Of a stretch of DNA of 49,132 nt, positions 1 to 49,132 are shown in pieces (positions within the stretch are counted from its first letter, which is position 1; every line of letters begins with the position of its first letter). Below the pieces are notes generated by a model. The model saw nothing but the letters and a program-made list of their open reading frames with translations, was not told the DNA's origin and searched no databases. Origin of the DNA: Chloroflexi bacterium OHK40 (GTDB lineage Bacteria > Chloroflexota > Chloroflexia > Chloroflexales > Chloroflexaceae). The stretch is taken from contig SFCB01000006.1 of the NCBI GenBank assembly GCA_004367505.1, positions 1 through 49,132 of the forward strand, written 5' to 3'. The position numbers and the translations under genes are program-made.

Positions 1-366
1 CCCACCCCTCACACCCCCGCTTTGAGCTATCGATTTGCTTACAGTATGGGAGAACAAAGCCCACCACAATGCCATAAAGTCACTCACTCATGCAGGCCTA
101 TTATCGGGGCGCGCAAGGTGAGGTTCAGGGAGTGATTCAGAGCGATTTCATCTCAGGCTACCCCCTTCTTCACAAGCCCTGCGTGCAGCTCCAGGGAGCT
201 GTTGCGCCGCCCCGCTGTGACGCCCCACGTACCTCGCCCGGCAGCGTTGGAGCACCGGCGCTGCGATGGTGTTCAGTCGACGAGGTGTCAACTGTTTCTG
301 GCATTTGACGATTGTCGACGCTGATTGAGGAGGCTCGGAACAGCTTCACTGGAGTGCTCAACGCCA
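1..366. other. Left flank without a convincing gene
   Basis: I see no open frame here with a ribosome site and coding character. Two short GTCGACG words occur near 278 and 314, and a TTGACG hexamer lies at 305-310 without a matching -10 box. The segment probably contains the promoter of the downstream partition genes and the end of whatever lies to the left. Confidence 0.4.
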
Positions 367-442
367 GTACGAATGCGTACGCTTCCGTAGCGGTCACCAG
401 GTTTTCGCCGTACCAATCCGTACGCTTTCGTACACGGCGTAA
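367..442 (+). repeat. parC-like centromere: phased GTAC repeats
   Basis: GTAC words start at 367, 377, 410, 420 and 430, with degenerate GTAG at 387 and GTAA at 439, so each group is spaced 9-10 bp, one helical turn. The words CGTACGCTTC and CGTACGCTTT recur in both groups. A run of 10-11 bp direct repeats immediately upstream of an actin-like gene is the usual form of the parC centromere and autoregulatory operator bound by ParR in type II partition systems. The repeats are seen directly; the ParR-binding role is inferred from position. Confidence 0.65.
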
Positions 443-462
443 GCCCAAGAAAGGACGTTGTC

Positions 463-1677
463 ATGTCAGCCCAACCGCACGCCCCCGCCGGGAGCATCCT
501 CGACCTGGTCGCCCGCGCCTGGGCAGTTGACCAACCCGCCGCATTCGCCGTTCGCCCGACGGTGCGTGTTGGCAGCGCCACGCTCATCCCCGTCGCGATC
601 GATAACGGAAACGACGCGCTCAAAGGCGCGATGCTACGGCCCGGTGCGGCCGCCGATGGAGGGGCGGCGCTATCACAGCTGGCAACGCTCCGCGTGCCTA
701 CAGCCTTTGCCCTAGCACAGCCGATTCAGGGCCGCCAGGAGGTCACCTACAGCTGTGAGAGCGTCAGCTTCTGGACGGGCGCGACCGCTCTGGCTCACTC
801 CGGCGACGCGCTCCGCCTCGGCCCAACCATCCAGCGCCTCGGCGACGAGCGCCAGCGCTGGTTCATCGCCGCGGGCATTGTCGAGCTGCTGCGCGTCGCC
901 GGCTTTCCCCCAGGTGAGTACGCTATCGCGCTGACGCTGGCCGTGCCGAATACCGAGATCGTGATTGAGCGCGACGCCAAGGGTGTGGAGCAGCTCACTC
1001 TCGACGGCCCGACTCGCGCGGCGCTCACTCGCTACCTTAAAGGCACGAGCTGGGCAATCTCCCGTATCGACGACGAGCGCCAGATGGAGACCTGGACAAT
1101 CTCGGTTGCCACGGTGCTGCCACAGGCGCAGACGACCGGGACGGTGATCGCGCTCACGCGGGCGCCGAACGGCAAGTCCGTGCTCGACCTGGCGGGGATG
1201 CGGGTGATCGATATCGGCGGCGGCGACCTGCATGTGTGTGAAGTCGCATTTAGCCCGGCGCAGATGATCAACCGCCGGCCCGGCGATGGGACGATCCGGG
1301 TCGCCCGGGCGCTGCGCCACGACCCCCGCTTCGCCCAGGCCATTCGCAATGATGTGGAGGCGCAGCAGGCGCTCGTTCAACAGACGATCACGCGGGCGAG
1401 CCGCAGTGTGAGCATCGCCGGGGAGGTTCGGCGGGCGGTCGCCGGCAAGGGGAACGCGATTGTTGCGGACGTGCTCGGTGAGCTGCGCGAGAGTACGCAG
1501 TTCGTCGCGATCACCGGCGGCGGCGTCCTGCTCCTGCGCGACCTGCTGCTCGACGTGCTCCAGCAGGAGGCCAAGGAGGTCGGGCGTGACTACCTGCTTA
1601 TTGACGGGCCGCTGGCCAGTGAGCTCAACGCCATCGGCGTGCTCTTCGGGTTGATCTTCCGCGCCGCCGGCAAGTAG
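463..1677 (+). CDS. parM: ParM/StbA-like actin-family plasmid segregation ATPase
   Basis: A 404-residue protein with the actin-fold nucleotide-binding signature: phosphate-1 motif VAIDNGNDALK near residue 46, phosphate-2 motif VIDIGGGDLHV near 247, and an adenosine-site-like motif AITGGGVLLLRD near 347 followed by GPLASELNAIGVLFG. This order is typical of ParM/Alp-type plasmid actins that polymerise to push sister plasmids apart. The ATG at 463 follows an AAAGGA ribosome site and lies 20 bp after a phased repeat array, which supports a parC-parM-parR arrangement. An uncharacterised actin-like protein of another role is possible, but the neighbour gene and repeats favour partition. Confidence 0.8.
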   Translation: MSAQPHAPAGSILDLVARAWAVDQPAAFAVRPTVRVGSATLIPVAIDNGNDALKGAMLRPGAAADGGAALSQLATLRVPTAFALAQPIQGRQEVTYSCESVSFWTGATALAHSGDALRLGPTIQRLGDERQRWFIAAGIVELLRVAGFPPGEYAIALTLAVPNTEIVIERDAKGVEQLTLDGPTRAALTRYLKGTSWAISRIDDERQMETWTISVATVLPQAQTTGTVIALTRAPNGKSVLDLAGMRVIDIGGGDLHVCEVAFSPAQMINRRPGDGTIRVARALRHDPRFAQAIRNDVEAQQALVQQTITRASRSVSIAGEVRRAVAGKGNAIVADVLGELRESTQFVAITGGGVLLLRDLLLDVLQQEAKEVGRDYLLIDGPLASELNAIGVLFGLIFRAAGK

Positions 1678-1691
1678 GAGAGGAAGCGGCG

Positions 1692-2144
1692 ATGCCTCAC
1701 CGACCAACTGAACCGACCGCGCCGAAACAGATTGCTCGACAGCGCAGTCAGCGGCGGCTGATTGCGGGCTTGCGGGTGAGCGAGTTGGACGAGCGGCTGC
1801 TCGCTCTGGTCGCGCCGTTCTTTCCCGAGGCTGACTCCGCCGGCGACCTGGCCTACCGGCTCTGGCGCCGCGGGCTAGAGCTGACCCTTGCTGAGGCGGT
1901 CAGCCTTGGCGTCACATTACCGCCCGAGGTGAGCGAGGAGCTCATCGCCAACCTCGTTGCCCAGCGCCTCGCTCTCTGTGTGCCGCTGCTGCGTCGCAGC
2001 GGTGGGCTGGCGCGGCTCGGGCTTGAGATGCCGCTCGTTGAGCGAGCACTCACGGCACCAGTTAACCCCGCATCTCCAAACGGTATGATCGACAGTAGCG
2101 CCGCAGATGCGATCACGAACCTGGGGGGTAGCGACTTTCTCTGA
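1692..2144 (+). CDS. Putative ParR-like DNA-binding adaptor
   Basis: A 150-residue protein starting 15 bp after the ParM-like stop, with GAGG upstream of the ATG. The N-terminus is basic (Lys/Arg/Gln-rich, residues 12-25) and is followed by a short strand-like segment and two helices (about residues 26-60) in a pattern compatible with ribbon-helix-helix proteins. The last ~30 residues are low in charge, rich in small residues, and end in GGSDFL, resembling the ParM-capping tails of ParR proteins. I cannot recognise the family from sequence alone; the ParR call rests on operon position, size and the upstream phased repeats. Confidence 0.5.
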   Translation: MPHRPTEPTAPKQIARQRSQRRLIAGLRVSELDERLLALVAPFFPEADSAGDLAYRLWRRGLELTLAEAVSLGVTLPPEVSEELIANLVAQRLALCVPLLRRSGGLARLGLEMPLVERALTAPVNPASPNGMIDSSAADAITNLGGSDFL

Positions 2145-2184
2145 CACACCTTGCCTACAATGCGCCCTGGAAACTCTCCGCCGA

Positions 2185-3048
2185 TCAATCCTTCCACCCG
2201 CTACATGGTGTACGGGCAGAATGGCGACGAAGCCACCTTGCTGCAATTATGGCCATCAAAGTCATTACGAGTATTTGCAGCCAACCCGGCTCTGGGTGAC
2301 CTGGCCGTCCGACCCACGCAATAGGGCCGTGAACGTGAAGCGGGCGCAGCGAAGGCGCTCCGTCTGGTGGGCCGAAGACGCATTTCTGAGCAACGTTCCA
2401 GCCGTAGTGAAAACCACTGACGAGCCAGAGGTTACCTGTTTTAAGACGCAGCAAGGCGAGGAAGAGGCCAGCGATGCTCAGCCCTAGGAAGCGCTTCCAT
2501 CCGGGGCCGTGGTAGCGAGCGAAGAGGCTAGTGCTAAGGAGGAGTGCGAGGGGCAAGCCTAAAGCCTTTTCCAGTGTGTCAAAACCGTACCCACGGAATA
2601 CCATTTCCTCATCGAATACCAGCGTGGCTTCTTGTGCGGCGATCAGCGCCGCGGAGGCGAGGACTGTCCTTGGCGAAAGCTCCTCCCGCCAGCCCCACGC
2701 TGGTGCCGAAACCCATCCCCTAACTGCCGCAATGCCGAACATAGCACTGCACGCCGCTATTCCGATTGCCACTCCCCGGGCAAGATCGGTTAGCTCCCCC
2801 CGCGTGGGCAGCCGCTCCCAATCACGACGACTCTCAGACGGTAAATATGTGAACAGGTTTGTGAGACCAACCACGCCCGGGAAAGCAAGCGGGTGACCAT
2901 TTGCCTCAAAAGGGTTATCTGCATCATACGGAAGTTTACTTACAGTCAGCACGATGCCCGCCATCGAGCTCAGGTAGACCACGCTTCGTGCCGCCGCTGA
3001 GTCGCGCAGCACGTGGGTTAGTGTTCTTAGGGTCATCGTCCGGCTCAT
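2185..3048 (-). CDS. CPBP-family (Rce1/CAAX-type) intramembrane metalloprotease
   Basis: A 287-residue polytopic membrane protein with all three CPBP motifs: EExxxR (E147, E148, R152 in EEMVFRG), FxxxH (F176, H180) and HxxxN (H214, N218 in FHYGWN). These form the metal-binding active site in Rce1-type CAAX proteases, and in bacteria the family processes or handles lipidated or secreted peptides. Its ATG overlaps the stop of the kinase gene (ATGA, 4 bp) and is preceded by GGAG, so it is translationally coupled to the ComQXP-like genes. A role in cleaving the isoprenylated prepeptide is therefore likely but inferred; self-immunity or pheromone export assistance are alternatives. It is absent from the classical Bacillus comQXPA operon. 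Confidence 0.85.
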   Translation of the reverse strand: MSRTMTLRTLTHVLRDSAAARSVVYLSSMAGIVLTVSKLPYDADNPFEANGHPLAFPGVVGLTNLFTYLPSESRRDWERLPTRGELTDLARGVAIGIAACSAMFGIAAVRGWVSAPAWGWREELSPRTVLASAALIAAQEATLVFDEEMVFRGYGFDTLEKALGLPLALLLSTSLFARYHGPGWKRFLGLSIAGLFLALLRLKTGNLWLVSGFHYGWNVAQKCVFGPPDGAPSLRPLHVHGPIAWVGRPGHPEPGWLQILVMTLMAIIAARWLRRHSARTPCSGWKD

Positions 3049-5549
3049 TCATCTACTCCTTTCTTACCGCGGAAACCAGGAAGATTCTCCGGTGTTGTCA
3101 GCGTGGCAGAAACGCTTTTATCACCAGTGTGTGCAAGATCCTCCCACCACGGAGATACTGCAGTCAGAAGAGAGGCATCTTCCCGGCTGGCGATTGGAAC
3201 CACAACACACACCTCGATGCCGCCGGTCTCGTGCAGCAACCAGTTGAGCTTCGCCCCGATCGCATCCGCGCTCTCTTGCATAAAATGGAGCCCCAAATGT
3301 CCGGCCTTCCGCTCAATCTTCTGCCGGGCCGGGCCATTATCTCGGATTGACAGCAGGAGCTGCTGATTGCCTTCAGCTGGGAAGCGCAGAGTGACGATAA
3401 TTTCTGTCGCACCCGCATGCTTGATCGCGTTAGTAACTGCCTCGCGGGCAATCATGATCAGTTCACGGTGTATGTGACGACTCACTGGTACCGGCGACAA
3501 CTCGACATTGATATGGATATGACCGTTCCAGGTTGTGCTCAATCTCTCGACTACCCGGCGCAGGCTGGCTACAAGGCCGAGTGGGTCATCGGAGTATGCC
3601 GGGCGCAATTGCTCGCAGATGAGCCTGAGCAGTGTTCCAGTTGATTGTTCGCTCTCCAGCAATGTCTGCAGCTCATCGCTCAGCTCGGGCGCCAGCACGC
3701 TAGCCTGGGCCACGAGGCCCTCAAGCGATAGGATGTTGAGGCGCACGTTCACATTCAGCACCTCATCGTGAAGTTCACGAGCGATCGCTGACGCCGTTTG
3801 TTCCTGCGCCTGCTGGAGATGCCGATACAGGCGGCGGATGAGCTTCTGTGCCTGCACCTGCTGCTCGTAATTTGCACTGTTCGTGAAGGCCAGAGCGGCC
3901 GCTGTGAGCAGCTGGTTCAGCTCGCGGAAGTCATGCTCGCGGTATGGATCGAGGTCTCCCCGTGGGCCGAGAACCACCAGCCCGAGGGTCGCCCCCTTCG
4001 CGTGGCGGATGATGCCCCACAGGTTGACCAGCGGTGCGAACACGAGTGCCATACCCTGATCGTCGAGGATCTTCTGGCTGATACGCTGCTGCACAAGGCC
4101 GATTGGCAAGAGCGACTCCTCGTGGCGAAAGACCTGATCGATCAGCGTCGACGTGATGATTGGAGGAAGTTCAAGCCGACATTGGGTGGCCAACTCCAAC
4201 TCATCGGCCTCGGATGCGCGCTTGATGTAGAGCGCAACTGGCGGCTTACGAAAGGTTGCTGTCAAACTGTCGCTCATAATCTCGGCGAGCTGTCTTGCTT
4301 CGAGCGTTGAGCCGAGCTGCATCGTGGCCTTGCTGAGCCCATCTTGCGACTGGTCGCCGGCACCTAGTACAGTCTCCAGCCAGCGTACTACCTGGAAGGC
4401 CGGCTGATACGCTGCCAGCACAAGGACCGTGACAAGCATAGGTGTTGGGGTCAACAGCTCAAGCTGTGCGGCAACCACTAACAGCACCATGATACCCACC
4501 ACAGTACATGCGTGGGTGCGAATCTGGCGTGCAAGCACATCGACTCGAAGGAGATCGATACTGATCCCGCCGAGAAGGTAGGCCAGCGGGACCAGCGCAG
4601 CGAATACGGTCAGCGTGACCGGGGGAATAGCGACAATGAGTTCCGGAGTGAGTATTTCACCTAGCAGCAGCACAACCCAGACGCAGGCGACAATCACACA
4701 GGCTGTGGCAATCAGGCGAATTTGACGCTGAATGTGCGCGATGGTTGTTACACGATATGCGCGCCAAAGGATGAACCCGCTGAGTAGGAAGCATGCAAGA
4801 AAGACAAGGGTTGTACAACTATCAAGCCACTTGAGGAGACCTGTTGTCGCACCACTGTAGGCAGCAAGGCAAAGGACAGCCAGCTGTAAAAAACTTATGG
4901 CGATCAGCCACCAGCGTCGGGCTCTTGCCAGGAGTGTTGGTGACGTCGGCCGGCTTGGATACCACAGGTGCATCATCACGGCTGTCGGTGCTAGAAGGGT
5001 GAGCAGCACCCAGAGAATGCCAACCGTCAGCACGTAGGACACCGCCTGTGCAAGTTGGTAAACGCCCAGCGCCGCGCCGAGGAGCATCCAAAACCAGGCT
5101 GCCCACTGGAGCCGGCGGTCGTTCCTCTGGCGCGACGTGCCAAGGGCAACGCCAGTAGCCCAACACACCAGCGCGACGAATGTACGAAGTAGCTTGTCAA
5201 CCTGAAGAGCAAAGTCGGGGCGATGCGCCTGGAGGACCAAGGATAGCAGCTCGTTATCACGCCTGACTGTCATCGGGCTTGGTGTTCCTTCACGCCACGG
5301 CAAGGGAACTACCAGGGGCCGGCTATTAAACGACTCCCAAGGATGCCCGTAGAACTGCACAATCAGATCGCCCACCCGGACGCCAGCACGCTCACCGGGT
5401 GAGCCTGCTGCGACAGCCAGTACCTTGCCTGTCGCCGGGTCGACGGAGACGCCGAGCGTGGGGAGCGGCCAGTACAGCGCTGCGGCCAGAAGGATCGCGG
5501 AAAGGAGCAGCGCTGCGGCAACGTGAAAGCGAGAAAGGGCTGACATCAT
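3045..5549 (-). CDS. comP-like: ComP-like sensor histidine kinase (PDZ, multi-TM, GAF, HisKA_3, HATPase)
   Basis: An 834-residue kinase. TM1 is about residues 10-30; a PDZ-like domain follows (32-108; AGSPGERAGVRVGDLIVQF); then about eight to nine further hydrophobic segments (121-385), a GAF-like region (400-560), the HisKA_3 dimerisation helix with phosphoacceptor H594 in ARELHDEV, and an HATPase with N-box N707 (REAVTNAIKHAG), G1 D737-G739 (RDNG) and G2 GHLGLHFM (750-757). An extracytoplasmic PDZ between TM1 and a block of membrane helices, ahead of a HisKA_3 kinase, is the architecture of Bacillus ComP, the ComX pheromone receptor. The gene overlaps the ComQ-like gene by 4 bp (ATGA) and the CPBP gene by 4 bp. 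Its partner is most likely the NarL-type regulator at 7049. Confidence 0.88.
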   Translation of the reverse strand: MMSALSRFHVAAALLLSAILLAAALYWPLPTLGVSVDPATGKVLAVAAGSPGERAGVRVGDLIVQFYGHPWESFNSRPLVVPLPWREGTPSPMTVRRDNELLSLVLQAHRPDFALQVDKLLRTFVALVCWATGVALGTSRQRNDRRLQWAAWFWMLLGAALGVYQLAQAVSYVLTVGILWVLLTLLAPTAVMMHLWYPSRPTSPTLLARARRWWLIAISFLQLAVLCLAAYSGATTGLLKWLDSCTTLVFLACFLLSGFILWRAYRVTTIAHIQRQIRLIATACVIVACVWVVLLLGEILTPELIVAIPPVTLTVFAALVPLAYLLGGISIDLLRVDVLARQIRTHACTVVGIMVLLVVAAQLELLTPTPMLVTVLVLAAYQPAFQVVRWLETVLGAGDQSQDGLSKATMQLGSTLEARQLAEIMSDSLTATFRKPPVALYIKRASEADELELATQCRLELPPIITSTLIDQVFRHEESLLPIGLVQQRISQKILDDQGMALVFAPLVNLWGIIRHAKGATLGLVVLGPRGDLDPYREHDFRELNQLLTAAALAFTNSANYEQQVQAQKLIRRLYRHLQQAQEQTASAIARELHDEVLNVNVRLNILSLEGLVAQASVLAPELSDELQTLLESEQSTGTLLRLICEQLRPAYSDDPLGLVASLRRVVERLSTTWNGHIHINVELSPVPVSRHIHRELIMIAREAVTNAIKHAGATEIIVTLRFPAEGNQQLLLSIRDNGPARQKIERKAGHLGLHFMQESADAIGAKLNWLLHETGGIEVCVVVPIASREDASLLTAVSPWWEDLAHTGDKSVSATLTTPENLPGFRGKKGVDE

Positions 5550-6463
5550 TGCATCACGTTCCGTGATGCCACATTGTCCGGCGCTTCAATGAGCTCGGGT
5601 AGCTCACCAAAGGACTGTCTCAGCAGCTCGGTGCAGACTGATCTGGTCGCAGGGGGGAGTGGTTCGAGCATAGCTTCCAGTGCCCGGGTGTATGCGACGT
5701 AGATTGAGCTCCAGAAAGCGAATGCCGCCCGGGTGCCATACGTAGCGAGGTGTGGATATGCGGCAAGAAGCGCTCGGCTAAGTGTTACAGCTTCAGGCTG
5801 GCTCTCCTGCACCTCGTGGTCCATTAGGTCATCGTGATACTGGAGTAGCATCCCGTAGGCTGAGCCGACATTGGTGAGGGCCACAATTTGTGCCTCATCG
5901 TCCGTAGCCAGAGTAGCTGCGCCGCCGAAGGCCAGGGCGAAGGTGGCTCCCGTCTTCTGGAGGGCGAGCCGCTCATAGAGATCGAGCGATTGTTGGCCAG
6001 GTGTCTCAATCGCAGCGCGCTTTGTGGTCAGATCGAGATACTGACCGCTAAGTAACTGAGCAACTGATGCCGACCAGAAGCGCTGAAGTCGTGCTATTCG
6101 AGCGGTTGGAATCACATCGGAGTTGAGATGGACGAGGGCATGCTGCGCGGCGACGTAGATGCTGAAAGCAAGGTGGTATTGGAGCGGTGCGGGGAGGGCC
6201 TCTAGCTGAGGACTGCCAAGTGGATCGCCATCCTGGACATGATCCAGAAAGAGTGTCGTCACATAGAGCCTACGCCAGGCCTCAACAAACGGTGCAATAC
6301 TGCTTCGCTGAACGTTCAACGTCTCAGCAATGCGCACGATGGCCTCAGTCCAGAGCGGCTCGGGGGACGATGCGCTCGTGCTGTAAAGGAGCGTGTCAAG
6401 TGTGGCTTTGAGTTCGTCCGAAACGGGAAATGGAGGAAGATCAGGAGGGAAGTGGCTGGTCAT
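5546..6463 (-). CDS. comQ-like: ComQ-like isoprenyl transferase (polyprenyl synthase fold)
   Basis: A 305-residue all-alpha protein with the two Asp-rich motifs of trans-isoprenyl synthases: a first motif of the ComQ type, LDHVQD (D74, D78), and a second QYHDDLMD (D211, D212, D215). GQYLDLTTKR (140-149) and QKTGATFALAFGGA (169-182) also match the fold. ComQ uses a prenyl diphosphate to modify a peptide side chain rather than to elongate a polyprenyl chain. The call depends on context: a prepeptide gene upstream, a ComP-like kinase overlapping downstream (ATGA), and a regulator beyond. Start ATG 6463 has only a weak AAAGAG upstream. A stand-alone terpenoid synthase is the alternative, less likely in this operon. 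Confidence 0.82.
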   Translation of the reverse strand: MTSHFPPDLPPFPVSDELKATLDTLLYSTSASSPEPLWTEAIVRIAETLNVQRSSIAPFVEAWRRLYVTTLFLDHVQDGDPLGSPQLEALPAPLQYHLAFSIYVAAQHALVHLNSDVIPTARIARLQRFWSASVAQLLSGQYLDLTTKRAAIETPGQQSLDLYERLALQKTGATFALAFGGAATLATDDEAQIVALTNVGSAYGMLLQYHDDLMDHEVQESQPEAVTLSRALLAAYPHLATYGTRAAFAFWSSIYVAYTRALEAMLEPLPPATRSVCTELLRQSFGELPELIEAPDNVASRNVMQ

Positions 6464-6507
6464 GGTTCGTGTGCTCTTTAATCGGCGCGACCAAGCCGTG
6501 CACCGGC

Positions 6508-6538
6508 CTGCGGCCCGAGGTTATCCCCCGGGCCGCAG
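6508..6538 (-). terminator. Hairpin between prepeptide and ComQ-like genes (attenuator or processing signal)
   Basis: A perfect 10-bp inverted repeat, CTGCGGCCCG and CGGGCCGCAG, with an 11-nt loop, lies 11 nt after the prepeptide stop and 44 nt before the ComQ-like start. No T-run follows, so it is not a clean intrinsic terminator. It may cause partial termination or protect the 3' end of a short, abundant prepeptide mRNA. Confidence 0.55.
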
Positions 6539-6549
6539 ATGCAAAGCCG

Positions 6550-6771
6550 CTAGCAGCCCCGGACACCGTTACCAAGGCTGTCGGTTCCAAAAAACAGGGG
6601 TAGGGTCGGAGCGATAACCGCCAGACGAGCCCCTATCTCAGCAAGACGAGGCAAGACGGAGGTGAGGGGAGTGGTAAGCCCTTCGACAGTGTCAGGGGTA
6701 GTTGACACGCTTGGACCCTCGATCGCACTGGCTTTCGAAGCACACGCTTCCGCGCGAGGCACGTCGTTCAT
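6550..6771 (-). CDS. comX-like: ComX-like pheromone prepeptide ending in cysteine
   Basis: A 73-residue peptide whose ATG has a strong GGAGG ribosome site 5 nt upstream. It has no signal peptide and no Trp. The C-terminal segment is hydrophobic then Gly-rich (PLFFGTDSLGNGVRGC) and the last residue before TAG is Cys. It lies directly upstream of an isoprenyl transferase of the ComQ type and downstream of an activator-type promoter with an operator shared across the locus. ComX prepeptides are 50-75 residues with the mature pheromone at the C-terminus. In known ComX the modified residue is Trp, so Cys (as in farnesylated CAAX peptides) would be a new acceptor; this is inference. The only other Cys is at residue 11. 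Confidence 0.72.
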   Translation of the reverse strand: MNDVPRAEACASKASAIEGPSVSTTPDTVEGLTTPLTSVLPRLAEIGARLAVIAPTLPLFFGTDSLGNGVRGC

Positions 6772-6832
6772 GACATCCTCCGTGTTGTACTACGCGATCA
6801 TCCATTTCTGGAGGGCGTAGTGTCGATTCGCC

Positions 6833-6885
6833 CTCCCCGACTTTGGGCTGGCAAAATCGGGGAGTTGCAGTATAGCAGCCCAAAG
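6833..6885 (-). repeat. Interleaved inverted repeats around the prepeptide promoter start
   Basis: Two perfect inverted repeats interlock: CTTTGGGCTG (6841-6850) with CAGCCCAAAG (6876-6885), and CTCCCCGA (6833-6840) with TCGGGGAG (6857-6864). The longer pair flanks the -10 box (6869-6874) and so acts on DNA (operator or cruciform). The shorter pair falls at the predicted 5' end of the mRNA and could form a stabilising hairpin. Confidence 0.6.
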
Positions 6886-6914
6886 CACGGTTGAGAAGAT
6901 GTTAAATCACATAG
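6869..6914 (-). promoter_or_regulatory. P1: activator-type promoter of the prepeptide operon
   Basis: Reading leftward: operator CTATGTGATTTAACATCT (6897-6914, core ATGT-N6-ACAT), -35 TTCTCA (6892-6897), 17-bp spacer, and extended -10 TGC-TATACT (6869-6874). The operator centre is 31.5 bp from the -10 edge, about -41 to -44 from the likely start, overlapping the -35 as a class II activator site would. A second half-site AATCACAT (6925-6932) repeats the first (6905-6912) exactly 20 bp upstream, two helical turns. The same layout recurs at 7803-7847. Confidence 0.72.
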
Positions 6915-7048
6915 GTTTAGAATGAATCACATTACAATTATGCCATCTCATTAATATTAGGGTTATTGGTACTATTAAGCATAGAGAAACTCGACCTCCA
7001 CTCTTGATTGTGCAAAAGAGTCGCCTCAAGCAATTATTTCGTCTTTTT

Positions 7049-7669
7049 CTACGATGATGCATCGTACTTGCGCCGGTACCAATCTACTAACTGAAGGCGT
7101 GTTGGGCAGCCGGTCTTGCGGAGCAACGAGGTAATGTAGTTCTGCACCGAGCGCGGGTCTATTCGCATGTAGGCCGCAATTTCGCGGGTAGTCAAACCTT
7201 GCGCCAGAAGTTTGAGCGATAGCTGCTCCTTGGGAGTCATCGATGCGTCACCAAGCGGCTGTGCGAGGTACTCCTCCACAAATGGGGAACAGAAGGTCTC
7301 ACCCGCCACAACGGCCGTAATCGCCTCGACCAGAACCGATGATAACTCTTCCTTGGCCACATATCCAGCTGCTCCAGCGCCAAGCAGCTCGGGCGCAAGG
7401 TCGATCGTTGAGGAGAAGATGATCACCTTGAGTGAAGGGCAAACTCGTTGAAGGCACTGTATGACGGCTAGGGGTGAACCGTCCATATTTCCCAGATCGA
7501 GAATCACGACATCGGCAGGATTGCGTCGGGCGACGCTCACTACTTCGGGAAACGATCGGGCAGTTGCCACGACGGTGAATTGCTCGGAGCGAGTCAACAG
7601 AGCGCTCAGAGCTTCGCGCACAATAGGGTGATCGTCAGCGATCAAAATACGAACGAGTTGACCAGACAT
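7049..7669 (-). CDS. comA-like: NarL/LuxR-type response regulator, ComA-like
   Basis: A 206-residue regulator: receiver domain (residues ~5-120) with acidic pair DD (IADDHP), phosphoacceptor Asp in VVILDLGNMDG, the switch Ser/Thr in IIFSST and Lys in YVAKEEL; then a LuxR/GerE helix-turn-helix (~135-200; LTTREIAAYMRIDPRSVQNYITSLLRKTG). I chose ATG 7669 because GAGG lies 6 nt upstream; an in-frame ATG at 7681 lacks a ribosome site. It is the expected partner of the HisKA_3 kinase encoded downstream. It is separated from the prepeptide gene by a 277-bp AT-rich promoter region, and its own promoter carries a perfect copy of the shared palindrome, so autoregulation is likely. Confidence 0.85.
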   Translation of the reverse strand: MSGQLVRILIADDHPIVREALSALLTRSEQFTVVATARSFPEVVSVARRNPADVVILDLGNMDGSPLAVIQCLQRVCPSLKVIIFSSTIDLAPELLGAGAAGYVAKEELSSVLVEAITAVVAGETFCSPFVEEYLAQPLGDASMTPKEQLSLKLLAQGLTTREIAAYMRIDPRSVQNYITSLLRKTGCPTRLQLVDWYRRKYDASS

Positions 7670-7723
7670 ACGTAGCCTCATAGTAAAGAGTCGACAGATT
7701 AGCGGCAGCAGGGCCACGCTAAG

Positions 7724-7769
7724 ATTATAGGGCTGAAGGGCGCAAAATGCACTATGTGAAAACACATAG
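7724..7769 (-). promoter_or_regulatory. P3: promoter of the response-regulator gene with perfect palindromic operator
   Basis: The palindrome CTATGTGAAAACACATAG (7752-7769; 7-bp arms, 4-bp spacer, core ATGT-N6-ACAT) sits 31.5 bp from a consensus -10 TATAAT (minus strand, 7724-7729). The -35 position (7747-7752, GTGCAT) is poor, as expected for an activator-dependent promoter. The arm-spacer-arm design parallels the Bacillus ComA box (6-bp arms, 4-bp spacer), although the sequence differs. Confidence 0.7.
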
Positions 7770-7802
7770 AAATAACCTCGAACGCCAAATCCCTCTAAAA
7801 TT

Positions 7803-7847
7803 TATGTCATTTAACATCTTCGCAAGCTGCCCCTAAGTGAGTATGAT
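7803..7847 (+). promoter_or_regulatory. P2: rightward promoter with the same operator, facing the transfer region
   Basis: Reading rightward: operator TATGTCATTTAACATCTTC (7803-7821), -35 TTCGCA (7819-7824), 17-bp spacer, -10 TATGAT (7842-7847). The operator matches the P1 operator at 18 of 19 positions and is in the same orientation relative to the promoter. The operator centre is 30.5 bp from the -10. The transcript would start near 7852-7855 and run into the LuxR-HTH gene at 8047. Confidence 0.7.
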
Positions 7848-8046
7848 GGTTATTACGCACACAATTACCGAGGAGTGCAGGCGAGACAACTTCTCTGTTG
7901 GAACTGTGTCATGAGGCGAGGAAGTAGGTGTCTCAACGAGCGCTTTAACTCTATCCAATCGCGATCAGCGTTTCTTCCATCGCCCTGGCACTGTCGTTGT
8001 CGCAGCAGCACAAGCTCAAGCAACTTGTCAGAAAGCGAGGTATCTG

Positions 8047-8349
8047 ATGAGCAGCATCTTCGCCCGTTTCCTTGGCCTCTCCCCCGGCGATCCCTTTCCC
8101 TTCCACGTCGCGGTCCTGCTGCTCGAACGACGCACTCGCCTCACGCGCAGCGAGGCCCACGTGCTCGTGCTGGATTATCTCGGATTCACCCGTGACGAGA
8201 TTTGCGAGCAACAGAGCATCTCGACCGAGACCATCCGCACCTACTGGAAGCGCATCTACCGCAAGACGAACTGCCGAGGTCGCAGAGAGATCCGCTGCTG
8301 GCTCGAGTCCCTGCTCCAGAAAGAGTTTGGAGGCGCTGAAGCCGCATAA
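8047..8349 (+). CDS. Stand-alone LuxR/GerE-type helix-turn-helix protein
   Basis: A 100-residue protein with a LuxR-type HTH over residues ~32-93 (LTRSEAHVLVLDYLGFTRDEI ... ISTETIRTYWKRIYRKTNCRGRREI) and no receiver or ligand-binding domain. The ATG follows GCGAGG by 6 nt. It is the first gene of the rightward transcript from the shared-operator promoter at 7803-7847 and the last gene before the transfer operon, so it may relay the quorum signal to the transfer genes, or compete with the response regulator for ATGT-N6-ACAT sites. Both roles are inferred from position. The ~190-nt leader shows no convincing gene. Confidence 0.8.
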   Translation: MSSIFARFLGLSPGDPFPFHVAVLLLERRTRLTRSEAHVLVLDYLGFTRDEICEQQSISTETIRTYWKRIYRKTNCRGRREIRCWLESLLQKEFGGAEAA

Positions 8350-8358
8350 TTCACGCAT

Positions 8359-8443
8359 GTCCCTGCCTTGCACAGGTAAGTGTGGCCTTGTCCCCCTCAT
8401 TCGTCCCCAGGTGCGTCCTCAAATTGTCCCCTTAGCTGTCCCC
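8359..8443 (+). repeat. GTCCCC repeat array upstream of the transfer operon
   Basis: GTCCCC words start at 8390, 8403, 8426 and 8438, with GTCCTC at 8415 and an outlying GTCCCT at 8359. The five grouped copies are spaced 11-13 bp. The array occupies the gap between the HTH gene and the first transfer gene, and probably binds a protein on one DNA face. Function is unknown. Confidence 0.55.
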
Positions 8444-8474
8444 TTCCGCTTTTGCATGCACACCCCTACAGTTT

Positions 8475-8500
8475 GAAACAGGTGTCTATGCACCTGTTTC
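8475..8500 (+). promoter_or_regulatory. Perfect 10-bp hairpin in front of the transfer operon
   Basis: GAAACAGGTG and CACCTGTTTC flank a 6-nt loop (8485-8490), ending 16 nt before the first transfer ATG at 8517. With no T-run it is not a typical terminator. It could sequester the weak ribosome site of the next gene or act as an operator. Confidence 0.55.
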
Positions 8501-8516
8501 GCTGTTGGGGCTGGTC

Positions 8517-10106
8517 ATGCAACATCGGCACAAGAATGTCCCTCTCCGCATCATCTGCATCGTTGTGGTCTGCCACCTTCTGGTGGGATGTGGCGCTGCC
8601 GTAACGTATGCGGATGTGCAGCGGACGGCGCAGGCCGGCGGCTGTTGGCCGAACCGACCCGCCTATCCCACGCCCGCCCCGGTAACGGTGACGCCTTTTA
8701 TCCCGCCGACGCCAGCGCCTCGGGGCTTTGTGTGGCCGACCGGTGTGCCCTCGCCGACTCGACTCCCAACCACTACGCCCTACCCGCGCTGCCCGGCAGC
8801 TCCTGGCGAGGAGCTCGCGCCCTGGCCGACGCCGGTGCCGGCGCAGCCGCCCTATCCAACGATGGTTGACACCCGCGCTGGCGGTGGGAGCGGCCAGAAG
8901 ACGACACTCCAACTTCCCGAGGTCGTCCTGAGCACCGACATCGCGGTGCACCCGACCGAGGGCTGGGCGGCGGTCGCGGCCGCGGTCTGGTCGGGCAATG
9001 ACAACCCCGAGCGGGCCTACGTGAGCGTGCTCAACCCCGACACGCGCACCTGGACGCCGGCGCACCAGGTCGACATTGGCACCTCGTCCCTCGGCCGCTA
9101 CACCCGCACCGTCGAGGTGGCGATCAGCGGCGACGGCGTCGTCCACGCCGTGTGGGGCATGAGCGACCCGGACTTCTCGGACAACGACCCGCCGGCCGGG
9201 GTCTGGGCATCCGAGAGTCGTGACTTCGGCATGAGCTGGAGCACACCCCAGCGTATCGGCGACGACTGCCGGAAGGTCAACGATGTGGCGGCGACCCTGG
9301 ACGGCTGGTTGGTGGTTGGCATCGTGTGCAACGACGGCTCGAACGCGGTGCAGCCGGCGATCGCGACCCGCAGCCCCGCGGGCGCCTGGTCACTGGAGCG
9401 GCTCCCCGGTGCTACCTGGTACTTCAGCGACGGCGCCGTTGCCATCGCCGACGATGGCGATGCGCAGCGCGCCACGGTCGCCTTCCTGTCGGGGCCGAAC
9501 GGCCAGGTCGTGCCGCCACCGCGGCTGCTGCTCTTCTCCACCGTGCTGGGAAGTAGTACGCCCTGGCAGCTTGCGACCCGCGACATCGACGTGCCGGGGG
9601 TCGAGGAAGGCGGGCGCACCTGGCACGCCCGCGCACTGGTCTACCGCCCGACCGGGGCCGCCAGCGACTCGGTCACCTTGATGTTCTCCGACGCCTCGCG
9701 CTGGAACGGCTACGCGCTCTCCTCGCAGGACGCTGGCCAGAGCTGGCTCGCCCCCGAACTGGTCGTCGCGCCACAGGCCGGCGGCGAGCAAATCGCCTTC
9801 GCTGCACCCGCCTACGACGCCAGCACCAATCGCCTCGCCGCGATCTACACCTGCTGCTCGATGGGCGGCTGGAGCAACGCCGAGCCGGGCACGCACTATC
9901 TGCGCTGGACCACCCCCGGCAGCGGCGTGTGGGCTGACCCTACCCCCGGGCAGCGCGTGCCGCTGATCCTCGGCGCCCGCGTCGCCGGCCAGACCGTGAC
10001 GGCTCAGGCCCGCAATGCCCGCACGACCTGGGTGGCCTGGATCGAGGGCGGCAACGCGGTCGAGGTGCGCTCGTTCGACCTCGCCACCGTGCTGCCGCGG
10101 CCGTAG
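8517..10106 (+). CDS. Lipoprotein with Pro-rich stalk and sialidase/BNR-like beta-propeller
   Basis: A 529-residue protein. A signal segment ending in the lipobox LLVGCG (Cys near residue 24) predicts attachment to the outer face of the membrane. A Pro/Thr-rich stalk follows (~40-110), then a region with repeated Trp/Asp-rich blades such as SRDFGMSWSTP and SQDAGQSWLAP, which resemble the S-x-D-x-G-x-x-W Asp-box of sialidase-type propellers. No catalytic residues can be assigned with confidence. An in-frame TTG at 8505 is an alternative start. It opens the transfer operon, 10 bp upstream of the NlpC/P60 gene, suggesting a surface adhesin or glycan-binding role in donor-recipient contact. Confidence 0.75.
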   Translation: MQHRHKNVPLRIICIVVVCHLLVGCGAAVTYADVQRTAQAGGCWPNRPAYPTPAPVTVTPFIPPTPAPRGFVWPTGVPSPTRLPTTTPYPRCPAAPGEELAPWPTPVPAQPPYPTMVDTRAGGGSGQKTTLQLPEVVLSTDIAVHPTEGWAAVAAAVWSGNDNPERAYVSVLNPDTRTWTPAHQVDIGTSSLGRYTRTVEVAISGDGVVHAVWGMSDPDFSDNDPPAGVWASESRDFGMSWSTPQRIGDDCRKVNDVAATLDGWLVVGIVCNDGSNAVQPAIATRSPAGAWSLERLPGATWYFSDGAVAIADDGDAQRATVAFLSGPNGQVVPPPRLLLFSTVLGSSTPWQLATRDIDVPGVEEGGRTWHARALVYRPTGAASDSVTLMFSDASRWNGYALSSQDAGQSWLAPELVVAPQAGGEQIAFAAPAYDASTNRLAAIYTCCSMGGWSNAEPGTHYLRWTTPGSGVWADPTPGQRVPLILGARVAGQTVTAQARNARTTWVAWIEGGNAVEVRSFDLATVLPRP

Positions 10107-10116
10107 GAGGGCTACT

Positions 10117-11454
10117 GTGCAGAAGCCATACCTCATCTTCGGCCTCCCCCTCCTCGCCCTGCTCATCCTCGCCTGTGGTGCCGCGGGCGTACTGGAGACG
10201 AGCGGCGCGCCGCGCTGGGCCTGCCCGAGCCCGACTCCCAGGCCGTGGGGGACGACCGGCCCGGTGAAGGAGATCATCACCCACACCCGGCCGATCTCCG
10301 AGGGCGGCGACTGGGAGGAGTACATTTTTTGGGAGCAGTGGGAGCAGGAGTACCCCGACGCGGGCGGCCCGCCCTTCCCCTCGCCCACACCCTACGCCCG
10401 CGTCGGGGCGAACTACACGCTTGGCCAGCGCGTCGAGGTCGGCCCGCTCCACGTCACGGTCGGTGCTACGGCCGGGCCAGTTGTCGCCGACCGCACCGGC
10501 ATCCCTGACGGCACCCGGCAGCTGTACTTCATCGAGATCACCTGGGTCAACCGGGCGACCACAGCCATCCCGATCAACTACACCGACCGGGTGCGGCTGC
10601 GGGCGGTCAAGACCCCCGGCGGCGCGGTCGTGTCCGACTCGACCTGGGCCTACTCGCAGACTGCGCGTGAGATCGCCGGCGGGGCCGAGCTGCCCAGCGA
10701 GATCCCACCCGGCACGAGCACGGTGCGCGTGCCGCTGCTCGCTCCGGTCGGCCAGCCCGAGACCGTCGACGTGATCTTCATTGGCAACCCGGCCGCCCAG
10801 TACAGCTTTCCCACTGTCACTGTCGACCCGGCCACCACCGTCGTGCCTGGCACCCCAACCGTTGTGCCCTCGCCCACGCCGGCTGGCAACGTCGCGCTGC
10901 AGGACCTCGACCCGCAGTTCATCACCGTGCAGTGGACCGCGACTACCTGGGTGCCGCCCGGCGGCCAGCCCTGCGGCGACCCGGGGGCGCTCACTGACTG
11001 GGGCGGCGACGCGAACAGCGTGTGGGGCGAGCCGATCCTCGTCGGCGGGCCGCCCCCGCCGCCTGGCGCCGACCGCCTCGTCCAGGTCGCGCTCGCCCAG
11101 GTCGGCAAGCCCTACGTCTGGGGCTCGAAGGGGCCGAACACCTTTGACTGCTCGGGGCTGTGCACCTGGAGCTACGCCCAGATCGGCATCGGCATCCCCA
11201 ACGGCTCGCGCAACCAGTTCGCCACCATGCGGTCGGTGTCCGTCAGCGAGCTGCGCCCCGGCGACCTGATCTTCTTCTCGATCGCCGGCACTAACCGCAT
11301 CGACCACGTCGGGCTGCTCGCCGACGTCAACGCCGATGGGGCCTGGGATCTCATCCACGCCGCCAGCCCCGAGCTCGGTGTCAGGGTCGACTACAACGTG
11401 TTCGCCTCTGCCTACTACCAGTCGCGCATCCGCGGCTTCCGCACCGCCCGCTGA
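10117..11454 (+). CDS. NlpC/P60 lipoprotein, transfer-associated peptidoglycan hydrolase
   Basis: A 445-residue lipoprotein starting at GTG 10117, chosen because GGAGG lies just upstream; the lipobox is LILAC in the first 25 residues. The middle carries a beta-rich domain and a Thr/Pro linker. The C-terminus (~320-445) is an NlpC/P60 endopeptidase with catalytic Cys345 in TFDCSGL, His397 in DHVGL and a third polar residue, His414, in LIHAA. This family cuts the peptidoglycan stem peptide and fills the VirB1-like wall-opening role in Gram-positive conjugation systems. Co-orientation with VirB4/VirD4 genes supports this. Confidence 0.88.
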   Translation: MQKPYLIFGLPLLALLILACGAAGVLETSGAPRWACPSPTPRPWGTTGPVKEIITHTRPISEGGDWEEYIFWEQWEQEYPDAGGPPFPSPTPYARVGANYTLGQRVEVGPLHVTVGATAGPVVADRTGIPDGTRQLYFIEITWVNRATTAIPINYTDRVRLRAVKTPGGAVVSDSTWAYSQTAREIAGGAELPSEIPPGTSTVRVPLLAPVGQPETVDVIFIGNPAAQYSFPTVTVDPATTVVPGTPTVVPSPTPAGNVALQDLDPQFITVQWTATTWVPPGGQPCGDPGALTDWGGDANSVWGEPILVGGPPPPPGADRLVQVALAQVGKPYVWGSKGPNTFDCSGLCTWSYAQIGIGIPNGSRNQFATMRSVSVSELRPGDLIFFSIAGTNRIDHVGLLADVNADGAWDLIHAASPELGVRVDYNVFASAYYQSRIRGFRTAR

Positions 11455-11469
11455 GCAGCGAGGAACTCT

Positions 11470-12120
11470 ATGCGCCGCTCCCGTTCGCGCACAATCTGGC
11501 TCTCCGCCCTCGGCTGGCTCTTCGGTCTGGCAACCTTCCTCCTACCCGCACTGGCGAGCGCACAGAGCTACACGCTCCAGGTCACGCTACGTGACAGCAC
11601 CGGCGCGGCAATCGTCGGGGTGTCTCTGATCGTGCGGACGGAGGACGGCGAGGAACTGGCTCGCCAGGTCACCGACCGCGACGGAGCGGCCCACTTTGGA
11701 AGCCTCTCAGGCGTCGTGCGGGTGCTCGTCGATGGGCAGCCGCGGGGTGGGCCGCGGCTCTACCAGCTTGGCGACGACGCCCGGGGTGTGCGGGTGGACC
11801 TCGACCAGGCCGCGCTGCCGCTCACGCTCAATCTGCGCGCCGAGCCCGACGGGCTCGTGCTGCCCGACCCCGCGACGATGCTGACGCTCGAAGAAGGCGG
11901 TCCGATCGTAGTTGATACCTCGCCCATCCCAACCGCCGCCCTCGCCACACCAGCGCCGCTGCCGACCACCCGCCGCACCGCAATCACGCCGAGCGGAAGC
12001 GGCAGCCTAGAGGGCGAGCCTCCCCCTCAGGCCGGCTGGGTACCGCCGGTCACGCTGCTCATCATCGTCGTCGCGGCCGTCCTGCTGCGCCTCGTCCAGA
12101 AGCTGCGGAGCACACGATGA
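11470..12120 (+). CDS. Secreted membrane-anchored protein with carboxypeptidase-regulatory-like domain
   Basis: A 216-residue protein with an N-terminal signal segment (AlaSerAla-type cleavage near residue 34), a small beta-sandwich of the CarboxypepD_reg or Ig type ([22 protein letters not shown], then a [10 protein letters not shown] turn), a Pro/Thr-rich linker and a C-terminal transmembrane helix (~190-208) with a basic tail. The ATG is preceded by GAGGAA. The stop overlaps the next start (ATGA), so it is coupled to the VirB6-like gene. It probably belongs to the transfer apparatus at the cell surface; no enzymatic motif is visible. Confidence 0.7.
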
Positions 12121-14624
12121 GCCAGCGACGCTTCACCCTCCACCTACGGTTCGGGGCGGTACTCCTGTTGCTCGCTTCCCTCGCTGTCACCGCGGCCTTT
12201 CCGCGCCCGGCCTGGGCGGCCTGCGGGCCGCTCGACATGGGCGCCTGCATCGACAACGCCGAGTACAGCTTCTACTACCTGGTCGCCTCAATCGCCTGGA
12301 ACGTCAACCGCTGGCTGCTGCTCCTGGCCTACCAGTTCGACCAGCTAAGAACCTGGCTGGTCACCGTGGCCTTCTCGGGCGCCTACCAGTGGCTGACCAG
12401 CTTCATTCAGCCAGCCTACATCCCGGTCGCCACCGCCGCCCTGATGCTCGCCGCCGTGCTCTTCATGCTCGTGCCCATCACCGGCGAGACAAACATCGTC
12501 AACCTGCGGCACGTCGTCGTGTGGGCGGTGATGACGCCGGTCGTGCTGACGGTGGCAGGGCAGCTCGTCGGCCAGGCCGAGCAGCTGCGCAGCAATGTGA
12601 GCTCGCAGCTCTTCGCCCAGATGAGCGCCGCCACGCCAGGGGCGATCTTCGGCTCGCCGGGCAGCGATATGGCCACGCCGTCAGCGCTCTACCCGGCCAA
12701 CCCCTGCGGCACCACCCTCGCGCGCACGACCACCACCGGCATCGCGATAGACGCTCTGGCGGCCGCGCTGATGTACGCCGACGCCGGCGACATCCACTGC
12801 CCCGACGCCCGCGGCCCGTCGCGCGACATCCCCGACGGCTTCTACAACGAACCGCCCGCCTACGCCTACGACGGCTACGTCGGCGACCTCGACAGCTCGG
12901 TCGAGCGCCGCGGCTGGGTCGAGGGCATGCAGCGCGGCATGAACCGCCTACTCCAGGGCGTCATCCCCTCGTTCCTCGCCGTGCTGGAAAGCCTCATCCA
13001 CCTGGTCTTCTCCTTGAGCATGGCCGTGCTCTGGCTGTCGCTGCCGATCGGGCTGATCTTTGTCTTTTTCCAGCAGACCGCCTCGCCGGTCTCGGGCGTG
13101 CTCCGGCGGGCGGCCTCGGTGCTGATCACCTCCTGGATGGCCAGCCTGGTGATGGGCGTCTTGAGCGCCGCGCTGGTCGCCGCAGCCGAGCTGGGCAACG
13201 CCGGCGCCTACACCGGCATGGCCTTCGGCGGCCTGTTTCTGATGGGCTACCTCTGCATCGTGGCGCTCACCGCCCTGTGGAAGAGCATCGGCACCGTCGA
13301 GCACACCGCGCTCAGCATCGCCGGGATGTCCTTCACCCAGCCGCTCCAGACAGCAGCCCAGCTCACGACAAGCGCCGTAACTGGAGCGGCCGCCGGTGTC
13401 GCCACTGGAGGCTCCTCCTACCTCGGCATGGCCGCCATGGGGAGCGCCGCCTTCGCCCAGGCCAAAGACGCCCCGCTCGCCCAGCGGGTCGCCTACTCCG
13501 CCAGCGCGATGGTCGGGCGGCTCCCGGGCGCCGGCGCGGTGGGCGAGGTCGCCGCGGCGATGGGGTGGCTCGACACCGACGGGGCGGTCTACGAGGGCGT
13601 CTACGCCGGCGACCGCTCGCGCCACTCCTGGCGCTCTGCCCGCCTCCAGATGGAGCGCGACACCGCCGCGCCTCGCGCCGCGCCGCCCCCGGCGGGTATG
13701 GGAGGGCCGGGGCCGCGTGCGCCGCGTGGCCGATCTGCTGGCCCGACGGCTCCCGGCAGCGCGCTCCCGCCTACCGCATCAGCCGCTGTCGGTGGCGTCG
13801 GCCTTCCCGGCGCTGCCGGGGCGCCAGGGCCGCAAGGGCAGCCCGGGGCAACCGGCACGCCAGGGGCAGCAGGTGTCTCGGGCGCACAGGGGCAACCGGG
13901 GCAGGCTGGCACCGCTGGCGCGGCTGGGCAGCCGGGGGCCGCAGGCCCTGCCATCCCCGCCGCCGCGGCCGCCGCGCCGCTTGGCACCGCCGCCCCCGGC
14001 CCTGCCGGTCAGCCTGGCCCGGTCGGCAGCCCCGGGCCGGCTGGCGCTTCTGGCTCGCCCGGGGTCGCTGGCGCCGCAGGTCAACCCGGCCCCACTGGCA
14101 ATGCTGTCGTCGCTGGGGCCAGCAGCGCGCCGAGTGCGGCCAGCCAGCCTTACCCCCCTGCTCCGGTTGGGACAGCAAGCATTCCGCCCCGCCCCGCCCT
14201 CGCAGACGCGCCCGGGGCGGCCGGATCGCCTGGAGTGCTCGGCCCGGCTGGTCAAGCTGGCGCCGCCGGCGCTGCGCCCGGTTCGACGCACCCTGGCTCG
14301 AGCGCGCTGCCTCTCCCTACCGTCAGCCCACCCGCCGCGGGGGTGAACTCACCCGCCGCCAGTTCTGCCCCGCCGCAGCAGCTGCCGGCCAACCACCCAC
14401 ACCTGGCCTACGCAGCGTCGCGCGTCCCGCCGCTGCCCAATCGGCTCCATGACGGCGTGGACTGGGCCTACGCGGGCTCGGCCAGCACCGAGGCCGGCTA
14501 CCGCCACACCTTCCGCCACCCGCGCCACCCGCTCACCGGCCGCCCCGAGGTACGCACCGTCGAGACGACAAACGCTGAGATCGCCGCCCAGCCGAAGCGC
14601 GAGCAGGAGGGAGGTTCGTCGTGA
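12117..14624 (+). CDS. VirB6/TrbL-like polytopic membrane protein with collagen-like tail
   Basis: An 835-residue protein. A signal segment is followed by several long hydrophobic helices (about residues 60-130, 280-370 and 360-420; e.g. [21 protein letters not shown]), as in the VirB6/TrbL channel component. From about residue 555 the sequence turns into Gly-X-Y triplets ([19 protein letters not shown] and similar) that run with interruptions to ~720, then a Pro/Ala-rich segment and a charged C-terminus. Collagen-like repeats are unusual in a mating-pore subunit. The repeat DNA is highly GC-rich and keeps long open frames in other phases; these are artefacts. Flanked by coupled genes on both sides. 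Confidence 0.75.
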
Positions 14625-16606
14625 GGACGAGTTCAATTGGTGCCTTCGCCGCCCTGCTGCTCAGCCTGCTATTCAGCCCGCTGGCCATCCCGCCGGTCCA
14701 GGCGATCGATGCGCTGGAGGAGACGCCCATCCTCGGGCCGCCGACGGAGGTGACGCCGCTCATCCGCCCGTCGCCCCCTGCCGACGCACCGGTCGAGCCC
14801 ATACCCACACCGCCGGCGACCTCTGGCCCCACGTCAGGCGCCGCCACGGCAACCCCGGCGGCGAGCAGCCGACCGGACACCTGCGAGCCGAACGACGCGG
14901 TCGAGCAGGCCTGCGCGCTGCCGCTCGACGCCATCAGCGGCCCCTTCAGCTTCGTGCCTGAGGAGGACCGGGACTTCTTCCGCCTCGACCTTCCCGAGGA
15001 GGCATCGATCGAGACCCAGGTCACCGTGCGGGCCACGGACGGGCTCGACCTCGTCGTTTCGGCCTTCCAGGGGCAGAGCCCCGTAGCGAGCGGCACCTAC
15101 TCGCTCACCCTCGCCCCGGATCTCTTCGGCCCCGTGGTGCTGCGCGTGGAGAACCGCGACCCGCGCCTCGCCGCCGGCGAAAGCTACCGCATCGAGGTTC
15201 GGCGGAGCATTGTGGCGCCTAGCGACGCGCCGGCGGCCGCATCCAGCGCCGACCCGCTCGAGAACAACTGGTCGTTCACTACCGCCGCCCCGATCGCCGT
15301 CGGCGTGGTCTACGACCTGACCCTGGTCTGCCCCGAGATGCGGCCGGGCGCCTGCCCCGGCGGCGACCACGACCATCTGCTCATCCCGGTCAAGGCCGGC
15401 ATGTCCTACCTGCTTGCCACCTTCGACCTCGACCCCGGTGTCGACACCGTACTGGAGCTCTTCTGGGGCTCCACCAACCTTCCGGCGACGGGCAACGACG
15501 ACTTCGGGCCGGGCGGCATGCTCTCGGCGCTGACCTGGACAGCGCCAGCCGACGGGCTGCTCGGCGTGCGCGTTGCCCCGCGCAACGGCGGCCTGTCTAT
15601 GCAGCTGGCCGAGGGAGCCGACGCCCGCTACCGCTTCACGGTCGCCCCCCTGGCGAGCGAACTCGCCGCCAAGCTCACGACGACCATCGGCCAGCAGGCC
15701 AACCTGCCCACGCCGACGGCGACGGCCACATCCGTCCGGCCAGCGTCGCCCGCTGGCGGCGGAAGCAGCGTTGGTGGAGGCGGCTCCAGTGGTGGCAGCG
15801 GCGCCGCGAGCGGGGGTGCTGCAAGCGCCGGTGCCGGGGCAGCCGGGGGCAGCGGGACGGGCAGCGCCCAGGAAACGATCGCCGAGGGCGCCGCCGTCAT
15901 CGTGCGCGAGACCGTGCTGCGCCGCGAGCCGCGCGAGAACAGCACCGCGCTGGCCAGCCTCGCCCCCGAGACGCCGGTGACCGTGCGCGGCCCGGTGCGC
16001 GGGCTCTGGGTGAGCGTCGAAAGCCCCGCGAGCATCCTCCCCGGCTGGGTGCTCTGGTCGGACCTCCAGCGTGTCGGCGCCGATGGAACCGACACGGCCC
16101 CGGCCACCTCCAGCACCGGCGCAAGCCCAACCGCAACGACGACCACCGAGCCAGCAGTGGCGGGCACCACAACCGCCGCACGCCCCACGACGGCAGCGAT
16201 GAGTGGCGGGTCGGCCCCGAGTAGTGCAGGGGCGCAGGTGAGCGTCACCGCCCTCGACCCCGCGCTGGCGCCGGCAGCACCCCCGCCGGTCGCCCGCGTA
16301 TCGTTCGCGCTCCAGGTGAGCATCGTCGCCACCGATGCGCCGCCCACCTCCGGCTCGACCTTCGGGATGGCCAGCCCCACCCCGGATATGAGCCTGCCCG
16401 TCCCCGGCGTGCGCGTCCAGCTGGTCAACGCCTTCGGCGACCTGCTGGCCGAGGGTGTGACCGACGCCCGGGGCGCCATCCGGCTGAGCCGCGACGTCCG
16501 CCCCGGCGACGCCCTCGCCGTCCGTGTGCCGGCCTGGGGCGTCGAGACGCCCGTCGCCGCCGACCAGGCGACCCTGGTTATCACCATCCCGGAGGGCCAG
16601 CGATGA
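14621..16606 (+). CDS. Secreted multidomain protein (PPC-like, SH3-like, regulatory-like domains)
   Basis: A 661-residue protein from GTG 14621, which overlaps the previous stop (GTGA) and follows GGAGG. After the signal peptide (cut near residue 28) come two domains resembling the bacterial pre-peptidase C-terminal fold ([13 protein letters not shown] ... [10 protein letters not shown], and [18 protein letters not shown] ... DHDHLLIPV), a Gly/Ser linker, an SH3-like segment (~425-490; [19 protein letters not shown]), a Thr/Ala linker and a C-terminal CarboxypepD_reg-like domain ([21 protein letters not shown]). All are extracellular binding folds, consistent with a cell-wall-facing scaffold of the transfer machine. 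There is no catalytic motif. Confidence 0.7.
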
Positions 16607-18216
16607 GCAGCATCGACGAGCGCGAGTCGGCCCGCTACCGCCAGGACGTGCTGCTGTCCTACCGCGCCTGGCAGCGCTACCTCGAGGCCCAGCAGACCAT
16701 CCTCGCCGCGGCCGCCGAAGCCCAGGCTGGCGCCGACCCCTTCGAGGGGCTGAGCAGCGGCCAGGAGCGCGCGGCCGCCGCCGAGCGGGCCATCGCCGAG
16801 CTGCCGGCCGACAAGCGCGAGCTGTTTGAGGCCATCTATGACGCCGAACGGACCCAGGTCCAGCGCCAACTCGACGCCGAGGCGCCGGTGCGCGGCGGCA
16901 CGGTCACCCGCGCCGACCCCGACGAGGTCGCCCGCCGCGCCCTGGCGCACCTGCTCGCCGAGGCCCAGGGCCTCCACCGCGACGACCGGCGTGGCCTCGT
17001 GCCCCGCGGCACCCCCGAGGCGATCAAGTGGCTCGCCATCGACCTCGCCGCGATCGCCCAGTCGCCGCCAAGCGCCACCGACTACCAGGTCCTCGGCCGG
17101 CGGCAGGCCGCCCGCCGCAGCCTGATCGTCAACTTCGGCTTCGCCGCGCTCGCCCTCGTCGCCATCCCCACGTTGCTCATCCTGCTCCAGCGGCCGGGCG
17201 CGTCCTCCGCCGCAGGGGGCCTGCCCACTGCCAACGGCGCCGAGCTCGTGCTCTGGGACCTGGCCACCGTGCGCGATGGCCAGGGCGAGTGGAGCCTCCC
17301 GGTCAAGGCCGCCCAGACGCGCTGGCCCCCCGACTGCGCCAGTGCGGAGCAGGCTCGGGCCTGCTGGCAGGCGGGCACCTTCCGTCCGCTGGAGCTCTGC
17401 CTGCCGGCCGAGCGGCTCGCGTCAAGCACCACGCTGCTGCTCGACGCGGCGAACGGGCAGCCCACCCGCGTCTACGCGCTGCGCGCCGACCCAGCCGGCC
17501 CGGCTGACCTCGTCGTCAGCCCCTGCTCGGCCGCCGGGGAAGACGTTCCGCCCCGCTACGGCGTGTTAGAGGCGGTCCAGCCCCTCGCCGTGCTGGCCCC
17601 CGGCGAGCGCGGGCCCGACGGTGTCCAGGTCGACACCATCACGGTGCGCGGGCGCGGCGAGGACCCCGAGCTCCCCGAGGGGCGCATGGAGCTCACGGTC
17701 GCCGTCCAGGACGACGGCGGCCACGACTGGGTCGCCCGCGCCCCGACCGTCCTGCTCGCCGATGGGGAAACGGTCACGCCCGGGGCGCCGGAGCGATCCG
17801 ACGGCCAGCTGCGCTTCGACTACCTCATCCCCGAGCAGGCCGAGCCCTTCGTGGTGCAGTGGCAGGTCACCACCGCGACGGACCAGGTCGTCCGCTACCG
17901 CGCCACGCTCGACCCGCCGCCCAGCCGTCACGCCGTGCTCCGCGCCGGGCTCGAGATCGCCGATGTGGCCGTCGCCCCGTCCCAGCAGACGATGGCGGTC
18001 ACGCTCACCCTGCGCAACACCGGGGAGCGCCCGCTCGTGCTCGTCGCGGCCGATCTCGGGTTCCAGACCCAAACCACGCGCCGCGAGGTGGCAGCCACGG
18101 CGCTGCAGCAGCCCCTCGAGCCGGGCGAGCGGCGTGTCGTCGAGATTGACCTGCCCCTGGAGAACGGCGTGCTGCTGGTCGGGCCCTTCCGCTACCAGCT
18201 CGCGGTGAGGAGGTGA
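16603..18216 (+). CDS. Unknown single-pass membrane protein of the transfer operon
   Basis: A 537-residue protein coupled to the preceding gene by ATGA. Residues 1-170 are cytoplasmic, charged and helical, with a coiled-coil-like Glu/Ala-rich stretch. One transmembrane helix follows (~177-197; FGFAALALVAIPTLLILL), and the rest is an extracytoplasmic beta-rich region with a C-terminal domain (LTLRNTGERPLVLVAADLGFQ) like the NEW/DUF4352-type immunoglobulin folds of surface proteins. The layout (cytoplasmic coil, one TM, outer beta domain) resembles VirB8/VirB10-type assembly factors, but I see no family motif and do not assign one. Confidence 0.65.
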   Translation: MSSIDERESARYRQDVLLSYRAWQRYLEAQQTILAAAAEAQAGADPFEGLSSGQERAAAAERAIAELPADKRELFEAIYDAERTQVQRQLDAEAPVRGGTVTRADPDEVARRALAHLLAEAQGLHRDDRRGLVPRGTPEAIKWLAIDLAAIAQSPPSATDYQVLGRRQAARRSLIVNFGFAALALVAIPTLLILLQRPGASSAAGGLPTANGAELVLWDLATVRDGQGEWSLPVKAAQTRWPPDCASAEQARACWQAGTFRPLELCLPAERLASSTTLLLDAANGQPTRVYALRADPAGPADLVVSPCSAAGEDVPPRYGVLEAVQPLAVLAPGERGPDGVQVDTITVRGRGEDPELPEGRMELTVAVQDDGGHDWVARAPTVLLADGETVTPGAPERSDGQLRFDYLIPEQAEPFVVQWQVTTATDQVVRYRATLDPPPSRHAVLRAGLEIADVAVAPSQQTMAVTLTLRNTGERPLVLVAADLGFQTQTTRREVAATALQQPLEPGERRVVEIDLPLENGVLLVGPFRYQLAVRR

Positions 18217-18306
18217 TGTCCGGCAGCGCGGGCTTGCCACCCCGGCCCCTGTCCATCCCATGGCGTCGCGACTCGTTCTGGCCCCTTCAGACGGAGGAAC
18301 AACCTG

Positions 18307-18546
18307 ATGGAACCCATTATCCAGCTCTTCACCGAGTGGCAGGCCCAGATGCTCATCCTGGGGCCGGTCGTCGCCGGCTTCGGGGTGGCGGTCTGGTTCA
18401 TCATGAACGCCCTCTCCGGGATCATGCCTGAGTGGATGAACAATGCGCGCGGCTGGATCCAGCGCATCCTCTTCGGCGCGATCGTGCTCGGCCTCGCCCC
18501 CGCCCTGATCACCGCCTTCATCGCCCTCGGCGGTGGGGGCGGGTAA
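18307..18546 (+). CDS. Small two-TM protein, VirB2/TrbC pilin-like
   Basis: A 79-residue protein with two hydrophobic segments (~12-35 and ~52-75) separated by a short polar stretch (MPEWMNNARGWIQ) and a Gly-rich C-terminus. ATG 18307 lies 9 nt after GGAGGA. Size, topology and position just before the PrgI-like and VirB4 genes match the VirB2/TrbC pilin or its Gram-positive small-membrane counterpart. There is no obvious long signal peptide. The 90-bp gap upstream could contain an internal promoter, but I see no clear boxes. Confidence 0.68.
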   Translation: MEPIIQLFTEWQAQMLILGPVVAGFGVAVWFIMNALSGIMPEWMNNARGWIQRILFGAIVLGLAPALITAFIALGGGGG

Positions 18547-18615
18547 GCCCCTGCCCTGGTTCTCGTCAGCGCTCCCGGGCCGGTCCGCCCGGCCCGGGGG
18601 CAAGGAGCAGCGCCC

Positions 18616-19107
18616 ATGCCCGCGCGCATCATCGAGGAGTTGACCAGCCGCAAGAAAGAAAAGATCGCCACCTTCCTCACCTTCGAGAGCATCGTGGCGG
18701 TGCTGATCTGCTTCATGCCCGTGTTTATGATCTCCGGCTCCTGGCCGCTGCTCACCCGCGTGCCGCTCTGCGTGGCCGCGGCCGTCGCCGGCTACGTGCT
18801 GACCGTCGAGGTGCAGGGCCTGCCGCTCTACGAGCACGTGCAGTGGACCGCCCGCGGCCTGTTCCGCCTCCGCGTCCACGGCAACCGGATCGGCCCCGAG
18901 GACCTGCCAGGCGCCGTCCCCGCGCCCGACCAGGACCGCGTCGTCGCCGCTAGCGGGCCGATCGAGCTCGTCCAGCGCCGCCCGGCCTCCACCTCCCCAG
19001 TGGCGCTGCCCGTCGCCCCTGCCCGCCGTAGTGGCCCGCCCGACGGGGACGAAGCAGCCGAATCGCCCACGGAGCTGTCCGAGCCCGTCGCCATCGAGCT
19101 GGTCTGA
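18616..19107 (+). CDS. PrgI/VirB3-like membrane protein
   Basis: A 163-residue protein with a basic N-terminus (SRKKEKIATFLTFE), two adjacent transmembrane helices (~22-40 and ~46-64), then a cytoplasmic tail with an EDLPGAVPAPD segment and a variable Pro/Ala-rich C-terminus. This two-helix protein directly upstream of VirB4 is the usual place for PrgI in Gram-positive systems and VirB3 in Gram-negative ones; both help anchor VirB4. AAGGAG precedes the ATG, and the stop is 9 bp before the VirB4 start. Confidence 0.72.
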   Translation: MPARIIEELTSRKKEKIATFLTFESIVAVLICFMPVFMISGSWPLLTRVPLCVAAAVAGYVLTVEVQGLPLYEHVQWTARGLFRLRVHGNRIGPEDLPGAVPAPDQDRVVAASGPIELVQRRPASTSPVALPVAPARRSGPPDGDEAAESPTELSEPVAIELV

Positions 19108-19116
19108 GGAACTGTC

Positions 19117-21444
19117 ATGTATCTCTTCGCCGTCGCGAGCGTGCCAATCGACCTGGTGGGCGACATCGACCGCTTCGAGGAGCGGCTGGGCGACTTCTTC
19201 TATGCCCGCGATTTCCCCATGCGCCTGCTCGCCCACTCCAGTGCCTTCCCAATGCACGAGCCGATCGGCGCAATCCAGGCCCAGAACCACCAGGCCGAGA
19301 GCCTCTACGTGCGCACCCACGGCCTGCGCGGCGCCATCGACGCCTGGTGCCGCGACCGCGGTGCGGCCGACCTTAGCACAGCCCTCGCCGCACTCAGCCC
19401 CCGCGACCGCGACGACCTGATCAGCCAGCTCGCCCCGGCCTGCCCCGAGCTCGCGGCCTGCCTCGACGGGACGGCCAGCGAGGCGCAGTGGGAGGCCTTC
19501 GTGGCGGCGGTCGACTTGCTCTTCTGGCGCGTCCCCTGGGCCCGCGAGGCCGCGCAGATGTACGCCGTGATGGAGCGGCGGGTGCTCCGGGCCGTCCAGT
19601 ACACCCTGATCACCTGGGAGCCGGCCGATGTCTCCGAGCAGGCCATCCGCGGCCCGCTGTCCGCCGTCACCCGCCGGCCGGTCACCCGCATCGAGAACTT
19701 GCCGCCGGTGATCAACGGCCCCTACCGCGAGCACCTGACCTACCTCGCTCCCGAGGAGCCGGAGCAGCCGTACCTCGCCGTGCTGACCAGCTACGACTTC
19801 ACCGGCGAGTGGAATGCTACCCTCTTCCACGAGCTGATCTCGCTCAACATGGACATCACCATCGCGGTGGATGTCGTCACGCTTAACCGCACGAAATCGC
19901 AGCGAGTGGCTGAGATGGCCTACAACGCGGCTAAGCTCGTCGCCCGCGACACGAGCCTGGTCGATATCCGCGGCGAGCAGGTGGTTCACGATGCCCGCGA
20001 GGTGCTCGGCCAGCTCAAGGGCCAGACCTTGCACGCCATCCAGGTTGCCATCCTCGTGCGCGGCAAGACGAAGGAGGAGCTGGAGGCCAACGTCGTCACG
20101 GTGCGCGACCTGTTTGGCCCGCGCCTGAAGCTGCTGCGGCCCTCAGGCGCCCAAAGCGCCGCGCTCAAGCTGTTCTCGACCCTGCCGCGCAAGCGGCTCG
20201 ACGCCCCCTGGAAGCCGCGCACCCAGCTTTCCAAGGTCGTCGGCTGCGCCGCCGGCATGGTCGGCTTCCACCGCCCCAATCAGACCAAGGGCGTCTTCGT
20301 CGGCGTCGACCGCAACGGCCGCTTCCCGATCTTCATCAACCTCTTCGAGCGCAACCAGGCCGCCCACATGATCATCGCCGGGATGAGTGGGTACGGCAAG
20401 ACGGTGCTCTTGAACCTGCTCGCTGAGCGGGCGGCCAGCCTGAACGACATGCAGGTGATCGGCATTGACGCCTTCTCCAACGGGCTGCGCGTCGAGCGGG
20501 CCATCCAGGACTGCGTCTGCTTCAAGGTCGGGCTGGAGCACACGATCAACCCGCTCGACGTGGTCTTCGGCGAGGAGACCGAGGGCGGCTGGCTCAACAA
20601 CCAGATTCTCCACTCGGTCGGCCAGATCGTGATGCTGCTCGGCGAGCCGGGCGAGAGCCTTGATGGCAAGAAGCGCTTCATCCCGATCAAGCTGGAGACC
20701 GGCGAGCGTGGCGTGCTCTCGCTCGCCGTCAAGCGGCTCTACCAGAAGTACCGCGTCACGCCCCAGACCCCCGCCTCCGGCACGCCGGGGCTGAGCGACC
20801 TCATCCTTGTGCTGGAGGAAATGCGCGACCCGATCGCCGAGATGTTCGCCACCCGGCTGCGCTACTTCATCTACGGCAGCCTCACCGACACCAGCGAGAA
20901 GACGCCGGACGGTGCTGCATTCGACGGTCAGACCACCATCGACTGGCGCTTTGAAAACAGCATCGTCTACTACGACTTCAAGACGGTGCCCGAAATCCTG
21001 CTGCCCCTGTTCTACGTCCAGGCGATGGGCAAGGCCTGGCGCTACATCACCACCCGCCGCATCACCCGCGACATCTTCCTCCAGATCGACGAGTTCGGCT
21101 ACGCCTCGCAGGTGGAGGCAGTGGCGAATACCGCCTGGGTGATGGCCAAAACGGCGCGCAAGTATCGGCTCGGCATGGTGCTGGTCGACCAGACCATGCG
21201 CCCGTTTCTGGACACCCCGGCGGGCCGGCAGCTGCACGCCAATGCGGCCGCCCACTTCTTCTTCCACATGCAGGACGTGGAGGCCCAGGATGTCGCACGA
21301 GCGATGAGCGTCATCACCCCGCGCAGCCAGCAGTTCATCATCGACGCCGAGCCCGGCCAATGCCTCGGGGTGATCCGCAAAGACACCTACGAGATCAATG
21401 TTGAGTGCCACCCGCTTGAGGCGAGCGCGTTCCTCAACTCCTGA
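19117..21444 (+). CDS. virB4: VirB4/TraE-family conjugation ATPase
   Basis: A 775-residue ATPase. The N-terminal ~390 residues form the VirB4 platform domain; the ATPase core has Walker A AGMSGYGKTVL (~421-431), Walker B IFLQIDEFG (~653-661) and a downstream VDQTMRP segment typical of VirB4/TraC ATPases. VirB4 powers substrate transfer and pilus or channel assembly from the inner face of the membrane. Length fits the family (about 750-850). GAGGAA precedes ATG 19117. It is the most diagnostic type IV secretion gene in the window. Confidence 0.93.
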   Translation: MYLFAVASVPIDLVGDIDRFEERLGDFFYARDFPMRLLAHSSAFPMHEPIGAIQAQNHQAESLYVRTHGLRGAIDAWCRDRGAADLSTALAALSPRDRDDLISQLAPACPELAACLDGTASEAQWEAFVAAVDLLFWRVPWAREAAQMYAVMERRVLRAVQYTLITWEPADVSEQAIRGPLSAVTRRPVTRIENLPPVINGPYREHLTYLAPEEPEQPYLAVLTSYDFTGEWNATLFHELISLNMDITIAVDVVTLNRTKSQRVAEMAYNAAKLVARDTSLVDIRGEQVVHDAREVLGQLKGQTLHAIQVAILVRGKTKEELEANVVTVRDLFGPRLKLLRPSGAQSAALKLFSTLPRKRLDAPWKPRTQLSKVVGCAAGMVGFHRPNQTKGVFVGVDRNGRFPIFINLFERNQAAHMIIAGMSGYGKTVLLNLLAERAASLNDMQVIGIDAFSNGLRVERAIQDCVCFKVGLEHTINPLDVVFGEETEGGWLNNQILHSVGQIVMLLGEPGESLDGKKRFIPIKLETGERGVLSLAVKRLYQKYRVTPQTPASGTPGLSDLILVLEEMRDPIAEMFATRLRYFIYGSLTDTSEKTPDGAAFDGQTTIDWRFENSIVYYDFKTVPEILLPLFYVQAMGKAWRYITTRRITRDIFLQIDEFGYASQVEAVANTAWVMAKTARKYRLGMVLVDQTMRPFLDTPAGRQLHANAAAHFFFHMQDVEAQDVARAMSVITPRSQQFIIDAEPGQCLGVIRKDTYEINVECHPLEASAFLNS

Positions 21445-21464
21445 TCCGGACCAAGGAGACCGCC

Positions 21465-21938
21465 ATGACCCGCCCGAACCGTCAGCCCGCCCGCCCCACT
21501 GTCATCGCCCTGCGCCGCTCACAGTCCGTCGTGCCCGTGCTCTTCCTGCTGCTCGCGCTCGCCGTGCTCGCCGCCGGCTGCGGCACGGCAGAGCCGGAGG
21601 GCACCGCTCCACCAAGCGCCGACACCGCGCACGCGGCCTGGGTGCAGGCCGTGCGCGCGGGCGACACCGCCGCGGCCGAGCGCCTGGCCGACCCCAGCCT
21701 GCCTGACCCGGCCGCCTTCGCGCGGGACGCCGTCGCCCGGATGCAGGACTACCTCACCAACCCGGCCAGCCCGACCGGCCCGCTGGAGAACGTGAGCGTC
21801 GAGCCGGTGGCCGACGGCGCAGGGCGCAGCGTCTGGCAGTTCGCCGAGAAGCGCTGGTGCTATAGCACCCAGCTCGTCAGCCGCGAAGGGGGCTGGTTCG
21901 TCAGCCGCTGGGGGCAGACGAGCGTCGGCTGCCAGTGA
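21465..21938 (+). CDS. Small lipoprotein with NTF2/DUF4878-like fold
   Basis: A 157-residue lipoprotein: signal segment, lipobox LAAGCG (Cys near residue 40), then a ~110-residue domain (AWVQAVRAGDTAAAERLADPSL ... VWQFAEKRWCYSTQLVSREGGWFVSRWGQ) with the helix-then-curved-sheet pattern of NTF2-like or DUF4878 lipoproteins. Such folds occur in VirB8-like extracellular parts of Gram-positive conjugation machines, so a structural role is possible, though this is inference. AAGGAG precedes the ATG, and the gene lies between VirB4 and the relaxation gene. Confidence 0.68.
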   Translation: MTRPNRQPARPTVIALRRSQSVVPVLFLLLALAVLAAGCGTAEPEGTAPPSADTAHAAWVQAVRAGDTAAAERLADPSLPDPAAFARDAVARMQDYLTNPASPTGPLENVSVEPVADGAGRSVWQFAEKRWCYSTQLVSREGGWFVSRWGQTSVGCQ

Positions 21939-21951
21939 AAGGAGCACGTGT

Positions 21952-22608
21952 ATGCCGCATCTGCTCTGGCGCGTCGAGGGCGAGAGCCCAGCGCCCAACA
22001 TCGCGGGCTGGCAGCAGGGCCTCACCCTCCACCTGCTCTTCCAGGCGCTGACCACTATTGTCGTGCGCCGGGATGGCGCCACCCGCCACTACCTGGCCCT
22101 CCCCGGCTGCCCGCACTGCCGCCCCGACGGCTGCGACCGGGTCTGCCCGCGCGTGCTCTTCGCCCAACTGGTGCGCACCACGCTGCCCGGCGTGACCCTC
22201 ACCCCGGCCACCCGGCTGGCCCCGCGCGAGGCCGAGCGGCGGCTGGTGGTCGCCCTGCCGCGCCGTGCTGACGCCCGGCTGCTCGACGCCGCCTTCCTCA
22301 GCCAGTGGCAGGAGGGCCGGCTCGTCACCACCTGGTCGCGCCTGGAGGCGAAGCCCCAGCCCATCCGTGTGGGCGCCCTGCTCGTCGTCGGCGACGACGG
22401 CCCCGAGCCGTCGCGCGCCCTCCGCGACGCAGGCTGGCGCGTCGATCGGCTGGCGGGCCTGATCAGCAAACGCTCCGTGCAGCTCGCCGTGCCGGCTCCG
22501 GTAGGCGCCCAGGCCCGGGCGGGCGAGGCGCTGCTCGCCGCCCTGCGCGAGCCGCACACCCTGTGGGGACCGGCCGCGGCCCCAGTCAGCGAGGCCGCCC
22601 ATGCCTAG
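21952..22608 (+). CDS. Unknown transfer-operon protein with Cys cluster
   Basis: A 218-residue soluble protein of unrecognised family. Residues ~52-65 contain a Cys cluster (CPHCRPDGCDRVC) that could bind zinc or iron-sulfur. The rest is alpha/beta with many Arg residues and an RDAGWRVDRLAGLISKRS segment that resembles the C-terminal core of DNA-processing proteins only loosely. AAAGGAG precedes the ATG, and the stop overlaps the start of the replication-relaxation gene by 8 bp, so co-translation is expected. Position beside relaxation and coupling genes hints at a role in DNA processing. Confidence 0.6.
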   Translation: MPHLLWRVEGESPAPNIAGWQQGLTLHLLFQALTTIVVRRDGATRHYLALPGCPHCRPDGCDRVCPRVLFAQLVRTTLPGVTLTPATRLAPREAERRLVVALPRRADARLLDAAFLSQWQEGRLVTTWSRLEAKPQPIRVGALLVVGDDGPEPSRALRDAGWRVDRLAGLISKRSVQLAVPAPVGAQARAGEALLAALREPHTLWGPAAAPVSEAAHA

Positions 22609-23551
22609 CTCAAAGCACGCCTTTGTCGTCACCGCCCGCGACATCGCCATCCTCGAGTCGCTCGCTGCGGTGCGCTACCTCACCGTGCAGCACCTGCAGT
22701 GGCTCCACTGGACCGAGCGCTGGCGCGAGCACGAGCGGGCCGCGCGAGAGGCCGGCGTGCCCAACCGCCGGCCCAAGCGGGCGTACGCCCGGGTGGGCGG
22801 GCTGGTCGAGCGCGGGCTGGTCGTCCCCATCCGCCGCAGCGTCGACCGGGCCACCACCGTCTACCGCCGACTGCCCCACTGCCTCAGCCTCGCCCGCGCC
22901 GGCGCCGAGCTGCTCGCCGCGCACCACGGCCGGCCGCTCGACGACTACTGGTTCTACGAGCGGGCCACCCGCGCCGCCGCTGGGCTTGAGCACAGCCTGG
23001 CCATCGGCGCCTTCTACGCCGCCCTGTGCTCGGAGCTGGCCTACCGCGGCCGCGCCCTCAGCGGCTGGGCGGCCGACCACGTGCTCTGCACCGACTACGA
23101 CTCGGTGACGATCGCGAGCGTCAGCCACCCGCTGCCGATCATCCCCGACGCCACCTTCGCCCTCGACGGGGTGCGCCACTTCGTCGAGATCGACCGTGGC
23201 ACCACCCGCATCGAGCAGTGGCGCAAGAAGGCCCTGGCCTACGACGCCTACGGGCGCGACCCGCGCCTCCAGACCCGCTATGGGGCGAGTGCCTGCACCA
23301 TCCTCGTCGTCGCGCCCTCCGGCCCGCGCCTGGAGGCGATCGCCCGCACCGTCGCCGGCGTCCATCAGGGCGTCGCGGCGAACTACCGCTTTCTGACCGA
23401 GGAGCGGGTTCACCCGCTGAGCATCCGCCGGCGCTGGCAACGCATGGAGCGCGTCACGCTTCCGGCGGGGCGCGGCGGGGACGGCCAGCCCACGGTGCGG
23501 CTCGGCGAGGCGGTGCTCTGGGCGCCCACGCCGGGGGAGATGACCGCGTGA
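22601..23551 (+). CDS. Replication-relaxation family protein
   Basis: A 316-residue protein with a winged-helix N-terminus (residues ~8-75; TARDIAILESLAAVRYLTVQHLQWLHW ... ARVGGLVERGLV) and a C-terminal nuclease-like part with PDATFALDGVRHFVEIDRGTTRIEQWRKK (~184-215), a PDxxF then hydrophobic-ExDRGT pattern characteristic of the Replic_Relax family. Members sit beside TraG/VirD4 genes on Gram-positive plasmids and are thought to act in plasmid replication or relaxosome function. No three-His HUH relaxase is visible elsewhere in the window, so this may be the DNA-processing protein present here. Stop and next start overlap (GTGA). Confidence 0.8.
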   Translation: MPSSKHAFVVTARDIAILESLAAVRYLTVQHLQWLHWTERWREHERAAREAGVPNRRPKRAYARVGGLVERGLVVPIRRSVDRATTVYRRLPHCLSLARAGAELLAAHHGRPLDDYWFYERATRAAAGLEHSLAIGAFYAALCSELAYRGRALSGWAADHVLCTDYDSVTIASVSHPLPIIPDATFALDGVRHFVEIDRGTTRIEQWRKKALAYDAYGRDPRLQTRYGASACTILVVAPSGPRLEAIARTVAGVHQGVAANYRFLTEERVHPLSIRRRWQRMERVTLPAGRGGDGQPTVRLGEAVLWAPTPGEMTA

Positions 23552-25482
23552 GCACCACATCTTCCAGCACACCGGCCCGCACGCCGCTCTCGATGCAGAC
23601 GGAGTACGCCAGGCAGCAGCAGCTGATCACCGTCGGCATGCTGGCCCTGCTGCTCGGCCCGCTCACCCTCGTCGCCGCCGGCGTACTGGCCGGCGTAGTG
23701 GGGCGCAACCCGCGCAGGATGGTCGCGTGCGCCGTCGTCGGCCTGCTCGCCCTCGCCGGGGCCGGCTGGTTCTGGCGCGACTACCAGCGCCTGGCGCTGG
23801 AGGCCTGGGCGATCGGCAGCGAGGTGTATCGGACGATCCAGACCCGGCAGGCCCAGCGGATGGCGCCGGACTACTGGCGGCTCGCGCAGCAGTGCTGGCC
23901 GCCGATCTGGACCTGGTGGCAGTGGAGCCTGCCCGTCGCCCCACTGGCCGCGCTGAACCTGCTGAGCAACCGCGTGCGTTCGGCGGAGGAGATCGAGCAG
24001 GAGCGCTTCGACAAGGAGGAGCGGGCCGCAGCCGAGCGTGCCCGCCGGGCTCGGGCGGCCATCGCTAAGGCCCCGCCCAGCGTGAGCGGGGCGATGGTGC
24101 TGGGCGTGCCCCTCGACGAGGGCGACCTGCCCTGGACAAAGGGCGCGTGCTTCACCTACCCGGCCGACAGCCTCGGCCGCCACGGCGCGGTGATCGGCTC
24201 CTCGGGCATGGGCAAGAGCGAGACCGTGCTGCGCCTGGCCTACGGGGCGCGCCAGACCTATGGCTGGAAGGTGTTCTTCCTCGACTGCAAGGGCGAGGTG
24301 GCGCTCCAGGAGCGCTTCGCCGCCACGATGCGCGCCGCCGGCGCTACAACCATCGGGCAGTTCCCACAGCGGCCGATGCTGGGCTGGCAGGGGGACTCGG
24401 TGGCCCTGCTCAACCGTTTGCTGGCAATTGTCGATTACACGGAACCGTATTATCGCGACCTGACCAAGATGCTGCTCAACCTGACGCTGGAGGCGCCGGG
24501 CGGCGTGCCCCGCTCCAGCCAGGAGCTGCTGGAGGGCATGGTGCCCTCTCGGCTGCGTCAGCGCTACCACGGCCGGCCCGAGGTCGAGGAGATCGACGGC
24601 CTGCGGCCGAAAGACACCGCGGCCGCCTACAACCGCTACCGCGCCTTCTTCAAGGCCCTCGGCAGCGGCCTCGACGGGACGACGGGTGGTGCTACGGCGT
24701 GGAGCTTCGACACGGTGGACGCCGGCTACATCCGGCTCGACGGGCTCTCGCTCAAGGACCAGACCGCTTCGCTCGGCCGCTACCTGATCGAGGACTTCGC
24801 CCACTACGCCGCCCGGCGCAAGCCTAAGCACGAGCGGGTGCTGCTGATCGTCGACGAGTACCCGGTGATCGCCTTCAGCGGCTCGGGCACCGCCAGCCTG
24901 TTCGAGATGGTGCGCTTCCACGGGGCCTCGATCCTCGTCACCGGCCAGAGCTACGCCGGCATGGGCGAGGGCTTCGACCGCATCCTGGGTGCTGCGGAGA
25001 CGCTTATCTTGCACCGCTGCGGCGACCCTGACCGGCTGCTGCCGCGCGCTGGCCAGCGGCTCAACTTCAAGCGCCGGGTGGGCTTCTCCGAGCGGGGCAT
25101 CGGCCGCGGGGCGAAGGAGTATGCCACGGGCGCTGGCTACCTCGCCGTGGACGAGGAGCTGAAGATCCACCCCAACGAGGTCAAGGAGCTGCCGCCCGGT
25201 GAGTGCTACGTCATCGCCGGCGGCCGCGCCCAGCGCGTGCTGGTGAACCGCGCGCCGCTGCTCGCCGCGGGCCAGGCCGATCCGGCTAGCTCCGCAGAAC
25301 CGGCGGCGCTGGCAGAAACGCCGCTGGAGGCGCTGGTCGTCGAGGTCGAGCGCGGGCTAGAGGGAGCGCCCAAGGACGCGCCAGCTGAGCCCGCTGAGCC
25401 GCCCGACCCGGCCGAGACTGAAACCAAGCCTTCTCCCGCCGCTGACGCGGCGCAGGACTACGACGATGAGGACGATGACTGA
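23548..25482 (+). CDS. virD4: VirD4/TraG-like type IV coupling protein
   Basis: A 644-residue protein starting at GTG 23548, which overlaps the previous stop; an upstream extension of the frame would lie inside the previous gene. Two or three membrane helices occupy residues ~28-70 and ~130. The ATPase has Walker A GSSGMGKS (217-224) and Walker B VLLIVDEYP (~431-439), followed by FHGASILVTGQSYAG. The C-terminus is acidic (DDEDDD). Coupling proteins bring the relaxed DNA-protein complex to the channel. The spacing between the two Walker motifs (~210 residues) is normal for the family. Confidence 0.88.
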   Translation: MSTTSSSTPARTPLSMQTEYARQQQLITVGMLALLLGPLTLVAAGVLAGVVGRNPRRMVACAVVGLLALAGAGWFWRDYQRLALEAWAIGSEVYRTIQTRQAQRMAPDYWRLAQQCWPPIWTWWQWSLPVAPLAALNLLSNRVRSAEEIEQERFDKEERAAAERARRARAAIAKAPPSVSGAMVLGVPLDEGDLPWTKGACFTYPADSLGRHGAVIGSSGMGKSETVLRLAYGARQTYGWKVFFLDCKGEVALQERFAATMRAAGATTIGQFPQRPMLGWQGDSVALLNRLLAIVDYTEPYYRDLTKMLLNLTLEAPGGVPRSSQELLEGMVPSRLRQRYHGRPEVEEIDGLRPKDTAAAYNRYRAFFKALGSGLDGTTGGATAWSFDTVDAGYIRLDGLSLKDQTASLGRYLIEDFAHYAARRKPKHERVLLIVDEYPVIAFSGSGTASLFEMVRFHGASILVTGQSYAGMGEGFDRILGAAETLILHRCGDPDRLLPRAGQRLNFKRRVGFSERGIGRGAKEYATGAGYLAVDEELKIHPNEVKELPPGECYVIAGGRAQRVLVNRAPLLAAGQADPASSAEPAALAETPLEALVVEVERGLEGAPKDAPAEPAEPPDPAETETKPSPAADAAQDYDDEDDD

Positions 25483-25640
25483 AGGAGGTGACGCAGGCGC
25501 AACGAGCGATGGTGTGGGCGCGGCCAGACGGCCCGCCGGTCACACCCATCCGCGCCCCCTTGCTTTGCTGTCCAGGGCGAACGGCACATCGCCGCCCTTC
25601 CCGCCGCAAGGATGCTTCCCACCGCGCGAAAGGAGTTTCG

Positions 25641-26585
25641 ATGCATACCCGTTTCCGCTGGACCCTGGCGGGCCTGGGCCGCTGTCGCCTGATGCTGCTC
25701 GCCCTGCTCGCCCTCGTGTTCGGCGTCAATGTGCCGCCGGCCGCGGCCCAGGGCGACGAGCCGCCGCTGCTGCCCGGCCCCGCGCAGCCCAGCAACCACG
25801 GCCCCTGGTTCCAGATCGTCTGCCCGACCGGCCAGCGCTCGCACGACGACCCGATCGTCTTCCCCGGCCGCCCCGGCGCCGCCCACGAGCACCAGTTCTT
25901 CGGCAACCAGACCACCGACGCTTTCTCCACCTACGAGCGGCTGCGCGCCGGCGGCACCACCTGCAAGGACAGCGCCGACACCGCCGCCTACTGGGTGCCC
26001 GTGCTCTACGACGCCGACGGCGAGCGGATCACCCCGCGCCGGGTGCGGGCCTACTACTACGCCCACAGCGACGACAAGAGCGTGCTGCGGCCCTTCCCGC
26101 CCAACCTGCGCATGATCGCCGGCGACGCCAGGGCGACCAGCTCCCAGCCGCGCGGGGTGATCAACTGGCTCTGCCGCCAGCACGCCAACCAGGCCCCGAC
26201 CCACCCCCTGGCCAGCAGCAACCCGCCGCGCTGCAACGCGGACGCTTACCTGTCGCTCAGCATCTCCTTCCCGGACTGCTGGGACGGTGTGCACCTCGAC
26301 TCCTCCGACCACCGCCGGCACATGGCCTACGCGGACAGCCGCAAGCGCTGCCCCGCGACCCACCCGGTCAAGCTGCCCCGGCTGCGCCTGAGCATCACCT
26401 ACGAGGACCGGGGCTTCACCGGTGGCAACTTTACGCTGGGCGGCCCACGCGGCGACCACCACGCCCTGCCGTGGACGGCCATGCACGCCGACTTCTGGAA
26501 CACCTGGCGGCAGTCTGCGCTCGAGGAGTACGTCAACAGCTGCCTAAAGCGGGGGCGGACCGTGCGCGACAACCCCTGCACCTGA
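25641..26585 (+). CDS. Secreted DUF1996 protein
   Basis: A 314-residue protein from ATG 25641 (AAAGGAG upstream), with a signal peptide cut near AlaAlaAlaGln. The mature part has the His/Asp-rich pattern of DUF1996: AAHEHQFFGN (~75-85), DCWDGVHLDSSDHRRHMAY (~210-230) and TAMHADFWNTW (~285), with conserved Cys residues. DUF1996 is widespread in fungal and actinobacterial secreted proteins and of unknown biochemistry; the His pattern suggests metal binding. A 158-bp leader precedes it and resembles the leader of the glycosidase gene near the start codon. Confidence 0.8.
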   Translation: MHTRFRWTLAGLGRCRLMLLALLALVFGVNVPPAAAQGDEPPLLPGPAQPSNHGPWFQIVCPTGQRSHDDPIVFPGRPGAAHEHQFFGNQTTDAFSTYERLRAGGTTCKDSADTAAYWVPVLYDADGERITPRRVRAYYYAHSDDKSVLRPFPPNLRMIAGDARATSSQPRGVINWLCRQHANQAPTHPLASSNPPRCNADAYLSLSISFPDCWDGVHLDSSDHRRHMAYADSRKRCPATHPVKLPRLRLSITYEDRGFTGGNFTLGGPRGDHHALPWTAMHADFWNTWRQSALEEYVNSCLKRGRTVRDNPCT

Positions 26586-26834
26586 GCGGGCGCCAGGTTT
26601 CGGCCAGCCGGTGGCGACAGAGCCAACACGAGGAAAGGGGGTGATGCGAGGAGAGGACCGAGACCGGAGGCCGGGCGAGGCGCCAATCATCGCCCGGCCA
26701 GCCGGCCGACCACCCGACCGCACCCCAGCGGCACCGATGCGTGACGGCGGGCGTCGCTGGCGGGCCGAACCCATCCGCACGGCGGTGGTGTGCTCCCAAG
26801 GATAGCACAGCACCGCCCAGCCAAGGAGTTTTCG

Positions 26835-28361
26835 ATGACGACCACCCTTGTGGCGACGCGTGTGCAGCGCGCCCTGCTTCTGGCCGCACTCCTGCTGACC
26901 CTCGCCGCCAGCGCGGCCCAGGCCATCCCGGCCCACGCCTCACCCCAGCTTCAGCAGGCCACCCGCACCCTGCTGGGGGTGAGCGGCGAGCGCTTCACTA
27001 TCAATGGCCAGCCGGCCTTCCTGCTCGGCGTGAGCTACTTCGACGCCCGCTTCTGGCATGAGAGCGACCTCGACGCGCTCCAGCAGCGCGGCTACAACCT
27101 CATCCGCATCTGGCTCGACTGGCGCGAGCACAGCTTTTTCGACGCCAACGGCCGGCTGACGAGCGAGGGCCGGGCGCGGCTGCTCAACCTGGTCGACGCC
27201 GCCGACCGGCGCGGCATCGTCGTCGACGTGGCCATCCTCGACACCGACCTTTCCTTCAGCCGCGACCACACCGCCACCGCGCTGCAGCAGGCCGCCGGCG
27301 CGCTCGCCGACCGCGGCAACGTGCTCTACGACCTGGTCAACGAGTTCAACCACCCCACCGAGCCCTTCACTGTCGGCGGGGTCGGCCACCTGGCGACGAC
27401 CCTGCGCAGCGCCGATCCCGACGCGATCTACGGGGTCAGCTCGACGGGCGACTATCTGGTGCGCGACCCGGCCACCGTGAGCGCGGGCAACGTCCAGGCG
27501 ATGATGGCCAGCCCGCTCAGCAGCAAGGTGCTGATGCCGCACATGCCCCGCACGGCCGACTGGTCGCTCCAGACCGGCCGGCGCGTGCGCGCCCTGCGCG
27601 AACACCTCCAGAGCAGCGGCCAGGCCCGCCCGATCTACCTCCAGGAGGAGGCCCGCCGCGGCCACAGCGGGCTGAACCCCGGCCGTGACGAGTTCCTCCG
27701 CGCCGCCCGCGCCGCCAGGGAGGCCGGTGCGGCGGCCTGGATCTTCCACACCGACGCCGGCTTCGCCCTCGACCAGCGGCCCTTGATGCAGGCCCTCGAC
27801 AGCGTCGAGCGGGCCGTGCTCGACGACCTGCCTGCCGCCGTCGGCCGCGCCCCAACCACGCCGCCAACCCCCGCGCCGACCCAGCCAGCGGCGCCAACCC
27901 AGCCGCCCGCCGGCGGTACGCCCTTCGCCGTCGGGGCACGGATCGAGGCTGAGGACGCCCGCAGCGCCGGCGAGCGCAGCCCCAACGGCAACGCTGGCAC
28001 CGCGCCGGACTACCCCAACGCCACCGGGCTGGACGTCAACCGCTGCTACGCCTGCTCGAATGGGCACAACGCCCGGCTGCACTGGGGCGAGTGGGCCGGC
28101 TACCCGCTCAGCGTGCCCCAGGCCGGGCGCTACGTCGTGCGGCTGCGCGTCGTCACGACCTCCGCCGACCGCACGCTGACCCTGCTCGTCGACGGGGCGC
28201 CGGTGGTGCTCGACCTGCCCGTCCCGCCAGGCGACAGCTACAACGCCTACCGCGAGCTGCGCAGCCCCGCGTTCTCCCTGCCCGCGGGCACGCGCTCGCT
28301 CCAGGTCCAGGCCCCCAGGGGCATGATCCTGGACTGGCTGCGCGTCGAGCCCGCGCCGTAA
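26835..28361 (+). CDS. Secreted GH5-like glycosidase with C-terminal CBM6-like domain
   Basis: A 508-residue protein from ATG 26835 (AAGGAG upstream). After the signal peptide (~1-30), residues ~45-330 form a TIM-barrel-like domain: GERFTINGQPAFLLGVSYFDARF, LIRIWLDWREH, and the acid/base-type motif DLVNEFNHP with Glu170; a candidate nucleophile is in YLQEEARRG (~275). A Thr/Pro linker (~340-365) leads to a carbohydrate-binding domain of the CBM6/35 type (IEAEDARS ... LDVNRCYACSNG ... SPAFSLPAGTRSLQV). It presumably acts on surface or biofilm polysaccharide. A glycosidase in a transfer operon suggests help in reaching recipient walls; inference. Confidence 0.8.
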   Translation: MTTTLVATRVQRALLLAALLLTLAASAAQAIPAHASPQLQQATRTLLGVSGERFTINGQPAFLLGVSYFDARFWHESDLDALQQRGYNLIRIWLDWREHSFFDANGRLTSEGRARLLNLVDAADRRGIVVDVAILDTDLSFSRDHTATALQQAAGALADRGNVLYDLVNEFNHPTEPFTVGGVGHLATTLRSADPDAIYGVSSTGDYLVRDPATVSAGNVQAMMASPLSSKVLMPHMPRTADWSLQTGRRVRALREHLQSSGQARPIYLQEEARRGHSGLNPGRDEFLRAARAAREAGAAAWIFHTDAGFALDQRPLMQALDSVERAVLDDLPAAVGRAPTTPPTPAPTQPAAPTQPPAGGTPFAVGARIEAEDARSAGERSPNGNAGTAPDYPNATGLDVNRCYACSNGHNARLHWGEWAGYPLSVPQAGRYVVRLRVVTTSADRTLTLLVDGAPVVLDLPVPPGDSYNAYRELRSPAFSLPAGTRSLQVQAPRGMILDWLRVEPAP

Positions 28362-28461
28362 GGGCCTTCGCACCAGGGCGACACCACCTACGCGACGGGC
28401 GTCGCGGGCCAGCAATCGCGAGGCGACGCCCCGCGCGGAGACGCAGCACCGGAGAAAGCGT

Positions 28462-29463
28462 ATGCACAGCGCGAAGAAACGCGGTGGATGGCTCGGGCAA
28501 GCGCAGGGCGTGTGCTGGCTTCGTGGGTGGCTCGGCCTCCTGCTGGGCCTGCTGCTGACAATCGCCGGAGCGAGCGCGGCGGGGAGCGACTCGAAAGGCG
28601 AGGCGCTGGCCTGCCCCTCGGGGCAGACGACCTGGCTGCATGGCTACACCAGGCCCGGGAGCGGGCTGCTGGTTTACTTCAACGGGGCGCCGGTCGGCGG
28701 AGGTAGCAGTGGTCCCGACGGCGTCTGGACTATCCCGCTCATGGTGCGCGAGCGGGCGGGGGTGTACAGCGTGGCGGTGACAAACCGCCAGGACAGCAGC
28801 CTGGTCGCGGCATTCACCTGCTACGTCGACGTGCCGCTCGGCGCGACACCGACGGGCACGCCGACCCTCGGGCCGCCCGCGTCGACCTCACCGCCCCTGC
28901 CAGCCTCCACCGCGACGGCAGGCGCGGCTACCGCGCTGAACGCACCGGCAGCCAGTCCGACCGCCACGGCGGCGAGCACCTCCCCGTCGCCCTCAGCGAC
29001 CGTCCTGACCGGCGTGGATTCGCCGACAGCAACGCAGCCGGCGACCGCGGAGCTACCGGCCGCGACACCGACGCCAGCATCGCCGACGTTGCCGACGCCG
29101 ACGCCATCTTCTTCAGCCGAGAGCGCCGTCGTGCTGGTCACGGTACAGGCCGACGACCCGGACGACCCGGAGCTCTTCGAGTACGCCCTGCTGGAGAACA
29201 CCTCGGCCGCTCCGCAGTCGCTGGTTGGGTGGCGCCTCGTGCACACCGGCAGCGGCGAGGGCTACGCCTTCCCCCAGGTCACCATCCCCGCCGGTGAGCA
29301 GTTCGTGATCTGGAGCGGCGACGGGGAGGACGACCCCGCGACCGGCACGCTCTACTGGCCACCCGCGAGCCGCTGGGCCGCCGGCGATACCGCCGAGCTA
29401 CGCGACGCCAACAGCCACGTCGTCAGCAGTCTGGTGGTGTCTCCGCCCGAGATCGAGGAGTAG
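28462..29463 (+). CDS. Secreted lamin-tail-domain protein
   Basis: A 333-residue protein with a signal peptide (~20-43), an N-terminal beta-rich domain with a Cys pair (CPSGQTTWLHGYTRPG ... FTCYVDVP), a long Thr/Ala/Pro linker (~125-215) and a C-terminal lamin-tail domain (~220-330; EYALLENTSAAPQSLVGWRLVHTG ... VTIPAGEQFVIWSG ... WAAGDTAELRDANSHVVSSL). Lamin-tail domains in bacteria are extracellular and often accompany nucleases or surface enzymes; here there is no enzyme motif. The 100-bp leader is rich in short GC inverted repeats such as GCGACG-GG-CGTCGC. Confidence 0.75.
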   Translation: MHSAKKRGGWLGQAQGVCWLRGWLGLLLGLLLTIAGASAAGSDSKGEALACPSGQTTWLHGYTRPGSGLLVYFNGAPVGGGSSGPDGVWTIPLMVRERAGVYSVAVTNRQDSSLVAAFTCYVDVPLGATPTGTPTLGPPASTSPPLPASTATAGAATALNAPAASPTATAASTSPSPSATVLTGVDSPTATQPATAELPAATPTPASPTLPTPTPSSSAESAVVLVTVQADDPDDPELFEYALLENTSAAPQSLVGWRLVHTGSGEGYAFPQVTIPAGEQFVIWSGDGEDDPATGTLYWPPASRWAAGDTAELRDANSHVVSSLVVSPPEIEE

Positions 29464-29519
29464 CAGCCGTAACGCCAACTCCCTCATCGACAGACGATGG
29501 AGCTGGCTGGAGATTTCAA

Positions 29520-30107
29520 ATGGGACTGATCAAGCCCGGGCTCTGGCACCAGGAGCCGGAGCCGCCACCTCAAAGCGCAGAACACAGCGGCCCAACTGGA
29601 CGCCCGGCCCACCCATCAGGCAGGCGCTCGCCGCTGCGGGCGCGAACCACCGCGCTGCTCCACCGGCTACGGGCGCATCCGCCCGAGCGCTCTAGCCACG
29701 CCGCAGCTGACCTATCCGCAGACGCCCTTTGCCCGGTCGCCGGCGACGACGCCGACCTCAACCGCGTGCAGCTCACCGGCGTGCTGGGCAGCGAGCCGCT
29801 GCTCTACGACGTCGGTGACCACCCGGTCGCCACACTTGCCCTGGCCTGCCAGCGTCGCTGGCGCGCAGCCTCCGGCGCGGTGCAGCTTGCGACCACCTGG
29901 TTCAACCTGTCGGCCTGGGAGGAGCTCGCCGAGCAGTGCGGCCGGCAGCTCCACCGCGGCGACCGCGTATACGTCGAGGGATACCTGCACCTCTGGACCG
30001 AGACCCGCCCCCCGCAGAGCTACGCCTGCCACACCATCGTGCTCGACCGCATCGTCCTGCTCGCCGCCGGTCAAGGCGCCGCCGAGGGCGGAGAGGGGCA
30101 TCCGTGA
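29520..30107 (+). CDS. SSB-like OB-fold protein
   Basis: A 195-residue protein. The first ~75 residues are basic and low-complexity; residues ~80-185 match a single-stranded-DNA-binding OB fold (NRVQLTGVLGSEPLLYDVGDHPVATLALACQRRW ... TTWFNLSAWEELAEQCGRQLHRGDRVYVEGYL). It lacks the acidic C-terminal tip used by housekeeping SSBs to recruit partners. It is distinct from the more typical ssb at 37529, so the element carries two SSB-type genes. It probably coats transferred strands or serves the following DNA-modification gene. Confidence 0.75.
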   Translation: MGLIKPGLWHQEPEPPPQSAEHSGPTGRPAHPSGRRSPLRARTTALLHRLRAHPPERSSHAAADLSADALCPVAGDDADLNRVQLTGVLGSEPLLYDVGDHPVATLALACQRRWRAASGAVQLATTWFNLSAWEELAEQCGRQLHRGDRVYVEGYLHLWTETRPPQSYACHTIVLDRIVLLAAGQGAAEGGEGHP

Positions 30108-30126
30108 AAGCCAGGCGGGGCGCTCG

Positions 30127-30789
30127 ATGATCCTGCTGGCGAGCGGGGCCACGACGACTGTGGCGCGCTTCGCTGGCCACCCGGCGCTGGGCCGGCTTAT
30201 CCAGCCGCGCTCGTGGAACCGCGTCGACGCGGTCGCCCGCTCCGGCATGGCCTGGGGCGCCGACAACGACGCCCTGGCCGGGGTCAAGCCCGACGCCTAC
30301 CTCGCTATTCTCGACGCGATCGCCCGCGCCCCGCGCGAGCAGCTCAAGTTCGTTGCCACCCCCGACGCGGTCGAGCGCACTGCCGCCGGCATCATCGGCT
30401 CGTGGGAGGGCACGCTCTGGCTGTGGCGCTGCTGGCGCCCCGCGCTGATGCACCGCGGCCTCCCCGCCGCGATCGTGCTGCAGGACGGCGCCACGCCCGA
30501 CAGCGTACCCTGGGACGAGCTCTCCGCGGTCTTCGTGGGGGCCTCGACGCAGTGGAAGCTCAGCCGCAGCGCCGAGTTGCTCGTGCGGATGGCCCGCGCC
30601 CGCGGGCTCTGGGTCCACGTCGGCCGGGTCAACACGATGAAGCGCGTTGCCCGGGTCGAGGCGATGGGGGCCGACAGCTTCGACGGCGGCCAGTTCAGCA
30701 GGTGGCCCGAAAAGTATATCCCGCCATTCCTCGCGCGCCTGGAGGTGCGCCAGCATGCACTCACGGAGCTCCTTCGTCCGCCGGCCTGA
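30127..30789 (+). CDS. dpdA-like: DpdA-like tRNA-guanine transglycosylase homologue (7-deazaguanine DNA modification)
   Basis: A 220-residue protein similar in motif order to the short, phage-type members of the TGT superfamily: MAWGADNDAL (~42-50) at the position of the DSGG-type active-site loop, DELSAVFVGASTQWKLSRSA (~137-156), GLWVHVGRVNTMKRV (~164-178) and GADSFDGGQF (~184-193), the counterpart of the GxDMFD substrate-binding segment. Bacterial and phage DpdA proteins exchange guanine for 7-deazaguanine bases in DNA. Much shorter than tRNA-modifying Tgt (~370). It overlaps the YhhQ-like transporter gene by 35 bp, which supports a 7-deazaguanine role. Assigned by pattern recognition; substrate is inferred. 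Confidence 0.72.
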   Translation: MILLASGATTTVARFAGHPALGRLIQPRSWNRVDAVARSGMAWGADNDALAGVKPDAYLAILDAIARAPREQLKFVATPDAVERTAAGIIGSWEGTLWLWRCWRPALMHRGLPAAIVLQDGATPDSVPWDELSAVFVGASTQWKLSRSAELLVRMARARGLWVHVGRVNTMKRVARVEAMGADSFDGGQFSRWPEKYIPPFLARLEVRQHALTELLRPPA

Positions 30790-31318
30790 GCCGCTGGTTG
30801 TGGCCTACCTACTCGCTCTTGTCGCGGCCAACCTGCTCGCCGCCCGCTTCGGCCCCGGCGTGACCGTGCTCAACGCATTCCTCTTCATCGGCCTCGACCT
30901 CTCCACCCGCGACCAGTTGCACGCTCGTTGGCAGGGCCGCCGGCTCTGGCCCCGCATGCTCTTGCTCATTGGCTCCGGTGGGCTGCTCGCCTTTCTGCTC
31001 GGCGGCAGCGGGCACATTGCGATCGCCAGCAGCCTCGCCTTCATCGCCGCCGGTAGCGCGGATGCGCTGGTCTACCACGCACTGGGCCGCCACGCCCGGC
31101 TCGTCCGGATCAACGGCTCCAACCTGGCGGGGGCCATCGTCGACAGCCTCCTGTTCCCGCTGCTCGCCTTCGGCTGGCCGCTCAGCTGGGCCATCGTGCT
31201 CGGGCATATCCTGGCCAAGGTGGTCGGTGGGGCGCTCTGGGCGCACGTGCTTACTTCTCACAGGCGGGCGCCACAGCACGTCGGCGCCTCAGAGGGCGGT
31301 AGGCGTTCCGGTCGATGA
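30755..31318 (+). CDS. yhhQ-like: YhhQ/VUT-family queuosine-precursor transporter
   Basis: A 187-residue protein with about six membrane helices. The N-terminal YLLALVAANLLAARFGPGVTVLNAFLFIGLDLSTRDQLH and the SLAFIAAGSADALVYHAL ... RINGSNLAGAIVDSLLFPLLAFG segments are the hallmark of the VUT/YhhQ family that imports preQ0, preQ1 or queuine-type 7-deazaguanines. ATG 30755 has GGAGG 9 nt upstream and lies inside the end of the DpdA-like gene, so the two are translated together. The C-terminus (last ~25 residues) is hydrophilic. It would supply base precursor for the adjacent transglycosylase. Confidence 0.82.
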   Translation: MHSRSSFVRRPEPLVVAYLLALVAANLLAARFGPGVTVLNAFLFIGLDLSTRDQLHARWQGRRLWPRMLLLIGSGGLLAFLLGGSGHIAIASSLAFIAAGSADALVYHALGRHARLVRINGSNLAGAIVDSLLFPLLAFGWPLSWAIVLGHILAKVVGGALWAHVLTSHRRAPQHVGASEGGRRSGR

Positions 31319-31351
31319 GACCGCTCTCGCCCACGATCGGCCGTCGCTTTG

Positions 31352-31807
31352 TCAGCGCGGCGGCGTCGCGGCCTGCCCTTGTGGGGGCGAACCCTGGCGC
31401 TCGATGACGATCAGCGGGATCTCGCGCGTCGTCTTCGCCCGGTGCTCACTGAAAAACGGGAAGTGCGCGATGAGCGCCTCCCAGAGCCGCGCACGCTCGG
31501 GCCCAGTGGTCACTCGGGCGTTCGCCGCATACGTCTCCTTGCCCACCTCGATCGTCACCTGCGGGTTCGCGATCAGGTTGCCGCACCAGTCCGGCTGCAC
31601 GCCCGCGCCCATGTTTGAGCCAATCAAGAGGAGGTGCCCGGCGACGGTGGCGTACATCAGCGGAGTTGTCCTCGCGAGGCCGGTCTTGACGCCGGTGGTT
31701 GTGAGCAGGAGCAGCGGCCGTCCCGGGAACGGCCCATCAGGCTGATCGCGGGTAGCACGGAACTCGGCAACCACCTTCGCGTTGTAGGCCCGCTGGTCGC
31801 TCGTCAT
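31352..31807 (-). CDS. Nitroreductase-family deazaflavin (F420)-dependent oxidoreductase
   Basis: A 151-residue protein starting at ATG 31807, with AGGAG 8 nt upstream. It has the split-beta-barrel pattern of the Ddn/DUF385 family: LLLLTTTGVKTGLARTTPLMYATVAGHLLLIGSNMGAGVQPDWCGNLIANPQVTIEVG. These enzymes use reduced coenzyme F420 to reduce quinones or nitro compounds. It is convergent to the YhhQ-like gene (34-bp gap) and unrelated to transfer, so probably cargo. Occurrence is mainly in Actinobacteria and Chloroflexota, which helps place the host. Confidence 0.85.
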   Translation of the reverse strand: MTSDQRAYNAKVVAEFRATRDQPDGPFPGRPLLLLTTTGVKTGLARTTPLMYATVAGHLLLIGSNMGAGVQPDWCGNLIANPQVTIEVGKETYAANARVTTGPERARLWEALIAHFPFFSEHRAKTTREIPLIVIERQGSPPQGQAATPPR

Positions 31808-31899
31808 GACCGTCACTCCTTGTTCGCCTGCTGCCTGGTCGCAACTATAGCACGTATGTATCACTCGCACATCCCACCTCAGCGAAGCGACTAGAGCCT

Positions 31900-31917
31900 A
31901 CACCCGCTCGCGGGTGT
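31900..31917. repeat. Short hairpin in the divergent promoter region
   Basis: ACACCCGC and GCGGGTGT form an 8-bp stem with a 2-nt loop between the deazaflavin reductase gene (minus) and the next plus-strand gene. It may be a regulator site or a bidirectional transcription stop. Confidence 0.4.
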
Positions 31918-31961
31918 GAGGGGGCGGCGGTGGTTGTTCGCTCAGGACGCCGGAGGACAAA

Positions 31962-32258
31962 ATGGCGCCACGTCGTGTGGAGTTCCGCGGGTGGACGTGC
32001 CGGGTGGAGCGGGGCAGCTATGGCGGGACGGACCGTATCGCCCTGCCGCTCTACGCCGTCGAGGACGGCTCGCCCGTGGCGGTGGCGACCGTCAACCTGC
32101 CCGAGCTCGCCCTGGCTGCTGACGAGGTGCTCGTCAAGGACTACAGCGAGAACGAGGGCATGCTGGAGCTGCTGGTCGCGTCCGGGGTGGTCAGCCCGCC
32201 GCTGCGCGCGGTACAGAGCGGCTACGTGACGCTGTATGTCTGCCGGTGCCTGATCTGA
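31962..32258 (+). CDS. Small conserved mobile-element protein, DUF4313-like
   Basis: A 98-residue protein with GGAGG 5 nt upstream of the ATG. The pattern RVERGSYGGTDRIALPLYAVEDGSPVAVATVNLP followed by DEVLVKDYSENEGMLELLVASGVV and YVTLYVCRC resembles small phage and plasmid proteins carrying a KDYSENEGM core (DUF4313 as I recall it). Function unknown. It lies 13 bp upstream of the interrupted ComM-like gene and was probably in one operon with it. Confidence 0.65.
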   Translation: MAPRRVEFRGWTCRVERGSYGGTDRIALPLYAVEDGSPVAVATVNLPELALAADEVLVKDYSENEGMLELLVASGVVSPPLRAVQSGYVTLYVCRCLI

Positions 32259-32271
32259 GAAGGAGTGTGCG

Positions 32272-32343
32272 ATGAGCATCCCCATGCCTTGCGGCGAGCC
32301 AGTGGACATGCAGCGCATCATGGGCCAGGAGTATGTCAAGCGA
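32272..32343 (+). pseudogene. 5' fragment of a ComM-like AAA+ gene (interrupted)
   Basis: ATG 32272 has AAGGAG upstream. The 24 codons end in RIMGQEYVKR, which matches the GQExxKR helix that precedes EVAAAGGH and Walker A in ComM/YifB (Mg-chelatase-like) ATPases. The continuation EVAAAGGHH is found 3.6 kb downstream at 35941, after a Tn554-like insertion. The fragment lacks the N-terminal Lon-like domain of chromosomal ComM, so the ancestral gene was a short version of about 325 residues. Confidence 0.78.
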
Positions 32344-32353
32344 GGAGTATATG

Positions 32354-32366
32354 TTACGTGGAATAT
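32354..32366 (+). repeat. Left terminal inverted repeat of the Tn554-like element
   Basis: TTACGTGGAATAT, 12 of 13 bases matching the inverted copy at 35926-35938. It lies about 10 bp inside the left junction and is a likely recombinase-binding arm. GGAGTAT words at 32328, 32344 and 32378 flank it. Confidence 0.7.
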
Positions 32367-32420
32367 CACACGTCTCAGGAGTATACTAAGCCGCACACCT
32401 GTTCTTGCCCAGGAGGCGCT

Positions 32421-33488
32421 ATGGACGACTTCGCCTGGAAGCGGTTTCCCATCATTGCCTCTGACTCCTATGCGCGTCCATGGGTGCTCATCCAACGCAA
32501 TCTCCAACTTGCCCCCAACACCGTGCTTGCCTATGCCCGTGCCCTTGAAGACTATCTCACCTTTTGCCAGCGTACAGCCACCCCGCCCCACACCGCCACC
32601 CGCGAGCAGCTGGCTATCTACGTGCGAGATTTGACCGGCCGCCCCAATCCTCGCCGCCCCGCCGCTGAACCTGCTGCCCCTGGACTGGCCAATGCCACCA
32701 TCCAGCAATACCTTACTGTCCTGCGCCTCTTCTTCGACTACTTGCTCGAATGTGGCGTCATTGAGCGCAATCCCGTCGGTCGCGGCCACTTCACCCCAGG
32801 CCGAGCCTTTGGCGGCTCCCGCGACCGCAGCCTCCTCCCGCGCTACCACTCGCTGCCCTGGATCCCCAGCGACGACCAGTGGACCGCCCTCCTGGCCGTC
32901 GTCCGCCAGCTCTCGCTCCGCAATCGCACCATGTTCGCCTTCGGCTATACTGCCGGCCTTCGACGTGAGGAGCTCTGTTCCCTCACCGTCGACGACATCA
33001 ACCCCGGCCAGCGCCTGATCCGCATCCGCGCCGAGACGACCAAAAACCATCAGGCCCGTGTGGTTCCCTATGCCGAGGCCGCCAGCCCCTTGTTCCGCGC
33101 CTATCTGGCTGAACGCCGGCACCTCTCGTCCGCCCGCGGTGGCCTGTTCTTGTCCGAGTCCCGCCGCAATCGTGCCCAGCCTGTTTCTATTTGGACCTGG
33201 TCCAAGGTTATTGCCGACGTTGCCACCAGTGCCGACCTCCCCAATTTCTCCACCCACACCCTCCGCCATCTTTGCCTGACCGACCTTGCCCGTGCCGGCT
33301 GGGAGCTGCACGAGATCGCCCTCTTTGCCGGCCATCGCTCGCTGGAAACGACCCGCCGCTACATCCATCTCAGCGGACGCGAGCTCCACGCCAAGCTGGC
33401 CAGCGGCATGGCCTCCATCCACGCCTGGCGCACCCAGCGCCTCGTGGCCACGCTGACCGAAGGAGACGCCGATGAGCCACGCGCCTGA
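32421..33488 (+). CDS. tnpA: Tyrosine recombinase, TnpA-like of Tn554 family
   Basis: A 355-residue recombinase starting at ATG 32421 (AGGAGG 4 nt upstream). The N-terminal SAM-like core-binding domain (~20-130) includes LAPNTVLAYARALEDYLTF. The catalytic domain has R181 (GLRREEL), H279-x-x-R282 (HTLRH), H305 (GHRS) and nucleophile Y314 (RRYIH), with the usual nine-residue H-to-Y spacing. Length equals Tn554 TnpA (~360). Its stop lies inside the start of the larger recombinase gene (17-bp overlap), the layout of Tn554 tnpA-tnpB. It should catalyse site-specific strand exchange at the element ends. Confidence 0.9.
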   Translation: MDDFAWKRFPIIASDSYARPWVLIQRNLQLAPNTVLAYARALEDYLTFCQRTATPPHTATREQLAIYVRDLTGRPNPRRPAAEPAAPGLANATIQQYLTVLRLFFDYLLECGVIERNPVGRGHFTPGRAFGGSRDRSLLPRYHSLPWIPSDDQWTALLAVVRQLSLRNRTMFAFGYTAGLRREELCSLTVDDINPGQRLIRIRAETTKNHQARVVPYAEAASPLFRAYLAERRHLSSARGGLFLSESRRNRAQPVSIWTWSKVIADVATSADLPNFSTHTLRHLCLTDLARAGWELHEIALFAGHRSLETTRRYIHLSGRELHAKLASGMASIHAWRTQRLVATLTEGDADEPRA

Positions 33489-35751
33489 CTCTTGCCTACC
33501 CGAAGCGGATCTCCCCCGCTGGCAACTGCCCATTGACCCAGCTGCCTATAGACGGGTTCTGGAGTTCACCCCGGCGATGCGTGACGCGCTAGCCGACATC
33601 CTTGCGCATCAGGCAACGGGTGGCCATATCCGCTGGCGCCACCTTCCGCGGCCACTCCAGCCCCTCGTTCGCCCGCTCCTGGCCGTGCTCGACACGTTTG
33701 CCTACAACCAAACCTCGGCCTCCGTCATCCTCTCGCTCCTGTTCTGCCACATGCACCAGCAGCAACAAAGCTTTTGGCGCTGGTCGACCTCTACATGGCT
33801 GGAGCTGTTGAATGCGGATGCCCAACACCCCAACTATGCCGAGATCTCCTCCTACCGCCAGGGCCTCTTCCTCGTCGCCTATACGCTCTGCGTCTTCCCT
33901 GCCGCTGACCAGGTTGGCCGGCTTGACCTGTTCCTGCTCGCACGACGCCTCTTCGGCCCCCAACGGGTCGAACAGGCCATCGAGCGCGTGCAGTTGGTGC
34001 TCCGGAGTTGGGGCTATCACGCGAAAAAGAGCCGGCGCGTGCTCCCCGGGGTTATCATCCGCTGCTTGGTGCTGAATCGCAGCCCGTATCTGGAGGACCT
34101 CTCGCTGGAGTTGCTCACCCGGCTGCGAGCGTCTCACGCACCGTACCAAAGCCACGCCTTCGTCCAACTCTCGCGTGTGCTGGCGCATCTGGGCATTGTG
34201 AGCCGGCCGTTGGAACATGGCCCGAACCCGCGTGCCGCTCAGGCAATTCCGACAGCGCTCACAGGGGTGCCTGAGGAATGGGCGGGCTGGTGCCAACGTT
34301 GGCGTGCCACCACCACGCGCAGCCCGCACACCACAGGGCGCGAATATTACTATCTGCTGAAGACCGGACGCTGGCTGGCAGTACATCACCCAAGCATTAC
34401 CTCACCCGCCCAATGGACACGAGAGCTGGCAGTGAGCTTTGTCGCCGCTGTCGACAAGACGCAGGTGGGCGAGTATGTTCACGGGACCGTCGCGGCCAAC
34501 ACGCGCGGTCGGCCGCTTGCCCCACGCGGGAAAGCGCGCTGGCTGAAAGTGGTGAGAGCCTTCTTCTGTGAGCTCCAAGAGTGGGGGTGGATTGGGCGCC
34601 AGTTTGAGCCCCGACGATATCTGGTCGTGCCCCGTGCGGTGCAGGCGCTTATTGGCCCGAACCCGCGCGTGATCGCGGACGACATCTGGGCCAAGTTGCT
34701 CTGGGCGGGGCTCAACCTCACGCTGGAGGATGTGCCCAAGAACCTGCGTCAACCAGGCACCAGGGTGAAGGAGCCGTGGTACCCACTGGAGTTGATGCAG
34801 GCTCTGGCGCTGGCGTGGTTGTTTAGCGGGCTGCGGGTGAATGAGCTGTGTCGCTTGCGGGTGGGCTGCATCCGCTGGCAAAGCGCTGATGGAGGGGTGG
34901 CCGGCGCCAACCGAGGGCAGGAAGCCGATGTGGTCTGTCTTTTGGATGTCCCCGTAACCAAGACCTCGAGCGCGTTCACCAAGCCGGTTGACCGCGTCGT
35001 TGGGGAAGCGATTGAGCGCTGGGAAGGCTGCCGTCCGAGCCAGCCAGTGCTACTTGACCCGAAAACCAATGAAGCGGTGCACCTGCTGTTTCTCTACCGT
35101 GGGCGACGGCTCGGCCAGGCTTATCTCAACCACCATCTCATCCCGTTGCTCTGCCGCAAAGCGGGCGTGCCGGAGCAGGATGCGCGCGGGCCGATTACGA
35201 GCCATCGGGCCCGCTCAACCATTGCCACCCAGCTCTATAACGCCAAAGAGCCGATGACGTTGTTTGAACTGCAGGCATGGTTGGGACATCGGTCGCCGGC
35301 CTCAACCCAACACTACGCCAAGGTCACGCCGACAAAACTGACGCAGGCCTATCAGCAGGCGGACTATTTCGCACGCAACGTGCGGACAATCCAGGTGCTT
35401 ATCGACCAGGAAGCAGTGCGAACTGGCGATGCCGCGAAGGGCTTGCCCTGGAAATACTACGACCTCGGTCACGGGTACTGCACGTATGACTTCTTCGAGC
35501 AATGTGAGCATCGGATGGCGTGTGCGAAATGCGACTTTTACCGTCCGAAGGATACGTTCCTGGCGCTCTTGGAAGAGAAGCAGGCGCACCTCTTATATAT
35601 GCAGCAAGAGATCCCCTTGAGCGAGTTGGAACTCGCTGTGGTAGATGGCGATCTAGCGGCAACCGAACAGCTCATCGCGCAGCTTCAGTCGCGCCCGACA
35701 CCAGCGGGGTCGCGTGAACGACCAGCAGAAAGCTCGCCCGAACGAGCCTGA
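33472..35751 (+). CDS. tnpB: Large tyrosine recombinase, TnpB-like of Tn554 family
   Basis: A 759-residue protein; the ATG follows GGAG inside the end of tnpA. The N-terminal half is a long alpha-helical region with no clear motif; the C-terminal half is a tyrosine-recombinase domain with R455 (SGLRVNEL), H578-x-x-R581 (SHRAR), H606 (GHRS) and Y615 (QHYAK). After this a Cys/His cluster occurs (~665-690; GYCTYDFFEQC, HRMACAKCDFY) that could bind zinc, as in Tn554-type TnpB proteins. It is about 100 residues longer than Tn554 TnpB. All catalytic residues are present, so the element looks active. Confidence 0.87.
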   Translation: MSHAPDSCLPEADLPRWQLPIDPAAYRRVLEFTPAMRDALADILAHQATGGHIRWRHLPRPLQPLVRPLLAVLDTFAYNQTSASVILSLLFCHMHQQQQSFWRWSTSTWLELLNADAQHPNYAEISSYRQGLFLVAYTLCVFPAADQVGRLDLFLLARRLFGPQRVEQAIERVQLVLRSWGYHAKKSRRVLPGVIIRCLVLNRSPYLEDLSLELLTRLRASHAPYQSHAFVQLSRVLAHLGIVSRPLEHGPNPRAAQAIPTALTGVPEEWAGWCQRWRATTTRSPHTTGREYYYLLKTGRWLAVHHPSITSPAQWTRELAVSFVAAVDKTQVGEYVHGTVAANTRGRPLAPRGKARWLKVVRAFFCELQEWGWIGRQFEPRRYLVVPRAVQALIGPNPRVIADDIWAKLLWAGLNLTLEDVPKNLRQPGTRVKEPWYPLELMQALALAWLFSGLRVNELCRLRVGCIRWQSADGGVAGANRGQEADVVCLLDVPVTKTSSAFTKPVDRVVGEAIERWEGCRPSQPVLLDPKTNEAVHLLFLYRGRRLGQAYLNHHLIPLLCRKAGVPEQDARGPITSHRARSTIATQLYNAKEPMTLFELQAWLGHRSPASTQHYAKVTPTKLTQAYQQADYFARNVRTIQVLIDQEAVRTGDAAKGLPWKYYDLGHGYCTYDFFEQCEHRMACAKCDFYRPKDTFLALLEEKQAHLLYMQQEIPLSELELAVVDGDLAATEQLIAQLQSRPTPAGSRERPAESSPERA

Positions 35752-35925
35752 TAACCCCTCCGCAGCTGGGCACGCGCCGACACCCTGAGTCAAGGCCGCG
35801 CGGGGGCCGCCTTAAATGGTGCGCGAAGCGCCTCCACCAGTCGGCCCATCGCGCGCGAAGCTTGGCCTTGACCAGGGTGTGATACTGCGGTGCCTGCGGA
35901 GGGGGAGGGGGCTTGACATGGCGGC

Positions 35926-35938
35926 ATATTCCACATAA
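35926..35938 (-). repeat. Right terminal inverted repeat of the Tn554-like element
   Basis: ATATTCCACATAA on the plus strand, the near-perfect inverse of 32354-32366, 2 bp before the resumed ComM-like reading frame. Confidence 0.7.
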
Positions 35939-35940
35939 TA

Positions 35941-36846
35941 GAGGTGGCGGCTGCAGGTGGGCACCACGTCCTGCTGGTGGGCGCGCCCGAGTCCGGCAAG
36001 ACGACGCTTGCCCGCGCGCTGTTCGGCCTGCTGCCCCCGCTGAGCGAGTCCGAGGCGGCCGACGTCACCGTGATGGCGTCGCTGGCGAGCCCCTCTGTCG
36101 AGGAGGCCCCGCCCGTCGACCGGCGCCCGTGTGTCGCCCCGCGCCCAGACGCGAGCCGGGCGGCGCTCTACGGCGGCGGGTCGGGACGGCTGCGCCCGGG
36201 GGCGGTGAGCCGGGCCCACCGCGGCCTGCTGCTGCTCGACGACCTGCCCGCCTTTGGCCCAAAGCTCGCCCCGCTGCCCGCCATCCTGGACGACCGGACC
36301 GTGAGGGTCGAGCGGGCCGGCGTTACCCAGGTGCTGCCGGCGGCCTTCCAGCTCGTGGCCACGGCGCGGCCCTGCCCCTGCGGCTGGTTCGGCGACCCCG
36401 AGGCGATCTGCACCTGTACGCCCGCCATCGTGCGCCGCTACCAGCAGCGCATCCCGGTGGCGCTCCGTGACCGCGTCGAGCTGCACCTGGAGGTGCCGCG
36501 GGTCGCCTACGAGCGCCTGACCTCGGGCCGGCTCGGCGAGCCCTCGGCCGCGGTGCGCGAGCGGGTGATCGCGGCCCGCCAGCGCCAGGCAGTCCGCTTC
36601 GCCACCTACCCCGGCCACGCCACCAACGCCGAGATGGGGCCGGAGGAGATCCGGACGCACTGCGCGCTCGATGCTGCCGGCCACAGCCTGATGAAAGCCG
36701 CCGTGCGCCAGCTTGATCTCTCGGCCGGCGCCTACCAGCGCACGCTCCGCCTCGCCCGCACCATCGCCGACCTCGCCGGGGCCGAGCAGATCGGCCCCGC
36801 GCACCTCGCCGAATCGCTGCAGTATCGCGCCCGACCCACCCTCTGA
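35941..36846 (+). pseudogene. 3' part of the ComM-like AAA+ gene
   Basis: About 300 codons resume at EVAAAGGHHVLLVG. Walker A is GAPESGKTTLARALFG; Walker B and sensor regions follow in RGLLLLDDLPAF and FQLVATARPCPCGWFGD, with the ComM/YifB Cys pattern CPCGWFGDPEAICTC. The C-terminus has the Mg-chelatase-like helical bundle (LDAAGHSLMKAAVRQLDLSAGAYQRTLRLARTIADL). It has no proper start: a GTG at 35944 without a ribosome site could initiate a truncated ATPase, so residual expression cannot be excluded. ComM-type proteins are helicases in DNA uptake. The full gene would be restored by precise excision of the Tn554-like element. Confidence 0.8.
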
Positions 36847-37355
36847 GCCGCTGCCGCTGACCTCCTTATCCACCAGCACAGCTCCTTGCGCAGGACCATC
36901 CGCGGGACCGGTGCGGTGGCGGTGTGGTCCGATCCAGCGCCGGAAGCAGGCCGGGCCTCGACAGCCCTCGTGGCCCCAGAACTCGGCTACGAGCGCCACG
37001 AGCTGGGCACCGGGCTGGGCGGCTTGTCTGGGCGACGGGCCGGACTTCAGCTACGCACCACCTGCTGGACGTACCGCCATCCGGCCGGCTCCGCTGCCCC
37101 GGCCGAGCCCCCACTCACTGCCGCCGCTCCACCATCAGCGGCCGGGCCGCCGGCCTGAATGCGAGCCGTGGCAGATCGGTCGTGCTCCAAGCACCTCGCC
37201 CTGCCTGAGCGAGGGCGTGCGGTGGCCTCGTTCGGCACCAGGCAGCGTGGGGCACCGGCGGCCGTTGCGAGGCCGGCGCTCGACGGTGCGCTGACCGGGC
37301 ACCCCCGGTTCTCCCCGGCGTGCGCGGCGCGGGCGTCCGCTGCGGCCTGCCCGAT
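36847..37355 (+). other. Long gap upstream of ssb without a clear gene
   Basis: About 500 bp with no ribosome-site-supported gene. It has several GC-rich short hairpins, for example ACCGGG-CACC-CCCGGT, and one DnaA-box-like TTATCCACC at 36866-36874. It could contain the promoter of ssb or an origin-type region, but I see no iterons. Confidence 0.4.
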
Positions 37356-37467
37356 CAGCCTGCCACACCCCACGTTCGCGGCGCAAGGCGCTCACCGTCT
37401 TCCGGGGCCCCCGCCCCGGATAAGACTGGTCAGCGTGCTCCCTTGTCGCCGGCCCGGGGGAGGTGGC
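37356..37467 (+). ncRNA. Structured leader element, copy 1 (upstream of ssb)
   Basis: A 112-nt segment nearly identical in architecture to 43462-43571. Nested pairings are: GCCAC with GTGGC, CCCC with GGGG, GCAAGG with CCTTGT, GCTCACC with GGTCAGC (one mismatch), GTCTT with AAGAC, and CCGGGG with CCCCGG. Between the two copies paired bases change together (CCGGGG/CCCCGG versus TCGGG/CCCGA; a T-A pair versus G-C in the middle stem), which supports RNA or single-strand DNA structure rather than coding. It ends 61 nt before the ssb start. Confidence 0.68.
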
Positions 37468-37528
37468 GTGTCTGGGCCAGGACCGAACGGAACGCCGCAG
37501 CAGCGGCAGCACACACAGGAGAACCGAG

Positions 37529-37996
37529 ATGACCACCAACGTCAACCGCACCGAGCTCGCCGGCAACCTGGGCAACGACCCCGAGGCCCGCTACTCCGCC
37601 GCCGGAACCCTGGTCGTGACCACCAGCATCGCTGTCCACTCGAGCTACAAGCAGGGCGAGGAGTGGAAGGAGCGCACTGACTGGTTCCGCCTGGTCGCCT
37701 TCGGCGAGGCCGGCGAGGCCCTGGGCCGCTTCGGCAAGGGCGAGCGCATCCGGGTCCTGGGCCGCCTGCAGAGCAGCGAGTACACCGACCGCGAGGGCCA
37801 GCGCCGCACCAGCGTCGAGGTCGTGGTGCTGCGCTCCGACCCGGCCCCGCTGGCCCGCAAGACCCAGGACAACCCCGAGCCCGAGGCTCCGCTGAGCGAC
37901 GTCGCCGAGGAGCCGGCGGTCGAGCACGAGGCCCCAGCCGAGTCCGCCGACGCGCCGGCCCCGAAGCCCCGCCGGCGCCGTAAGGTCGCCGCGTAA
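37529..37996 (+). CDS. ssb: Single-stranded DNA-binding protein
   Basis: A 155-residue SSB; start ATG 37529 (AGGAGAACCGAG upstream). The OB fold occupies residues 1-110 (NVNRTELAGNLGNDPEARYSAAG, TDWFRLVAFGEAGEALGRFGKGERIRVLGRLQ, then the DREGQRRTSVEVVV strand). The tail is acidic and Ala/Pro-rich but ends PKPRRRRKVAA: the usual acidic DDDIPF-type tip is missing and replaced by a basic tip, so recruitment of host replication partners may differ. Plasmid SSBs are often in the leading region and protect entering single strands. A structured leader precedes it and a strong hairpin terminator follows. Confidence 0.92.
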   Translation: MTTNVNRTELAGNLGNDPEARYSAAGTLVVTTSIAVHSSYKQGEEWKERTDWFRLVAFGEAGEALGRFGKGERIRVLGRLQSSEYTDREGQRRTSVEVVVLRSDPAPLARKTQDNPEPEAPLSDVAEEPAVEHEAPAESADAPAPKPRRRRKVAA

Positions 37997-38007
37997 GCGA
38001 CCGCCTT

Positions 38008-38040
38008 GAGGCGGGCGCCCCACCGTGGGGCGCCCGCCTC
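38008..38040 (+). terminator. Strong hairpin terminator after ssb
   Basis: A perfect 15-bp GC-rich stem (38008-38022 with 38026-38040), 3-nt loop, followed by TTCG. There is no long T-run, as is common in high-GC hosts. Confidence 0.8.
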
Positions 38041-38237
38041 TTCGTGTGCTCAGGGGGCGGGCTCAGATATGCGGTGGCGCTTCGCGCACCGGCCGCCTTC
38101 CCACCCACCGCCCCTCTGAATCAGCTCCCCGCTTGCCTCGCTCCGCGCTGGAGCACCGCCTTCGGCAGAGTGGGGAGACAACTACCAGCGTCGTCCCGCC
38201 TCCATCGCCTCAAACGCTGCTTATGCGACAAGCGGTG

Positions 38238-38783
38238 CTAGGATGACGCCGTATCGGCAGCCCGCGCACCCGCCCGCTGCTCACGCTGCTTGCGCCAGCC
38301 GTAGGGGGTCAGGCCACGCGGCTTGTAGACAGAGAGCAGCGTGGTCACCAGCAGCACCACGATCGCAGCCGCAGCGTCAACGGCGAGCTGCACCCGCAGC
38401 TCGCGCAGGTCCCCACTTCCCAACGCCATCTGGCCAGCGATATCGGCCACATAGCTGATCCCGCGCGTATGGGTGATCAGGAGGAAGGTCGAAACCGCCG
38501 TGATCAGCAGCTTGGCCAGCACCCAGTAGTGCCGGAACAGACCCCAGCTTGTCCCGAGCGACTGGACGACCCCACTGGCCAAAGAGGCGATACTCAGCGG
38601 CACAATCACGTACGCCGCGGTCACGTCCATCGCCAGATACATGCCACTAACCAGGATCGCGTCCTGGCTCTGAAGCCCGACGAGGGCGAGGGCCAGGAAG
38701 GCCGCGACTGAACCCGTCCAGCCGACCGACGCCGTGACGTGGACGACCAGGGCGAGCTTGCGCAGCCAGGGCGGCATCATCAT
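38238..38783 (-). CDS. Four-TM membrane protein, DUF2269-like
   Basis: A 181-residue protein from ATG 38783, within an ATGATGATG run that overlaps the stop of the upstream small gene. Four membrane helices are seen (LALVVHVTASVGWTGSVAAFLALALVGL; YLAMDVTAAYVIVPLSIASLASGVV; HYWVLAKLLITAVSTFLLI; AVDAAAAIVVLLVTTLLSV). The HVTASVGWTGS start resembles DUF2269/CopD-like integral membrane proteins. With the Met/His-rich partner upstream and a divergent TetR gene, it could serve metal or stress export; this is inference. Confidence 0.68.
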   Translation of the reverse strand: MMMPPWLRKLALVVHVTASVGWTGSVAAFLALALVGLQSQDAILVSGMYLAMDVTAAYVIVPLSIASLASGVVQSLGTSWGLFRHYWVLAKLLITAVSTFLLITHTRGISYVADIAGQMALGSGDLRELRVQLAVDAAAAIVVLLVTTLLSVYKPRGLTPYGWRKQREQRAGARAADTASS

Positions 38784-38968
38784 GGCTGCTGCCCGCTGTG
38801 ATTCATCGGCGGCATTGCGCCACCGTGCATCATGCCGAAGCTGTTGCCGGAAAGGTGCAGGACGATGACCAGCAGCAGCAGGGCGAGAACGATACCTCCC
38901 GCCACCTTCACCCATAGCGGTGCGGGCGGTGGTGTGTCTCGGTCGAACGGCTCAGGTGTTTGTGCCAT
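38780..38968 (-). CDS. Small membrane protein with Met/His-rich tail
   Basis: A 62-residue protein: Pro-rich N-terminus, one transmembrane helix (~19-42; VKVAGGIVLALLLLVIVLHL) and a tail SFGMMHGGAMPPMNHSG with five Met and two His, the kind of composition that binds copper. It is translationally coupled to the DUF2269-like gene (the TGA lies in the ATGATG overlap) and divergent from a TetR-type gene across a palindromic operator. Metal binding is an inference from composition only. Confidence 0.6.
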   Translation of the reverse strand: MAQTPEPFDRDTPPPAPLWVKVAGGIVLALLLLVIVLHLSGNSFGMMHGGAMPPMNHSGQQP

Positions 38969-39064
38969 ACGTCGTATCCTCGGTATATACTTGTTCGGCC
39001 TTCCAGGATCAGCCTACGGCGTTGGGCTGCGCCCGTCAATATGCAAGACGTGCTGCCTGTGCAT

Positions 39065-39094
39065 TTCTGAACATTGTGTTTACATTGTTCAGAA
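39065..39094. promoter_or_regulatory. Palindromic operator between the TetR gene and the membrane pair
   Basis: TTCTGAACA and TGTTCAGAA, perfect 9-bp arms separated by 12 bp, lie in the 188-bp divergent region. Size and position fit the operator of the adjacent TetR-type regulator, which would control both directions. Confidence 0.65.
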
Positions 39095-39156
39095 GGTTCA
39101 GGTGCACTGCGAGTGCAGGGTGCGGGTACCGCATTAGCTTCCCTTGAGGATACCAC

Positions 39157-39759
39157 ATGACCAAGCCGGACCGCCGAGTTCAGCGGACACGCGAGCTGAT
39201 ACAGCAGGCGCTGATCGCCCTCATCCGCGAGCGCGGCTACGACCCAATCACGGTCCAGGATATTGTGGACCGGGCGAACGTCGGGCGCACCACCTTCTAC
39301 CTGCACTACACCAGCAAGGACGACCTGTTCCTACACTGCCACGACGCCATCCTTGGCCAGTTCCAGCTCAGCCCGCATACCCACCTCGCAAAGGCGGCAC
39401 TCGTGGGGCCGGAGCCGCCTGAGGCGATGACCAGGGCCTTCCAGCACCTGGTTGAGGCCAGGGCGCTGCTCACACCGATCCTCCAGGGCAAGGACAGCCT
39501 GATCATCCTGCGCCGCATCCGTGACCGCAGCGCCGAGGAGATTGCCGCGCACCTCCGCAATGCCTATGGTGAGGCCGAGAGCCGCATCCCGCTCGACCTG
39601 CTCGCAAGCTATCTGGCCGGTGCACAGATCGCCCTCATACAGTGGTGGCTGGAGAAGCGTCCACCCCACTCGGCCGAGCAACTGGCCCAGTCCTTCCACC
39701 GCCTCCAGCGGGCAGCCATCCGTGATGCCTTCGGGCTTGGGGAGCTGGAGGCGGGGTAG
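39157..39759 (+). CDS. TetR/AcrR-family transcriptional regulator
   Basis: A 200-residue repressor with the TetR N-terminal HTH (residues ~8-56; RTRELIQQALIALIRERGYDPITVQDIVDRANVGRTTFYLHYTSKDDLF) and an all-helical ligand-binding C-terminus ending in the WWLEKRPPHSAEQLAQSFHRL pattern common to TetR_C domains. GAGGA precedes the ATG. It is divergent from the Met/His-rich plus DUF2269-like pair, with a palindromic operator between, so it likely represses them and itself. The effector is unknown. Confidence 0.87.
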   Translation: MTKPDRRVQRTRELIQQALIALIRERGYDPITVQDIVDRANVGRTTFYLHYTSKDDLFLHCHDAILGQFQLSPHTHLAKAALVGPEPPEAMTRAFQHLVEARALLTPILQGKDSLIILRRIRDRSAEEIAAHLRNAYGEAESRIPLDLLASYLAGAQIALIQWWLEKRPPHSAEQLAQSFHRLQRAAIRDAFGLGELEAG

Positions 39760-40217
39760 GGGAGCAGGCTGGCCACCCTGCTGCCTTCCATCGGGACACT
39801 CTGTGGGGGCATGTGCTCCACGGCTCCGTCCTCGTTCCGACGCCTGGGAGAGAAACATTCCTTGCTATCCCCAGGCCAGTAGGCACAGCGCGTTACTGCG
39901 GTAGACTGGAGATGCTATCCTATCTGATACCGCTGCGATAGCCTCCTCCGCTTCCAGGCGGGCATCGTCGTGACCCACCGTCCACCAAGGGGATGGGTCA
40001 TGACCTTTGATCAGATGCTCCCGTGCCCGGCCCCCCCACGATGCGAATCTGGCCAGATTCGAGGAGGGCCCGTCGCCAATTCACTCCGATCTGCGTCTCC
40101 TCCTGGAGGCCGGGGGCGCCTTTGCCGCGGCCCACGACGAGGACAGCGCGCTCGAGGCCTGGCCTAACTGGCCGTGCCCCGCCTCGGCGACGGAGCTACG
40201 CAGGAGCCAGGGGCGAC
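39760..40217 (+). other. Gap with degraded sequence before a WYL fragment
   Basis: About 460 bp without a supported gene. A stretch around 40067-40190 in another frame reads like protein (SDLRLLLEAGGAFAAAHDEDSALEAW) and may be the frameshifted 5' part of the regulator fragment that follows. A run of seven C bases is present at ~40030-40036. Confidence 0.4.
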
Positions 40218-40718
40218 GGGGCTAAAGGCGAGCAGAGCGAGCGGGCGGTCGCCCCCTACGGGCTGGCGTGCCACTGGGGCTACTGGTATCTGGTGGGCTG
40301 GTGCTGGCTGCGCGACCACCTGCGACTCTTTCGGCTGGATCGAGTCGTCGCGGTGATGCCGACCGCAGAGCGATTCGCGCCGCCGGCCGACCTCGACCCA
40401 ATGGAGGTTGTGCTGGAGCGCCTTGCGCTCGCTCTCCGCCGCTGGCAGGTTGATGCGGTGCTGGAGACGAGCCTGGAAGCGGCGCAGGCGCAGGTGGTGC
40501 CGGGAAAGGCCTTGCTCGAGCCGGTGGAGGGCGGGGTGCGCTTCCGTTCCACCGCCGACAGCCTCCAGGCTGTTGCCCGCGCGCTCGCCGGCTTTGGCTG
40601 CCCCCTGAGCATCCGCGAGCCGCCGGAGCTACGCGCGGAACTGCGACGGCTCGCGGCCACCTTGCTGGCTGCGGCTACCGATCGTGAGGATGCACGTGCC
40701 AGGGACAGCGATCAGTAG
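40218..40718 (+). pseudogene. WYL-domain regulator fragment (YafY-like)
   Basis: The readable ~165 codons match a WYL ligand-binding domain and its C-terminal extension: SERAVAPYGLACHWGYWYLVGWCWLRDHLRLFRLDRVVAV, then a WCX-type extension with VRFRSTADSLQAVARALAGFGCPLSIREPPELRAEL. The N-terminal helix-turn-helix of YafY/DeoR-type regulators is missing, no ribosome site or start is visible, and the upstream part appears to lie in another frame, so I call it a broken gene. WYL regulators often control defence and mobile-element genes. Confidence 0.62.
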
Positions 40719-40805
40719 GCAAGGCTGACGGCCCGATGCTGAGCACGTATTGACACCGGGTGTATCATACGGCTCACTCGTCCTTATCCTGTTCCGGTTA
40801 AATGT

Positions 40806-41330
40806 ATGGCTCCTGTTTCCTACACCTGCCCGACCTGCGGCGATACTGCCCCGCACGACGCCGTCTTCTGCATCAGCTGCGGGGCGGCACTTCAGCTTCC
40901 TGCGACCAGCACGACCCGACTGCTGGCACCCCAACCTCGACTGCCGCTACGCCCCACCTATCAGCCAAAACCGCTGCGCCGGCCCCACAAGAGCATCGGG
41001 CAAGTGCTGACCATCGGCGGCGTCACCCTCTTCGGCTTCATCCTGCTGGTGTTCCTGGTGATGGTCGCCTATGTGGGCTCCTACCGACCGGGGCTGAGCC
41101 CGGCCGCTTGGCTGTTCGTGCTCGGCGGGGCCATCCACCTTGTTCGTGGTGCGCGCCGGGGCGAGCCGCTTGCCGGCATGCGCTACGCCGCCCTCTGCGC
41201 CGCGATACCTTTTGCCATGGTGACGGAGGCCTTCATCACCACCACCGTGCTCTTCGGGGGACTGGCCGCGCTGCTCCTGCTCGTGGAGTTCGTCGTCGCC
41301 CTCATTCCCAGGCGCCGCTGGTGGCCATAG
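40806..41330 (+). CDS. Zinc-ribbon plus four-TM membrane protein
   Basis: A 174-residue protein: an N-terminal zinc ribbon (CPTCGDTAPHDAVFCISCG, residues 8-26), a polar linker and about four hydrophobic helices (~68-92, ~100-118, ~128-150, ~150-168). Bacterial zinc-ribbon membrane proteins of this kind are common and mostly uncharacterised. No ribosome site precedes the ATG, and TTAAAT lies 5 bp upstream, so the message may be leaderless or nearly so. An in-frame alternative start is not evident. Confidence 0.65.
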   Translation: MAPVSYTCPTCGDTAPHDAVFCISCGAALQLPATSTTRLLAPQPRLPLRPTYQPKPLRRPHKSIGQVLTIGGVTLFGFILLVFLVMVAYVGSYRPGLSPAAWLFVLGGAIHLVRGARRGEPLAGMRYAALCAAIPFAMVTEAFITTTVLFGGLAALLLLVEFVVALIPRRRWWP

Positions 41331-41370
41331 GACCAGGGCACGGATACGCCCACCCCCCGACGTCACCCGC

Positions 41371-43071
41371 CTACAACTGAGGCCTTTCGCCTGCCGCAAC
41401 GCGCGCATGCTGCGCAGCAAGATGGCGGCCCTCCGCGGTTTCAGCGCCAAGCGCAAAGGAGATGAGCCGGAGCGCCTCCTGCAACGCGACCCGCGCTGCC
41501 TCCGGCTGGCCCTGCGCCCAGGCGATCCAGGCCTGCGCCTCGAGCAGACGCGCGCGGAGTCGATGGCGCGTATCGTTGGGGTCGCTGGAGCGATCGGGGT
41601 ACATGGCCTGAAACGCCGGGTTGTCGAGCGACCCGGCCGCCCAGGCAATCAACGCCGCCGCTCGCACAACGCCGCCCTCCCGCAACTCCAGCCGGGCCAG
41701 CTCGACCCACGCCACCAGCAGAAAATCCACCGTCATCAGCAGATAGTCCAGGTCGTCCGCGTTGGCCTCGCCCCAGGCGACGATCGCCTCCAGCCCGCCT
41801 CGCGCCGTCGCCACCTTATCGGCGGCGAGCGCGAGGCGCGATTCCAGGTACACGGCCTTCCACTGCTCGATCGGGTCATCCTCCCCGTCGACCGCCTCAT
41901 GCACCAGCCGAAGCACCCGCTGCGCAGTCGCCTGGTCGCCTTGCTCCAACGCCGTGGCGACCGCCAGCTCCGCGACCACCCAGTGCATCGCGCTCGTCAT
42001 CCCGAGCGGCGCGCTCGCTGACCCGAACAGGAGGTCGAGGTCATCCAGGTCGACCTGCAACCGCAGCTCGAAGGAGCGGGCGTAGCCGATCGCGGCGGTG
42101 TCGAGCATGCCCGCGTCGTGCGACACCTTCGCCAGCCCGTAAAGGTCGTTTGCCAGCCAGGGGATCATGTCGGGGTCGATCTCCGCGAAGACCAGGTCAA
42201 GCACGGCGCAGCCCTGGGTCATGTAGTGGCGGAGCAGGTCGCGGTCGGGGCTGACCGTCGCGTAGTAGTCCGCGCAGAGCAGGGCCAGGCCCATCGCGTT
42301 CGTGGTGGCCCGCGGCAGCGCCCGGTCGGTGACGTGACGCAGGTGCGGCTCCATGCGCTGGAGCGTTTCCGTCTGGCTTGCGTCGAAGAGCGAGGGGACG
42401 ACCGCGAGCAGCGCCTGTTCGGCGAGGGCCTGGCCGACGCGCAGCGCGTTCATGCTGTCGGCTGGCTGGAAGCGCTTGTCAAGCATCAGCGAGCTGTCGG
42501 AAAGGGGCACGAGGATGCCCGCGTCAAGGAGGTGCTCGACGCATGCTTCGGCGAGCAGGAAGCCGGGACGCGGGAAGCGGCGGTGCAGCGGAAGTGCGGC
42601 CCTGAACGCCGGCTGGTCCTCCTGGATGACATCGTCGTCCTCGTCGTCCTCGTCGTCCTCGTCGGCGTGTCGCGTTGCGACAGCGCTCACCGCGTAGAGC
42701 AGCTCACGTTGGATGGGTGCGCCGGGGGCGAAGTGCAGGGCGGCCGCGAGCGTGCCGAGGCTGACCCCGGTCAGATTGATGCCGTGCTCGTCGTCGTCGA
42801 ACAACTCGTCGATCGCCAGCTCGCGACCGGTCTCCAGTTCCTCTTCCAGCAGCTCCCCGATCAGCAGCTCCAGGTTTGCCGCCGAGATCACGGCATCATC
42901 GGCGGTGTAGGCCTGTCGCCCTCGGGCTTCTCGCTGCCGCACCACCGCGTAGGGCTGCTCGTCATCGTCTGCGAGCCGCACGAGCTCATACCCGCGGGTT
43001 TCCACCAGCACACGACGGAGTGCACGACCGATCTGCTCGTCTGAGAGTGTCGAGGTGTGGGCCTTGGGCAT
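41371..43071 (-). CDS. Unknown protein with TPR-like helical repeats and acidic run
   Basis: A 566-residue protein; ATG 43071 chosen because GGGGAG lies 7 nt upstream (ATG 43086 has only a weak site). The N-terminal ~110 residues are alpha/beta; then a run of Asp/Glu (DEDDEDDEDDD, ~150) encoded by a GTC/GAC-type microsatellite at 42630-42665; then ~400 residues of Ala/Leu-rich helices with tetratricopeptide-like spacing (GLAKVSHDAGMLDTAAIGYARSFELRL; ARLLEAQAWIAWAQGQPEAARVALQEALRL). No enzyme motif. Likely a protein-interaction scaffold; function unknown. Confidence 0.65.
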   Translation of the reverse strand: MPKAHTSTLSDEQIGRALRRVLVETRGYELVRLADDDEQPYAVVRQREARGRQAYTADDAVISAANLELLIGELLEEELETGRELAIDELFDDDEHGINLTGVSLGTLAAALHFAPGAPIQRELLYAVSAVATRHADEDDEDDEDDDVIQEDQPAFRAALPLHRRFPRPGFLLAEACVEHLLDAGILVPLSDSSLMLDKRFQPADSMNALRVGQALAEQALLAVVPSLFDASQTETLQRMEPHLRHVTDRALPRATTNAMGLALLCADYYATVSPDRDLLRHYMTQGCAVLDLVFAEIDPDMIPWLANDLYGLAKVSHDAGMLDTAAIGYARSFELRLQVDLDDLDLLFGSASAPLGMTSAMHWVVAELAVATALEQGDQATAQRVLRLVHEAVDGEDDPIEQWKAVYLESRLALAADKVATARGGLEAIVAWGEANADDLDYLLMTVDFLLVAWVELARLELREGGVVRAAALIAWAAGSLDNPAFQAMYPDRSSDPNDTRHRLRARLLEAQAWIAWAQGQPEAARVALQEALRLISFALGAETAEGRHLAAQHARVAAGERPQL

Positions 43072-43461
43072 CGGGCGGCTCCCCATTCTCTATATCCACG
43101 GCGGCGAACGATACCACGTAGTATAGCCGCATGCACGTGGTGCGAGCCACGAACACGGGTGAGTCGGCCCGCACAATGAGAAGCATCAGTGACGCTTGAG
43201 CGTTGCTTTGGTGGTGCCAGCCGCACATGGTTGCGGCTGGCTGTGCCCGAAGCCCGCGTCGAGCGGTCTCCGGCCACCCGCGCCGTTGCGCGGAGGATGT
43301 CCGCCGCCTGCGCCGGCGACGCTGCCGCGTGGCGCTTGAAAGGCTATTGCTCAAGCCGACGCAGCGAAGCGCAGTCGGCGGAGACGACCCTTCGTTGGCA
43401 GCGGCGAGTGATGGAGGCCACGCGCTCCTTCTACCTGCGGGCGGCCGGGTTCTGCCCTTGT

Positions 43462-43571
43462 CAGCCTGCCACACCCCACGGCGCTGGCGCAAGGGGCGCA
43501 CCGTCTTTCGGGTCCCTGCCCGAACAAGACTGGTGCGCCTGTTACCTTGCCGCCGGGCCGGGGGAGGCGGC
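43462..43571 (+). ncRNA. Structured leader element, copy 2 (upstream of a small acidic gene)
   Basis: A 110-nt paralogue of 37356-37467. Pairings are: TGCC with GGCA, CCCC with GGGG, GCAAGG with CCTTGC, GGCGCACC with GGTGCGCC (8 perfect pairs), GTCTT with AAGAC, and TCGGG with CCCGA, forming one long interrupted rod. Similarity continues into the ACCGAG-ATG context of both downstream genes. It is 49 nt upstream of ATG 43621. Confidence 0.68.
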
Positions 43572-43620
43572 ACTCGAGGGCCACGAACCGACGGACCGCC
43601 GTAGGACAAGGAGGACCGAG

Positions 43621-43908
43621 ATGGCCACCAGCCGCACCGCCCCCGCCCTCGACGACGAACCGCTCTCCGACGCCGACCGCGCCGCCATCGAACGGGCGCT
43701 GAGGGAGCCCGGCATCAGCCTGAGCGCCGACGAGCTCGCCGCCCTCCTCCAGGCCGGCGGCGACGACGAGGTTCGCGACCTCATCGCTGCCGGCCGCGTC
43801 GCTGAGGCGATCGGGGTAGCCAGGTTCAACCAGGCCGAGGCCACCTTCAACTGGGACGAGCCGCGTAACCGCCCGATGCTTGGCGGTGAAGACGAGCCGG
43901 AGGCCTGA
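43621..43908 (+). CDS. Small acidic protein of unknown function
   Basis: A 95-residue, strongly acidic, soluble protein; AAGGAGG lies upstream of the ATG. The central LSDADRAAIERALREPGISLSADELAALLQAGGDDEVRDLIAAGRVAEAIGVARF is helical; the C-terminus contains FNWDEPRNRPML. It shares with ssb a duplicated structured leader, so the two genes are probably controlled alike, which suggests an early-transfer role such as protecting entering DNA. Its negative charge is compatible with a DNA-mimic antirestriction protein, but no known family motif is seen. Confidence 0.65.
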   Translation: MATSRTAPALDDEPLSDADRAAIERALREPGISLSADELAALLQAGGDDEVRDLIAAGRVAEAIGVARFNQAEATFNWDEPRNRPMLGGEDEPEA

Positions 43909-43918
43909 CACACAGCAG

Positions 43919-43946
43919 CTGCCGGGCAGGGAGCCCCGCCCGGCAG
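43919..43946 (+). terminator. Hairpin terminator after the small acidic gene
   Basis: CTGCCGGGC and GCCCGGCAG, 9-bp stem with 10-nt loop, 11 bp after the stop codon and followed by TCCTCT. Confidence 0.65.
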
Positions 43947-44001
43947 TCCTCTACCCCTCACTATGTGCAAGCCCGCGCTGGATAACCGCCTGGCCCTTGC
44001 C

Positions 44002-44391
44002 CTACGCGCCCACCTCCCGCGCCTCCAGCCTTTGGTCGAGAAACCCCCGCACACAAGCAACAAGGGCATCGAGCTGGAACGGCTTTGCCAGCGTGCCCTC
44101 GACCCCAAGCTCACCGGCCTCAGTATGAACAGTTGAGCTCGCGCTCATCAGAACGACGGGAACCGACGATAGTGCCCAGGAGCGACCCACCACCGCAAGC
44201 ACCGCACCCGCGTCGCAGTCGCCAAGGTGACGGTCGAGGAGGACCAGCTTTGGGATGAGAGGTGAAGCCATCGCTGCTCGCCCGCAGGACAGACTAACCA
44301 CATCGTAGCCCTCGTCGATCAGCGTTTCCATAACCAGCTCGCGGATGGCAGCGTCGTCTTCGACCACCAGAACGTCCGGACGGTAACCCAT
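44002..44391 (-). CDS. Stand-alone receiver-domain (CheY-like) protein
   Basis: A 129-residue protein consisting only of a receiver domain: VLVVEDDAAIRELV (acidic pair at the start), phosphoacceptor Asp in LVLLDRHLGDCDAG, Ser switch in VVLMSASS, and Lys in GTLAKPFQLDALV. ATG 44391 is chosen as the point where the domain begins; AGG lies 7 nt upstream. No kinase is adjacent, so the partner is elsewhere. It is divergent from the unknown gene at 44950 across 550 bp that includes an AT-richer stretch (~44455-44545). Confidence 0.82.
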   Translation of the reverse strand: MGYRPDVLVVEDDAAIRELVMETLIDEGYDVVSLSCGRAAMASPLIPKLVLLDRHLGDCDAGAVLAVVGRSWALSSVPVVLMSASSTVHTEAGELGVEGTLAKPFQLDALVACVRGFLDQRLEAREVGA

Positions 44392-44623
44392 GGGATGCAC
44401 CTGTTTCTGTGCTTCCGGCCGCGATACGCGAGCGAGAGAGCGTGAAGCAAAGGACAAGAGCGCGAAGGGAAAAAGTCTACATTTCGTTGCAATTTCTGTG
44501 CCTATCATGGGCAAACCATTGTAAACGTACTATCTCGCTCCGTTCGTCTTCGGGAAACCGAACCAAGGCACAAGCAGCGAGGTGCACAGGCGGGCCAGGC
44601 CCGCCGAGCCGGGCGTTGTGGAG

Positions 44624-44672
44624 GGGCAGGGCGGCGCCCCTGGCCGGAGGCTGGCGTGTCGCCGCCCTGCCC
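44624..44672 (+). repeat. Long GC-rich inverted repeat in a divergent gap
   Basis: GGGCAGGGCGGCG and CGCCGCCCTGCCC form a perfect 13-bp stem with a 23-nt loop, 277 bp upstream of the gene at 44950. A smaller hairpin, GGCGGGC-CAG-GCCCGCC, lies just before it. The 435-bp gap otherwise has no supported gene; this may be a leader structure analogous to those at 37356 and 43462, or a transcription stop. Confidence 0.55.
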
Positions 44673-44949
44673 GCCGTCGCGTGCGATGGTCGCGCAAGTA
44701 CTGACAACCTTCCCCTCGCACGCCTCGCCCGACGAGGTGGAAGGCGCTGCAGCAGCGTGCCCCAGCGTACCACCTTGCGCCTCGCTCGCCGGCGCGGCCG
44801 CGCTGCGTCCTCGGGGCTACCCACAATGACATCTGGTGGAAGCCCCGCTCCTGGCGCGGCTCGGGCCGGCGGCTCGGGAAGCGCGGCGGTGGTGGCCTCG
44901 GGCACCTGCCGCGGCGTCGGGCCGTGGTACGAACCTGAAGGAGACCGCG

Positions 44950-45864
44950 ATGAACGTGCGCTACACGTTGAAGGAGCTGCGCGACCTGGCCGTGAACGAG
45001 ACCGGCTTCTGCGTCGGCGTCTACTGGCGGAGCGTGACCGGGTCCTGCGTGCCGGAGGGGATGGTCAGCGCGAACTGCCGGCTGGCCTACGTGCTTTTCT
45101 CCGGCTTCGCACCCGCCTACCGCTTCTACGATCTGCTCACCCGCAAACAGGCCGACCGACTCCCCCGCCACAAGATCCGCCTCGTCGAGGTCGCGCACAC
45201 CGGGCAGCGCATGGTCGGCGTCGCCGTGGTCGCCGTGATGAGCCCCAACCGCGCACGAGCAGAGGGTTTGGAGCGAGCACCGGACCATCACCGGCAGCCG
45301 GGCTACCAGCGTTTCTTCCAGGCCCAGGCGCTCCGCACAAGCCAGAGCCCGGCCTGGTGGGAGCATGAGCTGGGCGACACCTTCGGCGACGACACCCCCG
45401 AGGTGCAGGAGTTCCAGCCAGGCCGCGAGTACGCCGAGCGGCAGGCTGATGAGGAGACCGAGCACATACTCGACCGGCTCGAGGCCGAGTACGACGAGAA
45501 GCTCTGGTGGTACGGCACGCCCGGCCGGCGCACCAAGTACCCGCCGGCGCTTGGCAGCGTCCAGGAGCTGTTCGCCTACGCCAGAAAGCAGGAGCTCGAC
45601 CCCGAGGAGTTCGCCCGCCGCAACCGTGAGCGCCAAAGCGAGCAGTGGCTCAGCGAGCAGCACGCCCGCGACCGGAGTCACCAGCAGGAGCTCGACGCCG
45701 ACCAGGCCGAGGTGAGCGCGGCGCTGTGCACGACCCGGCGCGGCCGCAGGCACGCCGACGACCAGGGCTGGCTCGCGACCGAGCAGACGCTGCGGGCGCG
45801 CAAGGGGCTCAAACACCTCTACCGCGACGCCGCACCGCGCCCGCGCCGCCCACGCGAGGCCTAG
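44950..45864 (+). CDS. Unknown protein, helical C-terminus
   Basis: A 304-residue soluble protein, ATG after GAAGGAG. Residues 1-100 are alpha/beta with three Cys (FCVGVYWRSVTGSCVPEGMVSANC); residues 140-300 are highly charged and helical, rich in Glu/Arg, with coiled-coil potential (EYAERQADEETEHILDRLEAEYDEKLWWYG; RRNRERQSEQWLSEQHARDRSHQQELDADQ). I do not recognise the family. It ends just before a strong hairpin terminator and stands alone as a transcription unit. Confidence 0.62.
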   Translation: MNVRYTLKELRDLAVNETGFCVGVYWRSVTGSCVPEGMVSANCRLAYVLFSGFAPAYRFYDLLTRKQADRLPRHKIRLVEVAHTGQRMVGVAVVAVMSPNRARAEGLERAPDHHRQPGYQRFFQAQALRTSQSPAWWEHELGDTFGDDTPEVQEFQPGREYAERQADEETEHILDRLEAEYDEKLWWYGTPGRRTKYPPALGSVQELFAYARKQELDPEEFARRNRERQSEQWLSEQHARDRSHQQELDADQAEVSAALCTTRRGRRHADDQGWLATEQTLRARKGLKHLYRDAAPRPRRPREA

Positions 45865-45888
45865 CGCGGCTCTGTCGGCTTGCTCGTC

Positions 45889-45917
45889 TGGCCCACGGGG
45901 GTCTTCCCCGTGGGCCA
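45889..45917 (+). terminator. Hairpin terminator
   Basis: TGGCCCACGGGG and CCCCGTGGGCCA, a perfect 12-bp stem with a 5-nt loop, 25 bp downstream of the preceding stop codon. Confidence 0.78.
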
Positions 45918-46322
45918 TCGTCGTGAAATCTGTGCGCGCTCGCCTCGCGCCAGTGCCGCCCCCGCTCCGGCAACCCATCGCGATGGGCGGAAGGGCGGCA
46001 GCGCGGTGGATCCTTCGGATACACCTGTCGAGCGTTCAGTGGTGCCTGGCCGCTGCGTATGCGCCGTGTCCGCCCTTCTTTCCTAGCACACGACTCGTCG
46101 TGTGATCGGGCGCGCCGCCCTGCGGGCGTGGTGTGGCGGTGAACGGCGCGGCGGGTGGGGCGCTGATGTTCACCGGGGCTCCCGCTCGGCTGGTTCCGCA
46201 CCACTCTACCAGCCGGCGCCCGAGCGCAATATCAATCGCCGCTGCCCGGCGACAAGTCTTGCGCCCGGCCTGGCCTGGCTGGTGACGCGCGGGCAGAACC
46301 GCCGAGCAGAAAGGAGCCCGCG
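45918..46322 (+). other. Gap before a block of small genes
   Basis: About 400 bp with no supported gene. It includes GC-rich, potentially folded sequence (~46100-46290) just ahead of a strongly ribosome-site-tagged small gene, so it probably holds the promoter and leader of that block. Confidence 0.4.
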
Positions 46323-46493
46323 ATGACCACCACGACCCAGCGCCCCACCGCCACCGCTGAGCGTCTCGCCGCCCTCACCGAGCTCGCCCGCGAGCGCGAC
46401 GACGAGCCCGACCTCGACTACCCCGAGCTGGTCGTGCTGCTGGAGACCGAGGCCCGCCGCGAGCGGCTCCGCCGGCAGCGCCGGCGGGCGTAG
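46323..46493 (+). CDS. Very small protein (56 aa), unknown
   Basis: ATG 46323 has AAAGGAG 6 nt upstream. The peptide starts MTTTTQRPTATAERL, is helical and charged (ELARERDDEPDLDYPELVVLLETEARRERL) and ends in a basic cluster RRQRRRA. Codon use matches neighbours (strong G/C in third positions). The acidic-then-basic layout suggests a small nucleic-acid- or protein-binding adaptor, but nothing more can be said. Confidence 0.62.
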   Translation: MTTTTQRPTATAERLAALTELARERDDEPDLDYPELVVLLETEARRERLRRQRRRA

Positions 46494-46661
46494 CACAACT
46501 GACCATCGCTATCGCGGTGCTCCTGGGCAACCAGGGGCGCCGTTTTCGCGCGTCACACCCAGCAAAGCCAGAACCGAGGCGGCAACCTGGCCAGGAAGCT
46601 ACCGCACTTCGTGCGGTGCCAAAGGGGGGAGCCTCAGACAGATACAAGGAGGGAGGAGCAC

Positions 46662-46883
46662 ATGGCGGCATCAACCGGCAGCGACGCGCCGCAGCCCGAG
46701 GGCCAATCCCACCCGGCACGGAGGGGGCGAGCGGCCCAGCACAGGCGGCCCCACCGTCCGGAAAGCCAGGAGGGGCCAGGCAACGAGACCGGCTTCTGGG
46801 CTCAGCTGGAGGAGCGCGAGGAGGGCCGGCTCGCCCTGGAGGCCGATCATCTCTTTGATACCAGCTACCCGTGGACGGCCTGA
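46662..46883 (+). CDS. Small hydrophilic protein (73 aa), unknown
   Basis: ATG 46662 lies 5 nt after GGAGGA. The N-terminal half is disordered and rich in Arg, Pro, Gln and His; the C-terminal half is acidic (GFWAQLEEREEGRLALEADHLFDTSYPW). No family recognised. First of three closely spaced small genes, each with a strong ribosome site, suggesting a cluster of element-specific accessory genes. Confidence 0.55.
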   Translation: MAASTGSDAPQPEGQSHPARRGRAAQHRRPHRPESQEGPGNETGFWAQLEEREEGRLALEADHLFDTSYPWTA

Positions 46884-46915
46884 TCGTCCAGAGCACCACG
46901 ACGGAGGAGCGTGAG

Positions 46916-47335
46916 ATGGAAGTGGAGACCGACACGCTGCCCGAGGCGGCCTCGCCCTACGCACAGTGGGAGGCGGGGGAGCTGAGCGCCCGCGACGCGG
47001 CGACGGCGATCGCCGAGGAGCTGATCGAGGTGATCGAGCCGGCGGAGCAGGCGCTGGAGCAGCGCAAGAAGGCCCGGCGCGAGGAGCTGGGCACGCTGCT
47101 GATCCGGGTCGGCGAGCCTTTGGAGGTGCTGGGGCGTGTGACCCGCTGGGTCGAGCCGACCACCGCCGAGACGGCCAACGTCAAGAAGCTGCGGGCGCTC
47201 ATCATTGAGCTCCGCGACCAATGCAGCCCGGCCCTTGATGGCATCGCCGGCCGCATCGAGGCCTGCATCACCGCTGGCGACCGACGCGGCTACCCACTGA
47301 TTGAGCCACCACCCCGACCCCGGCGGTCTTCGTAG
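46916..47335 (+). CDS. Unknown helical protein (139 aa)
   Basis: ATG 46916 chosen because GGAGG lies 8 nt upstream; an in-frame GTG at 46871 would overlap the previous gene and lacks a site. The protein is mostly helical with a coiled-coil-like stretch (IAEELIEVIEPAEQALEQRKKARREELGTLLIRV, ~40-75) and a Pro/Arg-rich tail. The first ~20 residues are acidic. Function unknown; it lies in the block of small accessory genes. Confidence 0.6.
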   Translation: MEVETDTLPEAASPYAQWEAGELSARDAATAIAEELIEVIEPAEQALEQRKKARREELGTLLIRVGEPLEVLGRVTRWVEPTTAETANVKKLRALIIELRDQCSPALDGIAGRIEACITAGDRRGYPLIEPPPRPRRSS

Positions 47336-47457
47336 GAGCCCAAGCGGCAGCAAGGCTGACAGTCAGTTTACGGCATCTCAACGCCTTGTGACAGCCATTG
47401 ACGCAGGGCGTTTGTATGATGTATGTGGAACGGATGAGCGACACAAAGGAGGCGACG

Positions 47458-47832
47458 ATGAGCACGACGACGAGCGGCGAGCTGGCCCGGGCGTGGGCGG
47501 AGCGGGTGCGGGAAGGGGCGTTCAGCCCGGCAGTGGCCGGCACGCGGGAGGTACGGGTCTTCGGCCAGGCTGGCGACGCCCCAGTGGTGTTCCCGCAGCT
47601 GCGGGCGCTCCAGCCGGGCGAGACGCCGGAGCTGGTGATCGAGCTGTTGGAGCCCGACGAGCGCTGGGCGCTCCAGCACGCCGAGCGGGTCGTCACCACC
47701 CACCAGCAGGCCGGGCGGCTCACCGCCGAGGTGCAGCGCGGCCGCGCCGACGGCGAGGTCATCCCTGCCCTGCGCGTCGACCCGCTCAAGGCGACCGACA
47801 TTCTTATCCTCAACCAGATCACCGGCGGGTAG
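47458..47832 (+). CDS. Unknown small protein (124 aa)
   Basis: ATG 47458 has AAAGGAGG 5 nt upstream, better than upstream in-frame ATGs at 47398 and beyond. Residues ~30-75 are beta-rich (TREVRVFGQAGDAPVVFPQLRALQPGETPELVIELLEPDERW), followed by a helix and a C-terminal IPALRVDPLKATDILILNQITGG. No membrane segment or signal. Family not recognised. A hairpin terminator separates it from the SWIM protein gene. Confidence 0.6.
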   Translation: MSTTTSGELARAWAERVREGAFSPAVAGTREVRVFGQAGDAPVVFPQLRALQPGETPELVIELLEPDERWALQHAERVVTTHQQAGRLTAEVQRGRADGEVIPALRVDPLKATDILILNQITGG

Positions 47833-47840
47833 TAGCAGTA

Positions 47841-47874
47841 GCGGGCCGGGGTGCTGCTGAGCGCCCCGGCCCGC
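47841..47874 (+). terminator. Hairpin terminator or attenuator before the SWIM-protein gene
   Basis: GCGGGCCGGGG and CCCCGGCCCGC, a perfect 11-bp stem with 12-nt loop, 8 bp after the preceding stop and 16 bp before the next ATG; GAGGAGG follows immediately. Confidence 0.68.
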
Positions 47875-47890
47875 TTCGAGGAGGTGAACG

Positions 47891-49000
47891 ATGGCCCGCA
47901 GCCTGCGCAATGGCGACTTCGACCTCGTGCTGGCGATTCAGTCGCCGTCGAGCCCTGACCGCTGGTATCGCGTCCTTCTCGACCGCGCCAGGGCGCTCGC
48001 CGGCGAGACTGTGCTCTCCTGCGACTGCGTGGGATGGCGCCAGGACGCCAGGAACCTCGCTGCCCGCCGTGCGCTCGCCGCCGGCCGCAGCGACGCCAGC
48101 CTGCGCGTTCCCCGCGGCTGCAAGCACACCGATGCCGCCCAGGCCCTGCTCGGCTCGCCCTCGAGCGCCATTATGCCTCGCTTCCGCACCGACCACCCCT
48201 ATGTTGGGGCGACCCGTACTCGCTGGGCGCCGCTGCGCCAGTTCGTGCCCGAGGATGGCTGGGGCATCCAGGAGGCCCGTGTCTCTATCAGCGACGAGTC
48301 CTACCACCTGGTGCTTCTTCAGGCAACCGGCACCACTGGTACAACCGCGACCGCCGCCATTGCCTTCGCGTCATGCCACCCGGCCACGCTGGGCTCCCGG
48401 GCCGCACCGGTGGGCGACTGGGGCGGCTACACGATCGCCGCCTCGTTCTGCCGCCAGGCCGGCGTTCCGCTCGCCGGCGAGCCTCCGCTGCACTTTGCCG
48501 AGGAGCTTCCGACCAGGAGCACGGCGCGGCGAGCAGCGCCGCAGCCGGGCACGAGCACGCGCGAGATCCTTGCGATCGGCGACCAGCGCGACCTCGGCGA
48601 CGGGCGTACCCCGGCCCAGCGCGCTGAGATCACCCTGCGCCTCTTCCTCGGCCCCCAGCACGCGCTACTGGAGCGCCAGGGCTTTCTCGACGTGTCCAGT
48701 GGCCTCTACCCGGGCCGGGTCTACCGTCTCCGCCGCGATCCCCAGCGACGCTACGAGCGCCGCGTCCGTGTCTTTGAGTCCGGCCAATATCGGGCCGATT
48801 ACTGCATTGTGAGGGCACAAAGCGTCCCCGAAGCCGACCAGTTTATGAGCGTTTACTTCGGCCTGATCGCCGACGAGCGGCGCATCCTCTCCGTCGTACA
48901 GCGCGGCAACATCTTCAGCCCCCATAGCGACGGGCACGAGCACGAGACCGTACCAGCGGTGTGGCAGCCTCGTGCTGGTCAGGCAGCTGCGGCCGCGTAG
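47891..49000 (+). CDS. SWIM zinc-finger protein, unknown function
   Basis: A 369-residue protein; GAGGAGG lies just upstream of the ATG. The N-terminal domain contains a SWIM-type zinc-finger pattern, C-x-C (CDC, ~43-46) then C-x-H (CKH, ~77-79), spaced by ~30 residues, which in other proteins binds DNA or protein partners (transposases, SWI2/SNF2 partners). The rest (~100-369) is alpha/beta with an RRDPQRRYERRVRVFESGQYRADYCIVRAQ segment and no enzyme motif I can name. A nucleic-acid-linked role on the element is plausible. Confidence 0.65.
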   Translation: MARSLRNGDFDLVLAIQSPSSPDRWYRVLLDRARALAGETVLSCDCVGWRQDARNLAARRALAAGRSDASLRVPRGCKHTDAAQALLGSPSSAIMPRFRTDHPYVGATRTRWAPLRQFVPEDGWGIQEARVSISDESYHLVLLQATGTTGTTATAAIAFASCHPATLGSRAAPVGDWGGYTIAASFCRQAGVPLAGEPPLHFAEELPTRSTARRAAPQPGTSTREILAIGDQRDLGDGRTPAQRAEITLRLFLGPQHALLERQGFLDVSSGLYPGRVYRLRRDPQRRYERRVRVFESGQYRADYCIVRAQSVPEADQFMSVYFGLIADERRILSVVQRGNIFSPHSDGHEHETVPAVWQPRAGQAAAAA

Positions 49001-49065
49001 GCCTGAACGCGGAAGGGAAACAGGAGAGAGCAGCCTGATATGAAAAAGCTCGCCGGCAGGGGCCG

Positions 49066-49132
49066 TCAGTCGGCCGCGACCGCCCGTGGTTCAAGGTTGA
49101 CAATGAACCCAAGGCGCTCGATACGGAAGGTC
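49066..49132 (-). CDS. 3' end of a minus-strand gene (partial)
   Basis: From the right window edge the minus strand reads TFRIERLGFIVNLEPRAVAAD and then TGA at 49066-49068, with good codon use. Only 21 residues are visible, so no product can be given. The plus strand from ATG 49040 is also open to the edge but reads as a low-complexity basic peptide without a good ribosome site. Confidence 0.45.
   Translation of the reverse strand, partial: TFRIERLGFIVNLEPRAVAAD

Follow-up and report, generated by a model that had tools for sequence, protein, structure and literature searches.

The window, that is the whole stretch of 49,132 nucleotides that was analysed, is the entire contig C124 of a 6.93-Mb genome and carries a five-gene cassette that is best explained as a prenyl-peptide autoinducer system on a probable conjugative element, a reading that is considered to be quite likely. 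The five genes are confirmed on the minus strand at 2185-7669, in the order regulator, prepeptide, prenyltransferase (PT), kinase and Rce1/CPBP protease. The same genes are found in the same order in a second genome, where the PT is 71% and the peptide 60% identical, which is more than chance would give. Clearly, the locus is a real, conserved system. The features of the window that are discussed here are the following.

2185-3048, minus strand: CPBP/Rce1-like intramembrane protease (PF02517, 59.8 bits; EEMVFR, FARYH and HYGWN)
3045-5549, minus strand: sensor histidine kinase, 834 aa, with TM1, PDZ, more TM-length helices, GAF-like, DHp and HATPase parts (PDZ_6 28.2 bits, HATPase_c 30.7 bits)
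5546-6463, minus strand: trans-IDS-like PT, 305 aa (PF00348, polyprenyl_synt, 43.5 bits; DHVQD and DDLMD)
6464-6552, minus strand: GC-rich hairpin between the prepeptide and PT genes (RNA fold -45.8 kcal/mol, z -3.65)
6550-6771, minus strand: prepeptide, candidate prenylated pheromone precursor, 73 aa, ending in GNGVRGC (60% identity in L031)
7049-7669, minus strand: NarL/LuxR-type response regulator with a putative ComA-like role, 206 aa (Pfam Response_reg 60.5 bits, GerE 41.5 bits)
7753-7768, no strand: palindrome TATGTGAAAACACATA, a putative box for the regulator, lying 84 bp ahead of its gene
8047-8349, plus strand: small divergent LuxR-type HTH protein, possible accessory regulator, 100 aa (GerE 33.0 bits)

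The layout agrees well with what the sequence-only reading of this DNA had claimed. The prepeptide gene is found as a 73-aa ORF with GGAGG ahead of its ATG, the 4-bp overlaps between the PT and kinase genes and between the kinase and protease genes are both present (ATGA), and the regulator is of the NarL type, its Response_reg and GerE matches both being over the Pfam cut-off, as are the Rce1-like match of the protease and the polyprenyl_synt match of the PT. Of the claimed PDZ/multi-TM/GAF/HisKA_3 architecture of the kinase, the PDZ part passes the cut-off (PDZ_6), as does HATPase_c, whereas HisKA_3 reaches 16.0 against a cut-off of 24 and GAF gives no match. In a related kinase (L040) GAF and HisKA_3 both pass the cut-off, and the catalytic His is kept in all eight aligned kinases. 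The AlphaFold model of the kinase (pLDDT 76.0, pTM 0.54) has a first helix at residues 4-26, a beta-rich region (34-107) at the PDZ match, helices of TM length between 113 and 395, and, from 418 to 537, an alpha/beta domain. A counterpart of the small HTH protein is present near the cassette in L031, L032, L033 and L034, and also near L137.

It is proposed that, after the 73-aa prepeptide has been made, the PT would use an allylic diphosphate to prenylate an acceptor near the C-terminus, being Cys73 here and Trp in some relatives. The CPBP intramembrane protease may then trim or release the C-terminal pheromone, which would be sensed by the predicted extracytoplasmic PDZ/TM part of the kinase. 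On phosphorylation, the NarL-type regulator would bind TATGTGWWWWCACATA boxes upstream of its own gene, generating positive feedback, and in some relatives it would also bind boxes before the prepeptide gene. What the sequence itself shows is the gene order, the motifs, the conservation, the selection acting on the peptide and, for the genomes searched, the occurrence of exact boxes in cassettes only; prenylation, acceptor, processing, topology, sensing and DNA binding, as well as further targets such as element transfer, are what we infer for this system.

The window's family of cassettes is referred to as type A. In a search of 158 genomes of the class with the PT, eight clear loci are obtained in seven genomes, the window included (E 5e-27 or better), and all seven genomes belong to the taxonomic order of the window; the next-best match has an E of 6e-13. 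When 400 genomes drawn from the phylum are searched, the strong matches are the already-known loci only, and the 13 weaker matches (4e-19 or worse) have no kinase or regulator within flanks of roughly 1.5 kb. A scan of named genome contigs with the PT gives eight loci, two of them in a Chloroflexales MAG and one each in Candidatus Chloroploca asiatica, in an Oscillochloris MAG, in Chloroflexi bacterium AL-N1, in a MAG that bears the label Gracilibacteria (but falls in the window's family in the class-genome search), on plasmid pHAU01 of Herpetosiphon aurantiacus and in a record labelled Scytonema. The window brings the total to nine loci. These kin among class genomes and named contigs bear out the Chloroflexota host that had been supposed. 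A regulator and a kinase are found beside the PT at all nine loci, which speaks for the autoinducer reading, and the prenyl-peptide two-component logic of the sequence-only reading is supported. The protease is present at each of the seven loci whose contig reaches far enough; in L031 it is cut by the contig end, and in L064, where the kinase is shortened, it follows at a distance of about 2 kb. In L036 the regulator (cut by the contig end) and the kinase are incomplete or in pieces, the kinase of L032 is cut, and the contigs of both L032 and L036 end inside the kinase. On pHAU01 the cassette corresponds to Haur_5072 to Haur_5069, annotated as regulator, hypothetical protein, kinase and abortive infection protein.

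The record labelled Scytonema tolypothrichoides (L064) has the cassette, a GC content of 61.7% and a flanking gene that is 53% identical to that of the window's element. Scytonema genomes have a much lower GC content than this; because of the GC content and the flanking gene, the record is probably contamination. A virus-borne cassette was also considered and rejected, since viral contigs gave no PT match and one weak kinase-core match.

A second Chloroflexota family having peptide, PT, kinase and regulator (type B) is seen in L040 (3045-7397, minus strand) and L078 (8656-12945, plus strand), with a leader peptide that has a Trp near its end and genes in X-Q-P-A order; these loci belong to the same class as the window, and the L040 kinase matches PDZ as well as GAF and HisKA_3. 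The same order is observed for further peptide/PT/kinase/regulator loci in L146 (4611-8750, plus strand) and L143 (2562-7000, minus strand), the kinase and regulator of the latter being broken into several frames. In two type B loci of one genome, L076 (8562-9842, plus strand) and L075 (8510-9895, minus strand), a peptide-like leader with AWAP is fused in frame to the N-terminus of the PT. Yet another variant is found in L144 (8443-9585, minus strand) and L145 (8715-9865, minus strand), where prepeptides ending in GWWS and GWWA lie beside a ComQ/PT-like enzyme (that of L144 having neither IPP motif) and the sensor has 1,109 or 1,113 aa. On the Acaryochloris marina conjugative plasmid pREC3 (L087, 5833-6780, plus strand) there is a PT without the IPP motifs, with no kinase annotated within about 6 kb.

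The C-terminal cysteine of the prepeptide is the likely acceptor at four of the nine loci, as judged from the peptide C-termini. The ORF between regulator and PT ends in GNGVRGC in the window, GSGVRGC in L031, GGRGGC in L032 and GGVRGC in L033, and Trp-bearing ends are found in L035 (EHGGWS) and in L064 (GHGGGWSA, with its N-terminus in a run of N). In Herpetosiphon (L037) the position is occupied by an ORF whose end has no Cys and no Trp, the peptide copy of L036 (G021) is fragmentary, and in Chloroploca (L034/L063) no peptide is found between regulator and PT. In total, four of the nine loci have a Gly-Cys end, two a Trp near the C-terminus and three neither, and a Gly directly precedes the Cys or Trp in all six peptides having one. 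The window peptide is Cys-terminal and has no Trp, and the C-terminal Cys aligns with the Trp of relatives.

The prepeptide gene is under purifying selection when compared at the sequence level with L031 (dN 0.27, dS 1.13, dN/dS about 0.24). BLAST with the window peptide gives weaker matches in L032 and L033 than in L031. When 9,383 stop-to-stop segments are searched with HMMs built from only two of the peptides, the other pair is recognised across the subfamilies (E 1e-6 to 3e-3), with the first unrelated segments at E 0.5-0.7; these are the independent version of the search, as a six-peptide HMM finds its own members by construction. The L064 peptide fragment is recovered by HMM at about 1e-3, and the AL-N1 peptide, having an E of 0.61 with the four-peptide HMM, is assigned by position.

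It is possible, and close to an even call though on the doubtful side, that this is a bacterial Cys-prenylated pheromone, in which a trans-IDS-like enzyme S-prenylates a C-terminal Gly-Cys and an Rce1-family protease matures the peptide, a single enzyme family having changed its acceptor between Trp and Cys, the whole converging on the yeast a-factor design and travelling as fast-diverging cargo of a conjugative element. On the PT tree the Trp locus L064 nests among the Cys loci (supports 97/87 and 93/93), so that there would be at least two acceptor changes, if this placement holds. In the available text of a 2017 review, Cys isoprenylation is described as not detected in prokaryotes (PMC5331326). 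The opposite case, which is considered unlikely, is that the peptide is prenylated on a residue other than the C-terminal Cys, or that this Cys provides a thiol for a disulfide or thioester. As far as the available part of a 2026 review goes, all characterised trans-IDS-like PTs target Trp (PMC13290415), PalQ having rejected the other residues tested (PMC13290415, PMC10853753). Trp is found in two relatives, the L032 peptide also has one at a distance of eight residues from the end, and the Herpetosiphon ORF has neither residue. Against this, the other three Cys peptides are without any Trp, and their Cys stands where relatives have Trp. A Gly before the acceptor, as in the window-family peptides, is what PalQ favours according to the same part of the 2026 review (PMC13290415).

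A sensor-half profile of the kinase finds relatives in 12 of the 158 class genomes at E 1e-8. Ten sensor loci have an E below 1e-40, comprising eight PT cassettes together with G001:C978 and G059:C47, in which a kinase (in two frames in G059:C47) and a regulator are found with no PT or peptide in the stretch examined. The weaker matches include G056:C2, a kinase without PT, and G046:C4, a kinase that is cut by the contig end and accompanied by a protease. Type A kinases and regulators with no PT or prepeptide between or beside them are seen in L137 (498-4467) and L138 (845-3980).

The proposed regulator box is distinguished by its location. Exact TATGTGNNNNCACATA (TATGTGN4CACATA) occurs at six sites in 12 genomes, every one inside a cassette: G000, G001, G021 and G042 have one each and G056 has two, and there is none in the cassette genomes G003 and G014, nor in the cassette-free G005, G015, G043, G047 and G070. 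The reversed-pattern control gives three sites (one in G005, two in G056), so that the numerical excess is modest, and what counts more is that, in the genomes searched, exact boxes are confined to cassettes. The window palindrome precedes the regulator gene and is thereby also between this gene and the divergent HTH gene at 8047-8349. L035 and L037 have exact palindromes in the gap that separates regulator and prepeptide, the regulator gene of L036 has one at its very end, and no exact copy is present in L032, L033, L063 (Chloroploca) and L064. A regulon read from near-matches to the box was rejected, the one-mismatch sites outside cassettes being near the level of the reversed control (for example 3 versus 2 in G000, 32 versus 21 in G056, 6 versus 7 in G070). 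A one-mismatch box is found 3' of the protease gene on pHAU01 and in L139; Haur_5068 of pHAU01 was discarded as a regulator target, as it starts about 700 bp beyond this box.

These observations bear on a second alternative, in which the product is mainly a prenylated antimicrobial RiPP, autoregulated by the kinase/regulator pair, and the CPBP protein confers immunity. CPBP proteins can be bacteriocin immunity proteins. The five cassette genes include no exporter, though, the exact boxes occur only in cassettes, and two loci keep kinase and regulator without peptide and PT, like receiver-only variants, all of which makes the antimicrobial reading improbable, even if the Paenibacillus PalPXQ system pairs a kinase with a prenylated RiPP and is given no signalling role in the available text of its description (PMC10853753). 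With regard to the protease under the autoinducer reading, the motifs EExxxR, FxxxH and HxxxN are all present in L139 and in each of the six cassette copies that are full-length; in L031 the contig end cuts the gene off ahead of them. The proteases for ComX are described as unknown in the part of the PalQ paper at hand (PMC10853753), and the cassette names a candidate maturation protease for prenyl peptides.

Canonical synthases bind IPP through GKxxR and through arginines after the first Asp motif. Neither GKxxR nor RRG is kept by any of the eight type A PTs, the five type B PTs or the four authentic ComQ sequences, whereas among the 58 other Chloroflexota PF00348-like ORFs (distinct ORFs from 64/65 loci, scored with an RRG pattern slightly different from that used on type A, type B and ComQ) GKxxR is kept by 53 and RRG by 55. 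Three ORFs have neither motif, namely L010, which is truncated, and L014 and L022, both of which belong to peptide/PT/sensor cassettes. The joint loss of GKxxR and RRG would thus, as suggested by the four ComQ sequences, mark the trans-IDS-like PT class, and it offers a simple key for more such systems, because both full-length motif-less enzymes among the 58 sit in such cassettes. The window PT has this class feature, being an isoprenoid-synthase fold without IPP motifs beside a precursor gene, and a canonical polyprenyl synthase was rejected on account of the missing motifs. The two Asp-rich motifs that had been noted are present in a qualified sense: the second is a full DDxxD in all eight PTs, and the first is DHxQD in seven of the eight and DDxQD in Herpetosiphon. 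According to the available part of a review of ComQ work, Trp prenylation is not compatible with a DDxxD second motif (PMC5331326), yet this motif is present in the PTs that accompany the two Trp peptides.

In the unrooted PT tree, in which long branches were flagged, the type A clade and the ComQ clade are each supported at 100/100 and types A and B group together at 98/94. The tree includes every second of the 58 ORFs, omits rows of 450 aa or more as well as the Acaryochloris sequence, and has the fused leaders trimmed from two type B rows. Structure prediction of the transferase, which had been suggested as a check, gives an all-alpha isoprenoid-synthase fold (AlphaFold with eight sequences, pLDDT 83.6, pTM 0.86). 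Among the best 50 of 723 fold matches, a GGPP synthase is first and Ord1 second (E 3.7e-6, TM 0.63), Ord1 being an enzyme that farnesylates free tryptophan, as stated in the available part of the 2026 review (PMC13290415).

The fold neighbours could also suggest that the PT is an isoprenoid or terpene synthase making a small-molecule signal and that the small ORF is unrelated. By sequence, prenyl diphosphate synthases are nearest among the solved structures and the 37 matches include terpene synthases, the fold-closest of the best 50 of 723 matches are GGPP synthases, and the second Asp motif is complete. Nevertheless, this alternative is very improbable: the enzyme lacks the IPP motifs of chain elongation in all eight copies, the genome of the window has three other PF00348 matches, the 73-aa gene is conserved beside the PT in relatives and is under selection, and in type B peptide and PT occur as fusions. 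The outcome that would have refuted the sequence-only reading, a PT clearly among polyprenyl or terpene synthases with full elongation motifs and a 73-aa gene not conserved next to it, has not come about. That the cassette is a decayed or non-functional remnant can hardly be credited, since all window genes are open, catalytic residues are kept and, when compared with L031, peptide, PT, kinase and regulator each have a dN far lower than their dS, even though the L036/L067 copy has its kinase in several frames and the peptide is missing in some relatives.

The autoinducer system, which remains the preferred reading, is best regarded as a variant of the ComQXPA/PalPXQ kind and not as comQXPA proper, to which the sequence-only reading had likened it as a possible new branch. 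The comparison was made with authentic comQXPA genes from Bacillus-group plasmids. As in comQXPA of Bacillus, adjacent genes on one strand encode a small precursor, a trans-IDS-like PT without IPP motifs, a multi-TM kinase with HATPase over the cut-off, HisKA_3 below it and the catalytic His kept, and a NarL-type regulator. Unlike comQXPA, the window cassette is regulator-first instead of Q-X-P-A, has a CPBP protease and is found on a mobile element of another phylum. Its PT lies outside the ComQ clade and, unlike the pseudo-SARM of ComQ, has a full DDxxD second motif. Unlike ComX, the window peptide has no Trp, a residue that is seen near the C-terminus in the relatives L035 and L064, and at the four loci given above Cys takes the place of Trp as the likely acceptor. 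Of the proposed profile checks on the four proteins, the ComX part came out negative, the window peptide matching no Pfam family up to E 1, including ComX (PF05952) and the NHLP leader; a genome search with PF05952 is empty, equally without a match in any control, and three authentic ComX score 72.4, 25.6 and 24.6 bits against its cut-off of 25. On the ComX non-match and the PT tree, strict membership of comQXPA was rejected. The PDZ domain, taken before as a hallmark of ComP, is at best approached in the ComP of Anoxybacillus (PDZ-like, 21.9 bits against a cut-off of 23.2) and none was found in that of Priestia. When sensor profiles are compared (built from seven type A, four type B and two ComP sequences), the probabilities are 99.7% for type A with type B, 96.9% for type B with ComP and 4% for type A with ComP, so that the sensor is linked to ComP by a chain through type B.

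The cassette resembles PalPXQ of Paenibacillus alvei in having kinase, precursor and trans-IDS-like PT together and an acceptor at the C-terminal end. In the available description, PalX combines an NHLP leader with a Trp at the C-terminus, the window peptide having neither, and the three-gene cluster is without regulator and protease, both of which the window cassette has (PMC10853753).

Yeast a-factor is a C-terminal prenyl-Cys pheromone for which an Rce1-family protease is used. The window system differs from such fungal prenyl-Cys pheromones in its enzyme class, in its two-component sensing and in having no methyltransferase among its five genes; also, the window Cys is already terminal, so that there is no aaX to remove. 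A C-terminal prenyl-Cys peptide pheromone is likewise described for the fungal tremerogens in the available part of the 2017 review (PMC5331326).

The statement that no example is known in this lineage agrees with the open-licence papers searched, among which no description of such a system in Chloroflexota was listed. In the available text of a 2014 census comQXPA is confined to Firmicutes (PMC4008528), and a further source, as far as its available text goes, mentions for chloroflexi a ComP-ComA-type pair and not the full pathway (PMC8895600). If the autoinducer reading is true, prenyl-peptide signalling extends from Bacillota into Chloroflexota, on a mobile element, Chloroflexota gains a concrete, testable peptide signal, and the relatives provide a natural Trp/Cys series for asking how these PTs choose their acceptor.

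The gene content of the cassette's flanks suggests a mobile, probably conjugative element. The element context that had been proposed is supported by ParM-like (weak matches), Replic_Relax, SSB and integrase genes, which are accompanied by NlpC/P60 and by two ATPases with Walker A motifs, one of which has a weak DotL match (E 0.024). L137 and L033 share the genes after 8505 at 64-89% identity (main segments), whereas identity is 45% for the PT of L033 and 39% for the kinase of L137. The GC content is 57.5% in the cassette (2185-7669) versus 70.1% beyond it (8500-49132), making the cassette an island within the element. From the low identity of the cassette, the high identity of the backbone and the GC contrast, the cassette looks like fast-diverging cargo on a steadier backbone. 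Hypothetically, the cassette could control element transfer. L137, which resembles a receiver-only variant, adjoins the same element backbone. Because of its repeats, the 835-aa protein at 12117 gives matches to collagen and to phage tail-fibre families.

In the four Cys loci the prepeptide gene has a GC-rich hairpin after it, with z values of -3.65 in the window, -3.03 in L031, -6.42 in L032 and -1.90 in L033, the last not being convincing (12 of 200 shuffles are as good). This hairpin could set a high peptide-to-enzyme ratio.
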